Both the position numbers and the translations under genes were made by a program. A DNA stretch of 64,000 nt. Origin: Salipiger profundus (lineage in GTDB: Bacteria; Pseudomonadota; Alphaproteobacteria; Rhodobacterales; Rhodobacteraceae). The stretch covers positions 119,959-183,958 of the forward strand of contig NZ_CP014802.1 of the NCBI RefSeq assembly GCF_001969385.1, read 5' to 3'. Of the stretch, positions 1-64,000 are shown piece after piece. How positions within the stretch are numbered: position 1 is the stretch's first letter; every line of letters begins with the position of its first letter. A model generated the notes under the pieces. The model did not search any database, was not told the DNA's origin, and worked only from the letters and a program-made list of their open reading frames with translations.

Positions 1-110
1 CAGTAACGTGTGCCGGTCTGCCCACTCCCCGGACTAAACCGTCCATCATGCCGACGATCTGAGGCGTACCATACACGCGGCGAGGCACCACACAGGCCCT
101 TTGCAGCGCT

Positions 111-2045
111 CTAAAATTTCTCGACCTCGTCGAACTTCGCCAGGTCCGTAGCTCCTGCCCGTCTGGGCCGCCGCCGGGACGTGGCCCCACTTTCACCGTC
201 GCTCTTCCGGCAGGTCTCTGCTCGCGCCCGCATCTCGGCAAACCGCTCGCTATACGTCTGGCAAGTCTCGACAGTCTCCTCCGCCTGCACAATCTGCGCT
301 AGGCTCGCGACCTTCTGCTTTGGCTTGGCGGTCAGCGGCGGGTACGGCAGCGCATGCCCTTGCCGCGCTGCCTCGATCGCCGTGAAGTGGTGATCCTCAT
401 AATAGCGAATGTGATGTGCCTGAATCGGATACTGGCCTTCCGGCAGAACCAGCACCTGATCGAGCGGGAACTGCAGCAGCTTGCCCGGCGAAATCAGCGG
501 TCGCTCTTCACTTCGGCGGCTGATATTGGCGTTATCGTCGAGCTCGCGGATGCGGCTCTGGCTCTCGGTTTTTGACACCACGGTGTGCTTGCCGAGCATA
601 TCCGACAGGACCGTGGCCGTCCGGTCGTCCTGCGGCGTCATGAACACCTTTACCCCTGCCCCGGCCATGAGGGCGCGACGCCCGGCCTCGCCATAGAGCG
701 ACGGGTTGTCTAGACCGGCGATCGACTGAGTGATGATGAAGAAGCGCCCGCCGAACGAACGGATTGTCTTAATGCTGTTCTCGACCAGCGGCTGGCGCCC
801 GAGCTGATCGAACTCGTCCATGAGAAACATCACCGTGTGTGGCTCATCCGGCCCAGGCTCTACCCGCTGCAAGGACGCAATAGCTTCGGCGAAGAGGAGA
901 CGCACCAGCGGCGCGAGGGTTTTCAGATGCTCGGCCTGCATGGTGATATAGAGCGTCTGCGCCTCGCGCCGGAAATTCGTCAGGTCAAAATCGCTCTCGT
1001 TTGTCGCCCGCACCACTGAGGGGTCATCCCAGAGCTCGAAGCCCGCGCCACTGATGACGGAGCGATAGCTGTCGGTGATCTTCTGGCTCATCCCCGCCAT
1101 CTCGGAAAAGATCGTCGCGACGATGGGAATATCAGTCATCTCGGCATAGTCGCGGTAGGTCTGCTCGGTCTTCCCGCTGCCACCGAAGACCTCTTTGGCA
1201 AATCCAAGATTGGGCCGGCCCTGCTCGATTGCAAAGAGGCAGGCGGCAACGAAGAGCCGCTTGCCGGCCTGGTAGAACCCCTTGGCCTGGTCGCCTTCCA
1301 CGACGAGGAACTGGTCGGCCAAGGTGTTGAGCGCGGTGTACTGCTGATCCGCCGAGGACATGGCCGAGATCCGCGACAGCGGGTTGAAGCGGTGTGTCCG
1401 CGTCGAGGGGCCACCTTCGGCCTCCACGTAGTCGAAGGGCGAGAAATACCAGATGCGGTTTCCGAGCCCCTTCTGACGGTGAATGGAGGTCTTCTCGAAG
1501 TTCTCACCCTTCACGTCGAGCACAATGGCGCTGCCGGTATGGTGCAGCAGGTTCGGGATGACAAAGCCCACGCCTTTACCGCGACCGGTCGGCGCCACCA
1601 TCATCGCATGCGGGAAACGGTTCGGCGTGGCCGAGATGTAGAGGCCCTTCTTCTTCGGCCGTGCCGTCTTGCCAAATACGAACCCCTCCTCGGAGATCGG
1701 CGCGACCATCTTGTTGCGCCGCAGCTCTCGTCGGGTCTGGAAATGCGCATCGTCATAGCTGGTGAGCCGTCCACGGTAGACCCCCGCGACACCCACCGCG
1801 ATGAGGCCAAGTGCCACCGTCCCGTTGATGAGACCAATTACCTGCAGCGCATCTGGATTGGCCTGCAGCGCGGGCCAGGACCAGCGCAGGAACCACGGCT
1901 CGAGCGCATCGAGACTATTGAGGCTCTCGCGGAACACGATGGCACCGTAGATCGTGGCGAGCATGGCGCCGATGTAGCCACCGGCCAACAGACCGGTGAC
2001 CACCGCGAGCGGATAGCGCCAGGCGGTGTCGAGCGTCTGGATCAT
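111..2045 (-). CDS. virD4: Type IV coupling protein, VirD4/TraG family
   Basis: ATPase that links the relaxosome to a mating channel and pumps the DNA-relaxase complex; it sits in the inner membrane. The 644-residue length is normal for the family. Two N-terminal membrane segments are visible (about residues 11-38 and 69-90). A Walker A-like motif APTGRGKGVG lies at 151-160 and a Walker B motif VMFLMDEFDQLG near 410. The P-loop has Gly after the Lys where classical P-loops have Ser/Thr, a variant I believe is common in TraG/VirD4 proteins. It lies 18 bp downstream of the relaxase gene on the same strand, so the two are probably co-transcribed. No virB-type channel genes are in the window, so the channel must be encoded elsewhere or supplied by another plasmid. 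Confidence 0.93.
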   Translation of the reverse strand: MIQTLDTAWRYPLAVVTGLLAGGYIGAMLATIYGAIVFRESLNSLDALEPWFLRWSWPALQANPDALQVIGLINGTVALGLIAVGVAGVYRGRLTSYDDAHFQTRRELRRNKMVAPISEEGFVFGKTARPKKKGLYISATPNRFPHAMMVAPTGRGKGVGFVIPNLLHHTGSAIVLDVKGENFEKTSIHRQKGLGNRIWYFSPFDYVEAEGGPSTRTHRFNPLSRISAMSSADQQYTALNTLADQFLVVEGDQAKGFYQAGKRLFVAACLFAIEQGRPNLGFAKEVFGGSGKTEQTYRDYAEMTDIPIVATIFSEMAGMSQKITDSYRSVISGAGFELWDDPSVVRATNESDFDLTNFRREAQTLYITMQAEHLKTLAPLVRLLFAEAIASLQRVEPGPDEPHTVMFLMDEFDQLGRQPLVENSIKTIRSFGGRFFIITQSIAGLDNPSLYGEAGRRALMAGAGVKVFMTPQDDRTATVLSDMLGKHTVVSKTESQSRIRELDDNANISRRSEERPLISPGKLLQFPLDQVLVLPEGQYPIQAHHIRYYEDHHFTAIEAARQGHALPYPPLTAKPKQKVASLAQIVQAEETVETCQTYSERFAEMRARAETCRKSDGESGATSRRRPRRAGATDLAKFDEVEKF

Positions 2046-2063
2046 GAGAGAGCCTCCCGCTGC

Positions 2064-3959
2064 CTAGTGTTCGTGGCCGTCCTCGAGGTCTGCACCGTGC
2101 TCGGTGGAATGCTCTGCTGCCAGCTCCGCCTGATGCGTCCGCGCCATGGTCTGGTAGGCCTCCACGGCCTCGCGCCTGCGAGCCCCCTGCCCGACCACAA
2201 GATCCGCTTCGGTCTTCAGCTCGGCCGCAATCGCCGCCCGTACCGCAGGGTCTCGGATCTCGCCCTGAAGTGGCGTGCTGTCTCCCTCGAGCACCTGTCC
2301 GAGCGCCTCATTGGACAGCTCGCCGGTCATTCTGTTCACGAGCGCTTCGATGGCCGGCACGTCGGCAAGCGGGTGGTGCTTGTCCACGGTCAACAACTGA
2401 TCAAGCGCCAACTCCTCGGCAAGGTCTCGCGGCACCGTCACACCTTCGATAATCCGATGCCCCTCTTCCAGCATGTCGGTCAGCCGCGCGGAAGCATCTT
2501 CATCCAAAGCCTCCGCTCGGCCGCGCCACGCCTCGGCCTGCGCAACCGAATGCTCCCCCTGAAGCAGGTATTCGGCCAGCTCCTCGGCTGTCGTGGACAT
2601 CTGCGCCATCAGATCCGTTTCGGACGAGAAGACGACAGTCAGCGCATCGCGCATGTCGTCCAGTGCGCTGTCGATCTGGCGCACGCTCGGATCATCCAGT
2701 TCGAGCCCTCCCCGCACGTGCTGCAGAGACGTTGGCGTGAGATGCGCGAAAAGATCGTCGCCAGCATGCGCAATCGTCGCATGGTCCTGGAAGAAAGGAT
2801 CCGCCTGGGTCGCCGCTATGAGTTCGGCGCTGGTGCGGGAGAACTCCGCTTGCATCCGCACCCGCTCGGGTCCGGCGTCCATGGACTGAATGCTGTCCCA
2901 GGTCTGTCGTGCCTCGGACAGCATCTGATCACGGGCCACCGCCATGGCGGCAATCGCATCGAAGCTCCCGTTCTCGAGCGGGGGCGGCGTCAGGGTATCG
3001 GCCTCGGACATGAGGGAGCCTCCTTCTTCCAGGGTTTGCGCCGACGCGAAGAACGCTTGCGACAGCGTCTGCATAAAAGCGTTGCCGGCGCCGGACAGCG
3101 AGGCCAGCTGGCCAAGACCGGCATATTGCCGCGCAAAGTCCGTCACCACGGCCCGGCGTCGCGCCCTCTCCGCCTCCGACATCGATGGGGCCGGGACGAG
3201 GTCGCCCCGACCCGTCCGGTCATGTGCCGCGCGATACTCGGTTTCGCGCGGCGGGTTCTCGATGATCCCGCGCGACAAACGATTTGAGGCCACCATCTCG
3301 AGACCATGCGCCCGCGCAATTTCCGCATGGCGCTCGCGCATCACGTCGTAGTTCAGCTCAGACTTCATGCTGATCGACAGAAAGTTGCCCCAATCGCAGC
3401 CGACCTTGTCGACGACAAAATGCGCATGGATGTGATCCGGGTCGCGGTGCACCGCGGCGACGTAGCGCCACTGATCACCATAGTCACCGCTGGCAAAGAT
3501 CGCCTGCCCCCACTCACGGGCTACCGTCTCGGCCGCGTCGATGCCTGTGCCTTTGGGGAAACTCAGGATGATGTGGTCAGTGTGCCCGCGGCGGGGCGCG
3601 CCGCGCCAGGCCGACGACCAGTCCTCAACCGCCCGCGCCAGCGTGGTCGAGCGAAGCTCACGATCCACCCCGGCGAAGTTCGTCCAGGTGGCATGCGCCG
3701 CGTCTTCGCGGGTGATGTAATTGAGCTGCCGGGTCAGCTCTTCTTTCGAATGGCACCCTCCGGCCCGGATCCGCTTCACCACGGACTGCGGCGCGCGCTG
3801 CGCATTGCCGGCAAATGCTCGAAAGGAGCGGGACTGCAGGCCGCCCTGCCCCGCACCCGGAACGCGCGTACCGCTGCCGCCACTCCGGCTGCGGCGCGCG
3901 AGGTCCTCGAGCGGATAGCCGAGAACAGCCTCCTGCAGAGCCAGCGGCCGTGCCGTCAT
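2064..3959 (-). CDS. virD2: VirD2-like MOBP relaxase
   Basis: Nicks oriT and stays covalently attached to the transferred strand. The 631-residue protein has a low-complexity N-terminus (about 1-55), then a relaxase domain. The likely nicking tyrosine is Y81 in LNYITRED. The metal-binding histidine motif HRDPDHIHAHFVV starts at residue 171. This tyrosine-then-HxDxxHxH order is that of MOBP/VirD2 relaxases. The C-terminal 350 residues are helical and acidic, with no recognised domain; they probably carry the transfer signal for the coupling protein. The start overlaps the stop of the MobC-like gene by four bases, implying translational coupling. Confidence 0.92.
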   Translation of the reverse strand: MTARPLALQEAVLGYPLEDLARRSRSGGSGTRVPGAGQGGLQSRSFRAFAGNAQRAPQSVVKRIRAGGCHSKEELTRQLNYITREDAAHATWTNFAGVDRELRSTTLARAVEDWSSAWRGAPRRGHTDHIILSFPKGTGIDAAETVAREWGQAIFASGDYGDQWRYVAAVHRDPDHIHAHFVVDKVGCDWGNFLSISMKSELNYDVMRERHAEIARAHGLEMVASNRLSRGIIENPPRETEYRAAHDRTGRGDLVPAPSMSEAERARRRAVVTDFARQYAGLGQLASLSGAGNAFMQTLSQAFFASAQTLEEGGSLMSEADTLTPPPLENGSFDAIAAMAVARDQMLSEARQTWDSIQSMDAGPERVRMQAEFSRTSAELIAATQADPFFQDHATIAHAGDDLFAHLTPTSLQHVRGGLELDDPSVRQIDSALDDMRDALTVVFSSETDLMAQMSTTAEELAEYLLQGEHSVAQAEAWRGRAEALDEDASARLTDMLEEGHRIIEGVTVPRDLAEELALDQLLTVDKHHPLADVPAIEALVNRMTGELSNEALGQVLEGDSTPLQGEIRDPAVRAAIAAELKTEADLVVGQGARRREAVEAYQTMARTHQAELAAEHSTEHGADLEDGHEH

Positions 3960-4492
3960 GTGTCCTCTCCCGGGAAGGCCACCTCCACCAGGGTCCGGCG
4001 TCGCGCGACGTTGATAAAGGTCGTCAACGCCTCGGTCAGATCACTCACCCGCGCATCAAGCTGCGCCACCGTCTTGCCGTCGCGGGCGTTCCACTTGAGG
4101 CGCCCGGAGTTCGCAAGCTGGGTCATCTGGTTGAGATTGCGCCCCACCGCCACGAGCTCGCGCCGGCTCTGCGCCAGCGCTTCGATCTCCTCTACCCGCA
4201 AATCGAGCGCCCCGACGGCGAGCCGCATGAGGCGGCGCATGCCATCCGAGGGCGTCAGCCCCTCGGCCTCCATCAATGCCTTGAAGGCCGCGTATTCTTC
4301 CGCCGTAACCCGTGTGCCGATCACGGCGCCTTCGGTGGTCGTATGTGGCGAAGCCGATTGGCGGCGCACCCGCGCCACTGTCTGCCGCGACCGCCCGGTG
4401 CGTCGGGCGATCGCGGCATCGGAGAACCTCTCGCCCAATAGGCGAGAGATCTCGGTGATGTCCTTGTGGGTGAGCCGGGATCCGCGGGGCAT
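3956..4492 (-). CDS. mobC: MobC-like relaxosome accessory protein
   Basis: A small DNA-binding protein of 178 residues expected to bind oriT and help the relaxase open it. Residues 1-45 look like a helix-turn-helix (DAAIARRTGRSRQTVARVRR). The segment VAVGRNLNQMTQLANSGRL near 115-135 matches the core of the bacterial mobilisation (MobC) family. It is the first gene of the leftward mobC-virD2-virD4 operon, and its promoter faces the candidate oriT. Confidence 0.85.
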   Translation of the reverse strand: MPRGSRLTHKDITEISRLLGERFSDAAIARRTGRSRQTVARVRRQSASPHTTTEGAVIGTRVTAEEYAAFKALMEAEGLTPSDGMRRLMRLAVGALDLRVEEIEALAQSRRELVAVGRNLNQMTQLANSGRLKWNARDGKTVAQLDARVSDLTEALTTFINVARRRTLVEVAFPGEDT

Positions 4493-4566
4493 AATACAAC
4501 CTCAGGATGAATCTAAAGAAAAAACACGCTCTAAAGGCGTACAACACAATACCGTTCCAGCCAACC

Positions 4567-4635
4567 GACCATGAAGGCCGGTTTTCGCCCCTTCGGGGAA
4601 TTTCCGCTTGCGGAAACCGGACAGCCTTCATGGTC
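4567..4635. repeat. Long cruciform-type inverted repeat in oriT candidate
   Basis: Perfect 12-bp arms GACCATGAAGGC (4567-4578) and GCCTTCATGGTC (4624-4635). They enclose CCGGTTT/AAACCGG and two smaller hairpins, CCCC-ttc-GGGG (4588-4598) and TTTCCG-cttg-CGGAAA (4601-4616). This multi-branched palindrome is a typical relaxase or relaxosome recognition architecture, though a structured RNA is also possible. Confidence 0.8.
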
Positions 4636-4767
4636 TCCGTGTCGCGCCCGGTGACCCCTCGGGGTCACTTAGGCAGGGCGCGGTGATCCGCAGGTCAGGA
4701 GGGGGCAATCTCGCCCCTGCGAGAGCTGCCGCCGGGGCCGTCAGCGGATCACACCCGTCCCGATGTG

Positions 4768-4799
4768 CCTGGCGTGGGGCGCGTGCGCCCCACGCCAGG
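4768..4799. repeat. Perfect 15-bp-arm palindrome
   Basis: Arms CCTGGCGTGGGGCGC and GCGCCCCACGCCAGG with a 2-nt loop. There is no T tract, so a simple terminator is unlikely. It lies in the relaxosome control region. Confidence 0.8.
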
Positions 4800-4818
4800 C
4801 GGAGAGGGCCAATGTGCG

Positions 4819-4874
4819 ATTTTTTGGCCCCCGGTCCCATGTGCGCTCCGCGCGCTATCTCCGGGCCAAAAAAT
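4819..4874. repeat. 12-bp inverted repeat pair
   Basis: ATTTTTTGGCCC (4819-4830) and GGGCCAAAAAAT (4863-4874) are perfect inverted copies with a 32-bp spacer. They complete the trio of palindromes in the oriT candidate. They could be binding sites for the MobC-, VirC1- or VirC2-like proteins. Confidence 0.75.
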
Positions 4875-5097
4875 TTCGGCAAGACCTGGATCGCAGGAGA
4901 GCAGGAATGAATGACTGCACGATTGCTGGAATGCCGGATCAGCGGAATGCTGCAGATATTGAACTATTGAGTTTTTAACTCATTGAGATGATGAGAGATT
5001 GAGTGCCGGAGCCGTGGTGATGTTGATCGCTGGAGGTTTGGGATGCCGGAGTGCTGGCGTACCGGATGTGTGGACCGCGGGACTTGGAGGACCGAGC

Positions 5098-5880
5098 TTG
5101 AAGACCATCTCGACCATGATGATGAAAGGCGGCAGCGGGAAAACGACGCTGACCCGTATCCTCGCCTCGGCCGCCCTCGCCCGCGGCATGAAGGTCCATA
5201 TCTTTGACGTCGACACCGACCCACAGGCGCTCGGCTGGGAGGCCAGCTTCAACCGCGCCTCTTGGGGCAAGATCGACAAACCCGCCTGGCGCCACGATCA
5301 GCTAACCATCAGTGGCGCGGTCGCGGACATGGACGAGATCTACGACGGCTACGACCGTATGGAAGCCGAGGGCTATGATCTCGTGCTGATCGACACACGC
5401 CCGGGCGCCAATGCCGACACCGAAGATCTGATCCTTGCCACCGATCTCGTGCTGATCCCAACGCGGCCTGAGCAGTCGGACTACTCGGTCGCCGAGCGAA
5501 CGCTCGAGTGGTTCGAGGATATCCTGCAGACTGTCACACCAGACTCTCCCATCCCGGCGCTGCGCACGGTGCTGACCGCGGTACCAAGCAAGATGATCTC
5601 GGTGCTGACCGGGGATCTCGACATCGTCAGCTTGACCCCGCGCGATCGCGACGCCTTGCAGGCGGTCATGGACATGCCGCATGCGCTGACCGTAATCCCC
5701 AATTCGAAATACTGGCGCGAGATCGCGGCATGGGGTCCGCTCGGCGTGGCCGCTGAGGCGGCGAACTCCCAGCCCGCCGGGCGGCTGCAGGGCGGCGCCA
5801 TGATGGACATCCTAGCCGGCGGCGACGCGCTGCTCGACGAGCTCCTTGCTGTCATCGACGTCAGGGAGGCAGCAGAGTGA
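5098..5880 (+). CDS. VirC1-like ParA/MinD-family ATPase
   Basis: 260 residues with the deviant Walker A KGGSGKTT at residues 10-17 and a ParA-fold body (VHIFDVDTDPQ, LVLIDTRPGANAD, TDLVLIPTRPEQSD). VirC1 of Agrobacterium is a ParA-like ATPase that assembles the relaxosome and recruits it to the coupling protein. The LIDTRPG/ATDLVLIPT region and the paired downstream RHH-like gene fit VirC1 better than a plasmid partition ParA, which this replicon already has at 56 kb. A longer reading frame begins at 4999, but a GGAGG at 5086-5090 places the start at TTG 5098. It overlaps the next gene by four bases. Confidence 0.7.
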   Translation: MKTISTMMMKGGSGKTTLTRILASAALARGMKVHIFDVDTDPQALGWEASFNRASWGKIDKPAWRHDQLTISGAVADMDEIYDGYDRMEAEGYDLVLIDTRPGANADTEDLILATDLVLIPTRPEQSDYSVAERTLEWFEDILQTVTPDSPIPALRTVLTAVPSKMISVLTGDLDIVSLTPRDRDALQAVMDMPHALTVIPNSKYWREIAAWGPLGVAAEAANSQPAGRLQGGAMMDILAGGDALLDELLAVIDVREAAE

Positions 5881-6566
5881 GCGACGCCCCCAAGCCAGAG
5901 AAGCGCAAGAGGTCCCGTGTCGTGCGCACGTCCCACGCGCTGCCAAATGCCGCCGAGCATGCAAAGGCGAGCAGCCGGCTCGCAGGGGCCACGGCCCGCT
6001 ACGCGGGCCGCTCCACTTCCGAGCCGCACGAGCCGAGGATCGAGCCCGACGCAGTCGCCCCCGAACTGGCCCCGGCTGACGAAGAGAGCCCCGCGACCTC
6101 AAAGCGGCCGCAGCAGACGCGACGGGCGCAGCCGAAGGCCGCAGCGCGGCGGGCCTCAGCGGCGGTGGAGGCCGGGGCGCCAGCCAAGAGGAACGTGCGT
6201 GGCTTCGTGGTCTGGCTGCCGGATGACATAGCGCGACTGGAGGCTTTGGCGGTCCGGCTTGGCACCAGCGCTGATTATCTCGAAAAGGCGCTTATGAAGC
6301 AGGCGCGCAAGAGATACCTGAATCTCGATCACGCAAGCGCACTGCGCGAAAGCAAGGGGCTCAAGACGCATCTCAACCTGACACGGACCGACGGCAGCGG
6401 CGGGCTTTTCGTGAATGCCTATTCCAACCCCGATATTGTGCGCGCCCTGCGCGCGGACATTGGCGATCCGCTGGATCTCATCGCCGATGCACGGATCATC
6501 GGCGCGCTGTTCCGGCTCTACGGTCTCGACGCGCTCGCCTTCCACGAGGGGCAGGCGGCGGGATAA
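5877..6566 (+). CDS. VirC2-like RHH-type accessory transfer protein
   Basis: 229 residues. The first 100 or so are basic, Ala/Pro/Arg-rich and probably disordered. The C-terminal part (about 105-225) resembles a ribbon-helix-helix protein: strand RGFVVWLPDDIARLEALAVRLGTSADYLEKALMKQ, followed by a helical region. VirC2 has the same plan, a disordered N-terminus and an RHH-like core, and is co-transcribed with VirC1. The start overlaps the VirC1-like stop (ATGA), so the pair is translationally coupled. The assignment rests on architecture and context and is less certain than that of its partner. Confidence 0.6.
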   Translation: MSDAPKPEKRKRSRVVRTSHALPNAAEHAKASSRLAGATARYAGRSTSEPHEPRIEPDAVAPELAPADEESPATSKRPQQTRRAQPKAAARRASAAVEAGAPAKRNVRGFVVWLPDDIARLEALAVRLGTSADYLEKALMKQARKRYLNLDHASALRESKGLKTHLNLTRTDGSGGLFVNAYSNPDIVRALRADIGDPLDLIADARIIGALFRLYGLDALAFHEGQAAG

Positions 6567-6599
6567 GCGTCGCCGCAGGATGCTGGGCCTGGTGCCACC

Positions 6600-7064
6600 T
6601 CAGTCACACGGGCCGGTCAGAACCTTGCCCACGTTCCAGGTCACCGCGTCATGCGCGCTGACTACGGCAAATTCTGTGCTCGATCCAAGGATAGCGACCA
6701 GCGTCGCCCACACATCGGGATCAACCTTCGCCTGCGCCACGCGGCCGTCTTCGAGTTGGAAGGCCGCCTGCTCGCCGGTTTGTGCCAGCACCACGATTCG
6801 TGCCGGCGCGCGCTCCTGCGGCAGGCTGACCGCGAAAGACCCATTCGGCTCCGGGCCGAACACACGATCCGGATCGCAGACGAGCTGCAGCCTTGCGCCG
6901 GGGTCCTCGAGTTCATGCACCGGCAATCCGCGCTGGAGGCTGTGAGACCAGGTCACATCCGAGATCACCAGCGGCGCCGAGTCCACGGCGGTCTTCTGCT
7001 GCGCCTGCGCAATGAGCGGCATCAGCGCAGAGACGATGAATGCGCCGAATGATGAAACTCGCAT
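6600..7064 (-). CDS. Small exported protein of unknown function
   Basis: 154 residues starting MRVSSFGAFIVSALMPLIAQAQQ, a clear Sec signal peptide with an AQA cleavage site, so it is probably periplasmic. A GGAG seven bases upstream fixes the start at 7064 rather than 7091. The mature part has two cysteines (in LVCDPD and the C-terminal TGPCD) that could form a disulfide. Its end faces the VirC2-like gene. It may serve the conjugation apparatus, but no family is recognised. Confidence 0.7.
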   Translation of the reverse strand: MRVSSFGAFIVSALMPLIAQAQQKTAVDSAPLVISDVTWSHSLQRGLPVHELEDPGARLQLVCDPDRVFGPEPNGSFAVSLPQERAPARIVVLAQTGEQAAFQLEDGRVAQAKVDPDVWATLVAILGSSTEFAVVSAHDAVTWNVGKVLTGPCD

Positions 7065-7165
7065 GAAACACTCCTTTCGAGCACAAGGCATACTTTCATT
7101 ACGCTAGGGTATCCCATCCGGAATGGAAACCGAGCTGCTCAGGCAAAGCAGCATGGACCGGGCTA

Positions 7166-7260
7166 AGGGGCGCAGCCCCTCGCGCAGTCAACAGAAATAG
7201 CCAGGGCCGTGTCCTCGGCCGACGGCCTGCGGGCCGCACCACCCCAATCGATTTCTGCTG
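7166..7260 (+). ncRNA. Structured motif copy A (candidate 5'-leader RNA)
   Basis: One of three copies of a two-part motif. First comes a hairpin AGGGGC-gca-GCCCCT (7166-7180). Then an outer stem CAACAGAAATAG / CGATTTCTGCTG (10 of 12 pairs) encloses the conserved core 7207-7240, which starts CCGTGTCCTCG and ends CTGCGGGCCGCACC. An internal hairpin GGCC-gac-GGCC lies inside the core. The outer and internal stems differ in sequence from the other two copies but still pair. It ends 77 bp upstream of the small ORF at 7338 in the sense orientation. Confidence 0.6.
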
Positions 7261-7292
7261 CCCTTGCTACCCCCGGCCTCGCCGGCGGGCAG

Positions 7293-7314
7293 GCCGGATA
7301 GCACGCTATCCGGC
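7293..7314. repeat. Hairpin before the 66-aa ORF
   Basis: Perfect 10-bp arms GCCGGATAGC / GCTATCCGGC with a 2-nt loop, 23 bp upstream of the ATG at 7338. It could be a terminator of the structured leader, a translational control hairpin or an operator. Confidence 0.55.
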
Positions 7315-7337
7315 TTCAACTATTTGGAACAAGAACC

Positions 7338-7538
7338 ATGTCGGCAAAGAAACTCTATGCCTTCCCGATCTCCAAAGTGTTTCATCTCGACCTAGCAGGA
7401 GAAGAACACTTCCTCGGACTGAGATTTCGGTGGAACACGGGAGAAACAGAAATCGCCTGGGACCAGCCTGGCACCTTCAAAATGGCCCTGATCTTCGAAG
7501 AGCCGATCCCTGCCCCATCGTCCCCGGGCCGGGCCTAG
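7338..7538 (+). CDS. Small hypothetical protein
   Basis: 66 codons (MSAKKLYAFPISKVFHLDLAGEEHF...), not recognised. It is soluble and mixed in composition, with no signal peptide or motif. The amino-acid composition is more protein-like than the shadow frames in this region. It lies directly downstream of structured motif copy A, the same arrangement as copy B and the antirestriction gene. No strong Shine-Dalgarno is visible. Confidence 0.45.
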   Translation: MSAKKLYAFPISKVFHLDLAGEEHFLGLRFRWNTGETEIAWDQPGTFKMALIFEEPIPAPSSPGRA

Positions 7539-7651
7539 GCCCGGCCCGCGCGGGTTGGCCTCGGCGGCGCAGACGCTGAGACCAACCCGCAAAAATTTGA
7601 CGGGCCCCGCATAAGCGAGGCCCGATCATCAGTTCCAAGGTGAGAGACGCC

Positions 7652-8536
7652 TTAGGCGGCCTGCTCGGCGGCACTTCGCCCAGCCTCTCCCAAGATGAAA
7701 TCGACGGCCTTCTGGGCCTCCGATGCGGCGCGAAAGATTGCGCGATTGTCGCCCTTCATTGCAATAAGCCACCCTTCAACATAGCTTGCGCTCTGATCAA
7801 ACTCCGGCTCCACGCCAATCTTCACCCCAAGCATGCAGGCGCCGATTTCGGCCACCAGTTCCTCGAAAGCATAGGCCGTTCGGTTGGAGAACCGCTTGAA
7901 CCTGTCGAGGCGTTGTTCGGCGCCAGTCCAATGGCACAGTTCATGACCAAGGGTGCCATAAAACGTCCGCGCGCTGAGAAATGTTTCGATCGGTGGCATG
8001 TGGATGTGATCGGTGCGAAGGTCATAGTAAGCCTGCGGCTCCGGGCCTGAGTGGATAACCGCACCGGTTCGGGCGAAAAATGCCTCAAGCTCCGGATCGG
8101 CACTTGTTCCGAGATCGCGCGGCTGCTCCGGGCGGGTGTAGAACGTATCCGGCAGGCCGTCGATCTGGTCGGCGTTGAACACACGGTAGGCTCGGCAGTA
8201 AGGAACCTTCTTTTCCTCGCCCTCTTCGGTTTCCCGCTCGATGGTGCCGAACTTCACAACCGTTGCCGATTTCTCTCCCTTGCGCACCTGCGCGCCAAGC
8301 TCCTGCGCCTGTCGGTAGGTCATCCAGCCCTCCGAAGCGTAGCCTTTGCTCGCGGCGGTGGCCCAGAGCATCAGCACGTTGATGCCGCGATAGTCCTCGC
8401 CATTGAAGCGAGCCGGCATCTGCACGCCGCCCGCGCCACCGGTCCACGGCTTGCGCCAAGGCGGTGTGCCTGCCTCGATCTGAGCAATAATCTCATCTGT
8501 GACGTGCTGATAAACGTCGAATTTCGCCTTTGCCAT
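7652..8536 (-). CDS. ardC: ArdC-family antirestriction protein / zincin-like metallopeptidase
   Basis: 294 residues. The N-terminal part (about 5-130: VYQHVTDEIIAQIEAGTPPWRKPW, MLWATAASKGYAS, WMTYRQAQELGAQVRKGEKS) is the DUF1738/ArdC ssDNA-binding domain. The C-terminal part has a zincin site HELCH at 198-202 with a downstream acidic pair in FEELVAEIG (about 225-232). ArdC proteins protect incoming single-stranded plasmid DNA from host restriction, which suits a location beside the transfer genes. A frame stays open to 8821, but GGAGG just upstream of ATG 8536 and the conserved MAKAKFDVYQ start decide the N-terminus. The roughly 275-bp leader contains structured motif copy B. Confidence 0.88.
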   Translation of the reverse strand: MAKAKFDVYQHVTDEIIAQIEAGTPPWRKPWTGGAGGVQMPARFNGEDYRGINVLMLWATAASKGYASEGWMTYRQAQELGAQVRKGEKSATVVKFGTIERETEEGEEKKVPYCRAYRVFNADQIDGLPDTFYTRPEQPRDLGTSADPELEAFFARTGAVIHSGPEPQAYYDLRTDHIHMPPIETFLSARTFYGTLGHELCHWTGAEQRLDRFKRFSNRTAYAFEELVAEIGACMLGVKIGVEPEFDQSASYVEGWLIAMKGDNRAIFRAASEAQKAVDFILGEAGRSAAEQAA

Positions 8537-8811
8537 TTGTGGCCTCCTTCGTGGTGGAGACGGTGGGGCCGGGTAGCCCGCCTTCCGCCGATGGGCTGCG
8601 CCTCGGCCAATCTGTCCGACCGAAAACGCATGTTTTCGGCGGAACAGAGTGGGAGAGTACGTATGTCTTTCGTCATCATCTCGCCCCGCCGTTGCGCCTT
8701 TGGTTGGTTGATCCCGTTCCCCAACTGGAAAATCGGGAGCGATTTGGAGGTCCGACGGTGAAGCCGTCTGCTCCTGCAAATCTGCCACGTGGCGAACGCG
8801 GGAGGGGGCGA

Positions 8812-8905
8812 GGCAACTCAATTGGACAGGAGTGGTGCGGCCCGCAGCGAAGCGAGGACACGGTCATGTCTAATTGAGTTGCCCGAGGGGGAGGGCTGCG
8901 CCCTC
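8812..8905 (-). ncRNA. Structured motif copy B (leader of the antirestriction gene)
   Basis: On the minus strand: hairpin GAGGGC-gca-GCCCTC (8905-8891), then an outer stem of 17 bp (8883-8867 with 8828-8812, one mismatch), then the core 8863-8834 starting CCGTGTCCTCG and ending CTGCGGGCCGCACC. The outer stem sequence is unrelated to that of copies A and C, yet pairs almost perfectly. It lies in the 5' leader of the ArdC gene, sense orientation. Confidence 0.65.
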
Positions 8906-10490
8906 ACCCTGACGCAGATCTGCGGCGTTCGGCTTGTCCGAACCCCAGTCTGCAATGAAAGCAGTGCGGCTCCGTAGGGGCCGGGCAGTAGTCTGTCCTT
9001 ACCAGTCCTTCGGACGTGTATGCGTCGTGGAAGAGCTCGGTGGTTATGCGGACACCAAGAAAGGAATTGTTAGATGCGAGAGAAGCTGTTTGTCGGGCTG
9101 GATGTTCACAAGCGCAACATCTCCGTAGGCGTAGCAGAGGAAGGGCGAACTGGCGAAGTCAGGTTTCTGGGGGATATCGAAAACTCGCCGATTGCCATAA
9201 ACGGGCTTCTGAAGAAGCTGGCCAAGCAAGATCGGCAGATCGAGTTTTGCTATGAAGCTGGGCCTTGTGGCTATGGGATTTATCGGCAAATCATCGCAGC
9301 AGGTCATGATTGCTGCGTTATTGCACCCACGAAGATCGCAATTGCACCAGGGGAACGCGTAAAGACAGACCGGCGGGACGCACAACGTCTTGCCGTGCTG
9401 CACAGAGCAGGAGAACTCACACCGGTCTGGGTTCCGGATCTGAAACACGAAGCAATGCGCGATCTCATTCGGGCTCGGATGGATGCGGTACGCCAAGTCA
9501 CCACGGCGCGCCATCAACTCTCGGCGTTCTTGCTCAGACATGGACGTGTGTACGCGCCAAATCGGAAGCCCTGGACCAAAATCCACAGCCGATGGCTGGG
9601 AAGCCAGAACTTTGACGAACCCGCACAACAGATCGTGTTCCAGGACTACGTGCAGGCGGTTTGGAACGCCGTTGAACGGCGAGACAACATGGTGCGGCGT
9701 ATTGAAGAACTTACGCCGGACTGGTCGCTAAGAGACTTCGTGTATGCGCTGCGCTGCTTTCGCGGCTTAGACCTCGTGTCAGCAGCAACACTTGCTGCCA
9801 GTGTGGGCGATGTCACGCGCTTCGACACGTCCCGACAGCTCATGGGGTATCTAGGGCTCACGCCTTCGGAATATTCCAGTGGCGGATCGGTTCGACGTGG
9901 AGGCATCACAAAGACCGGAAACCGAGAAGCGCGACGTATGCTGGTTGAGGCCGCGTGGAGCTATCGCTTTCCAGCAAAAGTTGCACAACATAAGGCACGC
10001 ATTTTGGAAGCGCAGCCGAAACCGGTTCGTGATCTCGCGTGGAAAGCGCAAGAGCGGCTTTGCAAGAGGTATCGCACCCTGGAAGCGCGCGGTAAGAAAT
10101 CAACCATCATAGCGGTAGCGATTGCCCGAGAACTGGCTGGCTTCGTTTGGGCTGTGGGGCACGAGATGCGGCCACTCTCTGAGTAGGTCCGCGGGTCAGG
10201 CGAAGGTGGGAGACAGGTTGGGCAACTCTCGTTCCGCCCTCTGGGCCGGATCTGCCGACGCCCGCGCGAGAGTACCGAGAAAGGCCCGCGACGAACAACG
10301 TTCATGCGGTTCCAATCCGCGAATGCAAGATTGATACACCGTCGCTACATGCGTGGACCATTCTAGCCTGACCCAATCATTCTATCGGCAGACATATCTC
10401 AGCGTTAACGGCGGAGCTATTTGCCATGCGCAAAAGATGTTGACGAAAGACATGCAAGGGCGAAGCCCGACCCACGGGCCTGACACGGAC
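8906..10490 (+). mobile_element. IS110-family insertion sequence (ends unresolved)
   Basis: Bounds given are the non-coding limits between structured motif copies B and C, not mapped ends. IS110 elements usually lack obvious terminal inverted repeats and target duplications, and none is visible here. The 5' gap (8906-9073) and 3' gap (10187-10490) contain no other gene. One of them should hold the bridge RNA that IS110-type recombinases use to choose target and donor. Confidence 0.5.
9074..10186 (+). CDS. IS110-family transposase (DEDD + serine recombinase)
   Basis: 370 residues. The N-terminal RuvC-like DEDD domain has D10 (GLDVHK), E61 (CYEAGPCGYG) and D99/D102 (KTDRRDA). The C-terminal transposase domain has YLGLTPSEYSSGGSVRRGGITKTGN (about 260-300), the region containing the catalytic serine. 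Length and motifs are complete and there is no frameshift, so it is probably functional. Enzymes of this family act with a bridge RNA to join element and target. GC content is lower than in the polysaccharide region, consistent with recent arrival. Confidence 0.93.
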   Translation: MREKLFVGLDVHKRNISVGVAEEGRTGEVRFLGDIENSPIAINGLLKKLAKQDRQIEFCYEAGPCGYGIYRQIIAAGHDCCVIAPTKIAIAPGERVKTDRRDAQRLAVLHRAGELTPVWVPDLKHEAMRDLIRARMDAVRQVTTARHQLSAFLLRHGRVYAPNRKPWTKIHSRWLGSQNFDEPAQQIVFQDYVQAVWNAVERRDNMVRRIEELTPDWSLRDFVYALRCFRGLDLVSAATLAASVGDVTRFDTSRQLMGYLGLTPSEYSSGGSVRRGGITKTGNREARRMLVEAAWSYRFPAKVAQHKARILEAQPKPVRDLAWKAQERLCKRYRTLEARGKKSTIIAVAIARELAGFVWAVGHEMRPLSE

Positions 10491-10673
10491 AGTCAAAGGA
10501 TCGGAGACGGGGAAGGTGCGGCCCGCAGCGCACCGCGCGAGGACACGGCCCCGTCAGAGACGACGCCAAGGGCGGCGCTTGTCTTTTGACTTTCCGAGGC
10601 AGGTCTGTTGGGCGGACAGCAAACAGGATCATGCCAGGGGTGGGGTGAGCGGGCGCAGCCCGTTGAACCCCAC
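10491..10673 (-). ncRNA. Structured motif copy C
   Basis: On the minus strand: a hairpin with arms GTGGGGT/ACCCCAC and inner CGGGC-tgc-GCCCG (10673-10640). Then an outer stem AGTCAAAAGA / TCCTTTGACT (10591-10582 with 10500-10491, one mismatch), an inner 7-bp stem GACGGGG/CCCCGTC, and the core 10548-10515 with internal hairpin GCGC-ggt-GCGC. No intact gene follows in sense orientation. The IS110 element lies there and may have displaced or disrupted it. Confidence 0.55.
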
Positions 10674-11226
10674 TCCTGTCCTTCGGACCCATGCGAGGCG
10701 CGCGCCCCGCGCGACTCTCTCCTGATCAATCCGCCAGAGCTTTCCAGCCCGCGTCCGGCCAAGGGGACGGGCGGGCCTTGCAGGCGGCGAGCTGAACGCG
10801 CACCCATATCGCGAAGGATGGCGAGCCGACTTGTGGGAAGGTCTGGCTTGATGCCCGGCGCCGTCAAGCGGTCTCTGGACAGCGGTGGAAAGCTGCTTCT
10901 GGAAGGCAGATCAAAACACTACGCCCGATTATTAGGCGGGCCAGGCCTGAGCCTACGCAAGAAGGCCCGTCACCGCATCTATCCACGGGGCTACCCCCTG
11001 CAGCTGGGGGGAAGTCCTAGCACACCGCGCGATCATGCCGATTGTGCTTTGCTGACGTTCGCCGCAGGTTTTACAAATTGGTCAAGCGCGGACCTTGCCT
11101 CCGTTCGCTGCATTTGCGCGCGTCTCGCCTTCCGAAATCACTCCAGGCCTCCGACTTGATCTCCACCGGCATCGTGGTTTCGAAAGACGAGACCACGCGC
11201 GCACTCCGAAGTCTTACCACAGGACG
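10674..11226. other. Intergenic stretch, nothing recognised
   Basis: About 550 bp. The open frames present have compositions typical of GC-rich non-coding shadows. No repeat, RNA or gene could be supported. Confidence 0.6.
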
Positions 11227-12111
11227 CTATGAACCGGCTTGTCCTTGCTCACGACGGATCGTGATCACGCCGCTCGCGACAATGATCGCCGCGCCGAAAA
11301 TCATGATCGCGTCCGGGCTCTCGCGCCAGATGAGCCATCCGAAAAGCGTGGCCCAGAGCAGGCCGGTGTAGTCCAACGGCGCCACGATGACCGCCGGGGC
11401 GAGGCGGAAGGCCTGGGTCATCATGGTCATCCCCGCAGTGCCGAACAAGGCGACCCCCGCGAAAAGCCAGAGGTCGCCGGCCCGGAGCGGGACCCAGACG
11501 AAAGGCACAATCAGCGCACTCAGCAGCGCCCCCGTCCCAGTCAGATACACGAGCAGCGTCCAAACGCTCTCGCGCCGGTCGACCCAGCGGGCACTGAGCA
11601 TCAGAAGCGCGTAGACAAGTGCCGTCGCCACGGGCAGCAGCGAGATCAGCTGAAATGCCGCGCCGCCGGGGCGGATGATCACGAGAACCCCGAGGAAACC
11701 CGCCAGCACGGCAAGCCAGCGCCGCCACCCAACGTCCTCCCCCAGGAACAGGGCCGAGATCACGGTGATGAAGACGGGGGCGACGAAGATCAGCGCCGTC
11801 GCCTCGGCCAGAGGGAGATAGATGAAGCTCGTGAAGAACATCATCGTTGCACCGACCCAGAGCCCACCGCGAAGCAAATGCGCGGCAGGCCGATGCGAGC
11901 GCAGGGCCGCGCGCCCGCCCATGAAAAGCGCGATGCCCACGGTGAACGGCAGAGCGATCACATTTCGCAGGAAAAGGATCTGGAGGGGCGAATACCCGGA
12001 GGTCAGGATCTTCGCTATCGCGTCGTTGGCGCTCAGGCAGGCCACCCCGACACACATCAGAAGAGTGCCCTGGAGTTGTGGCCTCAGCGCGCGGGACGGC
12101 ATGGTGTTCAC
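11227..12111 (-). CDS. DMT-superfamily (EamA) transporter
   Basis: 294 residues with about ten hydrophobic segments arranged as two EamA halves (around 15-140 and 155-285). The family exports amino acids, nucleotides or other metabolites across the inner membrane. There is no signal peptide, as is usual. It is divergently transcribed from an Lrp/AsnC regulator across 207 bp, the classical arrangement for a regulator and its amino-acid exporter. Substrate cannot be read from sequence. Confidence 0.9.
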   Translation of the reverse strand: MNTMPSRALRPQLQGTLLMCVGVACLSANDAIAKILTSGYSPLQILFLRNVIALPFTVGIALFMGGRAALRSHRPAAHLLRGGLWVGATMMFFTSFIYLPLAEATALIFVAPVFITVISALFLGEDVGWRRWLAVLAGFLGVLVIIRPGGAAFQLISLLPVATALVYALLMLSARWVDRRESVWTLLVYLTGTGALLSALIVPFVWVPLRAGDLWLFAGVALFGTAGMTMMTQAFRLAPAVIVAPLDYTGLLWATLFGWLIWRESPDAIMIFGAAIIVASGVITIRREQGQAGS

Positions 12112-12318
12112 GTGATCTCCTCAGAGCGGTTCCTGCCTCCGACGAAACCCCTGGCGGTGGGCATCTCCTCTCGACCGCTCGGCCGGACATCTGCGCCGAA
12201 CGGTACATTCTCGACGGGCATGGTATGCTATATTACGGGGATCTCATTGCTTTATTGCCTATAAATTCGGCATAAAGAGCATAGTTTATTCACAGTATAG
12301 CGAAACTAGGATAGACCC
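12112..12318. promoter_or_regulatory. Divergent promoter region with candidate Lrp operator
   Basis: AT-rich compared with its surroundings, between two divergent genes. An imperfect palindrome TTTATtGCC-N9-GGCATAAA (12251-12276) is a candidate operator for the Lrp-type regulator, which generally binds such AT-rich palindromes near its own promoter. Confidence 0.45.
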
Positions 12319-12780
12319 ATGCACGAGATTGACGAGGCTGACCGCCGTATTCTGCGCGTCATGCAGGCGGACGGATCGCTTTCGGTCACGGAAATCGCCG
12401 AGCGGATCGGCCTGTCCCAGTCGCCCTGCTCACGGCGCATTGCCCGGCTGACGGAAAACGGCATCATTCTTGGAAAGACGATTATCCTCGACCGCAAGAA
12501 ACTTGGCTTCAATGCCATCATCCTCGTGCGCATCAAGCTCTCGTCTCACGGGCGCAAGTCGTTCGAACAGTTTCAGCAGGCCGTATTGCGCATTCCTGAG
12601 GTACAGGTGGTTCAGCTGATGCTCGGCGACTACGACTTCAACGTGCGCGTTGTGGTCCGCGACATGGATCACTTCCATGCCCTCTTGCAGGACCAACTCG
12701 TTCTGCTTCCAGGAGTTCAGGAGCTCCAGAGTTCCGTGCTCCTTGATGAGCTGAAATACACGACGCAGCTTCCACTTTAG
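12319..12780 (+). CDS. Lrp/AsnC-family transcriptional regulator
   Basis: 153 residues, the normal size. The N-terminal helix-turn-helix is at about 4-52 (EIDEADRRILRVMQADG, SVTEIAERIGLSQSPCSRRIARL). The C-terminal RAM/AsnC ligand-binding domain is at about 65-145 (LMLGDYDFNVRVVVRDMDHFHALL). It probably senses an amino acid and controls itself and the divergent DMT exporter. Confidence 0.93.
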   Translation: MHEIDEADRRILRVMQADGSLSVTEIAERIGLSQSPCSRRIARLTENGIILGKTIILDRKKLGFNAIILVRIKLSSHGRKSFEQFQQAVLRIPEVQVVQLMLGDYDFNVRVVVRDMDHFHALLQDQLVLLPGVQELQSSVLLDELKYTTQLPL

Positions 12781-13059
12781 GCAGCGCAGGGGCGAAATCT
12801 GGGTGGCCGTTGGATCGTCAGAAAGGGCTCCCAGTCAGCTGCCGCTGTACCGCGCGCGGACAGCAGCCTCAAATACCGGTGAGCGCGCGTCGCCGTGCCA
12901 CCCCCGGCGGTGGAATGGACGACAGACCGTGGCGCCAGAAATTCTCGCCTCGGGGCGCGTGCTTCAATCCGAGATGACACCCCGGGTGACCATGGCATGG
13001 GACATGCGATGCGGTGCTCCTGCAAATGGTCGGTGCGATCATGCCCCGATGCGAAAGTA

Positions 13060-13067
13060 ACGGCAGG
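13060..13067. repeat. Target-site duplication, left copy
   Basis: ACGGCAGG directly before the left end of the IS1595-family element; identical to 15806-15813. Eight bases is the duplication length of the IS1595 family. Confidence 0.85.
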
Positions 13068-13107
13068 CGGGATTATCCCGCTGACACATCAGCCTCTAAA
13101 TCTTGTG
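13068..13107. repeat. Left terminal inverted repeat of the IS1595 element
   Basis: Shares the run GATTATCCCGCTGACACATC and a terminal ATCTTGTG block with the right end. Mismatches fall at positions 1 and 3 and in a six-base block at 27-32. Confidence 0.9.
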
Positions 13108-13151
13108 TTTAGGGCTTCATGATTTGAGGTAGGGGCCAACATTGATCGGCC

Positions 13152-14132
13152 ATGCCTCATAGACCCGTCAAGCGCGCCCCCGACAACATCACCTTCGCCG
13201 AGGTCGAGAAGATCGCCTCGGATGAAGCCGCCTGCCTGGCGATCTTCGAGCGCCTGCGCTTCCCCGACGGTCTCTACTGCACTGCATGCGGCGCATCCGA
13301 AGTCGCTGGGCGACGTTTTACGCGCCACCTCTCACGGCCCGGTCTATTCACCTGCGGCGCGTGCCGCCACCAGTTCACGCTCACGTCAGGCACGGCGATG
13401 CATCGCACTCGGCTCTCGCTCGGCCAGTGGCTTCGTGCCATCTGGTTGATCGTCGCCTCGTCAAAGGGCATGTCGGCCCGCAAGCTCTCCGAGATGCTCG
13501 GCGTCACCTACAAGGTCGCCTGGCATCTCGGCCATCGCATCCGGGCGATGATGGCTGACCATAGCATCGTTCTCTCAGGTATCGTGGAGATGGACGAGAT
13601 CTACGCAGGCGCGCCGCCGCGCAAGAAGCATGGCGGCGGTCCGAGCGACGAGAAGCCCGGGCGCGGTCCACGTCGCCCGCTGGTGCTCACGATGGCAGAG
13701 CGCGGCGGCCCGGTCGCCTTCCAGCGCATCACCAGCCATTCAATCGCTGTCATCCGCGGTGCTTCGCATCACCGGATCTCCGGCGATGCCGTCGTCTCGA
13801 CGGACGCGCTACCGGCTTACCGCAAGGCGGTGTCCGGTCGGGCACACATGGCGGTCAAGCACTCCGCCGCCGAGTTCGTCCGGCGCGATGCCGGAGGTCC
13901 CGGCGTCGATGCGCACACGAATACAGCCGAGGCGGTTCATGCCGAGATCCGGCGCGCCGTCATCGGCGTGTGGCACTGGATCTCGCCAAAGCATCTCGAT
14001 CGCTATCTTGATGAAATCTCCTGGCGGCACAATCGAAGGGATATCGGCCACCTGCGGCGCATCGCAGCGGTTCTGCTCGCGGCTGGCCGACCGCTACCGG
14101 TTCGTGCTCTCATTGACGGAGACGCCGCATAA
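13152..14132 (+). CDS. IS1595-family (ISXO2-like) DDE transposase
   Basis: 326 residues. The N-terminal zinc ribbon has C43/C46 (CTAC) and C68/C71 (CGAC). The ISXO2-like catalytic domain has D148 (VEMDEIYAG), D218 (VSTDALPAY) and E260 (HTNTAEAVHAEIRR). The family hallmark ISPKHLDRYLDEISWRHNRR lies at 278-297. All expected residues are present, so it should be active. Transcription probably starts between the left repeat and 13152. The stop TAA is followed at once by the ATG of the nuclease gene. Confidence 0.93.
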   Translation: MPHRPVKRAPDNITFAEVEKIASDEAACLAIFERLRFPDGLYCTACGASEVAGRRFTRHLSRPGLFTCGACRHQFTLTSGTAMHRTRLSLGQWLRAIWLIVASSKGMSARKLSEMLGVTYKVAWHLGHRIRAMMADHSIVLSGIVEMDEIYAGAPPRKKHGGGPSDEKPGRGPRRPLVLTMAERGGPVAFQRITSHSIAVIRGASHHRISGDAVVSTDALPAYRKAVSGRAHMAVKHSAAEFVRRDAGGPGVDAHTNTAEAVHAEIRRAVIGVWHWISPKHLDRYLDEISWRHNRRDIGHLRRIAAVLLAAGRPLPVRALIDGDAA

Positions 14133-15800
14133 ATGGTTTCGGTTGCGATGCTTTTGGCCAATATTACTTGCATGAAGCGCTGCGACCATCTCCCGCTGCT
14201 GGAGGCTAACCCAGGCAAGATCCGGGCATTGCGCGAAGTGCTGCGCGCCTTCCGTCGCGCCGCGCCGGACGTGGCTGCCGACCAATGGCAGCGGTTCTTC
14301 GAAACTGGTCGCTTCAACAAGATGGTTTCCGCCAAGGAAGAGGCGCACTCCGCGCGCCTGTTCCGGGCGAAGGCGATCATCGGGTCGCAGCGGATGCAGA
14401 TGCTGCGCTACCAGGTGGTCGGCCAGCTGGAGAGCTTCATCGAGAACCGAGCGAACGACTTTCGCGATGCGGTCATGGCATCGTCGATCGACGACGGCAC
14501 CCGTCATCATCTCCTGGTCGTGAACAAGCTTCACGCATGGTTCCGACGCGAGCCGGTGGTAATGAAGAAGACCGGCGAGGAGATCCCGGACGACGTCCGG
14601 CACCTCGCGCGACGGATCATGCACGGCGTGCTGGCGCGCCACCGGCGGCCGCGGTTCCGCCGCCTGAACCCATGGATCGACCAGCGGCAGGCGACGCTCG
14701 GTCCCGCCGATAAGGCGACCCACGCGCCGCTCTGGGTTGGTATCCGCGGGATGGCCTTCGAGATTGGCAAGAACGGCCGGCCAAAGAAATCCCAAGTCAC
14801 CATCAAGGTGCCGCTGAAGTCCTACGCATTCTTCGAGGAACGCGGCGGGACGGTCGCGAAGACCGTCCAGATCATTGAACGCGGTGCCGACCACGGCTGC
14901 CCCGGTGAGATTGTCATCGGTGTCATCACCGACATGGAAGAAGTCTTCGCGAAAAGCCAGGCGGCCTACCAGCCGCTGAGAGAGGAACTGACGCTCGATC
15001 TCGGTCTCGCCACGATGTTCGCCACGCCTGATGGAGACCTTCTCGGACGCGCTTGGCGCGAGCAGCTCGAACGGCATGACCGGCGCATCTCCGGCCTGGC
15101 ACGCGCGCTCCAAAAGCAGGGCATCCGCCCCAACCAGTCGAAGCGCTATCGCGCCCGAGTCGCTGCCTTCCGCGGCTTCCTCAAGACCGAGATCGGCCGG
15201 GTGCTGAACCGGCTCATCTTGATGAAGCGTCCTGCACACGTGGTCATCGAGCGCCTCGACTTCACCGCCCCTGGCCTCTCGCGCCGCCTCAACCGCATCC
15301 TCGCGCGGATGGGGCATGGCGTGATCGAAGCAAAGCTCAACGACCTCGCCGAGCGCTACGGGATTACTTGGGAAGAGGTGAACCCGGCCTACTCGAGCCA
15401 GACATGCTCGAATGAGCACTGCGGCTATGTCGCGAAGAACAACCGTAAGGCGCAGGCGGACTTCGTCTGCGGCGCCTGCGGGCACAAGATCCATGCCGAC
15501 GTGAACGCGGCGCGCAATCTGGAAAGCGGACGTTCCGCCTTCGATCGGGCTGCGCGCCTCACCAAGCAGGAAAGCCTCCGGCTGACGGTTCACCGTCACT
15601 TGGAGCGCCTCAAGACCCGGGGCTGGGTGGCTTCGGACCGTGCGGCGATCGTGTCCAATCCCAACTACCGGAATGCCCTCGATAGACTGAAGGCAGAGAC
15701 ACCCCTCACCGCGGCGGACAAGATCCAGAGACCTTCTGCACCGGATCAGGCGGCCGTCAGGCCACCACAAGATCTGGTAGCTGATGTGTCAGCGGGATAA
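14133..15800 (+). CDS. tnpB: TnpB-like RNA-guided nuclease candidate, RuvC triad intact
   Basis: 555 residues, longer than the roughly 350-450 usual for TnpB. The extra sequence is mostly N-terminal, with about 285 residues before the RuvC core. RuvC-I is LDLGLATMF with D289, RuvC-II is HVVIERLDF with E373, and RuvC-III is HADVNAARNL with D456. The TnpB-type zinc finger SSQTCSNEHC...CGAC uses C425, C430, C446 and C449. With D, E and D all present it should be a nuclease rather than an inactivated TldR-type repressor. The ATG at 14133 abuts the transposase stop, with GGAG a few bases upstream, implying translational coupling; a second ATG at codon 14 is a possible alternative. The last eight codons and the stop lie inside the right terminal repeat. 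Confidence 0.88.
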   Translation: MVSVAMLLANITCMKRCDHLPLLEANPGKIRALREVLRAFRRAAPDVAADQWQRFFETGRFNKMVSAKEEAHSARLFRAKAIIGSQRMQMLRYQVVGQLESFIENRANDFRDAVMASSIDDGTRHHLLVVNKLHAWFRREPVVMKKTGEEIPDDVRHLARRIMHGVLARHRRPRFRRLNPWIDQRQATLGPADKATHAPLWVGIRGMAFEIGKNGRPKKSQVTIKVPLKSYAFFEERGGTVAKTVQIIERGADHGCPGEIVIGVITDMEEVFAKSQAAYQPLREELTLDLGLATMFATPDGDLLGRAWREQLERHDRRISGLARALQKQGIRPNQSKRYRARVAAFRGFLKTEIGRVLNRLILMKRPAHVVIERLDFTAPGLSRRLNRILARMGHGVIEAKLNDLAERYGITWEEVNPAYSSQTCSNEHCGYVAKNNRKAQADFVCGACGHKIHADVNAARNLESGRSAFDRAARLTKQESLRLTVHRHLERLKTRGWVASDRAAIVSNPNYRNALDRLKAETPLTAADKIQRPSAPDQAAVRPPQDLVADVSAG

Positions 15801-15805
15801 TCACC
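15766..15805. repeat. Right terminal inverted repeat, overlapping the nuclease stop
   Basis: Inverted copy of 13068-13107. It contains the last codons and the TAA (15798-15800) of the TnpB-like gene, leaving five bases between the stop and the element end. Confidence 0.9.
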
Positions 15806-15813
15806 ACGGCAGG
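15806..15813. repeat. Target-site duplication, right copy
   Basis: ACGGCAGG, identical to 13060-13067. If the nuclease uses a TnpB-style guide RNA reading out of the element, these would be the first guide bases. Confidence 0.85.
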
Positions 15814-15818
15814 ACCAC

Positions 15819-16208
15819 TCACGCGCCGAGCGGCCACCATCTGGGGCCGATGTAGCCCTCCGAGCTGTTGGCCAGTTCCTGGACCGAGTAGGTGCCCAGG
15901 CCACGGTCGCCATAGGCCGAGAACACGTTGTCCATGTTGATCCGCGCCATCACGTAGAAGTCGGCATACTGATCGCAGAGGCGCTGGTGGAATGTCTGCC
16001 AATGCGCCTTCGTGTCGAAATATTCGACCGCGTCCATGGCCAGCGCGTGACAGTGCAGGATGTGCAGGCCCGCGGAGTCGGGCAGAGGGATCGTCATGTT
16101 GCGGCGGTGGACGTGACAGGCGGTGGCATAGCGGAAGAAGGACCGCATGCGCCTCCGTATCGAGAAGCTGTAGTCTTTTCCTTGCCAGTTGAGTGGCTTG
16201 AGAGGCAT
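15819..16208 (-). CDS. Hypothetical protein
   Basis: 129 residues (MPLKPLNWQGKDYSFSIRRRMRSFF...), not recognised. The start has a GGAAGG about ten bases upstream. It is rich in His, Tyr and Trp, with a central LHILHCHALAMDAVEYFDTKAHWQTF. No signal peptide or membrane segment is seen. The IS1595 element inserted just downstream of its stop, so the reading frame is whole but any native terminator has been displaced. Confidence 0.65.
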   Translation of the reverse strand: MPLKPLNWQGKDYSFSIRRRMRSFFRYATACHVHRRNMTIPLPDSAGLHILHCHALAMDAVEYFDTKAHWQTFHQRLCDQYADFYVMARINMDNVFSAYGDRGLGTYSVQELANSSEGYIGPRWWPLGA

Positions 16209-16444
16209 ATGTCGGCCTTCCGGTCCCGCATGTGGTCAGCGGAAATTCGCCTAACGCTCTCTCTTTTGCAACATTTTCATACACTTCCGGCGCGATTGCG
16301 ACTTAATTGCACGGCTCCGCCCGCCACTGGAGAGAAGGCTCCTGCACCCGGCCCGGTTGCAAGCAGCCGGAACGGGGCCGGAGAGAGACACCGGGCCGAC
16401 GCCCCCGGGTCCGCTCGGGCCCCCGGGACGCCGGCCACGACAGG

Positions 16445-18550
16445 TCAGCTGAAGAGGAAGTCCGAGGCGTCGAGCTCGGCCGCGGCGACCCCCTCGAGCA
16501 GGATCTCGTGGCCCATCACCGAGATCCGCGCGCCGCCGGAGACGTCGGCGATGTCGAGCATGTCGAAGCTCACGCCGCCCAGCCGGATCAGGTCGCTGCC
16601 GTTCTCGAAGTCGGTGATGACGTCGCGCTCGCCGTTGACCAGCGTGTTGAAGACGAAGAGATCCGCGCCCTCGGAGCCGGTGAGCGTGTCGTTGCCGGTG
16701 CCGCCGTTCAGCGTGTCGTTGTCGCCGCCGCCGATCATCAGGTCGTCGCCGGCACCGCCGCCGAGGAAGTCGTTGCCGGACTCGCCCTGCAGCGTGTCGT
16801 TGCCGTTGCCGGCGCCAAGCGCGTCGTGGCCGGCGCCGCCCTGCAGCAGGTCCTGACCCTCGCCGCCGCCGAGGAAGTCGTTGCCGGTGCCGCCGTCGAC
16901 TGTGTCGTTGCCGTAGCTGCCCGCCAGCGTGTCGTCGCCGTCGTTGCCCAGCACGGTATCGTTGCCCCAGCCGCCCGAGGCGGCGTCCTGGTCGGCGCCG
17001 GCGTCGATGTAGTCGTCGTCGTTGCCGCCGCCGATCACGTCGTTGCCGCTGTTGCCGTAGAGGCTGTCGTTGCCGTCGCTGCCGCCGATGGAGTCGTTGC
17101 CGAGACCGCCCTCGGCGTAGTCGTCGCCCTCGTGCAGCGCGATGTTGTCGTGGTTGTTGCCACCGTAGACCACGTCGTTGCCGGCCCGGCCGAGCAGCGA
17201 GTCGTTGCCCTGGCCGCCGTAGATCGTGTCGCTGCCCTCGAGCCCGTCGAGGAAGTCGTTGCCGAGGTAGCCGTAGAGCGCGTCGGGGCCGCTCTCGCCG
17301 GTCAGGATGTCGTTGCCGTCGGTGCCGGTGACGGTGCTCGGCGTGCCCACGAGATCGGCCGCCTCGAGGCTGCCGTCAAGGAAGGCGAAGGTCTCGACGC
17401 CCTCGACGTAGTCGGTCTCGGCGCCGATCCCGACGAGGAAGCCGCTGCCGCTGACGGTGATCGTCGCGGCCGACTGCTGCACGTCCCAGACCGCGCGGTC
17501 GTTGCCGGTGCCGCCGATCAGCGTGTCGTTGCCCGCCCCGCCCGTGAGCGTGTCGTTGCCGGCGCCCGCGTCGAGCAGGTTGTCGGCATCATTGCCGGTG
17601 AGCGCGTCGTTGCCCGCGCCGGTGAAGAGATCCTCGATCACCGTGCCGGGCATGATGAGGAGGTTGCCGGTGTAGCCCTCGAGGTTCGAGGCCTGCCCGC
17701 CCACCAGGGTGATCCGCTGCGCCACGTTCGAGGGGCTGACGTCGATCGTGTCGTGGCCGCCGTGATCGTAGATCGTCATGGCCAGCGCCCCGGAGGCGAC
17801 ATCCGCGCCCGGCCCGCCGTCGTAGAGCGCGGCGAAGAGCGTGCCGAGCAGCCCGTCGACCGTGCTGCCCGCGCCCCAGACCGTGTCGCCCGCGGTCTCG
17901 GTCGAGGCGCCGTAGAGCGCCTGCGCGGCGAGGATGTCGACGGTCATCGGGGTGACGAGCTCGGCGTAGCTGGCGGTGACCGTGGGGTTGGCGGTCTGCC
18001 AGATGTAGGACATCACCGAGAGCTGCCAGCTGTCGTTGGTGAAGATCGCGTCGTCGTAGCTGGTGCCGCCGCCGTCGTAGGGGCCCATGTGGCCGAGCCC
18101 CAGCGCGTGGCCGATCTCGTGGATGTAGGTCTGCAGGCCGTAGTCGCCGATCCGCGTGCCCTCGTTGGCGATCCAGCCGGTCGAGATGTTGACCTCCGCC
18201 GACTGGGTGTTGCCGCCCGAGGTGATGTAGGTCGAAAACGCCCCGCCCAGATCGTCGCGGAAGGTGATGTCGGCCCCGGAGGAGACCTGGACGAAGTCGA
18301 GGTCGGCCACCATCTCCCAGGCGCCGAGCGCCCAGAGCGCGAGCTGCTGCCCCTCGGCGGTGAGACCGGAGACGTCGTAGGTGATCTGGTTGCTTCCGGA
18401 GGTGTCGAAGGAGCTGGCGTAGCCGCCGGTGGCGGCCCAGTAGCCACTGACGAGATAGTCGCGCATCTCGGCCAGGGAGCCGGTCAGCGTGGGTGCCGCG
18501 AGGGCGGTTCCCGCCCCGGTTGAATTGATCGTTCCTGCGTGGGTCGACAT
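16445..18550 (-). CDS. Serralysin-like metalloprotease with RTX repeats
   Basis: 701 residues. An M10 metzincin domain (about 45-215) has the zinc motif HEIGHALGLGH at 144-154 and a Met-turn at M180 (SVMSY). Then come a hydrophobic beta region and about 20 RTX nonapeptides of the GGxGNDxLx type (about 310-345 and 415-660). A typical C-terminal type I secretion signal region ends ELDASDFLFS. Such enzymes are exported by a type I system, bind calcium outside the cell and degrade proteins. No Sec signal peptide is present, as expected. No T1SS genes are in the window. It is transcribed divergently from the polysaccharide cluster. Confidence 0.93.
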   Translation of the reverse strand: MSTHAGTINSTGAGTALAAPTLTGSLAEMRDYLVSGYWAATGGYASSFDTSGSNQITYDVSGLTAEGQQLALWALGAWEMVADLDFVQVSSGADITFRDDLGGAFSTYITSGGNTQSAEVNISTGWIANEGTRIGDYGLQTYIHEIGHALGLGHMGPYDGGGTSYDDAIFTNDSWQLSVMSYIWQTANPTVTASYAELVTPMTVDILAAQALYGASTETAGDTVWGAGSTVDGLLGTLFAALYDGGPGADVASGALAMTIYDHGGHDTIDVSPSNVAQRITLVGGQASNLEGYTGNLLIMPGTVIEDLFTGAGNDALTGNDADNLLDAGAGNDTLTGGAGNDTLIGGTGNDRAVWDVQQSAATITVSGSGFLVGIGAETDYVEGVETFAFLDGSLEAADLVGTPSTVTGTDGNDILTGESGPDALYGYLGNDFLDGLEGSDTIYGGQGNDSLLGRAGNDVVYGGNNHDNIALHEGDDYAEGGLGNDSIGGSDGNDSLYGNSGNDVIGGGNDDDYIDAGADQDAASGGWGNDTVLGNDGDDTLAGSYGNDTVDGGTGNDFLGGGEGQDLLQGGAGHDALGAGNGNDTLQGESGNDFLGGGAGDDLMIGGGDNDTLNGGTGNDTLTGSEGADLFVFNTLVNGERDVITDFENGSDLIRLGGVSFDMLDIADVSGGARISVMGHEILLEGVAAAELDASDFLFS

Positions 18551-18827
18551 GTCTGTATCTGCTCCGGCTGCCTCGGGTCCCGCGCACAGGGCGGCAGGCC
18601 ACGTCCTACATTGTTATGGGTTGTTTCTTCCTGAACACGCATGGCAACTCAATGGCCCGGTCGCACGAAGCGCGCCCAGCGTGACCGGAAACCTGCAGTT
18701 TTCCGCGGCCTCCGGAGCCCCGCGGACAAGCCGCTTGCGCGACGGCGGGGATGTGTTCTAGGAACGCACGGATTGACGCGGCTTCTGCGAAGGGGCCCTT
18801 GTTCTTCGTGGAAGAAGTGACCGCCTG

Positions 18828-21146
18828 ATGCCGTTTTCCGTGCGCGTCGTGCTTGCCGTTTACCGGCCCGACCCCGATCATTTCGAAACCCAGATCCGCT
18901 CGCTGGCCGCCCAGACCCACCCTCCCGAACGCGTCTACCTCGTCATCGCCGACCGCAGCTCGGGTCCGCTTGCCGAACGGCTCGCCGGGGCCGCCGGGCT
19001 GGCGTGCGCGCTGGTCGAGCCCGACAGCGATCTCGACGCGGTGCGCGCCTTCGAGGCCGGGCTCGCGGCGGCGCTCGAGGACGCGGACGACGACACGCTG
19101 ATCGCCGCCTGCGACCAGGACGACCTGTGGCATCCCGACCGGCTCGCCGCCGGGATCGAGGCGCTGGAGAAGACAGGCGCCGACATGGTCCATTCCGACG
19201 CGCGGCTGGTCGACGGCACCGGCGCGGTGATCCACGAGTCGATGTTCCGCTTCGAGCGGCGCCGCAAGGATCCCGGCCTGCGCGGGCTGCTCTACCGCAA
19301 CAACATCACCGGCATGACCCTGCTGATGCGGGCCCGGGTGGGCCGCATCGCCCTGCCCTTCCCGGCCCAGAGCGGCGTGCATTTCTACCACGACCTGTGG
19401 TTCGGGCTGATCGCCGCCGCCCTCGGCGGGGTGACGCTGGTGGACCGGCCGCTGGTCGATTACCGCCAGCACGGCGGCAACGTCGTGGGCGCGGTCGACC
19501 GGGGCGGCCGCTGGCGGCTGCCGCGCTGGCGCAAGCTCGACGAGGTCTGGATGCGCCGCGAGGCGGCAAGCTACGCGCTGGCGCGCTACCTCGCCCATGC
19601 GCTCTATCACCGGATGATCGAGGCGGTGGCCGACGGTCGCCTGAAGGAAGGCCAGGCCACGCTGTCACCGTTGCGCCCCTTCCTGCGCCGCTACCGCGGC
19701 GGCGGGCGCATCTTCCTCGATGCGCTGGGGCTGGCGGCGCGCCTGCACGGGCAGCTGGCCCGCATCGCGCTCGGCTTCTCGGTGGTGGCGCTCGGCCGCA
19801 ACGTCTGGATCCTGCGCGAGGCGCTGGGACCGGGCCGGAACGAGGCGCTCGACCGCTTCGACACGCGGCTCTACAGCCTGTCGCCGGGAATGCCGCCGGC
19901 GGCCCCGAACCTGCCCGAGGACCGCGACCCCGGCGCCCCCGACCCGCGCGAGCAGGAACCCGCGCCGTTCCAGCTCTATACCGACCAGCGCAAGGAGCCG
20001 TCGTGGACGCCGGAGTTCACCGCCGACGGCCCGGCGGTCAACGTGCTGATCCCGACGCTGAACCCGACCGAGATCTTCGCCGGCATCGTCACCGCGCTGG
20101 ACATCGGCCTGGGGCTGGCGGAACGCGGGCTGAACGTGCGCTTCATCGCCACCGACCTGCCGGTCTCGGCCTTCTCGACCTCGCGCGCCTTCGTGAAACG
20201 GCGGCTGACGGAGCAGGCGGTCGCGGCGGGGGCCGCGGACCGCATCGAGCTCTACTGCGGGGTGACCGGCAGCACGGTGCCATCGCATAGGGACGATCTC
20301 TTCATCGCCACCGCCTGGTGGAGCGCCCATGTCGCCGACAAGCTGATCCGCCGCCACGGCTACACCCACACCCGTTTCAGCTACCTGATCCAGGATTTCG
20401 AGCCCAACTTCTACGCCTGGGGCCCCGAGTTCGCTGACGCCTGGGCGAGCTACGAGCTGGACTTCCGGCCGGTGTTCAACACCACGTTGATCCGCGACTA
20501 CGTGGCGGCCCAGGGCTTCGGGTTCGCCCATGCCCCCGACGCGCTGGCCTTCCATCCCGCCATCGACATCTCGCGCTACGCCGCCGGCACCCGGCCCGAC
20601 CGGGGCGGCAAGCCACGGCGGCTGGCGCTCTACGGGCGCCCCGAGGTGCCGCGCAACATGTATGCCACCGCCATCGAGGCGGTGGCGCGGTTCACCAACT
20701 CGCTCGACCTCACCCCCGACGACATCGAGATCGTCTCGGTCGGGCTGCGCCACGGTCCCGTGGCGGTCTACGAGAAGAACGTGGTGCGCAGTCTCGGCAA
20801 GCTCGCCTGGGAGGATTACCCGGGCTTCCTGCTCGACTGCGACCTCGGGCTCTCGCTGATGTATTCGCCCCACCCCAGCCACCCGCCGATCGAGATGGCG
20901 GCATCGGGCATGCGGGTGGTCACCAACCACTTCGGGCCGAAGGACCTGAGCACGCTCAGCCCGGCGATCCTGTCCACCGAGGCCACCGGCCCGGCGGTGG
21001 CCGAGGCGCTGGAGCGGGCCTGGACGATGCCGCCGGTCACCCCGGCCGAGCGGCGGATCGACCTTGGCCAGCTTGGCCTTTCTCCCGACGCCATGGTAGA
21101 GCAGCTTGCCCGCGCGTTGCGCCGCGAGCTGGAAGCCGAAAGCTGA
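18828..21146 (+). CDS. Two-domain glycosyltransferase: GT2 plus WsaF-like domain
   Basis: 772 residues. Residues 1-250 are a GT-A glycosyltransferase (VVLAVYRPDP start, DQDDLWHPDR metal/nucleotide motif at about 98-107). A Pro-rich linker follows at about 350-390. Residues 400-770 resemble the WsaF rhamnosyltransferase fold, with VNVLIPTLNPTEIFAGI, FSYLIQDFEPNFYAWGPEF and a C-terminal HPSHPPIEMAASGMRVV nucleotide-sugar site. It is probably rhamnan-type or similar polymer assembly with both activities in one chain. First gene of the rightward cluster; the next gene starts seven bases after its stop. Confidence 0.82.
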   Translation: MPFSVRVVLAVYRPDPDHFETQIRSLAAQTHPPERVYLVIADRSSGPLAERLAGAAGLACALVEPDSDLDAVRAFEAGLAAALEDADDDTLIAACDQDDLWHPDRLAAGIEALEKTGADMVHSDARLVDGTGAVIHESMFRFERRRKDPGLRGLLYRNNITGMTLLMRARVGRIALPFPAQSGVHFYHDLWFGLIAAALGGVTLVDRPLVDYRQHGGNVVGAVDRGGRWRLPRWRKLDEVWMRREAASYALARYLAHALYHRMIEAVADGRLKEGQATLSPLRPFLRRYRGGGRIFLDALGLAARLHGQLARIALGFSVVALGRNVWILREALGPGRNEALDRFDTRLYSLSPGMPPAAPNLPEDRDPGAPDPREQEPAPFQLYTDQRKEPSWTPEFTADGPAVNVLIPTLNPTEIFAGIVTALDIGLGLAERGLNVRFIATDLPVSAFSTSRAFVKRRLTEQAVAAGAADRIELYCGVTGSTVPSHRDDLFIATAWWSAHVADKLIRRHGYTHTRFSYLIQDFEPNFYAWGPEFADAWASYELDFRPVFNTTLIRDYVAAQGFGFAHAPDALAFHPAIDISRYAAGTRPDRGGKPRRLALYGRPEVPRNMYATAIEAVARFTNSLDLTPDDIEIVSVGLRHGPVAVYEKNVVRSLGKLAWEDYPGFLLDCDLGLSLMYSPHPSHPPIEMAASGMRVVTNHFGPKDLSTLSPAILSTEATGPAVAEALERAWTMPPVTPAERRIDLGQLGLSPDAMVEQLARALRRELEAES

Positions 21147-21152
21147 CAACGC

Positions 21153-21977
21153 ATGACACGACGTATCCTCCTTCACATCGGCTCGCCGAAATGCGGCTCG
21201 ACCTACCTGCAGCAGGTGATGCTGAAGAACGACCGGCTGCTGGCCGCCAACGGCGTGCGCTACCCGCATGACGGCAGCCGCCACCCGGGCAACGCCGCCG
21301 AGATCGACAAGCTCAGCGCCGCGCAGCTCGAAGGGTTCTTCAAGGACGACACGCACACGGTGATCCTCAGCCACGAGGATCTCTTCGCCGTTGCCGGGCG
21401 CGGCAAGACGCTCGCCGATCTGGCCGGGCAGGCCGGGATCGAGGTGCAGGTGCTGGCCTTCCTGCGGCCCTTCAGCGAGTTCATCTTCGGCGACTACTCG
21501 CAGTTCATGAAGCAGCATTTCGACGTCTGGCTGAAGAACCGCAAACCCTACGGCGGGCGCGGCTTCGAGCAGTTCGCGGTCGACCGCTGCCGCAACCTCA
21601 GCCCGGTGGGCTACTTCAAGGCGTGGAACCGGCTGTTCCCCGAACCCGGGCTGATCCTCGCCAGTCACCGCGACATCCGCAAGGTGATCGAGGCGGAGAT
21701 CGGCGCGCTCGAGGGCATGGTCTGGGAGGTGCCGCGCGACAGCACCAACCCCTCGCTGCGCATGGAGGACTGCGACCGGCTCGCCGCCGGGCTCGCCGAT
21801 CCCGACGCGCCGGCCGGCGCCCTGCGCGAGGCCTTCCGGCAGGCCTTCACCCTCACCGGCGAGCCCGACGCCGGCAAGACGGCCGAGCGCCGCGCCTGGA
21901 TCGAGGCGCTCTTCGCCCGCCAGAACGAGGAACTGCTGAAGGAATTCGGCTTCGACAACCGGATTCCGACGTCCTAA
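21153..21977 (+). CDS. Sulfotransferase-like protein
   Basis: 274 residues. The N-terminal P-loop LLHIGSPKCGSTYLQQ (5-20) is the 5'-phosphosulfate-binding loop of PAPS-dependent sulfotransferases. The second, 3'-phosphate-binding motif is not obvious. It could instead be a related nucleotide-binding protein. Its place between a glycosyltransferase and ugd suggests modification of the polysaccharide. Confidence 0.7.
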   Translation: MTRRILLHIGSPKCGSTYLQQVMLKNDRLLAANGVRYPHDGSRHPGNAAEIDKLSAAQLEGFFKDDTHTVILSHEDLFAVAGRGKTLADLAGQAGIEVQVLAFLRPFSEFIFGDYSQFMKQHFDVWLKNRKPYGGRGFEQFAVDRCRNLSPVGYFKAWNRLFPEPGLILASHRDIRKVIEAEIGALEGMVWEVPRDSTNPSLRMEDCDRLAAGLADPDAPAGALREAFRQAFTLTGEPDAGKTAERRAWIEALFARQNEELLKEFGFDNRIPTS

Positions 21978-22037
21978 CAATACTGCAAGAGGCGCGTGGA
22001 CCCGGTTCGCCGCTCTGGGACAATCAGGAGAGACCGA

Positions 22038-23204
22038 ATGAAGGTTGCCGTTGCGGGCCTTGGCTACGTTGGCCTATCGAACGCCGTTCTGCTGGCGCAG
22101 AACAACCCGGTCACCGCTGTCGATATCTCGACGGAGCGCGTATCTCTGGTCAATGACCGCAAGTGCCCGATCGTCGATGCCGAGCTCGAGGATTTCCTCG
22201 CCAACCGTCCGCTGCAGCTGACCGCGACGACGGATCCGGGCCAAGCCTACGCCGATGCCGATTACGTCATCGTCGCCACCCCCACCAATTACGACCCGAA
22301 GACCAACTACTTCGACACTTCCAGCGTCAAGGCGGTCATCGCCGAGGTGATCGCCGCCAATCCGCAGGCGACCATCGTCATCAAGTCGACCATCCCCGTG
22401 GGCTACGTGCGCCACATCCGCCGCGAGTTCGAGACCGACCAGGTGATCTTCTCGCCCGAGTTCCTCCGCGAGGGCCGGGCGCTTTACGACAACCTGCACC
22501 CCTCGCGCATCATCGTGGGCGAACGCTCCGAGCGGGCGCGCGTCTTCGCCGACCTGCTGCTCGAGGGCGCCGAGGAGACCGACGTCCAGGTGCTCTTCAC
22601 CGACCCCGACGAGGCCGAGGCGATCAAGCTCTTCGCCAACACCTACCTCGCGATGCGGGTGGCCTTCTTCAACGAGCTCGACAGCTATTCGCTGGCCGGC
22701 GGCATGGACAGCCGCCAGATCATCGAGGGCGTCAGCCTCGATCCGCGCATCGGCAGCCACTACAACAACCCCTCCTTCGGCTACGGCGGCTACTGCCTGC
22801 CCAAGGACACCAAGCAGCTGCTGGCCAACTACAGCCACGTGCCGCAGAACCTGATCCGCGCCATCGTGGATGCCAACCGCACGCGGAAGGATTTCCTGTC
22901 CGACCAGATCCTGATGCGCGGGCCCAAGGTGGTGGGCATCTACCGGCTGGTGATGAAGGCCGGCTCGGACAACTTCCGCCAGAGCTCGATCCAGGGGATC
23001 ATGAAGCGGCTGAAGGCCAAGGGCGTCGAGGTGATCGTCCACGAGCCGGTGCTGGAAGAGCCCGACTTCTTCCGCAGCCGCGTGGTCAACGACCTCGAGG
23101 CCTTCAAGGCCGAGGCCGACCTCATCGTCGCCAACCGCCTGACCGACGACATCCGCGACGTCGCGGACAAGGTCTTCACCCGCGACCTGTTCGGAGCCGA
23201 CTGA
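22038..23204 (+). CDS. ugd: UDP-glucose 6-dehydrogenase
   Basis: 388 residues, the short bacterial Ugd form. The NAD-binding site is [14 protein letters not shown] (3-16). Catalytic Cys253 lies in [16 protein letters not shown]. Substrate-binding segments [16 protein letters not shown] and [19 protein letters not shown] are present. It makes UDP-glucuronic acid, the usual acidic precursor for capsule or EPS. Start at 22038 is set by AGGAG seven bases upstream; a frame continues to 21996 without an RBS. Confidence 0.95.
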
Positions 23205-23318
23205 AGCGCAAGGCGGGGGCAAAGGGTTAACGCACGCTTGCCGCCGCGCGCGGCGGGGTAAGGGGCGCTTTGCGCTTTGGTGGAATGGTCCGGACAGGAT
23301 CATTTCCCGGAGGCCCCC

Positions 23319-23978
23319 ATGACCGAGAACTCGCCCCGCCTCGGCCTGCCCTACCTGATGCCGGCGCAGGCCCAGAAGCATGTCACCCACAACGAGGCGC
23401 TCGAGCGGCTGGACCTGCTGGCGCAATGCGTGCTGGCCGGGCTCGGCAGCGTCACGCCGCCCGCGACGCCCGCACCGGGCGAGACCCATGCGCTCGGGGC
23501 CGCCCCCACCGGCGCCTGGGCCGGCCACGCCGGCGAGATCGCCTATTGGACCGGGGTCGCCTGGACCTTCACCGCCCCGCGCGAGGGCTGGCGCGCCTGG
23601 GATGCCGCCGGCGGCCGCGCCGAGGCCTATCACCGGGGCAACGTGCTGGGCGCGGTGGGCGGCGCCGGCGGCAGCCCCACGGGGGCGCTCTTCGAACACG
23701 GCAGCACGGCGAACGGCCAGTACATGCGCGCCGCCGGCGGGCTGCAGATCTGCTGGCACGAGATCACCACCAGCGCCTCCGCCACCACCGACTGGACCTT
23801 CCCGGCGCTCTTCGCGGCACCGCCGGTCTGCTTCGGCACGCCGCATGGCGGGCTCGACGCGGTGAGCCTGCGCACCGCGCTGATCGACCACAATTCCGCC
23901 GGCTTCAACACGATCGACGGCAGCGGCGCCCGGGTGGCCCAGTCGCTGCGGGTGCTGGCACTCGGGCTCTGGAGCTGA
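23319..23978 (+). CDS. DUF2793-type protein
   Basis: 219 residues beginning MTENSPRLGLPYLMPAQAQKHVTHNEALERLD, the signature of the DUF2793 family common in Rhodobacterales, where it is often near phage-tail or surface genes. The middle (AGEIAYWTGVAWTFTAPREGWRAWD) is beta-rich, and the C-terminal half resembles a fibre tip. GGAGG six bases upstream fixes the start. Its function in an EPS cluster is unknown; a surface or carbohydrate-binding role is a guess. Confidence 0.75.
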   Translation: MTENSPRLGLPYLMPAQAQKHVTHNEALERLDLLAQCVLAGLGSVTPPATPAPGETHALGAAPTGAWAGHAGEIAYWTGVAWTFTAPREGWRAWDAAGGRAEAYHRGNVLGAVGGAGGSPTGALFEHGSTANGQYMRAAGGLQICWHEITTSASATTDWTFPALFAAPPVCFGTPHGGLDAVSLRTALIDHNSAGFNTIDGSGARVAQSLRVLALGLWS

Positions 23979-24054
23979 CCGGCCCCGCATTGCCCCGCTT
24001 CCGGCCCTGCTCTATCCTCGCCCCGAAGACACGGGAAAGAGCAGGACCGGCACC

Positions 24055-24219
24055 ATGGACAGCCCTCGCGCAGAGGACCCCGAGACACTGCTGCGCGAGC
24101 TCAGGGCGCGCAACCGCATCCTGCTGGCGCAGGCCGAGACGCTGCGCGCGGCGCTGGCCGAGCGCGAGGAGGAGATCGTCCGCCTGACCCGCCGGCTGCG
24201 CCAGTCCGAGGGCCTATGA
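24055..24219 (+). CDS. 54-residue coiled-coil microprotein
   Basis: A short gene (MDSPRAEDPETLLRELRARN...) whose ATGA stop overlaps the start of the next glycosyltransferase, so translation is coupled. The whole chain is a charged amphipathic helix with leucine heptads (TLLRELRARNRILLAQAETL). Similar coiled-coil partners occur at 42.6-46.7 kb. Possible role: a scaffold for glycosyltransferases. Supported by the overlap and codon bias, not by homology. Confidence 0.6.
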   Translation: MDSPRAEDPETLLRELRARNRILLAQAETLRAALAEREEEIVRLTRRLRQSEGL

Positions 24220-26159
24220 CCCCCGATCCGGCGCTGTTCGACACCGATCCGCTCACCGTCATCCGCGACAGCGCGCTGTTCGATCCCGACTGGTATCTCG
24301 CGCGCTACCCGGATGTGGCGCGCAGCGGCATGGAGCCGGCGGCGCATTTCCACTTCATCGGCGACGGCCTCGGGCGCGACCCGGGGCCGGGGTTCTCGAC
24401 GCGGGGCTATCTCGCGCTGAACCCGGACGTGGCGCAGGCCGGGGTGCCGGCGCTGCTGCACTACCTGCGCTCGGGCCGGCGCGAGGGCCGGTCGCCGCAT
24501 CCGCCGGTGATCCCGCCCGCGCGGGCGCCGGGCCGGGCCGGGCACCTGCGGACGCTGCTCGAGACCGGCGGGCTCGACGCCGGCCCCCGCGCCGCGCTCG
24601 ACGCCCTCGCCAACGCCCCCGGGCCCGAGAGCGCCGCCGCCTGCGAGACGCTGGCGCTGCATGCGCTGAACGCGGGCGATCGGGCCGGAGCAGAGACGTA
24701 TCTCGACCTCTGGGAGGCGCGCGGCGCGGCGCCGGAGACCCTCGCCCCGCTGCGGATCTGTGCCGCCATGGCATCCGGCGACCGGGCGGCGGCCAAGGCC
24801 CGCTACCGCGATGGCCCGCCCACCCCCGACCTGCATCTCGCCGCCACCCGCCTCGGCGCGGACGCCGAGGCGCGGCTGCCGGCGCTCGCCGCGGCCTTCG
24901 CGGCGCAGGGGCTCGCGGCCCCACGCCTGCGGCCGCCCGAGCGCCGGGGCCTGCTGCGCCGCACCGCGCTTCCGGGCTTCGACCGGCTCGATGCCGGCGC
25001 CGGGATCGCGCCGCCGCAGCCCGCCCCCGCGCCACGGGTCAGCGTGCTGATGGCGGTGCACGACGGCGCCGCCACCCTGCCCGCCGCGCTGCGCGCGCTG
25101 GCGCGGCAGAGCCTGACCGACTGGGAGCTGATCGTCGTCGACGACGCCAGCCGCGACCGCAGCGCCGCGCTGGTCGAGGCCGCCGCCGCCACGGATCCGC
25201 GCATCCGGCTGCTGCGGCTGGTGCGCAACGGCGGCGCCTATGCGGCGCGCAACGCCGGTCTCGCCGAGGCGCGCGGGCGCTGGGTCACGCTGATGGACGC
25301 CGACGACTGGGCCCACCCCGAGAAGCTCGCCCGGCAGGTGGCCCATCTCGAGGCACGGCCATGGCTGCCGGGCTGTCTTGCCAGCCAGGCGCGACTCGCC
25401 CCCGACCTGCGGCTCAGCCGCTGGACCGGCACCGGCGCCATGATCCACGAGGACCTGTCCTCGCTGATGCTGCCGCGCGAGATCCTGCGCGATCATCTCG
25501 GCGGCTGGGACGCGCTGCGCGTGTCGGCCGATTCCGAGCTGCTGCGCCGGGTGCGCCGGCTGTTCGGAGAGACCTCGGTCGCGCCCCTTCCGGAGATGCT
25601 CTCGCTGCAGCGCGACGCCGGCGACAACGCCACCGCCGATCCCGCCACCGGCATGGGCTGGTTCTACTACGGCGCCCGGCGCGAATACTTCGAGGCGCAG
25701 GAGGCTTATCACGCCACCGCGCCCAGCCTGCGCTACCGGCCCGGAGGGCCGCGCCCCTTCCCGGTGCCGGCGATCCTGCAGCCGGGCTGGCAGCCCGGGA
25801 AGCCGGGCCTGTTGCGGCTTGATCGGGTCTACGCGGGGCTGTTCCAGCGCCCCGACGCGGGGCTCTCGCAACTGCTCGCATGGCTCGACGAGGACGCCGC
25901 GGCGGGCCGCACGGCGGGGCTGGTGCCGCTCTGGTCCAGCCGGCTCGCGCCCGGTGACGGGCTGGCCATGCAGCCCGCCCTGCGCGCCCGCATCGACGGC
26001 GCGACGGTGCAGGTGCTGACCTACGGCATGGAGGCCGAGGCGGAGGTCTTCCGCCGCCTGCCTGGCCAGGTCGCCGAGGAGCCGCAGCGCTACCTGCCCC
26101 GGGTGCGCAGCGGCGGGCGGGCGGTGCTCGAACCGGGCCGGCCTCCCGCCGCCGGCTGA
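24216..26159 (+). CDS. GT2 glycosyltransferase with N-terminal WYL..YPDV repeats
   Basis: 647 residues. The N-terminus has two copies of a motif found in many EPS proteins: FDPDWYLARYPDVARSG...HFHFIGDGLGRDPGP (22-56) and TRGYLALNPDVAQAG...LLHYLRSGRREGR. A helical region follows, then a GT2 domain from about 275 (VSVLMAVHDGAATLPAALRALARQS, VVDDASRD, MDADDWAHPEK). A paralogue with the same plan lies at 49.4 kb. Donor and acceptor are unknown. Confidence 0.87.
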   Translation: MTPDPALFDTDPLTVIRDSALFDPDWYLARYPDVARSGMEPAAHFHFIGDGLGRDPGPGFSTRGYLALNPDVAQAGVPALLHYLRSGRREGRSPHPPVIPPARAPGRAGHLRTLLETGGLDAGPRAALDALANAPGPESAAACETLALHALNAGDRAGAETYLDLWEARGAAPETLAPLRICAAMASGDRAAAKARYRDGPPTPDLHLAATRLGADAEARLPALAAAFAAQGLAAPRLRPPERRGLLRRTALPGFDRLDAGAGIAPPQPAPAPRVSVLMAVHDGAATLPAALRALARQSLTDWELIVVDDASRDRSAALVEAAAATDPRIRLLRLVRNGGAYAARNAGLAEARGRWVTLMDADDWAHPEKLARQVAHLEARPWLPGCLASQARLAPDLRLSRWTGTGAMIHEDLSSLMLPREILRDHLGGWDALRVSADSELLRRVRRLFGETSVAPLPEMLSLQRDAGDNATADPATGMGWFYYGARREYFEAQEAYHATAPSLRYRPGGPRPFPVPAILQPGWQPGKPGLLRLDRVYAGLFQRPDAGLSQLLAWLDEDAAAGRTAGLVPLWSSRLAPGDGLAMQPALRARIDGATVQVLTYGMEAEAEVFRRLPGQVAEEPQRYLPRVRSGGRAVLEPGRPPAAG

Positions 26160-26279
26160 GCCGCGCGGGCGGCTGGCAATGGGCCCCGTCATCGGCTAAG
26201 GATCGGGACAAAAGACGGACAACGAAGCCGGAGGGGCGGACATGTGGGCGGAAGGCCGAAGCGCAGCGGAGGGCTGCGC

Positions 26280-27161
26280 ATGAGCACGCGCAAGGGTATC
26301 ATCCTCGCCGGCGGGTCGGGCACCCGGCTCTACCCGATCACCATGGGGCTGTCGAAGCAGCTCCTGCCGATCTACGACAAGCCGATGATCTACTACCCGC
26401 TCAGCGTGCTGATGCTGGCGGGCATCCGCGAGATCGCGCTGATCACCACCCCGCACGATCAGGAGCAGTTCCGCCGCACGCTCGGCGACGGCGCCCAGTG
26501 GGGCATCGAGATCAGCTACATCACCCAGCCCTCGCCCGACGGGCTGGCGCAGGCCTACCTGCTGGCCGAGGATTTCCTGGCCGGCCAGCCCTCGGCCATG
26601 GTTCTGGGCGACAATATCTTCTACGGCCACGGCCTGCCCGACCTGATGGCCGCCGCCGACACCCGCCCGAGCGGCGGCACGGTCTTCGGCTACCAGGTCG
26701 CCGACCCCGAGCGCTACGGCGTGGTCGATTTCGACGCCGCGGGGCAGGTGAAGTCGATCATCGAGAAGCCCGAGGTGCCGCCCTCGAACTACGCTGTGAC
26801 CGGGCTCTACTTCCTCGACGGCACGGCCCCGGCGCGGGCGCGCGAGGTGCAGCCCTCGCCGCGCGGCGAGCTCGAGATCACCACCCTGCTCGAGATGTAT
26901 CTCGCCGAGGGCGCGCTCTCGGTCGAGCGCATGGGCCGGGGCTATGCCTGGCTCGACACCGGCACCCACGCCAGCCTGCTCGACGCCGGCAACTTCGTGC
27001 GCACCCTCGAGACCCGGCAGGGCCAGCAGGTCGGCAGCCCCGACGAGATCGCCTTTGCCATGGGCTGGATCGACGCCGGGCAGCTGGCCGAGCGGGCGAA
27101 GCTCTTCGGCAAGACGGCATACGGGCAGTTTCTCGCCCGGCTGCCCGAGCAGCGCGGCTGA
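26280..27161 (+). CDS. rmlA: Glucose-1-phosphate thymidylyltransferase
   Basis: 293 residues, full length. Signature GIILAGGSGTRLYPITMGLSKQ begins at residue 6. KPMIYYPLSVLMLAGI, LGDNIFYGHGLPDLM, YGVVDFD and EKPEVPPSNYAVTGLYF are typical of RmlA. It forms dTDP-glucose, the first step to dTDP-rhamnose. GGAGGG six bases upstream of ATG 26280 decides the start over the frame opening at 26244. It lies 25 kb away from rmlB-rmlC rather than with them. Confidence 0.96.
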   Translation: MSTRKGIILAGGSGTRLYPITMGLSKQLLPIYDKPMIYYPLSVLMLAGIREIALITTPHDQEQFRRTLGDGAQWGIEISYITQPSPDGLAQAYLLAEDFLAGQPSAMVLGDNIFYGHGLPDLMAAADTRPSGGTVFGYQVADPERYGVVDFDAAGQVKSIIEKPEVPPSNYAVTGLYFLDGTAPARAREVQPSPRGELEITTLLEMYLAEGALSVERMGRGYAWLDTGTHASLLDAGNFVRTLETRQGQQVGSPDEIAFAMGWIDAGQLAERAKLFGKTAYGQFLARLPEQRG

Positions 27162-27180
27162 GGCCGCGCCGGGACGCCCG

Positions 27181-28131
27181 ATGACGACCGCGCGCACGCC
27201 CAGCAGCGCCCGTGTGACGATCCTGATGGCCGTCTACAACGGCTCGGACAACCTGCACGAGCAGCTCGACAGCCTCGCCGCCCAGACCCACCCCAACTGG
27301 CGGCTGGTGGCCAGCGACGACGACTCGCGCGATGGCAGCGCCGAGCTGATCCGCCGCTTCGGCGCGGCCGGCCACGAAGTGCACCTGCGTCGCGGTCCCT
27401 GCCAGGGCGCGGCCGAGAACTTCCTGTCGCTGATCCGCGCCCTGCCCGAATACGGGGCCGAGAACGGCTGGACCGCCTTTTCCGACCAGGACGACGTCTG
27501 GCTGCCCGACAAGCTGCACCTCGCGATGTCGATGCTCTGGGAGCATCCGCAGGACGCCCCCGCGCTCTATTGCTCGCGCACCTGGATCACCGATGCCCGG
27601 CTCGAGGGGCGGCGGCTGTCGATGGCGCGGCCGAAACCGCCGGGCTTCCGCAACGCGCTGGTGCAGAACGTCGTGGCCGGCAACACCATCGTGCTGAACC
27701 CCGCCGCCACCCGGCTGGTGTCCGAGGCGGCGCAGGAGGCGGGCAAGATCGTGATCCACGACTGGTGGATCTACCAGATCGTCACCGGCGCCGGCGGCAC
27801 GGTGCTGCACGACGACCGCCCCACCCTGCTCTACCGCCAGCACGCGGTGAACCAGATCGGCGCCAACGACACCTTCCGCGCCCGGATGGTGCGGGTGGGG
27901 ATGATCCTGCAGGGCCGCTTCAAGGAGTGGAACGACATCAACATCGCGGCGCTGGCGGGCTCGGCGCACCGCTTCGCGCCCGAGGAGCGGCAGGTCTACG
28001 AGACCTTCGCGGCACTGCGCTGCCACTCGGTGCCGCGCCGGCTGGCCGACCTCCTGCGGCTCGGGCTCTACCGGCAAAGCCGGGTGAGCACCGTGGCGCT
28101 GTGGATCTCGGCGCTGATCGGGCGGCTCTGA
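27181..28131 (+). CDS. GT2 glycosyltransferase (rhamnosyltransferase-like)
   Basis: 316 residues. The domain is complete: VTILMAVYNGSDNLHEQLDSLAAQTHPNW, ASDDDSRDGS and FSDQDDVWLPDKL (the DxD-type site). The C-terminal HDWWIYQIVTGAGGTVLHDDRPTLLYRQH is typical of dTDP-rhamnose-using GT2 enzymes. It lies 19 bp after rmlA. An upstream extension of the frame into rmlA is ignored because ATG 27181 matches the family start. Confidence 0.88.
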   Translation: MTTARTPSSARVTILMAVYNGSDNLHEQLDSLAAQTHPNWRLVASDDDSRDGSAELIRRFGAAGHEVHLRRGPCQGAAENFLSLIRALPEYGAENGWTAFSDQDDVWLPDKLHLAMSMLWEHPQDAPALYCSRTWITDARLEGRRLSMARPKPPGFRNALVQNVVAGNTIVLNPAATRLVSEAAQEAGKIVIHDWWIYQIVTGAGGTVLHDDRPTLLYRQHAVNQIGANDTFRARMVRVGMILQGRFKEWNDINIAALAGSAHRFAPEERQVYETFAALRCHSVPRRLADLLRLGLYRQSRVSTVALWISALIGRL

Positions 28132-28174
28132 GGCGCAACGCCCCTCCCCGGGCCGTTTCGGGCCGGGACAGGGT

Positions 28175-28972
28175 CTAGTTGCGTGCCGCGTGCAGGGCCT
28201 CGAGCTCGCCCTCGAGCGTCTCGATCCAGAGCTGCATCATCGCCTCCGTCTCGCCGGTCCCCGTGGCCGGCACCGGCGCCGCGGCGCGGTCGGCCCGCGC
28301 AGAGGCCCGCTCGAGCCGGTCGAGCGCCTGCGCCAGTTCCTCTTCGAGCAGCGCGATCTGGGCCGCCGAGACCGGGTCGGGCCCGAGCGGCGCGGGCACC
28401 GGCGCCGCGGCCGGCGCCTGCAGCCTCCGGATCGCGGCAAGCGCCGCCTCGGGATCGGGGGTCAGCCGCTCCGGCGCGGGCAGCGGCAGCGCCGAGGCCT
28501 CGAGTTCCTCGGCCAGTCGCCGCGCGGAGGGGCTGCGGCGCAGGGCATCCGCGGCCACGAGCACGAACAGCGCCGCGTCCTCGGGCGCCGCCTGTGCCGG
28601 CAGCGGTCCGTCCCAGAGCCCCAGCATGCCGAGCCGCTCCGCGTCGGCCCCGGCCAGCGCCGTGACCTCGAGCAGCGGAGCGCGGGCGCGGTTGGCCCGG
28701 CGCAGCGCGGCGATCTCGCGGGCGCCCGCCTGCCAGCGTTCCAGCGCCGGCCCAGACGCCTCGCCCGCCGCCATCGCCGCGGCAAGACAGCCCACCGGGT
28801 CGCGGTAGAGCAGCAGCAGCCGGCCCCCGGCGGGGGGCGTGCCGGTCGCGAGTGTCGCGCCGAGCCGCGTGGCCACCGCTTCGGCCAGGGGCCCACAGTC
28901 ATGGCCGGGCGCGCAGCAGACATGCGCCGCCCGCAGCATCGACAGCCCGGGGGCGGTTTCCATAAACGTCAT
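28175..28972 (-). CDS. Hypothetical protein with C-terminal coiled coil
   Basis: 265 residues. Residues 1-165 are an alpha/beta domain (GGRLLLLYRDPVGCLAAAMAAGEASGPALERWQAGAREIAALRR). It aligns by eye with the N-terminal domain of the protein at 44992-46194 (VLICPAPLPELSRALASG..AARALADWCETARALLVLQRR; both then have a SPxAR-MAEELEAS-like segment). The C-terminal 60 residues form a coiled coil. The RDP motif recalls sulfotransferases but no P-loop is seen. It runs against the surrounding genes. Confidence 0.65.
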   Translation of the reverse strand: MTFMETAPGLSMLRAAHVCCAPGHDCGPLAEAVATRLGATLATGTPPAGGRLLLLYRDPVGCLAAAMAAGEASGPALERWQAGAREIAALRRANRARAPLLEVTALAGADAERLGMLGLWDGPLPAQAAPEDAALFVLVAADALRRSPSARRLAEELEASALPLPAPERLTPDPEAALAAIRRLQAPAAAPVPAPLGPDPVSAAQIALLEEELAQALDRLERASARADRAAAPVPATGTGETEAMMQLWIETLEGELEALHAARN

Positions 28973-29186
28973 TTCGGGTCCTTCTGCCTCCCCGCAAGGT
29001 GGCGTCGAGAATGCCCAGCCCCGGGGCGGACCTCAAGCCGCTTCTTTGAGCAGACACACGACAGAAAAAAGAAGGCAATGATCGGGTTTTTGCCTGTTAC
29101 AATCTACGGGCTTGCGCGACGGGAACCGGGCGGGCATGACCTTTTTAAGGCCCCCGGGCCGCCGCGTTGGACGACAAGAGAATTTT

Positions 29187-31601
29187 ATGACCGAAGACAA
29201 GATGTCCTTCTGGACCCTGCTCGGCCAGGCGCGCGAGAGCGCACAGGCCGGCGAAACCTCCGTCGCCGCTCTGATTTTGAACGAGCTGCGCGACACCTGC
29301 CGTACCGGCGATGCCACCCTCGACCGCAAGCGCATGGAGCTGCTCGACGTGGTGTCGCGCAGCTGCGGCATCCCCTTCGAGCTGGCCCCCCCGGGGCCGG
29401 TCGCGGTGACCGAGCGGCCCTCCCTCGCCGGCGAGCTGGGACCGATCACCGCCGACGGCCAGCCCGGCGTCAGCCTCGTGACCTGCGCGATGAACCGCAG
29501 CGAGAACCTAGTCAAGGCGCTGCCCTCGTGGCTGGCCTGCGACGAGCTGCGTGAGATCGTCATCGTCGACTGGTCCTCGCGCGAGCCGGTTTCGGAGGCG
29601 CTTGCCGCCGCCGGGCTGACCGACCCGCGCATCCGGGTGATCCGGGTCGAGGGCGAGCCGCGCTGGATTCTGTCCTATGCCTTCAACATCGGCTTCCGCG
29701 CCGCCTCCTGCCGGCAGATCCTGAAGTGCGACGCCGACATCGTCGTCGACCCGCGCTTCTTCGAACTCAACCCGCTGCGCCCGGGCTGCTTCGTCGCCGG
29801 CAACTGGCGCCGCGCCGCCGAGGGGCAGGCCTATGTCAACGGCTTCTTCTACATCTGGAAGAAGGACCTCGCGAAGGTCGGCGGCTTCAACGAGTTCATC
29901 ACCACCTACGGCTGGGACGACGACGACATCTACGACCGGCTGGTGCAGGAGGGCGTGACCCGCTGCGACGTCGAGGGCGACACGATCTACCACCTGCCGC
30001 ATGACGACGAGGCGCGCACCGGCGACGCCGCCGCCAGCGTCATCGAGAGCGCCGCCCACGAGATCGGCTCGGGCACCAAGTTCCTGATCCGCCGCAACCG
30101 CTTCATCGCCAACGTCATGCCCAGCTGGAACGAGCGCGCGATCCTGCTGCCGATGGTGGGCGAGGACGACGGCCACGCGGTGCCGGTGCTGCGCCGCCAG
30201 GGCTACGATCCGAACCCGGTGCCCGACCACACCGTCGCCGACGCCGACTTCTACGCCATGCGCGAGCTCGCCTCGTGGCGGCTCGGCCGCCGGGTGCTCG
30301 AGCTCGACCGCCGCACCCTGCCGCTGCTGCTCGACCGGCCCTTCGGGAAGCTGTCGCTGCTCGAGGTCGAGATCCTGCTCGGCAACGCCCCCGAGGGGCT
30401 GGGCGCCGCCGACGCCTTCTGCGTGATCGACCTCGACCCGGCGCTGCTGCCCACCGAGGGCAGCCGGGCCGCGAAGGGTGTCGAGACCCTGCGCGCGCTG
30501 GCCGCCGCCCGCGGCATGGCCATCGCCTTCCGCGGGCCGTTCACCGCCCCGCACGAAAGCATGGCGCCGCGGCTGCGCACCGAGCCCTTCCTGCCGAGCT
30601 GGTTCAACATCGGCATGCCCGGCCGTGTGGGCGTGGGCGCGCTCCGCGACACCGCCACGGCCCTGCCGAGCCGCAACGTCGTGGTGACCTTCGACGCCAC
30701 GGCGCTCGACGCGCTGGAGACCGCGCCCGCGCCGGCCGCGCCGGCCGTGGCCTCGGGCCGCAAGCGGCTGTTCATGGACTGCCAGCACGGGCTCGGCAAC
30801 CGGATGCGGGCGCTGGGATCGGCGGCCAGCATCGCCGCGAAGACCGACCGCGAGCTGGTGGTGGTCTGGCAGCCGGACCATCACTGCGACTGCACCTTCA
30901 CCGATCTTTTCGACTACTCCGGCGCGGTGATCGACGAGAGCTTCGTCGACGGCGCCGCCGCCACCTGCGACGTCTACAACTACATGGAGGTCGAGGGCGG
31001 CGAGAAGGACAAGCCGGTCGACGTGAACAGCCCGCGCGACATCTACGGCCGCGCCGCCTTCGTGCTGCAGTCGCCGTTCTCGAACTGGGAGGGCGACAAC
31101 GCCTTCCTGCAGGGGCTGACGCCGGTGTCGGCGATCACCGACCTGGTGATGGACGTGCGCCACCCCAACGACCTGTCGGCGCATGTGCGCATGGAGGCCG
31201 GCGCCGGGCTCGATCACAACAGCTACGACCAGCCCGACGGCAACTGGTCGGAGAAGGATCACGAGCTGATCCACCACTGGCGTGCCAAGAGCCATTTCTC
31301 GCATTTCCTCAAGCGCATCGACGCGCTGATCGAGGCCGGCGAGGTCGAGACGCTGTTCCTCGCGACCGACCTGCCCGAGACCTACGAGACCTTCCGCAAG
31401 TACTACGGCGACCGGCTGGCCTGGCTCGAGCGCTCGCTCTTCGACCGCTCGAAGGAGCAGCTCTACTACGCCCTGGCCGACGCCATCCTGCTCAGCCGCG
31501 CCCCGCGGCTTCTCGGCAGTACGTGGAGCTCCTTCTCGGAGCTCGCGATGCGGCTCGCGCCGCAGAAAATGGTGGTGGAGATGAGCGGCACGGACTTCTA
31601 A
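29187..31601 (+). CDS. Fusion of a GT2-like domain and a GT23/NodZ-like fucosyltransferase domain
   Basis: 804 residues. Residues about 90-330 form a GT-A domain (VSLVTCAMNRSENLVKALPSW, VIVDWSSREPVSEAL, ILKCDADIVVD, YGWDDDDIYDRL). The middle (about 330-520) is unassigned. Residues about 525-800 begin KRLFMDCQHGLGNRMRALGSAASIA and contain ELVVVWQPDHHCDCTFTDLFDY and the C-terminal FLATDLPETYETFRKYYGDRL, like the GDP-fucose-binding fold of NodZ/GT23 enzymes. GDP-fucose is made by gmd/fcl nearby. The start at 29187 is preferred over 29112 because residues before it are Arg/Pro-rich; the RBS is weak. Confidence 0.78.
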   Translation: MTEDKMSFWTLLGQARESAQAGETSVAALILNELRDTCRTGDATLDRKRMELLDVVSRSCGIPFELAPPGPVAVTERPSLAGELGPITADGQPGVSLVTCAMNRSENLVKALPSWLACDELREIVIVDWSSREPVSEALAAAGLTDPRIRVIRVEGEPRWILSYAFNIGFRAASCRQILKCDADIVVDPRFFELNPLRPGCFVAGNWRRAAEGQAYVNGFFYIWKKDLAKVGGFNEFITTYGWDDDDIYDRLVQEGVTRCDVEGDTIYHLPHDDEARTGDAAASVIESAAHEIGSGTKFLIRRNRFIANVMPSWNERAILLPMVGEDDGHAVPVLRRQGYDPNPVPDHTVADADFYAMRELASWRLGRRVLELDRRTLPLLLDRPFGKLSLLEVEILLGNAPEGLGAADAFCVIDLDPALLPTEGSRAAKGVETLRALAAARGMAIAFRGPFTAPHESMAPRLRTEPFLPSWFNIGMPGRVGVGALRDTATALPSRNVVVTFDATALDALETAPAPAAPAVASGRKRLFMDCQHGLGNRMRALGSAASIAAKTDRELVVVWQPDHHCDCTFTDLFDYSGAVIDESFVDGAAATCDVYNYMEVEGGEKDKPVDVNSPRDIYGRAAFVLQSPFSNWEGDNAFLQGLTPVSAITDLVMDVRHPNDLSAHVRMEAGAGLDHNSYDQPDGNWSEKDHELIHHWRAKSHFSHFLKRIDALIEAGEVETLFLATDLPETYETFRKYYGDRLAWLERSLFDRSKEQLYYALADAILLSRAPRLLGSTWSSFSELAMRLAPQKMVVEMSGTDF

Positions 31602-31649
31602 GGTGCGAGCGCAAACATCACCGGTGCTGTCAACAAGGAGCAGGTTTCA

Positions 31650-32795
31650 ATGAAGGGTATCGGAATTCTCGGAACCGACGGGCACATCCCGCACGTCGCG
31701 TTCATGGATACCGCGGAGGCAATGCGCCGGGTCGGAAACAACACGGGCAACCTGTTGTTCCAGTACGCCGTCTACAACCTCATCGACGAGCCGAAGTATC
31801 TCATCGGCCAGGACATCCCCTGGGACATGACCCAGATCCGCGAGAAATGCCGGGTCATCGTCATTCCCGCGGCCAACTTCATCCGCGAGAACTTCGATCT
31901 CACCGCGATGGTGGAGTTTCTCGAGAAGATCGACCTGCCGCTGCTGTTCTTCGGGCTGGGCGCGCAGGCGCGCGACTACGAGCAGACCGAGTTCGACTTC
32001 CACCCCAGCATCGACAAGCTGGTGGCGCTGATCCGCGAGCGTTCGAAGCTGGTGTCGGTGCGCGGCGAGTTCACCGCACGGATGCTCGACCGCATGGGGG
32101 TCTCGCAGGCGCTGGTGACCGGCTGCCCGTCGAACCACATCAACCCCTCGACCGAGCTGCCGCAGATGATCGCGAAGAAGCTCGCCAAGCCGATGCGCAG
32201 CTTCATCACCCACGGCGACGAGCCCTGGCCCAAGGACCGCGCCAAGCAGGGCGTCGAGCGCAAGCTGGTGGCCTGGACCCGCGAGGGCGCCTCGATGATG
32301 TCGCAGCAGTCGGTGCCGGTGTTCATGGAATACCTGCGCAACAACAACCCCGCCGCGACCACCGAGATCCCCGAGAAGCGCGAGGGCTCGCTGCATGCGG
32401 CGCTGATGCCGGGCACCACGATGGACGAGTTCCTCGACTTCATCGCCGCCAAGCTGCGGGTCTATTTCTCGGTCCACCAGTGGATGGAGGACAGCTCGAA
32501 ATACGACTTCTCGGTGGGGCTGCGCCTGCATGGCAACATGGTGGCCTGGCAGGCCGGCACGCCGGCGCTCTGGGTCTACCACGACAGCCGCACGCAGGAG
32601 CTGGCCGAGACCATGGCGCTGCCGCGGATGCCGTTCCAGACCTTCATCGACGAATGCGAGACCGTGCAGGACGCCTGGAAGCGGGTCGAGTTCGACCCGG
32701 TGGCCTACGGCGAACGCCGCGCGCTGCTGAAAAGCCGCATCGTCAAGGTGATGGAGACCGAGGGCATCAAGGTTCGCGGCTACCAGCCCGCCTGA
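31650..32795 (+). CDS. Polysaccharide pyruvyltransferase family protein
   Basis: 381 residues. Typical family features are NNTGNLLFQYAVYNLI near 31-46, PLLFFGLGAQARDYEQ near 98, VSVRGEFTARMLDRMGV near 132, and VTGCPSNHINPS near 151. The C-terminal GLRLHGNMVAWQAGTPALWVYHDSRTQELAE is also typical. The family transfers pyruvate ketal groups to sugars, adding negative charge, although some members have other activities. It lies 48 bp after the GT2-fucosyltransferase fusion and 25 bp before the next gene, so it is part of one operon. Confidence 0.8.
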   Translation: MKGIGILGTDGHIPHVAFMDTAEAMRRVGNNTGNLLFQYAVYNLIDEPKYLIGQDIPWDMTQIREKCRVIVIPAANFIRENFDLTAMVEFLEKIDLPLLFFGLGAQARDYEQTEFDFHPSIDKLVALIRERSKLVSVRGEFTARMLDRMGVSQALVTGCPSNHINPSTELPQMIAKKLAKPMRSFITHGDEPWPKDRAKQGVERKLVAWTREGASMMSQQSVPVFMEYLRNNNPAATTEIPEKREGSLHAALMPGTTMDEFLDFIAAKLRVYFSVHQWMEDSSKYDFSVGLRLHGNMVAWQAGTPALWVYHDSRTQELAETMALPRMPFQTFIDECETVQDAWKRVEFDPVAYGERRALLKSRIVKVMETEGIKVRGYQPA

Positions 32796-32820
32796 CCGCC
32801 CCAGCCGCCGGAAGGACACG

Positions 32821-35800
32821 ATGAAGCCCGACCTGATCCTGCACCCGGGATTTCCCAAATGTGCGACCACCTCGCTGCAGCAGCTCTTCATCATGGAGGG
32901 CCACGCGCTGGGGAAATCCATGGGGGTGGGCTTCATCGGCGCCGACTTCCGGCCCGACAACGGCTACCCGCCGGTCTCCAAGCTGATGTATCGCCATGAC
33001 GAGGCGGTGGCCGACGTGCTCGGCAACGACTACCCGCCGGGGCGCTACTTCCTGTCGAACGAGGCGCTGAGCGGCAAGCCGGCCTTTCTCGAGGTGCTGG
33101 CCACCCGCTTCCGGCTCGACCGCGCGGTCTTCACCTTGCGCTTCCCGGTGCTGCAGGCGCTGTCGGGCTTCCGCTACAGCGGCTGGCTCGAGGAGGACTT
33201 CGCGGGTTTCCTCGCGAAACAGGGCGGCCGGCTCTTCGAGGTCGAGGGCAAATACGCCCAGCCGGTCAAACGCTACGACGACGCGCGGGTGCCGGTGCGG
33301 CTGGTGCCGATCGAGGGCACGGCGCTCGAGGCCCGCTTCTTCCACGCCGCCTTCGACGAGGTGCCGGCGCTGCTCGCCAAACCGCCCTTCGACGCGCCGC
33401 CGCGCTCGAACGAATCCGTGCCCTTCGCCTTCGCCGACGCGCTGGCGCGGGGGCTGGCCGCCGGCGTGGTGCCGCGCCCGCAGGGCCCGCAGCGCCACGC
33501 CATGGTGATCGCGGCGCAGAACCACGTGCTGCCCGAGGAGCTGTCGCAGCTCGCCCCGCCGCAGATGGCCGGGATCGACCGGGACGCGGTGATGCGGAGC
33601 CTCGCCGCCTACCGGGCGTTCCTCGCCGCCCGCGACACCCCGGATCTCGACGCGATCTGCGCTGCCGCCGAGGCCGGGTTCGACAAGCTCGCCCGGCTGC
33701 CCGCGCCGACCCCGGCCCAAGCGGCCGAGCTCGACGCCCGGGCCCGCCGGCTGCTCGAGGCCAATGCGCCCGCCGCCCCTGCCCCTGCCGCGCCCGCGCC
33801 GAACCCGGCGACCGCGGCCCCGAAACCTGCCCCGAAGCCCGTGGCGCGCCCCGAAGCCGCGGCCCCCGAGCTGCCCGCCGAAACGGACGGGACCGTGACG
33901 ACCGTGCCGCTGCGGGTACGGCAGGTCTTCGCCTCGAACGTGCCGCGGCCGCGGCACGACAACGCGGTGCGCATCGGCATCCTGCCCGGCCAGCCGCCAC
34001 TCTGCCGGGTCCGGCTCGAGGGCGACTTCGACGAGCTCGACCACGACAGCACGCTGGTCTTCGACTTCCACGCCATCGGGCGGCCGCTCGCGCCCGATAT
34101 CATCACCGGCGACGCGGGCTTTCCCAACGTGGTGCTGCGCAACACCCGGGGGGTGCATGTCCGCTTCGCGCGCGGCAACCTCAAGGATTTCTTCGACATC
34201 CAGCGCAGCACCGAGCGGCAGACCGTGGCGCTGCCGCTCGGCGCCTTCGTCTTCGACAGGGACATGACCAACAACCCGCCGCTGGCGCCGGGCGAGAGCT
34301 TCTTCGACCACCCCGTCGACCGGATCTTCTTCGACGTGCTGCGCCACCGCACCGAGGAACTCGAGCTTCTGTTCGGCGATTTCCGCCTGCAGCAGGGCCG
34401 CCCCGAGCCGCGCCCGCCGGTGCAGGATCTCGTGGTCTTCGACCGCTCGGACCAGGCCCGTGGCCTGCCGAAATTCGCCGTCGAGCGGCCGCAGATGGGC
34501 TTCCGCGTGGCGCTGAACATGGTGGCGCTGTCGCTGGGCTACGCCGGCGCCAGCCTCAGCGCGGTGCTCGAGAAGAACGGCACCGAGCGGGCCCGCCACG
34601 AGGTCACGCTCGGCCCCGAGGCGCGCGAGCTGAAGCTCGAGCTCAGGGAGCGCGGCGCCTACAGCCTGCGGCTGGCGCTCGAGCTGGGCGACCGCCGCAT
34701 CGCCGAGGAGGAGATCCCGCTCTGCCACGTGGTGCCGCGCGACGGCACGCGGCCGGCGGCGGGGCTCGGGATCTCGGACGGCACCGACTACGACCGCATC
34801 GCGCTGGCGGGCGGCACCTGGGACCGTCTGCCGGTGACGCTGGGGATGATCTACCGCGACCCGGCGAACGGCGACTTCCGTTTCCAGAAGAGCCTCGACT
34901 TCCTGCCGCGCACCCGCCGGGCGCCGGGCGAGAACCGCATCCTGTCGGTGTTCGAGATGCCGAAGTGGCTCTCGCGCTTCCCCGAGCGCGGCGATTTCGC
35001 CCGCTTCGGCCCGGGCGACTGGGACGAATACGCCCGTCTCGTCCGCTGGCTGGCGAAGACCGCGCAGGACAAGGGCTTCACCCATTACGAGGTCTGGAAC
35101 GAGGCCTCGGCCTACGGCCACTGGGCCGACGACATGGAGACCCTGATCCGCCTGCACCAGGTCACCCGCGAGGCGGTGCACGCCGCGGCCCCGGGCATGG
35201 TGGTGCTGGGGGGCTGCACCCACAGCTGGGACATGGATTTCCTGGGCCGCTTCTTCGAGGCCGGCGGGGGCGAGCACTGCGACGGGCTCACGATCCACGG
35301 CTATACCTACCAGCCCGACAGGCTGCCCGCGCAGTTCGACGCGCTCGAGGCGCTGATCGACGCCCACGTCGCCCCCGAGCGCGACTTCGGCCTGCACGTG
35401 ACCGAGATCGGCTTCCGGATGCCCGCCTTCCCGGCCATGGACCAGGCCGACCTGCTGACGCTCTTCACCCTCGAGGCGCTGTCGCGGACCCGCACCCGCG
35501 GGGTGCTGTGGTTCCGCTACGCCAACCCCCGCCCCGAGCTCGGGTCGGGCTACCGGCAGAACTCCTCGACCGGCTACGCGATGATCGGCTACGGCGACCG
35601 CTACTGCCGGCCGGCCTATGCCGCCTACCGCTTCACCGACCTGCTGCTCGGCGAGAGCGAGCGGGTCGAGGCCAGCGGCACGGGCGAGGACCGGCTCTAC
35701 CGGATCATCGGCGCGCCGGGCACGGTGGCCCTGGCGGCGCGCAGCCGCGCGGCGCTGGAAAAGGCCGCGCCGCCGCCGTGGCGCCGGATGGACAGCTGCG

Positions 35801-35868
35801 GCGGCCCGCTCGGCGACCGCGAGAGCGGCACGCTGTTCCTCGCGCTGCGGCCCGGCTTCTTCGTCTGA
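32821..35868 (+). CDS. Sulfotransferase-like / glycoside-hydrolase (clan GH-A) fusion
   Basis: 1,015 residues. The N-terminal segment starts LILHPGFPKCATTSLQQLF, a PAPS-type P-loop at 5-20. A Pro/Ala linker (about 315-355) leads to a beta-sandwich-like region (about 360-640). The C-terminal (about 650-1015) TIM-barrel hydrolase has acid/base Glu in HYEVWNEASAYGHW and nucleophile Glu in HVTEIGFRMP, as in GH39-like clan GH-A enzymes. WFRYANPRPELGSGYRQNSSTGY follows. No signal peptide is seen, so the hydrolase would be cytoplasmic unless exported unusually. A polymer-trimming or length-control role is inference. Confidence 0.75.
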   Translation: MKPDLILHPGFPKCATTSLQQLFIMEGHALGKSMGVGFIGADFRPDNGYPPVSKLMYRHDEAVADVLGNDYPPGRYFLSNEALSGKPAFLEVLATRFRLDRAVFTLRFPVLQALSGFRYSGWLEEDFAGFLAKQGGRLFEVEGKYAQPVKRYDDARVPVRLVPIEGTALEARFFHAAFDEVPALLAKPPFDAPPRSNESVPFAFADALARGLAAGVVPRPQGPQRHAMVIAAQNHVLPEELSQLAPPQMAGIDRDAVMRSLAAYRAFLAARDTPDLDAICAAAEAGFDKLARLPAPTPAQAAELDARARRLLEANAPAAPAPAAPAPNPATAAPKPAPKPVARPEAAAPELPAETDGTVTTVPLRVRQVFASNVPRPRHDNAVRIGILPGQPPLCRVRLEGDFDELDHDSTLVFDFHAIGRPLAPDIITGDAGFPNVVLRNTRGVHVRFARGNLKDFFDIQRSTERQTVALPLGAFVFDRDMTNNPPLAPGESFFDHPVDRIFFDVLRHRTEELELLFGDFRLQQGRPEPRPPVQDLVVFDRSDQARGLPKFAVERPQMGFRVALNMVALSLGYAGASLSAVLEKNGTERARHEVTLGPEARELKLELRERGAYSLRLALELGDRRIAEEEIPLCHVVPRDGTRPAAGLGISDGTDYDRIALAGGTWDRLPVTLGMIYRDPANGDFRFQKSLDFLPRTRRAPGENRILSVFEMPKWLSRFPERGDFARFGPGDWDEYARLVRWLAKTAQDKGFTHYEVWNEASAYGHWADDMETLIRLHQVTREAVHAAAPGMVVLGGCTHSWDMDFLGRFFEAGGGEHCDGLTIHGYTYQPDRLPAQFDALEALIDAHVAPERDFGLHVTEIGFRMPAFPAMDQADLLTLFTLEALSRTRTRGVLWFRYANPRPELGSGYRQNSSTGYAMIGYGDRYCRPAYAAYRFTDLLLGESERVEASGTGEDRLYRIIGAPGTVALAARSRAALEKAAPPPWRRMDSCGGPLGDRESGTLFLALRPGFFV

Positions 35869-35871
35869 CGG

Positions 35872-35906
35872 CCCCGGCGATTGCGCAAGTTGCGCAATCG
35901 CCGGGG
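35872..35906. terminator. Perfect 17-bp-arm palindrome after the fusion gene
   Basis: CCCCGGCGATTGCGCAA (35872-35888), a one-base centre, and its exact inverse (35890-35906), four bases past the stop codon at 35868. Probably the operon terminator, although no T tract follows. Its perfection also suits a cruciform or protein-binding site. Confidence 0.6.
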
Positions 35907-35995
35907 CGGGATACAGGCCGACAGGTCCGCATGATCGCCCCGCGACCGGACATCTTCCCGGTGTGGCCCGTTCCCCCCGTCCCCGGCATGACAAA

Positions 35996-36022
35996 GGCCC
36001 CCGCGGTTCTCCCGCAGGGGCC
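35996..36022 (-). terminator. Rho-independent terminator for fcl
   Basis: On the minus strand, arms GGCCCCTGCGG / CCGCGGGGGCC (one mismatch) with a 5-nt loop are followed by TTTG, 66 bp beyond the fcl stop. Confidence 0.65.
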
Positions 36023-36087
36023 GTTTTCGGGTCGGGACCGGCCGGGCCGGAGCGCCGCGCTCCTGCCCGACCGATGCCTGTATCAGC

Positions 36088-37056
36088 TCAGGCGCGGATG
36101 CTCTCGACGTTGTCGAGATACCAGCGGTAGGTGCTGGCAAGACCCTCTTCCAGCGGAATCGCCGCCTTCCAGCCCATGTCCGCCAGCCGGTCGACGTTCA
36201 TCAGCTTGCGCATGGTGCCGTCGGGTTTCGACGGGTCGTTGGTGATCCGGCCCTCGAACCCCGTCACCTTGGCGACCATCTGCGCCAGCTCCATGATCGA
36301 GTGATCGACCCCGGTGCCGACGTTGATGTGGCTCAGCATCGGCTCGGTGTTGGCGTCGTAGATCTCGCGGTCGAGCCCCAGCACGTAGAGTGACGCCTCG
36401 GCCATGTCGTCGACGTGCAGGAACTCGCGGCGCGGCCTGCCCGAGCCCCAGATCATCACCTCCTCGGTGCCGGCCTGCGCCGCCTCGTGGAAGCGGCGGA
36501 TCAGCGCCGGCAGCACATGGCTGTTCTCGGGGTGGAAGTTGTCGCCGGGCCCGTAGAGGTTGGTCGGCATCACCGAGCGGTAATCGACCCCGTACTGCCG
36601 GTTGTAGCTCTCGCAGAGCTTGATGCCGGCGATCTTGGCGATGGCATAGGGTTCGTTGGTGGGCTCGAGCGGACCGGTGAGCAGTGCGTCCTCGGCCATC
36701 GGCTGCGGCGCTTCCTTGGGGTAGATGCAGGACGAGCCCAGCTGCAGCAGCGATTTGACCCCGGCGGCAAAGGCCTGGTGGATCACGTTGCACTCGATCA
36801 TCAGGTTCTCGTAGATGAACTGCGCCGGGTAGGTGTTGTTGGCATGGATGCCGCCCACCCGCGCCGCCGCGAGGATCACCTGGTCGGGCTTTTCCGACGC
36901 CATGAAATCGCGCACCGCCGCCTGGCTGGTGAGGTCGAGCTCGCTGCTGGTGCGGGTCACCAGCTCGAGGTCCTCGCCGGCGGCCTTGCGCGCTTCGAGA
37001 CGGCGCAGGATGGCGCCTCCGACCATGCCGCGATGGCCTGCCACAAAGATCTTCAT
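36088..37056 (-). CDS. fcl: GDP-L-fucose synthase
   Basis: 322 residues, full length. N-terminal NADP site [15 protein letters not shown]. Catalytic residues lie in [20 protein letters not shown] (Ser) and [22 protein letters not shown] (Tyr-x3-Lys). [31 protein letters not shown] is characteristic of Fcl and separates it from RmlD. It converts the Gmd product to GDP-L-fucose. The gene lies downstream of the trimodular protein and gmd in a leftward operon. Confidence 0.96.
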
Positions 37057-37094
37057 CTCAATTCATCCTTTTCCAAGCCGGCCGGTCCGTGCGC

Positions 37095-39446
37095 TCACGC
37101 GGGTCCCGGCCCCTGTTCCGGCACCGTAGCGACGGTGCGTGCATAGAGACAATCCCGCGTGAACTTGCGCTCGAGCAGCACGCGCTCGCGGGTGTAGCCG
37201 CGCGCCGCCAGCCAGTCGTGGAGCGCCTCGTCGTAGGCATCCTCGGCGACGATGAAGCGCGGCGCGTGCCGGGACATGTCGAGCCCCTCGAGCACGCCGA
37301 TCTCGGCGCCCTCGACGTCGAGCAGCAGCAGGTCGACCGCGCCCATGCGGTGCCTGTCCAGCAGCGCGCTCATCGGCGCCGCCGGCACGTCGATGTCCTG
37401 CGGCGGGCGGCCGGCAAACCCGGCGCCGCGCTCGGTCCAGTCGGCGCGGACCTCCTTCGAGAAGCCGCTCTCGCGGGTCATCGACATCAGCCCGACGTCG
37501 GTGATCGTGGTGTGCCGGCCGCCGTAGCCCGCCGGCACGCAGGCTGCATGCTCGACGATCGCCCTGGGCCGGGTGCGGACGCAGCGGGCATAGCTGCCGG
37601 GGTTGGCCTCGATCAGCAGCCCGCGCCAGCCCTTCGCCTCGAGCAGCACCGAGTTGCTCTGGGTCACGCCGTCGTAGGCACCGATCTCGATGAAGCTGCC
37701 GACCAGCCCCTCGGGCAGCGCCTCGGCGATGCGCAGGTCGAGCTGGTCGAGCCCGTAGCTCTCGCGGTCGGCGCGGCAGGGGCCCGAGCTGGTGTCCCAC
37801 AGGCTCCAGGCCTCGGACAGCCGGACCATGTTGAACGGCGGGCGCCGGAAGAACGGCGTGTCGTCGTGGAAATGGCCGATGCCGCGCACGATGCCGGTGT
37901 TGACCGCCGCGCGCTGCGCGGTGCGCCGGTGCCCAAGCCCCATGCGCGCGCAGAGAAAGGCGGTGGCGCTGTCCCAGGAATAGGCGCTTTGCAGGACGTT
38001 CAGCACGTTGCGCCCCGGCGTCACGTCGAGCCGGGCACGGATGGCATCGGTCATCTGCGCCTCGATCCGGGCGAGATAGTCCCGTTCCGACAGGGTGAAG
38101 AGCTCGCGCAGCCCGGGCAGCAGGCGCCGGATCTGCCGGCTGTGCGCGGCCCAGCTCCAGCCCTGGAAGCGCGGGAAGTCGCGGTCCTCCTCCGGCTCGA
38201 TGCCGAAGGGATGGCCGTAGACCGAGAAGATCTCGGGGCGGTCCGCCACCTCGGCCAGCCCGGCCTCGAAGGCGTCGATGCCGCCCTGCAGCGGGAAGCA
38301 GTCGTCCTCGAGCACCAGCACGCGGGTGTAGCGCGCCGACATCTCGCCGAGCGCGTCGAGCATCATCTTCTCGATGCCGAGATGGCCGTTCTGCACCCGC
38401 AGCTCGCGCACCGGGTAGCGGCCGGCCAGCCGCTCCGCCCCGGCGTTGTCGCGGGCATATTCGCCGCGGCCCTGGGTGCCGTCGATCCAGACGTGGGTGC
38501 GGTCGAGCGCACCCTGCAGGCGCAGGCTCTCGAGCACCGACTGCAGGTGATGCGGGCGGTTGTAGCCCAGCACGAGGATGCCGAGCGCGTCTTCCGGCTG
38601 CGCCTCAGTGGCAACGGTCGGCTGCGCCTCCGGCGCGATGGTCGGCTCCGCCTCGAGGGCAACGGCCGGCTCCGCCTGAGGGGCGACCGCACGCTCCGCC
38701 CCGGCGAACCAGCGGGTGCCGGGGAAGCAGGCTGGGCGGTAGAACACCGAGGTGCCCCAGGCATAGGGGTTGATCGGCCCCAGCCCGTTGAAGTCGATGC
38801 GACGGTAGCCCGCCTCGTCCAGCAGCGCGAAGGCCGGGGCGTAGAAGTCGCGGTCGGAATTGTCGAAGACGATGAAGCCGCCGCGCCGGAAGTGCCGGAT
38901 CGCGGCCCAGGTCGAGAGCACCCGCGCCATGCCGTCGACCACCACCACGTCGAAGCTGTCCTGCGGGTGGCGCAGCAGCTGCAGCGCGTAGGCCCGGAAC
39001 GCCGTGTTGAGCTGGCCGCTGCGATAGGTCCTGGTGTCGCGCGCCGGCTCGGGAAAGGCGGGGTGGCGCGTCGCCCACTCCGGCAGATCCGCCGGCAGCG
39101 CCGCGCTTTCCTCGACCAGGTCGAAGCGGGCGTTGGCGGGCAGGTCCCGCCGCACCATCTCGACGAAGGCGGGATCGTGGTCGACGCTGTGCACATGCGC
39201 CAGCCGGTCGGCCCAGTAGCGGGTCGACTGGCCGCCGCCGTATTCGAACATGGCGAGATCGGGCGTCAGCGTACGCTCGAGGAAGTCGATGGCGGCATAG
39301 GTGAACCACGGCAGCGGCCGGCCGTCACGGGTCGAGAGCTTGCTGTCGGCGCTCTCCATCCAGCCCGAGGTGGTGAGGTAGTTGCGCCGCAGCGCCGTCA
39401 CCATGTCCTCGAGCGACTGACCTTCGTAGTAGAGCGATAGCGACAT
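37095..39446 (-). CDS. Three-module protein: methyltransferase-like, glycosyltransferase, FkbM methyltransferase
   Basis: 783 residues. Module 1 (about 1-255) is a Rossmann methyltransferase-like domain (MFEYGGGQSTRYWADRLAHVHSVDHD, DVVVVDGMARVL). Next comes a linker of four 8-residue Ala/Glu/Pro repeats (about 258-290). Module 2 (about 290-540) resembles a GT13/GNT-I-type glycosyltransferase (LGILVLGYNRPHHLQSVLESL, RVLVLEDDCFPLQGG). Module 3 (about 590-770) is an FkbM methyltransferase (GSFIEIGAYDGVTQSNSVLLE, LLLLDVEGAEIGVLEG). The start at 39446 (MSLSLYYEGQSLEDMV, GGAG upstream) is preferred over the Arg-rich extension to 39644. It probably adds and O-methylates a sugar. Confidence 0.8.
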   Translation of the reverse strand: MSLSLYYEGQSLEDMVTALRRNYLTTSGWMESADSKLSTRDGRPLPWFTYAAIDFLERTLTPDLAMFEYGGGQSTRYWADRLAHVHSVDHDPAFVEMVRRDLPANARFDLVEESAALPADLPEWATRHPAFPEPARDTRTYRSGQLNTAFRAYALQLLRHPQDSFDVVVVDGMARVLSTWAAIRHFRRGGFIVFDNSDRDFYAPAFALLDEAGYRRIDFNGLGPINPYAWGTSVFYRPACFPGTRWFAGAERAVAPQAEPAVALEAEPTIAPEAQPTVATEAQPEDALGILVLGYNRPHHLQSVLESLRLQGALDRTHVWIDGTQGRGEYARDNAGAERLAGRYPVRELRVQNGHLGIEKMMLDALGEMSARYTRVLVLEDDCFPLQGGIDAFEAGLAEVADRPEIFSVYGHPFGIEPEEDRDFPRFQGWSWAAHSRQIRRLLPGLRELFTLSERDYLARIEAQMTDAIRARLDVTPGRNVLNVLQSAYSWDSATAFLCARMGLGHRRTAQRAAVNTGIVRGIGHFHDDTPFFRRPPFNMVRLSEAWSLWDTSSGPCRADRESYGLDQLDLRIAEALPEGLVGSFIEIGAYDGVTQSNSVLLEAKGWRGLLIEANPGSYARCVRTRPRAIVEHAACVPAGYGGRHTTITDVGLMSMTRESGFSKEVRADWTERGAGFAGRPPQDIDVPAAPMSALLDRHRMGAVDLLLLDVEGAEIGVLEGLDMSRHAPRFIVAEDAYDEALHDWLAARGYTRERVLLERKFTRDCLYARTVATVPEQGPGPA

Positions 39447-39466
39447 GGGGCCGGTCTCCTTGCCGC

Positions 39467-40420
39467 TCAGACGGCGGCGCTGCGTTCCAGCAGGAGGTGG
39501 CCCAGCTGCCCCACCCGCGGTCCGGTGGTCTTGTCGCCCTTCAGCAGGTCGATCTCCGGCACCCCGGGGCACTGGGTGATCTCGACATGATCGCCCTCGC
39601 GCGGCCAGATGTTCCAGACCGCGAAGCGCGTGTAGTAGCTCCACTGGTCATAGGCCATGTGGCGCAGGTCCGCGTCCCCGCAGCGCAGGGCGACCTCGCC
39701 GGTCGAGGGACCGCGGAGCAGGGTGAGCCCCGCGAGCCGCATGCCGGGCGGCAGCGGAACGCGCAGGCTCCGGCCCTCGGGCAGGGAGACCATCTCGGTC
39801 TCGAAGCCCGTCCGGCGGAAACTGAGGCGCGCGAGATCCGCCGGGGCGTGATCGGCGAGCGGCAGGCTCATCAGCGGAAAGTCCCCGGTTCCGCCGGGAT
39901 GCGGACCGGGGCCCGCGAAGGCCTCGTCGACGAGCGTCAGCAGCCGGTCGGCATAGACCTCGTGCCCCTCCGGACTGGCGTGGACGTAGTCGCGCAGCAG
40001 GCCTTCGTCGAGCGGCCAGGACCGGTAGGCGAAGCCGCGCGCGCGGGCCTCGGCCTCGTGCAGCGCCGCCTGCCAGTCGGGGTCGGGCGTTTCCTTGCGC
40101 GGCAGGTCGAAAACCGCGGTGCGCTGGCCCTGTCCCTGCAGCAGGTCCATGACCTGCGCCACCGAGTGCGCGTATTTCGCATCCGGCTCGGGCCGGGTGC
40201 GAAAGCCGGTGGTGCCGATCTCGAGCACCACCAGGTCCGGGCGATGACGCTGCAGGATCCCGGGCAGCAGGAAGCGCAGCCCGTGCACGGTGATGCCGCC
40301 GATGGCGACCCGCCCCAGCCGGTAGCGTTCGGCCACGCCCGGCCGGCCCTGCGCCATCTCGACGAAGGTGCGCGGGTCGGCCGTGACACTGAAGCCGATG
40401 ACGAGAACGTCGAGCGGCAC
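39467..40420 (-). CDS. SGNH/GDSL-type hydrolase-like protein
   Basis: 317 residues. VPLDVLVIGFSVTADPRTFVEMA gives a block I with GFSVT in place of GDS. LVVLEIGTTGFRT resembles block III and DYVHASPEGHEVYADRL supplies the catalytic Asp-x-x-His. The C-terminal 110 residues are a beta-rich domain. Members of this superfamily add or remove acetyl esters on polysaccharides. GTG at 40420, five bases after the gmd stop, is the likely start, since the longer frame runs inside gmd. Confidence 0.72.
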   Translation of the reverse strand: MPLDVLVIGFSVTADPRTFVEMAQGRPGVAERYRLGRVAIGGITVHGLRFLLPGILQRHRPDLVVLEIGTTGFRTRPEPDAKYAHSVAQVMDLLQGQGQRTAVFDLPRKETPDPDWQAALHEAEARARGFAYRSWPLDEGLLRDYVHASPEGHEVYADRLLTLVDEAFAGPGPHPGGTGDFPLMSLPLADHAPADLARLSFRRTGFETEMVSLPEGRSLRVPLPPGMRLAGLTLLRGPSTGEVALRCGDADLRHMAYDQWSYYTRFAVWNIWPREGDHVEITQCPGVPEIDLLKGDKTTGPRVGQLGHLLLERSAAV

Positions 40421-40425
40421 CGACC

Positions 40426-41550
40426 TCAGCCGTTCTCGAGCGCCACGGGGATGTCGTAGCCGTGCTCTTTCAGCAGGGCGTGGCGCTTGGCGGACTTGAG
40501 GTCCTCGGCGACCATCTCGGCGCACATCTGCTGCGTGGTGATCTCGGGGACCCAGCCGAGCTTTTCCTTGGCCTTGGCCGGGTTGCCGAGCAGCGTCTCG
40601 ACCTCGGCGGGGCGGAAGTAGCGCGGGTCGATCTTGACCAGCACGTCGCCGGGCTTGACCGCCGGGGCGTCATCGCCCTCGACCGCCTCGACGATGCCCT
40701 GCTCGTCGATGCCCTCGCCCTCGAAGCGCAGGGTGATGCCAAGCTCCTTGGCGGTCCAGGTGATGAACTCGCGCACGGAATACTGCACGCCGGTGGCGAT
40801 GACGAAATCGTCGGGCGTGTCCTGCTGCAGCATCATCCACTGCATGCGCACGTAGTCCATCGCGTGGCCCCAGTCGCGCAGCGCGTCGATGTTGCCCATG
40901 TAGAGGCACTGTTCCAGCCCCTGCGCGATGTTCGACAGGCCACGGGTGATCTTGCGGGTCACGAAGGTCTCGCCGCGGCGCGGGGACTCGTGGTTGAAGA
41001 GGATGCCGTTGCAGGCATACATCCCGTAGGCCTCGCGGTAGTTCACCGTGATCCAGTAGGCGTACATCTTGGCCACCGCGTAGGGCGAACGCGGGTGGAA
41101 CGGGGTGGTCTCGGTCTGCGGGATCTCCTGCACGAGGCCGTAGAGCTCCGAGGTCGAGGCCTGGTAGAAGCGGGTGGTCTTCTCGAGCCCGAGGAAGCGG
41201 ATCGCCTCGAGCAGCCGCAGGGTGCCGATGGCATCCACGTCGGCGGTGTATTCCGGCGCCTCGAAGGAGACGGCCACGTGGCTCTGGGCACCGAGGTTGT
41301 AGACCTCGTCGGGCTCAACCTCGCGCAGGATGCGGGTCAGGTTCGAGGTGTCGGTCAGGTCGCCGTAATGCAGCTTGAGCTTGGGGTTGGGCTCATGCGG
41401 ATCCTGATAGATGTGATCGACCCGCTGGGTGTTGAAGAGCGAGGCACGGCGCTTGATGCCATGCACCTCGTAGCCCTTCTTGAGCAGGAATTCCGCCAGG
41501 TAGGAGCCGTCCTGCCCCGTGATGCCCGTGATCAGTGCTTTTTTTGTCAT
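40426..41550 (-). CDS. gmd: GDP-mannose 4,6-dehydratase
   Basis: 374 residues, normal length. [23 protein letters not shown] at 5-27 is the NADP site. [29 protein letters not shown] and the Tyr-Lys site [12 protein letters not shown] follow; [16 protein letters not shown] is diagnostic for Gmd. It converts GDP-mannose (from manC at 46.9 kb) to the substrate of Fcl. First gene of the gmd-hydrolase-trimodular-fcl operon. Confidence 0.97.
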
Positions 41551-41711
41551 AAATCCCGACCGGTCCGACGCCGGCTTGTCCTGTTACAATGGAGAGCCTT
41601 CAGAAAACGAAGTCCGCCAAGATCGGTAGCAAAGCCCCCCCATCGGAACAAGACAAAAGGCCGGACGGTGGCAGCGGCTTGCCGCTGCCATGGCGCTTTC
41701 GCCACCCCTGC

Positions 41712-42653
41712 TCAGAGCGGCGGCAGCAGCGGATCGGCGACGTAGCCCAGCCGGTCGCAGAGCGCGGCGTAGGAGGGGCTCTGCGCGCAGGCCCGGACCA
41801 GCGCCTCCGACACCGGACGGCGCGGGCGGGCGGCGATGGTGGCCCCGGTGCGGCCGCTGTCGCCCGACAGGATGACGCCGTCGAAGCGGTCGAGCGCGCC
41901 CGGATCGAAGCGCAGCCCGAGCCGGTCGCAGAGCGTGGCGAGCCCGGTCTCGGGCGCCGCGACGAATGCCTCGTAGTGCAGCGGCTCGAGCGTCGCGTGG
42001 GCGTCGAGGAAGGCGAGGTAGCGGCGGGCGTATTCCTCGATGGTGGCGGGGGTGAAATGCATCCAGCCCGAGGCCTGCAGCGCGAGGTAGGAATCGACCG
42101 GGTGGCGCACGGTGAGGGCGGCGCACACCGGCTGCGCCTCGGCCACCAGCGCGTAGAGCCCGGGCCGGTCCTCGACCGCGGGGCCGTGGCAGAACTGGCT
42201 GTGGGCGTGGTCGCGCAGCACGAGGTCGAGCCCGCGCGCGGTGCTGTCGCGCAGGATCACCGAAAGGGCCGCGTGGAACAGCTCGATCTCGGTCTCGCGG
42301 TCCACCGGGCGCGACGCCAGCCGCGCCAGCCGCAGCATGTCTGTGGGGGCGAAGCGGCCCTCCTGCCCCAGCGTGCTGAGCGGATCGACCTCGGACAGCA
42401 GCCGCACATTGGGCAGCGCCGCGAGGCAGCGGCTGATCAGCGTGCCGCCGGTACAGGCCATGTGGTGCAGCAGCCGCACCGGGGGCTGCTGTGCCCGGCC
42501 CCGGGCGAGGGTGTCGCGGCACTGTTCGAGCAGGCTGGGCAGCGGCTGGCCCGTGGTCACCGGCGCCGTCGGCGCGGGACGGTCCTTGAGCAGCTCCAGC
42601 GCGTCGTCGATGGCGGCGCGGAACTCCGGCGGCACCGGCGGCGGCGGGCTCAT
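41712..42653 (-). CDS. Sulfotransferase family protein
   Basis: 313 residues. A P-loop-like motif RLLHHMACTGGTLISRCLAALP lies near 60-80. A middle segment CAALTVRHPVDSYLALQASGW matches the RxPxxSYLS-type 3'-phosphate-binding motif of sulfotransferases. LHYEAFVAAPETGLATLCDRLGL is the usual C-terminal segment. It is the best supported sulfotransferase of the cluster. The start overlaps the stop of the upstream coiled-coil gene by four bases. Confidence 0.8.
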   Translation of the reverse strand: MSPPPPVPPEFRAAIDDALELLKDRPAPTAPVTTGQPLPSLLEQCRDTLARGRAQQPPVRLLHHMACTGGTLISRCLAALPNVRLLSEVDPLSTLGQEGRFAPTDMLRLARLASRPVDRETEIELFHAALSVILRDSTARGLDLVLRDHAHSQFCHGPAVEDRPGLYALVAEAQPVCAALTVRHPVDSYLALQASGWMHFTPATIEEYARRYLAFLDAHATLEPLHYEAFVAAPETGLATLCDRLGLRFDPGALDRFDGVILSGDSGRTGATIAARPRRPVSEALVRACAQSPSYAALCDRLGYVADPLLPPL

Positions 42654-44989
42654 GGCTCCGCCTTCTTCTTGCGCGCGCCCGGTTTCGCCGCGGCTTTCGT
42701 CCCCGATTTCCCTCCCGGTTTTGCCGGCGCCTTGCCGCCCGCGCGGGCGGCGGCCTTGGCCGCTGGCCCGGGGGCCGACTTGCGCCCGGCGCGGCGGCGC
42801 GCGGGCTCGGCAGGCGGGCTCTCGGGGGTCTCCGCCTCCGTTTCCGCCTCGGTCTCCGGCGCCTCCATCGCCCGGGCGGGCTCGGCCTCCTGCGCGGCAA
42901 GCACCCCGGGCGCCTCGCTCTCCACGCGGTCGAGGAAGGCGGCCGCCTCGCCGAGCCGTGTGGTGAGCTTCTCGAGCAGCGCCTGCATCTCGGCGTTCTC
43001 GGCCCGGAGCTGCATGTGGCGGCCCTGCAGGTCCTCGAGATCGCTCCGGCCAAGGGCCTGCGCCCTGAGCGCCAGCGACAGGTCCCGCCGGGCCTCGGCC
43101 AGCCGCGCGTCGGCGCCGTCGGCACGGCTCCCGGCCACCTCGGCCTGCGCGCGCAGCGCCGCGATCTCGGCCTGCGTGCCCTCATGTGCCGCGCGCAGCT
43201 CCGCCAGCGCCGTCTCGAGCGCCGCGACGCGATCGGCCTGCGCCCGGCTCTCCTGGGCAGCCCGGTCGGCGGCGGCCTCGGCCTCCGTCGTGCGGCGCTG
43301 CAGCGCGTCGCGGGCCTCCTGCGTCTCGCCGCGGGCGGCCTGCAGCTTGTCCCGCAGCTCCTCGATCCGCGCCATGCGCTGCGTGGTCAGCCGTGCCTCC
43401 TCGTCCCGCCGCGCCTGCAGCTCGGTGAGCTCGCGGGCCTTCTCGACGAGCTCGCCGCGCGCCGCCTGCTCGGCCTGCCGCGCCGCCGTCAGCCCGTGAT
43501 CGAGCTCGGCGATCCATTCCTCGCGGGCGCCGGCGCGCGTCTTCAGGGTCTCGATCTCGGCCTCGGCCGCGCTGCGGCCGGTCCCGGCCTCGGCCAGCGC
43601 CGCCTCCAGCGTCTCGATCCGGGCGGCGGTCTCGGCCTGCGCTTGCCGGGCCTGCCCGAGCTGGTGCTCGAGTTCCCCGATCCGCTCGTTGCGGGCGGCG
43701 GTGACCGCCTCGGCGGTCTCGAGCCGCGCGGCGAGATCGTCGCGCTCGGTCTCGAAGCCGGCGGCCCGTGTCTCGGCCGCCTCGAGATCGGTGGACAGCC
43801 CGTCGACCCGCGCCTCGCGTTCGGACAGCGACACGGTGAGCCGGTCGACCTCGTCCTGCCGGCCGGAAAGCTCCGCCTCGAGCGTGGCGACCCGCGCCTG
43901 CGCCGTCTCCAGATCGCCGGTCAGCCGGGTTGCCTGCGCGTCGCGCTCGGCCAGCTCGGCGGCAAGCCTCTCGGCCTCCTGCCCGCGCTCCGAGCGGTCC
44001 GCCTCGAGCGTCGCGATGCGGGCATCGCGGTCGGCGAGATCCACGGACAGGCGCCCGACCTCCTCGCGCTGCTCGGACAACTCTGTCTCGAGCGCGGCCC
44101 GGCGCGTCTCGTGGGCCTCGGTCTCGGCCTCGACCGAGGCCTGCAACGCGACGATCTCGGCCTGCGCGGCATCACGCGCGCCGCGCAGTTCGGACAGCTC
44201 CGCCTCGAGCGCGGCGCGGTGCTTCTCGTGCGCCTCGGTCTCGGCCTCGACCGAGGCCTGCAACGCGGCGATCTCGGCCTGCGCGGCGTCGCGCGCCCGG
44301 CGCAGCTCGGCGTTTTCGCCGGAGAGCTTGCGGGTGGCCATCGCCGCGCGGTCGAGCCGCAGCACCACCCGGGCGAAATCCGGGTCGGCGCGATCCTGCG
44401 AGACCACCGCGAAGCCCTGCCCGCGCAGCCATTCGAGAAGCGTCTCGGCGCTGCCACCACCGGCCCAGACCGGGCCGTCCGAGACCCGCAGCAACAGCTG
44501 GTCGAAGCGCATCAGCAGCCCGGCCTCGGCCAGCCCGTGCAGCGCCAGCTCCGCCACCTGCGGCGCATCGAGCAGCAGCAGGTGGCCGCCCTCGCCCTCG
44601 AGATCGGGCGCGATCCGCGCCGCGAGATCGGCGAGGGACAGCGTGTCGACCTCGGGCGTGGCGGTGACCCGCAGCCCGGGAAAGATCTCGCGCAGCGCCC
44701 CGGGCAGCTCGAGCCCCGAGAGCGCCGCCAGGTTGAGCCGCTGGAACGGCACCCGCCCGGTCGTGGCGGCCAGCGCCGCCTCGATCAGCACGACCCGCTC
44801 GGGATCCCGTGCCGCCGGCCCGCGCAGGGCGCCGATCTGCTGCGGATCCGGCTCGACCAGTAGCACCCGGTCCGCCCCGGCCTCGAGACAGGCGGGCAGT
44901 TCCGTGGCCTCGCCCGCGCCGATGTGCAGCACCGTGCCCAGCCGGTTTTCGGCGGCACTTGCCGCGATGTCCTGCGTCCAGTCCTGCAT
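42650..44989 (-). CDS. Methyltransferase-like domain plus giant coiled coil and Lys/Ala/Pro tail
   Basis: 779 residues. Residues 1-220 are a Rossmann domain resembling FkbM methyltransferases (GTVLHIGAGEATELPACLEAGADRVLLVEPD, EVDTLSLADLAARI). From about 225 to 690 the chain is an almost unbroken coiled coil with repeated blocks such as ALQASVEAETEAHE that occur twice, showing internal duplication. The last 50 residues are a basic Lys/Ala/Pro/Gly tail like a histone-H1 tail. A GGAAGGAG upstream supports the start. It is probably a scaffold or chain-length ruler for polymer assembly, by analogy only. Confidence 0.7.
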   Translation of the reverse strand: MQDWTQDIAASAAENRLGTVLHIGAGEATELPACLEAGADRVLLVEPDPQQIGALRGPAARDPERVVLIEAALAATTGRVPFQRLNLAALSGLELPGALREIFPGLRVTATPEVDTLSLADLAARIAPDLEGEGGHLLLLDAPQVAELALHGLAEAGLLMRFDQLLLRVSDGPVWAGGGSAETLLEWLRGQGFAVVSQDRADPDFARVVLRLDRAAMATRKLSGENAELRRARDAAQAEIAALQASVEAETEAHEKHRAALEAELSELRGARDAAQAEIVALQASVEAETEAHETRRAALETELSEQREEVGRLSVDLADRDARIATLEADRSERGQEAERLAAELAERDAQATRLTGDLETAQARVATLEAELSGRQDEVDRLTVSLSEREARVDGLSTDLEAAETRAAGFETERDDLAARLETAEAVTAARNERIGELEHQLGQARQAQAETAARIETLEAALAEAGTGRSAAEAEIETLKTRAGAREEWIAELDHGLTAARQAEQAARGELVEKARELTELQARRDEEARLTTQRMARIEELRDKLQAARGETQEARDALQRRTTEAEAAADRAAQESRAQADRVAALETALAELRAAHEGTQAEIAALRAQAEVAGSRADGADARLAEARRDLSLALRAQALGRSDLEDLQGRHMQLRAENAEMQALLEKLTTRLGEAAAFLDRVESEAPGVLAAQEAEPARAMEAPETEAETEAETPESPPAEPARRRAGRKSAPGPAAKAAARAGGKAPAKPGGKSGTKAAAKPGARKKKAEP

Positions 44990-44991
44990 GT

Positions 44992-46194
44992 TCAGCGCTC
45001 CTTCCGGCCGAAGAGGCCCCCGAGCCGGGCCAGCCAGCCGGCGCGGTAACGGGCAAGCTCCGCCTCGGCGCGCGCCAGCCGCGCCTCGCGGTCCTCGAGC
45101 GCCACGCGCTGCAGCTCGACGCTTCTCTGCAATGAGGCCTGCGCCGCCTCGGCGGCCTCGGCCTCCTGCGCGCGGCGGCTCTCTTCCGCCTGGGCGCGGA
45201 AGAACCAGGTCTCGAGCTCCTCGCGCACCCCGTGCAGCGCGACGAGCTGGTCGGTCAGCGCCTCGGCGCGGGTCTCGGCCTCGCGCAGCAGGGCCTGCTG
45301 GCTGTCCAGCCCCTCGCCGAGCTGCAGGTTGCTGCGCGCCAGCCGGTCGCGCTCGGTCTCGGCGGCCTCGAGCCGGCCCTCGGTTTCCTGCAGGCGGGTC
45401 TCGACATGGGCGAGCCGGCGCCGGCTCTCGGCGAGGTTGTCGCGCAGCTGCCCCTCGGTGGCGCGGCTGCGGTCGAGCTCGGCCTGCGCCCCGGCGGCGG
45501 TCGCGAGCCGGGCATCGAGATCGGCCACCCGCGCCTCGAGCGCGGTCTCGCGGAACCGCGCCCGGCTGATCTCGGCCTCGATCTCGAAGACCTGGCGCAG
45601 CAGCCGGCGGCGGCCCTCGCGCAGCCCCCCCGCCTCGGCGGCGGCGCGGCGCAGGTCGGCGGCCGCCGCGAGGGCGGCGTCGGTGTCGACCCGCCCGAGC
45701 AGCGCCCCGGCGCCGGCGGCCTCGAGTTCCTCGGCCATGCCGCGCGCCTCGGGCGACGACATCAGCAGGCTGCGGGCCAGCAGCGCCTGCAGCGCGTCGG
45801 GCCAGTCGGGCTGCGGCGGCGGACCGGCAGGCGCCGGCTCGAGCCAGTCGCCGAGCGCCTCGGGGGCGCCGGTCGAGACGATGCGCAGGCGGCGGCGGTG
45901 GCGACGCTGCAGCACCAGCAGCGCGCGGGCGGTTTCGCACCAGTCGGCCAGCGCCCGCGCGGCGGGAGTGCCCGAGGCCAGCGCCCGGGACAGCTCGGGC
46001 AGCGGCGCGGGACAGATCAGCACCGCGCGGCAGCGCTCGTCTTCCGCCAGCGCGGCGGCGACATCGTCGATCTCGGCCACGCTCGGCACGCCGAGCCAGG
46101 CGGCGAGCGCACGGTCGGCGGCGGCAGGGCCGTGCCAGCTCAGCATCGCGGTTCGGGAAACACCCGGCTGGGACACGCTTTCGGGACTGGTCAT
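44992..46194 (-). CDS. Coiled-coil protein with an N-terminal alpha/beta domain
   Basis: 400 residues. Residues 1-190 form an alpha/beta domain related by eye to that of the 28175-28972 protein. Residues about 195-370 are a long coiled coil. The C-terminal ARLGGLFGRKER looks like a short membrane-binding amphipathic end. It sits two bases upstream of the methyltransferase/coiled-coil gene in a tightly packed operon. Function unknown. Confidence 0.68.
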   Translation of the reverse strand: MTSPESVSQPGVSRTAMLSWHGPAAADRALAAWLGVPSVAEIDDVAAALAEDERCRAVLICPAPLPELSRALASGTPAARALADWCETARALLVLQRRHRRRLRIVSTGAPEALGDWLEPAPAGPPPQPDWPDALQALLARSLLMSSPEARGMAEELEAAGAGALLGRVDTDAALAAAADLRRAAAEAGGLREGRRRLLRQVFEIEAEISRARFRETALEARVADLDARLATAAGAQAELDRSRATEGQLRDNLAESRRRLAHVETRLQETEGRLEAAETERDRLARSNLQLGEGLDSQQALLREAETRAEALTDQLVALHGVREELETWFFRAQAEESRRAQEAEAAEAAQASLQRSVELQRVALEDREARLARAEAELARYRAGWLARLGGLFGRKER

Positions 46195-46226
46195 GAACTG
46201 GGAACTTCCGATCTCGAAGGGCAGGC

Positions 46227-46715
46227 TCAGCCGTTGTAATCCAGAAACCGCGGCGCGAAGGGCGCCGGGCGCGGCTGCCCCTTGAGCCGCCGCACGAGCC
46301 CGCGCAGCGCCCGGGTGAGCCGCCAGCTGGTGCTGGTGAGCACCGTCAGGTGGGTGTACTCGAGGCCGGCGGTGTAGCCGCGCAGCTCCTCGAGCTCGGC
46401 GCGCAGCTCGGCCATGGTGCGGGGATCCTCGGCGCGGGCCTCCTCGAGCTTGCGGGTCAGCACCCCGAGCTCATGGGCACGCTGCGCCAGCGCGTCCGAC
46501 AGCCGCGCGTTCTCGGCCTCGAGCGCGGTGGTGTCGGGCGTCTCTGCGGGGGCCTTGCGGGCCTTGAGGTCCTCGACGAGGCGGCGCATCTCGCTCTGCT
46601 TCATGGCCAGCGCGGTGTTCTGCGCGAGGATCGTCTCGTTCTGGCGCTTCAGGCGCTCGCAGAGATCGATCTGCGCCCCCTGCCCTGCCGATCCGCCGAG
46701 ATGCTGTGCGTTCAT
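46227..46715 (-). CDS. Small coiled-coil protein ending in a SWRLT motif
   Basis: 162 residues, mostly coiled coil (about 18-115). The C-terminal segment LTVLTSTSWRLTRALRGLVRRLKGQ matches the SWRLTxPLR motif that often follows glycosyltransferase domains. Here no enzyme domain is attached, so the linker-plus-motif stands alone. First gene of the leftward coiled-coil operon, divergent from manC across 226 bp. Confidence 0.7.
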   Translation of the reverse strand: MNAQHLGGSAGQGAQIDLCERLKRQNETILAQNTALAMKQSEMRRLVEDLKARKAPAETPDTTALEAENARLSDALAQRAHELGVLTRKLEEARAEDPRTMAELRAELEELRGYTAGLEYTHLTVLTSTSWRLTRALRGLVRRLKGQPRPAPFAPRFLDYNG

Positions 46716-46941
46716 TTAGGTGCCTGTCTTAAATACCCTGGGTCCAGCAGACCCTGCTCAAAATCTTGGAGCACCGCAACCGCCTTGCCCGGGCGGACGT
46801 GTGACATGCGGCGGCTTTCCACCTCCACAGGGGATATCGTATTGCATCGGCATGAACGTTTGGGCAACTAGAAAGCACCGGTTATCATGCCCTGCCGGGA
46901 TACGGCGCTGGCGCCGGAATTTTTTGAACGGAGCCCATTAG

Positions 46942-48363
46942 ATGATCCATCCCATTCTTCTCTGCGGCGGGTCCGGCACGCGGTTGTGGCCGCTGTCGCG
47001 CAAGTCCTATCCCAAGCAGTTCGCGAAGCTGATGGGCGAGGAAAGCCTGTTCCAGGCCTCGGCACGCCGCCTTTCCGGCGCGGGCTTCGCCGCCCCGATG
47101 ATCCTGACGGGCGACCCGTTCCGCTTCATCGTGACCGAGCAGCTCGCCGCCATCGAGCAGGCGCCGCAGGCGATCCTGATCGAGCCCGAGGGGCGCAACA
47201 CCGCCCCCGCCGTGCTGGCCGCGGCACTCGCCCTAGAGGCGAAAGATCCCGAGGCGCTCATGCTGGTCGCGCCCTCCGACCACGTGATCCCCGACGCGGC
47301 CGGTTTCCGCGCCACCATCGAGGCCGCCGCCCCCGCCGCCGCCGATGGTCGGCTGGTGACCTTCGGCATCACCCCCGACCGGCCCGAGACCGGCTACGGC
47401 TACCTCGAGCTCGCCGGGGGCGCCGATCCCGCCGCCGACAGCCCGCAGCCGCTGGCCCGCTTCGTCGAGAAGCCCGACGCCGAGCGCGCCGCCGAGATGC
47501 TGGCCGCCGGCAACTTCCTGTGGAACGCGGGCATCTTCCTGTTCGCCGCGAAGACCATCGTCGCCGCCTACGAGGCCCATGCCCCCGAGCTGCTCGCCGG
47601 CGTGCGCGCGGCGCTCGAGAGCGCGCAGACCGACCTCGGCTTCACCCGGCTCGCGCCCGAGCCCTGGACGGCGTTGCCCGACATCTCGATCGACTACGCG
47701 ATCATGGAGAAGGCCGACAACCTCGCGGTGATGCCCTACGGCGCCGGCTGGTCCGACCTCGGCGGCTGGGACGCGGTCTGGCTCGAGAGCGGCCCCGACG
47801 ACGCCGGCAACGTGACCTCGGAGCATGCCACCGCCATCGACTGCCGCGACACGCTGCTGCGCTCGGAGACCCCCGAGTTGGAGCTGGTGGGCATCGGGCT
47901 CGAGGACATCATGGCCGTCGCCATGAACGACGCGGTGCTGGTCGCCCACAAGTCCGAGGCGCAGCGCGTCAAGGAGGCGGTGAGCGCGCTCAAGGAGCGC
48001 GGCGCCAAGCAGGCGACGAGCTTCCCGGTGGACCACCGCCCCTGGGGCTGGTTCGAGAGCCTGGTGATCGGCAACCGCTTCCAGGTGAAGCGGATCCACG
48101 TGCACCCCGGCGCCGCGCTGTCGCTGCAGAGCCACTACCACCGGTCCGAGCACTGGATCGTGGTCGAGGGCACCGCGCGGGTGACCGTCGACGACGAGGT
48201 GAAGCTGGTGACCGAGAACGAGAGCGTCTACCTGCCGCTCGGCTGCGTGCACCGGATGGAGAACCCCGGCAAGGTGCCGATGGTGCTGATCGAGGTGCAG
48301 ACCGGCTCCTACGTCGGCGAGGACGACATCGTCCGCTACGAAGACATCTACGCGCGCAGCTGA
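46942..48363 (+). CDS. manC: Mannose-1-phosphate guanylyltransferase / mannose-6-phosphate isomerase
   Basis: 473 residues, the bifunctional ManC/AlgA type. The pyrophosphorylase signature HPILLCGGSGTRLWPLSRKSYPKQF starts at residue 3. FVEKPDAERA and NFLWNAGIFLF are further GMP-transferase motifs. The C-terminal cupin isomerase domain (about 355-470) has RPWGWFESL, QVKRIHVHPGAALSLQSHYHRSEHW and a GTARVT core. It supplies GDP-mannose for gmd/fcl. Confidence 0.96.
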   Translation: MIHPILLCGGSGTRLWPLSRKSYPKQFAKLMGEESLFQASARRLSGAGFAAPMILTGDPFRFIVTEQLAAIEQAPQAILIEPEGRNTAPAVLAAALALEAKDPEALMLVAPSDHVIPDAAGFRATIEAAAPAAADGRLVTFGITPDRPETGYGYLELAGGADPAADSPQPLARFVEKPDAERAAEMLAAGNFLWNAGIFLFAAKTIVAAYEAHAPELLAGVRAALESAQTDLGFTRLAPEPWTALPDISIDYAIMEKADNLAVMPYGAGWSDLGGWDAVWLESGPDDAGNVTSEHATAIDCRDTLLRSETPELELVGIGLEDIMAVAMNDAVLVAHKSEAQRVKEAVSALKERGAKQATSFPVDHRPWGWFESLVIGNRFQVKRIHVHPGAALSLQSHYHRSEHWIVVEGTARVTVDDEVKLVTENESVYLPLGCVHRMENPGKVPMVLIEVQTGSYVGEDDIVRYEDIYARS

Positions 48364-48417
48364 CGCGCCACCGGGTGGGGCCGTGCCGGCCCCGCCCCCG
48401 ACTGCACTGTCCCCCGC

Positions 48418-49464
48418 ATGATCCGTCTCTGCCCCTTCGGCGACTACGCCCACCGCCAACCGCTGGCCTACCCGGCGATCCGCGCCGCCTGCGCCGGCCG
48501 CATCGAGGTCGTGGACGACATCGCCCGGGCCGATATCGTGGCGGTGAGCCACACCAAGGACCTCGACCGCCACGCCGAGGTGCTGAAGGCCCGGATCGGG
48601 CCGGACCAGAGACTGGTGCTGCTCTCGGAAGAGCCGTTCTGGGACACCGTCTGGGACCCCGATCCGCTGTCAAGGGAGGGCACACGCGAGACCTCCCGCG
48701 GGCCGCTGCGCTTCACCCGGCTCACCCACCTGACGAGCGACATCTACCGCTTCGACCGCATCCCCTATTTCCTGCTGACCGATCCCGCCTATGCCCGTCG
48801 CTACGCCGGGCTCTTCGCCCGCAACGCGGCGCGCGGCGCCGAGCGCTGGCGCGCGCTCTGGGCGGCGGCGCCCTGGCAGGCGGGCTTCATGGCAGAGGCG
48901 CGGGACAATCCCAAATACGACCGCGGCTTCCCGCAGGCCGGCGTGGCGGGGCTGTCGTCGCGCCGCACCCGGATCGCGCGCGCCTGCGGGACGCGCAGCC
49001 TGCGGCTCGGGCACGGCTGGCAGCCCGGCCCCCGGCGGCAGGCGCTGCGCGACTGGCATCTCGACAAGCTGGTGCGGCTCGACGGACAGTGCCGGCTGTT
49101 CTCGGCCATCGAGAACACGCTGCACCCAGACTACGTCACCGAGAAACCCTTCGACGCGCTGGCCATGGGCGCGGTACCGCTGGTCGAGGCCGGCCCCGGC
49201 CACCGCCTGCACGAGCTCCTGCCGGAGGGCGGGCTCTGGGACCTCAAGGGGCTTCCCCCCACCGAGGCCGCGGCGGCGATCGATAGCTGGGACCCGGCCA
49301 CCACCGACCCCGCGCCCTACATGGCGGCGCAACGCCGGATGGCGGCGCTCTTCGCCGATCCGGCGATCCTTCGGGCCGAGTACGACCGGCTCGCCCGGGC
49401 GCTCGAGGCCGCGCTGGCCGGGGTCTGCGACAGCCCCGCCCCGGCGCTCAGCCCAGCAGGGTGA
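48418..49464 (+). CDS. GT10-type fucosyltransferase-like protein
   Basis: 348 residues. The acceptor side is N-terminal; LVLLSEEPFWDTVWD is a typical early motif. The donor-site motif FSAIENTLHPDYVTEKPFDALAMGAVPLVEAG (about 228-258) is the GT10 signature ENxxxxxYVTEK. It probably transfers fucose from GDP-fucose with alpha-1,3/4-type linkage. It follows manC by 54 bp and its 3' end overlaps the convergent next gene by 17 bp. Confidence 0.85.
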   Translation: MIRLCPFGDYAHRQPLAYPAIRAACAGRIEVVDDIARADIVAVSHTKDLDRHAEVLKARIGPDQRLVLLSEEPFWDTVWDPDPLSREGTRETSRGPLRFTRLTHLTSDIYRFDRIPYFLLTDPAYARRYAGLFARNAARGAERWRALWAAAPWQAGFMAEARDNPKYDRGFPQAGVAGLSSRRTRIARACGTRSLRLGHGWQPGPRRQALRDWHLDKLVRLDGQCRLFSAIENTLHPDYVTEKPFDALAMGAVPLVEAGPGHRLHELLPEGGLWDLKGLPPTEAAAAIDSWDPATTDPAPYMAAQRRMAALFADPAILRAEYDRLARALEAALAGVCDSPAPALSPAG

Positions 49465-51364
49465 CCTCGGGCGTGTAGCGCTGGCGCAGCTGCCGGTCGG
49501 TGATGTCGGGTCCGATCAGCTCGCGGCAGGCGGCGCTGTTGCCGTAGACCAGAACCACCAGCGTCTCGCCGTCGACCTGCGCGCGCAAGCTGTCGCAGAG
49601 TTCGAGCCGGCCGGTGTCGAGCTCGACATCGTAATACGGCACGATGCCGACCCGCTCGCCGCGCGCGCGGCGGGCCGCGATCTCGGCCAGCATCGCCTGC
49701 AGCTCCGGTGTCTCGAGCCGGAAATCGCCCACGTAGATGGCGTCGAAGATCCCCGCCTCGAGCCGGTCGGGATCGGTCATCAGCGCCGGCACCGCGAAGG
49801 GCCGCGCGTCGGGGTCGCCGGTGTAGCGCAGCGCGCCGCCGCTGCGGTGATGGTGGCCCTGCGCATCGAAATACTCGAAGCGCGCGCCGTAGTAGAAGCC
49901 CTGGATGCCGGTCACCGGGTTCTCGGTGATGGCATCCCCGCCGTCGCGCTGGATGGTCAGCGGGCCGGTCTCCATCTCGGCCACCGCCGCCGCGCCGAAG
50001 ACCTTGCGGCAGCGGCGCACCAGCTCGCTGTCGGCGCCGAAGCGCACCGTGTCCCAGCAGCCGAGCCGCTCGCGCACGGGGGCGCGGCGGAACAGGAAGG
50101 AGGCCATGTTGTAGAGCGCCAGCCGGCCGTTGGCGCGCAGCCGGGTGATGCGCAGGTCCTCGCCGCCGCGCACCATCTGCGACAGGCAGCCGACGAGCTC
50201 GGGCCGCGCCTCGAGCAGCCGGACCTGGCGCTCGATGCGCTCGGGGTGGGTCCAGTCGTCGGCATCATGCACGGTGACGTAATCGCCGGTGGCGGCCTCG
50301 AGCCCGGCGTTGCGGGCACGGTAGGCGCCGACGTTCGCCTCGAGCCGCAGCACCCGGATGCGCGGGTCGGCTTCGGCCGCCGCCTCGGCAATGGCGGCGG
50401 TGTCGTCCCGGCTGGCGTCGTCGATGACGAGGATCTCGAGGTTGCGCCAAGTCTGCTCGGCGAGCGCGCGCAGCGCCGTCGGCAGGGTGCGCGCCGCGTC
50501 ATGCGCGGCCAGCAGCACCGAGACCTTCGGCCCCTCCTCCACCGGCGGCAGCGGCACCGCGCTGGTCAGCCGGTCGTAGAGCGCGCCCTCGCCCTCGCGC
50601 AGCGCCAGCGGCGGGATGCCGGCCTCGGCCAGCGCCTGGTTGACCCAGAACAGCCGCTCGCCCGGATCGTCCTGCAGGTTGGCCCAGGCCAGCAGCAGGT
50701 CGGCGCTCAGCCGGTTGCCGGCCTGCGCCCGCTCGAGGATCGCCCGGGCCCGGTCGCGGGCGCCGGGCTCCAGTCCCGACAGCGCGTGCAGCGCCAGCAT
50801 CTCCATCAGCGTCAGCCGGCCGGCGAGCGCGTCGGGCAGCCCCGGTTCGGCCTGGGCGCGCGCGATGCTCGCCTGCGCCGAGCGCAACGCCGGCTCGCCG
50901 CCCTCGCGCAGGTGCCAGAGCGCCACCTCGGCGCCGGCGGTGGCGCGGACCACCGGGTCGGGCGCGGTGCGCGCCAGCCAGGCAAGCTCGTTGAGCGGCG
51001 GCACGGTGACGCCGAGCGTGGTCAGCCGGCCGGTCAGGATCTCGATGCGGCGCAGCGCCCGGCGACGGCCGGCGGCGGCATCGGGCGGAGCCGCCTGCAG
51101 CCCCTGCGGCTGGCCGTAGAGCACGTAGTGCAGCAGCGGGTTGAGATCGCTCTCGGCCGCCTCGGGGTTGTGCTCGAGATACCAGTCGGTGCGGAAGTTC
51201 GGCCCCGGGTCGCGGCCCATCTCGGCGCCGTAGCGGACGTAATGCGCCACCGGGTCCATGCCCGCGAGCTGCACGTCGGGGTAGCGCGTCAGGTACCAGG
51301 CGGTGTTCACCACGTCGGCGCGGCGCAGCAGCGCGATCTGCTCTTCGGCCGGGGTTTGGGGCAT
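49448..51364 (-). CDS. GT2 glycosyltransferase, paralogue of the 24.2-kb gene
   Basis: 638 residues with the same plan as the gene at 24216. Two N-terminal motifs (VVNTAWYLTRYPDVQLAG, FRTDWYLEHNPEAAES with LLHYVLYGQPQG), a helical region, then a GT2 domain (VSVLLAAHDAARTLPTALRALAEQTW, VIDDASRDDT, VHDADDWTHPERI). The C-terminal GFYYGARFEYFDAQGHHHR parallels GWFYYGARREYFEAQEAYH in the paralogue. Start MPQTPAEEQ with GGAG upstream is chosen over the extension to 51433. Confidence 0.86.
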   Translation of the reverse strand: MPQTPAEEQIALLRRADVVNTAWYLTRYPDVQLAGMDPVAHYVRYGAEMGRDPGPNFRTDWYLEHNPEAAESDLNPLLHYVLYGQPQGLQAAPPDAAAGRRRALRRIEILTGRLTTLGVTVPPLNELAWLARTAPDPVVRATAGAEVALWHLREGGEPALRSAQASIARAQAEPGLPDALAGRLTLMEMLALHALSGLEPGARDRARAILERAQAGNRLSADLLLAWANLQDDPGERLFWVNQALAEAGIPPLALREGEGALYDRLTSAVPLPPVEEGPKVSVLLAAHDAARTLPTALRALAEQTWRNLEILVIDDASRDDTAAIAEAAAEADPRIRVLRLEANVGAYRARNAGLEAATGDYVTVHDADDWTHPERIERQVRLLEARPELVGCLSQMVRGGEDLRITRLRANGRLALYNMASFLFRRAPVRERLGCWDTVRFGADSELVRRCRKVFGAAAVAEMETGPLTIQRDGGDAITENPVTGIQGFYYGARFEYFDAQGHHHRSGGALRYTGDPDARPFAVPALMTDPDRLEAGIFDAIYVGDFRLETPELQAMLAEIAARRARGERVGIVPYYDVELDTGRLELCDSLRAQVDGETLVVLVYGNSAACRELIGPDITDRQLRQRYTPEVTLLG

Positions 51365-51429
51365 GGGGGTCTCCTCGTGAAACGTGATCGGCCTGCGGCC
51401 CTGCATCGAAGACCGGCGGCGGGGCGGTG

Positions 51430-52740
51430 TCAACGCGGCCCGTCGTCCGCGCCGCCGTCCTGTGGCCCGCCGCCGAACCTGGCCCGGATCCGCGCGAGGT
51501 TCGGCCCGAGCGGTTCGCGGGCGGTGATGTTGCCGAGCACCGGACCGGCGACCACGTGATGCGCGGTGACCAGCGGCACCGCCAGCGGCGGCAGCCCGTC
51601 GGTCAGACGCAGGATCAGCTCCCAGTCGACCAGCCGGGTGAGCCCGGTGTCGAAGCCGCCGAGACGCTCGGTCAGGCTGCGGTGATGCACGAAGCAGTTG
51701 AGGTCGATGTAGTTCTCGCGCACCAGCGCCGCCCGGTCCCAGCGCGCCCAGAGCAGGTCGCTCCAGCCGGCATCGAGGTTGTGGCGCGCGGTGGCGGTAT
51801 AGACCGCCCCATGCTCGGGCGAGGCGGCGAGCGCCGAGCAGGCGACCAGCAGGTGGTCGGGCTCCCAGCTGTTGTCGCTGTCGAGATAGGCGACGAGCTC
51901 GCCCGTCGCCGCGGCGAGACCGGCGTTGCGCGCCGCCGCCACACCGGCGGGCGGCTGCACGACGAGCCGCAGCCGGCCCTCGTCGAGCGCCTCGGGGAAG
52001 CGGGCGCGCAGCATCTCGGGCGTGCCGTCGGTCGAGCCGTCGTCGACGACGATGACCTCATGCGGGGCGACCGACTGCAGCAGCGCCGAGGCGACGGCGC
52101 GCGGCAGGATGTGGGCGCGGTCGCGGGTGGGCAGCACGACGCTGACCCTGGGCGGGCGCCGGCCGACCTGCGCGAGCAGCGCCGCGCGCAGCTCGGGGGC
52201 GCATTCGAACAGGAAGCGCGGCCGTTGCCGGGCCAGCAGGTCGGGCAGCGTGGCCGGCGGGCCTCCGGCCTCGTCGAGCCCCGAGAGCGCCGTGTCGAGA
52301 CCGCCGGGCCGGCGGCCCTCGGCGGCGCCGCTGGCCAGGTAGTGGGCGAGCCCCCCGACCCCGGCCTGCGCCACGTCCGGGTGACGGGCGAGGTAGTCGT
52401 CGGCATCGAAGAGCTGCGCGGCGGTCTCCTCGGGCAGCGCGCGCAACGCCTCGGCGTAGAGCGCCGAGAGCCCCCGCGCCTCGCCGGCGAGCCGCTGCGG
52501 CGGCGGCGCCTGGCGCAGGTGGCGCAGCATCGCCTGGCTCTTCTGCAGCGCGACGCGGTGGGCGAGGTCCTCCTCGGCGCGGCGCAGCAGGATCAGCCGC
52601 AGCACGTCGCCGAGCGCCTCCTGCCCCTCGGGCAGCGCCGCGAGCCCGGCCTCGATCCGCGCGGCGAGATCGCCGCCGTCGGGGGCGCGCAGCGCGGCGC
52701 CGAGCGGCGCGAGCGGGTCGTCATCGCGGCCTGAGGTCAC
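51430..52740 (-). CDS. GT2 glycosyltransferase with WYL..PDV-like N-terminus
   Basis: 436 residues. The N-terminal 110 are helical. [35 protein letters not shown] (about 110-145) is one copy of the EPS motif seen in two other transferases here. The GT2 domain starts near 200 ([51 protein letters not shown]). GTG 52740 overlaps the rmlB stop by four bases (GTGA), so translation is coupled to rmlB. Confidence 0.85.
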
Positions 52741-53786
52741 GCCTTGACCCCGAGCCTCTCGCCCACGCCCTGCCGGTCCTGCAGCGCCCGCCACCAGGGC
52801 TCGTTGTCGAGATACCAGGCCACGGTCTTCTCGAGCCCCTCCTCGACGGTGACCGAGGGCCGCCAGCCCAGCTCCTCGCGGATTCGCGCGGGGTCGATGG
52901 CGTAGCGGGCATCGTGCCCGGGCCGGTCGGTGACAAAGGTGATCTGGTCGGCGTAGGAGCCGGCGTCCTTGGGGCGCATCCGGTCGAGGATGGCGCAGAG
53001 CGTCTTCACCAGCTCGAGGTTTGACCGCTCGTTCTCGCCGCCGATGTTGTAGCTGCGCCCGACCGTGCCCTTCTCGACCGCGAGCAACAGCGCGTCGGCG
53101 TGATCCTCGACGTAGAGCCAGTCGCGCACGTTCGAGCCGTCGCCGTAGATCGGCAGCGGCTTGCCGGCCAGCGCGTTGAGGATGATCACCGGGATCAGCT
53201 TCTCGGGGAAGTGGAAGGGCCCGTAGTTGTTCGAGCAGTTGGTCAGCACCACCGGCAGGCCATAGGTCTCGTGCCAGGCCCGCACCAAGTGATCCGAGCC
53301 GGCCTTGGAGGCGGAATAGGGCGAGCGCGGATCGTAGGGCGTGTCCTCGGTGAACTGCACCTCCGGATCGGCGGGCAGCGAGCCGAAGACCTCGTCGGTC
53401 GAGATGTGGTGGAAGCGGAAGCTCTCGGGGCGGCCCTTCTGCACCCAGTGGGCGCGGGCGGCTTCCAGCATCTGGAAGGTGCCCATGACGTTGGTCTCGA
53501 TGAAGGTGCCGGGGCCGTCGATGGAGCGGTCGACGTGGGATTCCGCCGCCAGGTGCATCACCGCGTCGGGATCATGCGCGGCGAAGATCCGGTCGAGCGC
53601 CGCGCGGTCGCGGATGTCGGCCTGCTCGAAGGCGTAGCCCGGATCGTCCGCCACGCTCGCCACGTTGTCGAGGCAGGCGGCATAGGTCAGCGCGTCGAGG
53701 TTGACCACCTGGTGGCCCTTGGCGATGGCCCGGCGCACCACCGCCGAGCCGATGAAGCCGGCGCCGCCGGTCACGAGGATCTTCAT
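52737..53786 (-). CDS. rmlB: dTDP-glucose 4,6-dehydratase
   Basis: 349 residues. NAD site [18 protein letters not shown] (2-19). [33 protein letters not shown] and the Tyr-Lys site [17 protein letters not shown] are all classical RmlB motifs. Second step to dTDP-rhamnose. The start at 53786 lies four bases after the rmlC stop. It forms an rmlC-rmlB-GT2 operon. Confidence 0.97.
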
Positions 53787-53790
53787 GCGA

Positions 53791-54357
53791 TCAGGCTCCC
53801 GCGTAGGTGAAGGGGCTGTCGAAGTCGGCAAGCAGCGGTGCCGCGGCATCCTTGTCGGACAGGACCGCCTCGCCCGCGAGCCCCCAGTCGATGCCGATGT
53901 CGGGATCGTCCCAGCGCACCGCGCCGTCGCACTCGGGCGCGTAGTAGTCGGTGCACTTGTAGCAGATCTCGGTGTCGGGCTCGCGGGTGACGAAGCCGTG
54001 CAGGAAGCCCGCCGGCACCAGCAGCTGGCGGCCGTTCTCGAAGCTCAGCTCCTCGCCGACCCACTGGCCGTAGGTCGGGCTGCCCTTGCGGATGTCGACG
54101 GCCACGTCGAAGAGCCGCCCCCGGCCGCAGCGCACCAGCTTGTCCTGGGCATGCGGCGGCGACTGGAAGTGCAGGCCGCGCACCGTGCCGACCTGCGCCG
54201 AGAGCGAGTGGTTGTCCTGGACGAAGTCGAAGTGCAGCCCGTGCTCGGCCATGCGCTTCGCGTTCCAGCTTTCGCTGAAGAAGCCGCGCGCGTCGCCGAA
54301 GCGGCGCGGGGTCAGGATCAGCACCCCGGGGAGGGCGGTGGGCTGGATGTCGAGCAT
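53791..54357 (-). CDS. rmlC: dTDP-4-dehydrorhamnose 3,5-epimerase
   Basis: 188 residues, a single cupin. [84 protein letters not shown]. The catalytic His in RGLHFQ and the Tyr in the KCTDYY region are present. Third step to dTDP-rhamnose. The fourth enzyme, RmlD, is not found in the window. Confidence 0.96.
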
Positions 54358-54462
54358 GAAAAGAAACCCTTCGATACGATGCGTTGCGCCCAGTCCTACA
54401 CGCGCCCGTGCGCGGCGGGAAGACCGGGTGCATGTCCGACCCGCCGCCCCGCAGGGGCTGGC

Positions 54463-55476
54463 TCAGCGCCGGGCCTTGAGCCAGCCGAGGAAGGCACGCC
54501 CCGGGTTCGACAGCCGCTTGCGGCCGCTGTCGGCCCACCAGGCGCGCCACTGCGCCTCGAGCGCGTAGACGTCCTCGCCGGGGGCAAGCGTGCGGGCCTC
54601 GTCGAGCACCTCGGGATCGAGCGGCGGGATCTGCACCGCCCCCCTGGGGTCGGCGCGGCGGCGGGTGATGCGGATGAGATCGCCCTCTTCTTCCGCGAGC
54701 AGGTAATCGGGCAGGCCGTTCTCCTCGATCATCCGGCGGACGGCGGCACGGAACACCCGCAGCGGCGCCGTCGAGCCCGCCTTCTTGTGCAGCGTCGGCA
54801 GGCCGACCCGCCACTCGGGCTGGCGGCCGCAGTGCTTGCGCGCCAGCTCGTAGACCCGCCGCTCGATCGGCTTGCGCAGCCGGAAGTAGTCGCGGTTGAG
54901 GGTGAGCACGGATTTCGCCAGCACCGCCTGGTAGATCCATTCCGAGAGGGTGACCACGACGCTGACCATCCGCCCCCCGCGCGAGCGGCGCACGATCTCC
55001 CAGCTCTCGATCAGGCCGAAGCCCGAGGTGGTCTCGTAGTCGCCGGCGGCGAGATTGGTGGTGATGCGGGTGCCGGCCAGCCGCTCGAAGGCCTCGCGCA
55101 GCCGGGCGTAGCTGTCGCCGCTGGTGTCGCGGTTGGTGGCGACCAGCAGGTCGTAGGCCTTGAGGTGCAGCACCCGGCCCACCGCGCGGCCGGCGTTGAG
55201 CGCCGCCATCAGCTGGCTGATGCAGTAGATCAGGATGTCCTTGTCGTGGATCGTGGCGCGGCCCTTCACGCTGGGCGTCACCTGCACCTCGGTGCCGTTG
55301 TGCTCGTAGGTGAGGATGCGCCGGTCGGGCCGGGTCGAGAGCGAGAAGAGCGGATGCTCCATGGTGCCCATGTCGTCCTTGGGCACGGCGTCGAAGACGT
55401 CGCAGACGAAGAAGTCGGCCGTGGGGTGGCGGTCGGGCAAGAGCCCTGGGGGATCCGTGATGGCCTTGCCGGTCAC
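54463..55476 (-). CDS. repA: Replication initiator RepA (Rhodobacterales RepA type)
   Basis: 337 residues. The body matches the replication-initiator 'RPA' family found in alphaproteobacterial plasmids: FFVCDVFDAVPKDDMGTMEHPLFSLSTRPDRRI, IHDKDILIYCISQLMAALNAGR, VTLSEWIYQAVLAKSVLTLNRDYFRLRKPIERRVYELARKHCG. Winged-helix DNA binding is expected. It is divergent from parA, with iterons between, as in other RepA replicons. This defines the window as extrachromosomal. Confidence 0.92.
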   Translation of the reverse strand: MTGKAITDPPGLLPDRHPTADFFVCDVFDAVPKDDMGTMEHPLFSLSTRPDRRILTYEHNGTEVQVTPSVKGRATIHDKDILIYCISQLMAALNAGRAVGRVLHLKAYDLLVATNRDTSGDSYARLREAFERLAGTRITTNLAAGDYETTSGFGLIESWEIVRRSRGGRMVSVVVTLSEWIYQAVLAKSVLTLNRDYFRLRKPIERRVYELARKHCGRQPEWRVGLPTLHKKAGSTAPLRVFRAAVRRMIEENGLPDYLLAEEEGDLIRITRRRADPRGAVQIPPLDPEVLDEARTLAPGEDVYALEAQWRAWWADSGRKRLSNPGRAFLGWLKARR

Positions 55477-55963
55477 CTGCCTGCCTGTCCTTTCGGGGAT
55501 GCCTCATGTGCCGCGCGGTTCGCGGCGGCGCCCCTGTCCTGCCCGTGTTCTTGTGTCCTTGGGGGCCCTGCTCCGGCCCCGCCCGCTTCGGGGTTTCAGT
55601 GACACCAGACTACGCGGCGGCGGGGCATGCGTCCAGCGGCGGCAACGTCGGATCGGAGTCGCCTGCTCGTGGGATCAGAGTCGCATCAACGTCGGATCAG
55701 AGTCGCCCTTGTCCTTGGCTGCGACCGGAAACATCGGAAAATCAAGGCTTTGCTCGAACCGCGTGGATCCCGTAACAATAAATATAACAAAATTCATAAC
55801 AGCCGTTTTTTGCAGGCACCCCTCACGTGCCTTGCAAGCAGGTCACAGCCGGCGGAATATTTGCTCAGAAAATCATGGAGATGGTCAGCCATATCGCGTC
55901 TTTTCTTCCATGTGCCGCGTTTTTGCGTATTCTGATCGAAACCGCGCACATGGAGAGATCTCG
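55477..55963. other. Replication origin region (oriV) between repA and parA
   Basis: 487 bp with no gene. It has three 22-bp iterons (55644-55709), then an AT-rich run near 55771-55806 (many TAACAA/ATAA words) that stands out from the GC-rich surroundings and could be the unwinding element. The promoters of repA (leftward) and parA (rightward) must also lie here. Confidence 0.8.
55644..55709. repeat. Three 22-bp iterons
   Basis: Units at 55644-55665, 55666-55687 and 55688-55709 are directly adjacent. The conserved core is GGATCRGAGTCGC. Units 1 and 3 also share AACGTCGGATC; unit 2 starts CTCGTGGGATC. They lie upstream of repA and are the expected RepA-binding sites. Confidence 0.88.
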
Positions 55964-57355
55964 ATGAAGCCCGACCCACGGGGCAGCCTGCCGCCCTACT
56001 TCAACATCGACCCCGATGCCGCGCTCGCCGCGCTGGGGCATCCCACCACCACCGAGGGCTTCGAGGCCATCGCCCGGGCCTGTGCCGCCGGCCGCGGCGA
56101 CCTCGCCTCGCGCGGGCTCGAGGAGGGCGCGGGCCGGGCGCTCCGGCTGTTCTCGACCTGGGAGATCACCCGCTACCTGATCCCCGTGGCGCCTGCCCAT
56201 TTCCGCCGCGTGCTGAAGCAGCATCCCGACCTGCCGCAGGGCCGGTCCGAGACCGACGGCGGTGCCAAGTGGTTCACCCTCGACGAGGTGCTGCGGCTGC
56301 GCGCGCATTTCGGGGCCGAGGGATCGAAGGCCAAGGAGTACCTGCCCTACCGGCCCAAGGGCCAGCCCGCCAAGATGGTCGCCGTGGCCAACTTCAAGGG
56401 CGGCGTCGGCAAGACCTCGACCGCGGCGCACCTGGCGATGTCGGCAGCGCTCGACGGCTACAAGGTGCTGGTGGTCGACCTCGACAGCCAGGGCTCGATG
56501 ACCTCGATCTTCGGCGGCAGGGTGCAAGACGAATGGCAGACGGTCTTCCCGCTGCTCGCCCGCCATTACGCGCAGTACCAGCGCATCGAGAACCAGCGCC
56601 GGCTCGACCGGGGCGACGCGCCGCAGCCGCTCGACGAGACGCTGACCGAGGCGCTCGACGTCAAGGCGCAGGATCTCGTGCAGACCACCCACTGGCCGAA
56701 CATCGACCTGATCGGCGCGCAGCTGAACCTCTACTGGGCCGAGTTCCAGATCCCGGTCTGGCGGATGCAGGGACGCGGCTGGAAGCTCTGGGACGCGCTC
56801 ACCGAGGTGTTCGAAGCGGACGGGATCCTCGACACCTACGACATCGTGCTGCTCGATACCCCGCCGGCGCTCGGTTACCTGACGATCAACGGGCTGGCGG
56901 CGGCGGACATCCTGCTGGTGCCGCTCGGGGCGTCCTTCCTCGAGTTCGACAGCACGGGGCGGTTCTTCGACATGCTGCATTCCACCTTCGCCAGCATCGA
57001 GGAGGCCGAGAACATGGCCGCCCGGGCGCTCGGGCGCGAGGGGCTGGCGTTCCAGTGGGACGCGGTGCGCGCGGTGATCACCCGCTACGACGGCGCCCAG
57101 CAGGCGGAGCTCGCGGCGCTGATGCAGGCCTACATGGGTGACGTGCTGAGTCCGCACCGGCAGGGCTTCACCGCGCTCATTGGGCAAGCCGGAGAGCAGG
57201 TGCGCGGCATCTACGAGGCCGATTACCGCGACTTCAACCGCGAGACCTATGCCCGCGGCCGCGAGACCTTCGATGCCACCTACGCGGCGATGAAATCGCT
57301 GCTGATCGGGGCGTGGCGGCGCGACGAGCTGGCCGCCCGCGAGGCGGCGGAATGA
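55964..57355 (+). CDS. parA: Plasmid partition ATPase ParA
   Basis: 463 residues, the long type with an N-terminal DNA-binding extension (1-130). Deviant Walker A KGGVGKTS at 145-152 in VAVANFKGGVGKTSTAAHLA. VLVVDLDSQGSMTSIFGG and DIVLLDTPPALGYLTINGL supply the remaining ATPase motifs. It moves the plasmid via ParB-parS. Start ATG 55964 has GGAGA upstream; the same frame stays open to 55310 across the origin and repA shadow, which is rejected. Confidence 0.95.
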   Translation: MKPDPRGSLPPYFNIDPDAALAALGHPTTTEGFEAIARACAAGRGDLASRGLEEGAGRALRLFSTWEITRYLIPVAPAHFRRVLKQHPDLPQGRSETDGGAKWFTLDEVLRLRAHFGAEGSKAKEYLPYRPKGQPAKMVAVANFKGGVGKTSTAAHLAMSAALDGYKVLVVDLDSQGSMTSIFGGRVQDEWQTVFPLLARHYAQYQRIENQRRLDRGDAPQPLDETLTEALDVKAQDLVQTTHWPNIDLIGAQLNLYWAEFQIPVWRMQGRGWKLWDALTEVFEADGILDTYDIVLLDTPPALGYLTINGLAAADILLVPLGASFLEFDSTGRFFDMLHSTFASIEEAENMAARALGREGLAFQWDAVRAVITRYDGAQQAELAALMQAYMGDVLSPHRQGFTALIGQAGEQVRGIYEADYRDFNRETYARGRETFDATYAAMKSLLIGAWRRDELAAREAAE

Positions 57356-57410
57356 GACGGTCCGACATCTGCAGAGAGCCTGTGCGCGAATTTTTTGACC
57401 ATTCGGTAAA

Positions 57411-57430
57411 ATGTTTCGCGTGCGAAACAT
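57411..57430. promoter_or_regulatory. parS-like centromere palindrome
   Basis: Perfect 20-bp palindrome ATGTTTCGCGTGCGAAACAT in the parA-parB gap. It resembles the chromosomal parS consensus TGTTNCACGTGAAACA with a two-base insertion, so it is the probable ParB-binding site. Confidence 0.8.
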
Positions 57431-57502
57431 CTCCCCCCTGCCCTGTCCCGGCCCGGGCTTCTGACCCGGCCCCGGTGACCCGCTTCAAAGGAGACTGAGC
57501 CC

Positions 57503-58504
57503 ATGGCGAAACGCAAACGCCTGACCCCGCTGGGCCCGATGGGGGCCCCTACCCCCACCTCGGCCCCGGCCGGCTCCGAGCCGCAGGCCGATTCCGCCCG
57601 CAGCGTGGCGCCAATCGCCGATATGGCCGGCGCCGCCTCGGCCCGCGCGGCGCTCGACGAGGTCACCGAGACCCTGTCGCGGGCCCGCGCCGAGGGTCGC
57701 ATGGTGCTGCACCTGCCGCACGACGCCATCCAGATCGACTACCTCGTGCGCGACCGCATCGCGGTGGACGACGAGGAGATGACCGCGCTGGTCGAGAGCC
57801 TGCGCGCCCGCGGCCAGCAGGCGCCGATCGAGGTCGCCGACCTCGGGGATGGACGCTACGGGCTGATCTCGGGCTGGCGCCGCTGCCGGGCGCTGCGGCA
57901 GCTCCACGAAGAGACCGGCGACGACCGCTTTGCCTCGGTGCTGGCGCTGGTGCGGCGTCCCGACCAGGCCTCGGACGCCTATCTCGCCATGGTCGAGGAA
58001 AACGAGATCCGGGTGGGGCTCAGCTACTACGAGCGCGCCCGGATCGTCGCGAAAGCCGTGGCGCAGGGGGTGTTCGACACTGAGAAACAGGCGCTGCAGC
58101 GGCTGTTCCACACCGCCTCGCGGCCGAAGCGGTCGAAGATCGGCTCGTTCCTGGCGATCGTGCATGCGCTCGACGGGGCATTGCGCTTCCCCGAGACGGT
58201 GAGCGAGCGGCTCGGGCTGTCGCTGTCGCGGGCGCTCGAGGACGACCCAAGCCTTGCGCCGCAGCTGCGCGGGCGGCTGGCCGAGGCCGCCCCGAAAGAG
58301 CCGCAGGCCGAGCAGGAGATCCTTGCCGCCGCGCTCGAGCCCCCTGCCCCGGCGCGCCCCGAGGCGGAGCCGGCCCCCGCCCCGGACGAGCCGCGCCCCG
58401 GCGTGCGCGTGAGCACCGGCAAGGATGGCCGGCTCGTGCTGCAGGGCCCCGGCGTCGACGAGGCGCTGAAGGCCCGCCTGCTGGCCTGGCTGGCCGAAGG
58501 CTGA
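57503..58504 (+). CDS. parB: Partition protein ParB
   Basis: 333 residues. The ParB N-domain is near 80-175 (IAVDDEEMTALVESLRARGQQAPIEVADLGDGRYGLISGWRRCRALRQL). The ENEIRVGLSYYERARI motif follows, then a helix-turn-helix region (about 175-225). The C-terminus is Pro/Ala-rich with a short dimerisation end. The two ParB CTPase motifs GWRR and ENEIR are present. GGAG upstream of 57503. Pairs with parA and the palindrome at 57411. Confidence 0.93.
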   Translation: MAKRKRLTPLGPMGAPTPTSAPAGSEPQADSARSVAPIADMAGAASARAALDEVTETLSRARAEGRMVLHLPHDAIQIDYLVRDRIAVDDEEMTALVESLRARGQQAPIEVADLGDGRYGLISGWRRCRALRQLHEETGDDRFASVLALVRRPDQASDAYLAMVEENEIRVGLSYYERARIVAKAVAQGVFDTEKQALQRLFHTASRPKRSKIGSFLAIVHALDGALRFPETVSERLGLSLSRALEDDPSLAPQLRGRLAEAAPKEPQAEQEILAAALEPPAPARPEAEPAPAPDEPRPGVRVSTGKDGRLVLQGPGVDEALKARLLAWLAEG

Positions 58505-58513
58505 GCCGCCGTA

Positions 58514-58535
58514 GGGTGGGCAGTGTTGCCCACCC
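58514..58535 (+). terminator. Hairpin after parB
   Basis: Arms GGGTGGGCA / TGCCCACCC with a GTGT loop, nine bases past the parB stop. Strong stem but no T run. Confidence 0.6.
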
Positions 58536-58664
58536 TGCCCCACTCCGAAGCCTTTGCGGAAAATCCGCCGCAACCGCCCCGCTTCGGCCCGAATGTTCCT
58601 CCCCTCTCCGCCGTGCTTCCCTGTCACTCCCCTCGCGGGGGCGGCTTTCGGGAGAGCACGGGCA

Positions 58665-61244
58665 ATGCCGGAGCTCGCGTTTCAGACTCTGCTGTCGGGG
58701 ACAGGATACGATCTGCCGGTGACCTCCGGCGAGATGCTGCACTTGGGCGACCAGATCCTTCTGATGAACTACCAGAGCGGGGAGCGGCTGAGCCTGCCGT
58801 TCGGTACGAACGACGTCACGCGCGCGGCCATGGCGCCGCAGGCGCGGGTCGCGGTCAGCGTGACCGGGCAGGCCGGCAGTCTCGACAGCGTGCTGATCGA
58901 GGCGCTCTCGGAGCTTGCCACCGGGGACAGCACCCGCGCCGTGGCAAGCTATCTCGGTCTTACCCCGGTTGCCGCCGACGCGGTGCTGCTGCTGCCGGTG
59001 GAGACCGCAGCAGGCCCCCTGCTCTACGCTGCCCTGCCCGGCGGCGCGGGGCTGTCGATCCTGCGCATCGAGGCGGACGGCAGCCTCGGCCATCTCGGGC
59101 AGCTCGGTGACAGCGACGGCCGCTACGGCGCGGGGATCTCCTGCATGGCGCGGATCACGCTTGGCGGCAGCCAGTATCTTGTCACCGGCTCGGCGCTCGA
59201 GGACGGGATCTACGTCTACCGCATCGGGGCCAGAGGCGGGCTCACGGCGGTGGACACGGTGGGCGTGGAGCAGATGCTGCCGGTGCAGGGCGTCACCGCG
59301 CTGCAGGCGGTGACGCTGAACGGGCAGGGCTTCCTGATCGTGGGCGCCGCCGGGTCGTCGAGCCTCACGGTGCTGGCCATCGGCAGCGACGGCAGCCTCA
59401 CCGTCGCCGATCACGTGGTCGACGGGCTCGATACACGCTTTGCCGGCATCACCCGGCTCGAGGCGGTGGAGGCCGGCGGTTCGATCTACCTGCTGGCCTC
59501 GGGGAGCGACGGCGGCATCAGCCTGCTGACCCTCACGCCCGACGGGCATCTCGTGCATCTCGACGCGCTGGCCGACGGCACCGACAGCGCGCTTGCCGGC
59601 ATCACCGCGCTGACCGCACGGGTCACCGGTGAGGCGATCGAGATCCTCGCGGCCTCGGGCAGCGAGGGCGGGCTGAGCCGCATCAGGGTCGATCTTGAAG
59701 ACCTGGGGCAGGGCGCGGGGCTCGGTGCGGTGACCGGCGGCGCGGGCGAGGACATCCTCGTCGACGGCGCCGGGCAACAGACCCTGACCGGGGGCGGCGG
59801 CGCCGATCTCTTCGTGCTCGCGGCCGATGGTGCCCTAGACGTGATCGCCGATTTCGACCCGAACACGGACCGGCTCGACCTGTCGCAATGGGCGTTTCTC
59901 TACACAACCGGGCAGATCGCCTACGAGGTCCGCCCCGACGGCGGCCGGCTGGTCTACGGCGACGAGACGCTGGTGCTGCACACCGCCGATGGCAGCCCGC
60001 TCACGGCCGAGGACTTCGCCGCGCTGAGCGTGGTGAGCGGGTTGGCGCATTACGAGGTCACGCTGGGCACCGCCGCGCCGCCACCGCCCGCCGAGGACCC
60101 CTCGGGCGGGGCCTGGGCCGGCGGCAGCGGCGACGACGTGGTGATGGGCAGCATGGGGGACGACACGCTGTCGGGCGGCGCGGGCAACGACACGCTGCGC
60201 GGCTTCGACGGCAACGATGTCTTCGACGGCGGCGCCGGGCATGACATCGCGAGCTACGCCGACGCGACCCGCGCCGTGGTGCTCGACATGGTGGCGCCGG
60301 GCGACAACGCGGGCGCGGCGCAGGGCGACAGCTTCTCGGGGATCGAGGGCGTGACGGGCTCGACCATGGCCGACCGGCTGGCGGGCAGCGCCGCCGCCAA
60401 CAGCCTCGACGGCGGGCGCGGCAACGACTTCCTCGACGGGCGTGGCGGCGATGACACCATCCTCGGCGGGCAGGGCAACGACTCGCTGCTGGGCCGGGAC
60501 GGGAACGACAGCCTCGACGGCGGCGACAACCACGACAACATCGCCGCAGGCGCGGGCAACGACACCGCGCATGGCGGGCCCGGCAATGACTCCATGGGCG
60601 GCGGCGAGGGCAACGACAGTCTCTACGGCGACGCGGGCAACGACGTGATCGGCGCCGGCACCGGCGACGACCTGATCGAGGCCGGCGACAACCACGATGT
60701 CGCCTCGGGCGGCTACGGCGCCGACATCGTGCGCGGGGGCCTTGGCGATGACACGCTGGCGGGCAGCTACGGCGATGACACCGTCGACGGCGGCGCGGGC
60801 GACGACAGCCTCGGCGGCGGGCTCGGACGCGACGCGATCTGGGGCAGGGCAGGCGACGACGTGATCGGCGCGGGCGGCGGCGCCGACCTTGTCTGGGGCG
60901 GCGATGGGTTCGACTTCCTCGCCGGAGCGGCGGGGCAGGACGCGCTCGACGGCGGCATGGGCAACGACACGCTGAACGGCGGCGCCGATGCCGACACGCT
61001 GACCGGGGGCGACGGCGCCGATGTCTTCGTCTTCGGTTCGGGCGACGCCGGCGGGCTCGACCGCATCACCGACTTCCTGCCGGGCGAGGACCGGGTGCTG
61101 ATCCGCGACGGTCCGGGCGGCTTCTCGGGCTTCACCCTGACCGAGGGCGACGGCTTCGTCGAGCTGACCGCGCCGGGCTTCGCCATCCGCTTCGAGGGCC
61201 TCGCGGCGGGCGACCTGCACGCCTCGGATTTCCTCTTCGTCTGA
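58665..61244 (+). CDS. RTX calcium-binding secreted protein with propeller-like N-terminus
   Basis: 859 residues. Residues 1-340 consist of repeated strands with GxDGSLxHL/LxxLGDSDGRY-like units, suggesting a beta-propeller (lactonase-like). Residues about 345-470 carry a first RTX patch and a beta domain. From about 475 to 800 lie about 25 RTX nonapeptides (GGAGNDTLRG, DGNDVFDGG). The end LHASDFLFV is a type I secretion terminus. The repeat block is closely related to that of the protease at 16445, sharing the unusual NHDNIA and DNHDVASGGYG-like variants. Probably a surface or matrix protein. Start ATG 58665 is chosen over 58554 because the extension is Arg/Pro-rich. Confidence 0.88.
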   Translation: MPELAFQTLLSGTGYDLPVTSGEMLHLGDQILLMNYQSGERLSLPFGTNDVTRAAMAPQARVAVSVTGQAGSLDSVLIEALSELATGDSTRAVASYLGLTPVAADAVLLLPVETAAGPLLYAALPGGAGLSILRIEADGSLGHLGQLGDSDGRYGAGISCMARITLGGSQYLVTGSALEDGIYVYRIGARGGLTAVDTVGVEQMLPVQGVTALQAVTLNGQGFLIVGAAGSSSLTVLAIGSDGSLTVADHVVDGLDTRFAGITRLEAVEAGGSIYLLASGSDGGISLLTLTPDGHLVHLDALADGTDSALAGITALTARVTGEAIEILAASGSEGGLSRIRVDLEDLGQGAGLGAVTGGAGEDILVDGAGQQTLTGGGGADLFVLAADGALDVIADFDPNTDRLDLSQWAFLYTTGQIAYEVRPDGGRLVYGDETLVLHTADGSPLTAEDFAALSVVSGLAHYEVTLGTAAPPPPAEDPSGGAWAGGSGDDVVMGSMGDDTLSGGAGNDTLRGFDGNDVFDGGAGHDIASYADATRAVVLDMVAPGDNAGAAQGDSFSGIEGVTGSTMADRLAGSAAANSLDGGRGNDFLDGRGGDDTILGGQGNDSLLGRDGNDSLDGGDNHDNIAAGAGNDTAHGGPGNDSMGGGEGNDSLYGDAGNDVIGAGTGDDLIEAGDNHDVASGGYGADIVRGGLGDDTLAGSYGDDTVDGGAGDDSLGGGLGRDAIWGRAGDDVIGAGGGADLVWGGDGFDFLAGAAGQDALDGGMGNDTLNGGADADTLTGGDGADVFVFGSGDAGGLDRITDFLPGEDRVLIRDGPGGFSGFTLTEGDGFVELTAPGFAIRFEGLAAGDLHASDFLFV

Positions 61245-61293
61245 GGGGCGGGCGGCCCGGGGCAGGGCAGGGGGGGGTAGGGCCAAGAGATCG

Positions 61294-61318
61294 GCCCCCG
61301 TTCCGCCGGAACAGGGGC
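61294..61318. terminator. Hairpin between convergent RTX and kpsM genes
   Basis: Arms GCCCCCGTTCC / GGAACAGGGGC (one mismatch) with a 3-nt loop. It lies between two convergent genes and could serve both. Confidence 0.5.
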
Positions 61319-61359
61319 TGTTTCGCGGCGAACCGGCGGCCTGCGGAGGGGCCGCCGGA

Positions 61360-62148
61360 TCAGGTGTTGATGATGGTCTTGTAGTGCTTGCGCAGCATCA
61401 CCAGCCCGAAGGCGAAGGTGACGAGGGCGATCCCGAAGACATAGGCCGGCGAGACGTAATCGCCGTTGTAGAAGCTGTAGATGCCCTTGCGGGTCTGGCC
61501 GATGATATGCACCAGCGGGTTGTACCAGAGCACGCTCTTGAAGGGCTCGGGGATGTCGTCGAAGATGAAGAAGATGCAGGAGATCAGCAGCAGCGGCCGG
61601 TTCAGGATCGCCCAGGCCCGCTCCCACGTCGGGTAGAGCGACAGCAGGAAGCAGTTCATCGTGCCGATCCCCACCGACAGGGCGATGGCCATGCTCAGCG
61701 CCAACACCAGCGCCGGGATGTCCAGCATCACCCGCACGTCGTAGAGCACCAGGATCCCGCCCAGCACCAGGCAGAAGATCAGGATCTGCGTCAGCCCGTT
61801 GATCAGCAGCCGGGCCAGAAGCGCGTCGATGAAGGTCACCGCCGGGTAGAACAGCAGCGCCTTCGAGAAGCGGATCGTGACCGAGATCTTCTGGCTGAGG
61901 TCGATGTACATCAGGAAGGGCAGCAGGCCCGAGGCGTAGAACAGCGGGAAGTTGGTTCCCAGCGACGGCGACCGGAAGGCCATCGAGAAGGCCAACGTCA
62001 GCAGCAGGATCCCGCCGACGGGCTCGAGGATCGCCCAAAGGTAGCCGCCGATCGCGCGGCCGTGGGTGGTGCCCATCTCGCGCAGGACAAGGGCCGCGAT
62101 GGTGCGGACGGCGCGAAGTTCTCGGGGGGATTGCGGTGCGTGGGCCAT
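61360..62148 (-). CDS. kpsM: Capsule ABC exporter permease KpsM
   Basis: 262 residues with six hydrophobic segments. N-terminal RTIAALVLREMGTTHGRAIGGYLWAILEPVGGILLLTLAF is the ABC-2 permease signature of KpsM/Wzm proteins. VLWYNPLVHIIGQTRKGIY is the conserved late loop. Start MAHAPQSP at 62148 has GGAG just upstream; a frame to 62232 overlaps the divergent kpsE leader. It is transcribed away from kpsE-kpsT, an unusual split of the transporter genes. Confidence 0.92.
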   Translation of the reverse strand: MAHAPQSPRELRAVRTIAALVLREMGTTHGRAIGGYLWAILEPVGGILLLTLAFSMAFRSPSLGTNFPLFYASGLLPFLMYIDLSQKISVTIRFSKALLFYPAVTFIDALLARLLINGLTQILIFCLVLGGILVLYDVRVMLDIPALVLALSMAIALSVGIGTMNCFLLSLYPTWERAWAILNRPLLLISCIFFIFDDIPEPFKSVLWYNPLVHIIGQTRKGIYSFYNGDYVSPAYVFGIALVTFAFGLVMLRKHYKTIINT

Positions 62149-62254
62149 GGTGCTCCTGGGTGCCTCTGGGAACTGGTTTTCCCTCGGGGTTCCTGCTAAG
62201 CCGAAGGGCAATTGCGATCTCACGATTAGCACTCCGACGCAGAAGAGTTCCAGA

Positions 62255-63436
62255 TTGAAAGAGCAGACCCCTCCCCCCGCGCAACCCGCTGCCCAGGGGG
62301 CCCTGCGTCCCCAGCGCTCCGGCTCCGCGCCGCTGCGCCGCCGCCACTACGGCTTGCTGCTGTCCTTCCTGCTGATCGTCGTCGCGCCGCTCGCCGCGAC
62401 GATGTGGTATCTGAATACCATGGCCCTCGACCAGTACGCCTCGCGCACCGGCTTTTCGGTGCGCAAGGAAGAGATGGGCTCGGCGGTCGAGTTCCTCGGC
62501 GGGATCTCCGACCTCTCGGGATCGAGCTCGTCGGACACCGACATCCTCTACGAGTTCATCCAGAGCCAGCAGATGGTGCGCGCGGTCAATGACCAGCTCG
62601 ACCTCGTCTCGATCTATCAGCGCGAGGGCGACCCGGTCTTCACGCTTCAGGCCTCTCCCTCGATCGAGGATCTCGTCGCCTACTGGAACCGCATGGTGCA
62701 GGTCTCCTACGACAGCGCCAGCAAGCTGCTCGAGGTGCAGGTGCGGGCCTTCACCGCCGAGGACGCGCATGCGATCTCGGTGGCGATCTTCGACGCCAGC
62801 AGCAACATGATCAACCAGCTCTCGGCCATCGCCCGCGAGGATGCCACCGCCTACGCCCGCGAAGAGCTCGACAGCGCCATCGCGCAGCTCAAGGAGGCGC
62901 GTCGCGCGATGACCAGCTTCCGCTCACGGACCCAGATCGTCGACCCGCAGGCCGACGTGCAGGGCCGCATGGGGCTGGTGAACACGCTGCAGGGTCAGCT
63001 GGCCGAGGCGCTGATCGAGCTCGACCTGCTGCGCCAGGGCGCGACCTCGGAGGACGACCCGCGCGTGGTGCAGGCCCGCAAGCGGGTCGAGGTGATCCGC
63101 GATCGCATCGCCGACGAGCGCGCGCGCTTCGGCGAGGGCGGCGGCGGCACCTCCGAACTCGAGGACTACTCGCGGCTGGTCTCCGAGTTCGAGGACCTCG
63201 CGGTCGACGTGAAATTCGCCGAGGAAAGCTATGTCTCGGCGCGCGGCGCCTACGACGCGTCGGTGGCCGAGGCGCAGCGCAAGTCGCGCTACCTCGCGAG
63301 CTACGTCGAGCCGACCATGCCCGAGACCCCGGAATACCCCGAGCGCGGCGTGCTGTCGTTGCTCGTGGGGCTGGGGCTGTTCCTGACCTGGGCCGTCGGC
63401 GCGATGGTCTTCTACGCGCTGCGCGACCGGAAATGA
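62255..63436 (+). CDS. kpsE: Capsule export inner-membrane protein KpsE
   Basis: 393 residues, the normal size. A membrane segment lies at about 33-53 (YGLLLSFLLIVVAPLAATMWYL) and another at the C-terminus (GVLSLLVGLGLFLTWAVGAMVFY). The periplasmic body has long coiled coils (YAREELDSAIAQLKEARRAM, VVQARKRVEVIRDRIADERARF). The PETPEYPERG motif before the last helix is typical of KpsE/polysaccharide co-polymerase proteins. The start is uncertain; TTG 62255 (LKEQTPPPAQ) is the most plausible because no ATG precedes the conserved part without crossing the kpsM promoter. The stop overlaps the kpsT start (ATGA). Confidence 0.9.
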   Translation: MKEQTPPPAQPAAQGALRPQRSGSAPLRRRHYGLLLSFLLIVVAPLAATMWYLNTMALDQYASRTGFSVRKEEMGSAVEFLGGISDLSGSSSSDTDILYEFIQSQQMVRAVNDQLDLVSIYQREGDPVFTLQASPSIEDLVAYWNRMVQVSYDSASKLLEVQVRAFTAEDAHAISVAIFDASSNMINQLSAIAREDATAYAREELDSAIAQLKEARRAMTSFRSRTQIVDPQADVQGRMGLVNTLQGQLAEALIELDLLRQGATSEDDPRVVQARKRVEVIRDRIADERARFGEGGGGTSELEDYSRLVSEFEDLAVDVKFAEESYVSARGAYDASVAEAQRKSRYLASYVEPTMPETPEYPERGVLSLLVGLGLFLTWAVGAMVFYALRDRK

Positions 63437-64000
63437 TCCGGCTCGAGAACCTCACGAAAGTCTATCGTCTCGGGGGCCAGACCAAGGTGGTCGCCGACAA
63501 CGTCACGGCCGAGTTTCCCACCGGCAGCACGGTGGCGATCCTCGGTCGCAACGGGGCGGGGAAATCGAGCCTGCTGCGGATGATCGCGGGGTCGATGTCG
63601 CCGGATTCCGGCCGGGTCGTCTCGGATGGGTCGATCTCCTGGCCGGTGGGCTTCGCCGGCAGTTTCCATCCCGACATGACCGGCGCGCAGAACACCCGGT
63701 TCATCGCCCGGGTCTACGGCGTCGATACCGACGAGCTCTGTGCCTACGTCGAGACCTTCGCCGAGCTCGGCGGTCATTTCCACCTGCCGGTGCGCAGCTA
63801 CTCCTCGGGGATGCGGGCGCGGCTGGCCTTCGGCGTCTCCATGGGCATCCGCTTTGACACCTACCTGATCGACGAGATCACCGCCGTCGGCGACGCCGGC
63901 TTCCGGCGCAAGAGCGAGGCGCTGTTCCGCGACCGCATGGACGATTGCAGCGCCATCATGGTGACCCACGCGCTGGGGCAGGTCGAGCGGCTGTGCGACT
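63433..64000 (+). CDS. kpsT: Capsule ABC exporter ATPase KpsT, truncated by window end
   Basis: The first 189 codons are present. MIRLENLTKVYRLGGQTKVV, Walker A GRNGAGKSSLLR, ABC signature YSSGMRARLAFG and Walker B FDTYLIDEITAVGD are all seen. The remaining 30 or so residues lie outside the window. It energises export of the finished polysaccharide with KpsM and KpsE. The start overlaps the kpsE stop by four bases. Confidence 0.94.
   Translation, partial: MIRLENLTKVYRLGGQTKVVADNVTAEFPTGSTVAILGRNGAGKSSLLRMIAGSMSPDSGRVVSDGSISWPVGFAGSFHPDMTGAQNTRFIARVYGVDTDELCAYVETFAELGGHFHLPVRSYSSGMRARLAFGVSMGIRFDTYLIDEITAVGDAGFRRKSEALFRDRMDDCSAIMVTHALGQVERLCD

Follow-up and report, generated by a model that had tools for sequence, protein, structure and literature searches.

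The analyzed window, a 64,000-nt stretch of Salipiger profundus DNA (NZ_CP014802.1, assembly GCF_001969385.1, positions 119,959–183,958; positions below follow window numbering), contains at 13060–15813 a complete IS1595 element with a target-site duplication (TSD), matched terminal inverted repeats (TIRs), an intact DDE transposase gene and a gene for a TnpB-like nuclease (Table 1). The element occurs once in its own genome. These coordinates and the exact 8-bp duplication agree with those given in an earlier note on this DNA, and the figure of 34/40 matching TIR positions was also reproduced, as the inverted arms 13071–13107 and 15766–15802 match at 89% over 37 nt and the three outer bases complete the count. 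In the search for TIR and TSD pairs, the pair of this element ranked first (TIR 24/28, TSD 8/8), followed by a pair with 16/28 and 7/8. Here and in relatives, both genes lie within one TIR/TSD pair, and they form one mobile unit, as the earlier note had claimed.

Table 1. Features of the IS1595 element and its flanks, in window numbering.
Feature	Position	Strand	Basis
TA immediately before the left duplication; putative target-adjacent motif (TAM) of the empty site	13058–13059	+	
Left TSD, 8 bp, ACGGCAGG	13060–13067	.	Sequence; TIR and TSD search
Left TIR, tip CGGG	13068–13107	.	Sequence; alignment of arms
IS1595-family (ISXO2-type) DDE transposase, 326 aa	13152–14132	+	PF12762, PF12760, NF033547
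TnpB-like nuclease, 542 aa from ATG 14172; stop codon within right TIR	14172–15800	+	PF07282, fold, triad
Proposed omegaRNA/reRNA scaffold (approximate), over the gene 3' end and right TIR	15610–15805	+	Relatives; 5' end approximate
Hairpin within the 3' portion of the nuclease gene, putative scaffold stem-loop; 8 pairs including three G-U, loop GGGT at 15625–15628	15617–15636	+	Covariation in window-clade relatives
GGTG, loop side of proposed pseudoknot; last base is the top stem base	15626–15629	+	
Right TIR; codes for the last nuclease residues and the proposed scaffold 3' end	15766–15805	.	
CACC at right tip, terminal side of proposed pseudoknot	15802–15805	+	
Right TSD, 8 bp, ACGGCAGG; putative first 8 nt of the guide, which would run into the right flank	15806–15813	+	Guide role putative

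The transposase matches PF12762 (E = 1.1e-26, profile positions 2–153 of 153), and PF12760 and NF033547 likewise exceed their cut-offs. The nuclease open reading frame begins at 14133, immediately after the transposase gene, as the earlier note had described for an ISXO2-type DDE transposase directly preceding the nuclease. The DDE_Tnp_IS1595 and Zn-ribbon domains, the TIRs and the 8-bp duplication are those of the IS1595 family, and the second gene inside the repeats departs from the usual layout with a single transposase gene. Neither of the two genes inside the repeats matches a Y1 HUH or serine recombinase family, and no such gene was found within 1.2 kb.

The start of the nuclease is likely ATG 14172 rather than the beginning of the longer frame, because close homologs begin there. 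The protein scores 66.7 bits against PF07282 (cut-off 26.3) and 84.7 bits against NF040570 (guided_TnpB), under the curated cut-off of 100. In 32 aligned homologs, picked from the 120 homologs listed, the RuvC triad D289/E373/D456 (555-aa numbering) and the zinc-finger residues C430, C446, and C449 are invariant (32/32 each), which, with the PF07282 score, bears out the full D/E/D triad and zinc finger previously noticed. The predicted structure (pLDDT 77.1, pTM 0.61) has a TnpB/Cas12f fold. At E ≤ 0.001 it has 56 PDB matches, of which the 50 listed comprise Cas12 (including V-K CAST), TranC, TnpB, and Fanzor proteins, among them ISFba1 TnpB and ISDra2 TnpB. A DVSxx-type C-terminal signature, encoded in the TIR, is present in 45 among the 120 homologs listed. 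Many of these 120 sit on contigs of about 2–4 kb, close to the size of the element. Both genes are under purifying selection (dN/dS 0.15–0.42 in 13 comparisons; 0.16 for the transposase against L006).

Nucleases with 30–75% identity sit behind IS1595 transposases in Alpha- and Gammaproteobacteria, and 18 of the 21 rows of the nuclease clade have IS1595 transposase sequence ahead of the nuclease. In the tree, the IS1595-linked nucleases group together, with IS607 TnpB as the nearest outgroup. The branch joining these 18 nucleases and the nuclease-only L015, L018, and L191 has a support of 89/93, short of the level that the tree program itself treats as firm; a clade restricted to the 18 gave p-AU = 0.30. 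Transposase and nuclease distances are correlated across 13 elements (Mantel r = 0.75, p = 0.0001). These comparisons show an old and recurrent IS1595–nuclease pairing rather than a recent capture. The random recent capture from an IS605 element that the earlier note had named as a refuting case is contradicted by the IS607-side position and the grouping of the IS1595-linked nucleases, and was rejected.

Among the 21 nuclease-bearing elements of the TA count given below, two carry broken genes (L024 and L224) and six lack a matching right-hand duplication; in the other 15, where the duplication is verified, no two elements share the same one. Intact nuclease frames lie next to fragmentary transposases in L010, L011, L012, and L220. 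Genomes with a nuclease match (own copy counted where searched) numbered 2/148 among the relatives, 1/385 in the class, 4/390 in the order, 3/125 in Paracoccus, 3/12 in the family of the Halorhodospira record and 1/200 in that of the Acidiphilium record. The 80 viral loci kept include four close relatives (L085–L088), two of them IS1595-linked; the L222 type yielded none.

Comparison of the relatives establishes, at the level of sequence, a covarying, scaffold-like RNA at their right end. In two sets of relatives, 97.5% and 87.8% of the hairpin cells are paired, and the covariation score was matched by 2/500 and 0/500 shuffles, respectively; three pairs per set changed on both sides, a number matched by 20/500 and 200/500 shuffles. 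Of 323 windows of twelve codons in the Halorhodospira/Rhodovibrio clade, the one with the lowest variability overlaps the hairpin.

The proposed pseudoknot between the hairpin loop and the right tip rests on relatives other than Rhizobium. Summed loop pairing was better with an element's own tip than with those of other representatives (4/5,040 permutations equally good); over the seven rows, with loop limits set by eye while the tips were visible, the own tip was best in three, tied in three and beaten in one (L014). In the window clade, any pairing of more than three bases must borrow stem bases, because the loop proper is GGGT only, and for the window copy RNAfold alone favors a different local pairing. 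The first 4 nt of the right and left tips diverge more in elements with the nuclease than in those that lack it (Mann-Whitney p = 0.001), the exceptions being L015, whose tips are identical, and the nuclease-free L209, with three tip mismatches. The right end thus apparently carries a guide-RNA scaffold with a loop–tip pseudoknot, a prediction that is weaker for the window copy; passages of PMC10711439 give the same layout for ISDra2 and ISXfa1.

A TA dinucleotide stands immediately before the left duplication in 17/21 nuclease-bearing versus 2/12 nuclease-free IS1595 elements (Fisher p = 0.0006), a count from which L009, L013, L016, L214, L027/L194, L177, L225, and L226 are omitted because their left end is not visible. 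In the duplication-verified elements, TA is found at the left in 13/15 and at the right in 3/15 (p = 0.0007; discordant elements, 10 versus 0). L007 (CA), L086 (AC), and the nuclease-only Rhizobium copies L191 (CT) and L018 (GT) lack a left TA. The TA and tip table was compiled by hand from the end-finder results; for L224, where the finder gave a shifted pair (7/8), the left end was assigned from its counterparts in relatives. The nuclease-free controls had clean ends in 12 of 20 loci, the other eight being dropped; their transposases are only 35–44% identical to the queries used, and the finder settings differed slightly between the runs. If the guide consists of the duplication and the right flank, the left TA lies where the TAM must lie.

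The earlier note had proposed confirming the duplication from empty sites in relatives, and no empty site at base level emerged from comparisons covering the window's genus, L014 and L007. In 20 genomes of the window's genus, its own included, no listed match outside the element's own genome crosses the insertion point. For L014, the comparison covered 27 genomes from the genus to which G839 (a Parvibaculum indicum record) belongs; in G1373, the neighbor genes that flank the element are ~250 bp apart, with a junction that is itself not alignable, and two further regions do not reach the L014 junction. For L007, the alignment with six Paracoccus regions stops ~630 bp short of the junction on the left and ~380 bp short on the right. 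The L014 and L007 comparisons took in nine of the ten regions retrieved.

Taken together, the IS1595 DDE transposon at this locus probably carries an RNA-guided nuclease of the TnpB type as part of the element, which would cut the emptied site and thereby favor retention and spread. The 3' end of the nuclease mRNA and the right repeat would be processed into a scaffold that stops at the transposon tip, and the RNA would continue past the tip, so that the duplication and the right flank serve as the guide. The target would be TA followed by the duplication and the right flank, that is, the transposon-free site. The occupied right junction would be spared, as it matches the guide but has CC or CT in place of TA, and so would the occupied left junction, where TA is present but only eight bases match. 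Excision would leave an empty site for the nuclease to cut, and an empty allele carried by a sister chromosome or incoming replicon could be cut as well; repair off the element-bearing copy would then result in retention and homing-like spread. The TA motif and a right end resembling that of a guide RNA both agree with the earlier suggestion that the nuclease could serve repair and retention at the donor site, or homing.

How the TA arose is where an otherwise overlapping explanation differs, in which an active RNA-guided nuclease exploits the target preference of the DDE transposase itself; we give this somewhat less than an even chance. The TA could reflect such a preference read asymmetrically, since the two ends differ, and in passages of PMC11870625 the TAM of IS200/605 elements is the favored insertion motif of the transposase. 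Three of the 15 right flanks are also TA, and the nuclease-free controls are far off in transposase sequence. Against a transposase origin, TA is also present in L015, an element that lacks a transposase gene and whose TIRs differ; a nuclease-free ISPepr2 element with the same TIR start, CGGAACTATC, has TT, in one copy only; and the left–right asymmetry of the discordant elements is marked. Alternatively, and with comparable though still tentative weight, the DDE lineage may have recoded its right TIR as a guide-RNA end, with the duplication as guide seed and the nuclease imposing TA; since only left-TA insertions would be kept, the nuclease, not the transposase, would then shape the element's location.

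The remaining explanations touch the role of the nuclease itself. Transposons are known to carry passengers, and the single copy per genome would suit a nuclease gene retained by chance within the repeats, but purifying selection, co-divergence with the transposase, the nuclease frames that are intact beside fragmentary transposases and the RNA covariation make this very improbable. The nuclease and RNA might instead help the transposase to pick or open targets, as the side-by-side genes and the existence of RNA-guided insertion in other systems would allow; a guide copied from the present flank, however, could only re-target the same site, and the verified duplications all differ, so that we regard guided insertion as improbable, if slightly less so than a passive passenger. 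The proximity of the lineage to IS607 TnpBs in the tree could be taken to indicate a composite artefact, in which an IS607 or IS605 element inserted beside an IS1595 element. This is next to impossible, as a search around the IS1595-linked nucleases (models seeded from L216) found no serine or Y1 gene less than 1.2 kb from any of them, and the single TIR/TSD pair around both genes in many genomes contradicts it.

The restriction of bacterial TnpB to two other transposon families is, given this lineage, not absolute. Our literature search found the pairing of bacterial TnpB described only for those two, although Altae-Tran 2023 (PNAS) may list more. The earlier statement that no characterised example is known holds in that none was found; the survey in PMC10278001, however, left out TnpBs with transposases other than Y1/serine, which implies that such pairings had already been seen. 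The IS1595–nuclease lineage offers a natural system for testing whether a guided nuclease aids the persistence of a DDE transposon and, for a little-studied nuclease group, predicts a TA-ended motif and a scaffold finishing in an inverted repeat.

The element shares with the TnpBs of IS200/IS605 and IS607 (ISDra2, ISXfa1) the RuvC D-E-D triad, zinc finger and fold, together with a predicted guide-RNA-like right end with a loop–tip pseudoknot and a proposed arrangement of the motif to the left and the guide to the right of the insertion. In contrast to those elements, which use HUH or serine enzymes, it has a DDE transposase, TIRs and an 8-bp duplication, with which the proposed guide begins. 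With the IS1595 family (ISXO2/ISPepr2-like), it shares the Zn-ribbon and DDE_Tnp_IS1595 transposase, the TIRs and the 8-bp duplication, whereas its second gene shares the right repeat, whose tip departs from the left one; passages of PMC8101967 describe usually one transposase gene in this family. As with Fanzor1/Fanzor2* in eukaryotic DDE transposons, a TnpB relative has been captured by a cut-and-paste TIR/TSD transposon, and, if the nuclease imposes TA, the lineage would be an independent bacterial counterpart to the Fanzor capture. The present element is bacterial, and its RuvC-I motif is DLG, the TnpB form, in contrast to the DPG given for Fanzors in passages of PMC10711439. The same passages predict that Fanzor1 scaffolds include the duplication and have no pseudoknot, whereas here the predicted pseudoknot is kept and the scaffold seems to stop before the duplication.

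The element is bounded by two copies of ACGGCAGG (see the table), and its inverted arms are 89% identical across 37 nt. When every left/right end pair with a 7- or 8-bp duplication was compared, this pair ranked first, with 24/28 matches in the terminal inverted repeats (TIRs) and an exact duplication (runner-up, 16/28 and 7/8). Profile searches showed a transposase of full IS1595 type, and the element is single-copy in its own genome. The matched TIRs and exact 8-bp duplication claimed in an earlier note were thus confirmed.

Coordinates of the features in and around the element (window positions)
Feature	Position	Strand	Remark
Left TA	13058-13059		proposed TAM
Left duplication	13060-13067
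Element	13068-15805		2,738 bp
Transposase gene	13152-14132	+
Open frame antisense to the nuclease	14094-15770	-	558 aa
Nuclease gene	14172-15800	+	stop codon inside right TIR
Right duplication	15806-15813
Serralysin-like protein	16445-18550	-	HEIGHALGLGH motif, GGxGxD-type repeats

The second gene of the element matched PF07282 and the TnpB/Cas12 models, and scored under the curated cut-off of the NCBI guided_TnpB model. The complete RuvC D/E/D triad and zinc finger that the same note had described also stood, as D289, E373, and D456 (RuvC) and C430, C446, and C449 (zinc finger) were invariant across 32 aligned homologs, selected by hand from the best 120 of 377 over threshold. The AlphaFold2 model (mean pLDDT 77.1, pTM 0.61; mostly low confidence past residue 468) matched Cas12f and the TnpBs of ISFba1 and ISDra2. 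The antisense open frame is probably a by-product of high G+C. The repeat region of the Serralysin-like protein matches many sites in its own genome and genus.

At the DNA level, IS1595 transposase sequence lay upstream of the nuclease, in the same orientation, for 18 of the 21 tree rows of the nuclease clade. These paired rows come from Rhodobacterales, Parvibaculum, Indioceanicola, Rhodovibrio, Halorhodospira-type and metagenome records; the two-gene unit, further copies of which the earlier note proposed to search for, thus recurs. In most close relatives, the nuclease ends in DVSAG or a near variant, a signature present in 45 of the best 120 of 377 homologs over threshold, some of which are fragments. 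Because the codons of this signature fall within the right TIR of the window copy, the protein sequences suggest that the nuclease gene abuts the transposon end in the relatives as well.

For the remaining three rows, locus L015 and the Rhizobium copies L018 and L191, the transposase gene was absent, and inverted repeats were present. L015 (3101-4685) is a lone nuclease between repeats with a 23/28 match and an exact 8-bp duplication, and L191 also has an exact 8-bp duplication. Since these duplications are exact and no transposase gene lies alongside, L015 and L191 presumably moved in trans. For L010, L011, L012, and L220, the nuclease frame is intact and the adjacent transposase is in fragments or split frames; L010 and L011 share their genome with a sister copy, L227, whose transposase is full-length. 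Broken genes were seen in L024 and L224. In protein record P0061 and at L027:4506-5597, one frame fuses parts of the IS1595 transposase and the nuclease, and these are probably deletion chimeras. The 8 bp differ between the left and right flanks of L010, L011, L220, and L224, which points to either recombination of one copy with another or a deletion next to one of the ends.

In the nuclease tree (49 rows), the IS1595-linked nucleases formed one side of a branch together with L015, L018, and L191 (support 89/93, not starred), which is the outcome of the earlier note's check for a single clade. The neighbouring group (99/97) comprised TnpBs that are solitary or linked to IS607; their sources are Aquificota and Nitrospirota, a plasmid and a phage of Thermus, and viral contigs. 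The four IS605-linked rows were placed elsewhere, as were three further IS607-linked rows. With IS607 TnpBs as the nearest outgroup and the IS1595-linked nucleases grouped together, a random recent capture from an IS605 element was rejected. In the transposase tree, the nuclease-paired set stood apart from 13 sampled nuclease-free transposases with weak support (43/0). The transposase and nuclease distances were correlated (Mantel r 0.75, p 0.0001, n = 13 elements), with one small branching-order mismatch between the trees, involving L014, L017, and L085. In nine nuclease pairs, dN/dS was 0.21-0.42; in four transposase pairs, it was 0.15-0.22. A single event, in which an IS1595 element captured an IS607-type TnpB and the two were inherited together from then on, best explains the tree placement, the correlated distances, and the dN/dS values.

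Literature searches for TnpB with IS1595 or ISXO2, and broader ones, gave no description of the pairing in titles or the starts of abstracts. A table in PMC12507524 includes IS1595 transposases without linking them to TnpB, and PMC9956272 does not mention IS1595 and mentions DDE once, concerning other IS transposases.

The TnpB of IS200/605 is reported to cut the joined donor site, leading to recombination from the element-holding copy, and to behave as a gene drive on plasmids (PMC11870625); TnpB can process its own mRNA into guide RNA (PMC10278001). By analogy, RNA of the IS1595 element would run beyond the right tip, and its guide would consist of the duplication and the right flank. A site emptied by excision, minus one duplication copy, would read TA-duplication-flank and be cut by the nuclease, as would an empty sister or incoming replicon with the same reading. 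TnpB generally needs more than 8 matching guide bases. The occupied left junction, where TA is present and the matching bases are only 8, would be spared, and so would the right junction, where the guide match is preceded by CC or CT, not TA.

Because the guide would begin with the duplication, a 5' motif would have to sit just left of the left duplication. TA was found there in 17 of the 21 nuclease-bearing elements, the exceptions being L007 (CA), L086 (AC), L191 (CT), and L018 (GT). Where duplications were verified on both sides (15 elements, three at 7/8), TA occurred on the left in 13 and on the right in 3, compared to 2/12 and 3/12, respectively, in nuclease-free IS1595 elements. This left-only TA is as a putative TAM requires, and is unlike the expectation from a symmetric transposase preference. 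An asymmetric transposase preference is a possible source of the TA, given that the nuclease-free controls are distant (transposase only 35-44% identical to the queries used), whereas one copy of the nuclease-free ISPepr2, which has the TIR start CGGAACTATC in common, reads TT at this place. The 8-bp duplications of the nuclease-free IS1595 elements L200, L202, L206, L208, L209, and L210, from the same bacterial family, are A+T-rich, which those of most nuclease-bearing elements are not.

Within each clade, the right ends can be aligned closely, and in the aligned relatives the 3' part of the nuclease gene contains a hairpin whose loop is G-rich. For the window clade (5 distinct of 7 sequences), 3/8 pairs showed changes on both sides, and the share of paired cells was 97.5% (slid controls, ≤62.5%); 2/500 shuffles reached the covariation score and 20/500 the number of doubly changed pairs. 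For the Halorhodospira and Parvibaculum sets (7 distinct of 11 sequences), the corresponding values were 3/7 and 87.8%, with 0/500 and 200/500 shuffles. In addition, of 323 twelve-codon windows in the Halorhodospira/Rhodovibrio clade (n = 6 sequences), the one with the fewest variable bases (2, against a median of 12) overlaps the hairpin, as expected if selection acts on the RNA as well as the protein. RNAalifold predicted a multi-stem scaffold that includes the inverted repeat.

Pairing between the loop and the tip was predicted as GGTG(AT) with (AT)CACC in the window clade, where the unpaired loop is GGGT only and longer pairing would borrow stem bases, GGAGA with TCTCC in L221/L222, GGGT with ACCC in L015, and GGGC with GCCC in the Halorhodospira clade. 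For seven representatives, the own loop-tip pairs summed to 32.5 (permutation mean, 25.9), and 4/5,040 permutations did as well, a p-value that is indicative because the loop boundaries were set by eye. Of the seven own tips, 3 were the best in their row, 3 were tied with another, and 1 was beaten. In ISDra2, the five guide-adjacent nucleotides pair with the apical loop of a stem-loop, and this pairing was tested in ISXfa1 (PMC10711439). The predicted pairing of the G-rich loop with the last transposon bases is likewise one between an apical loop and the bases next to the proposed guide.
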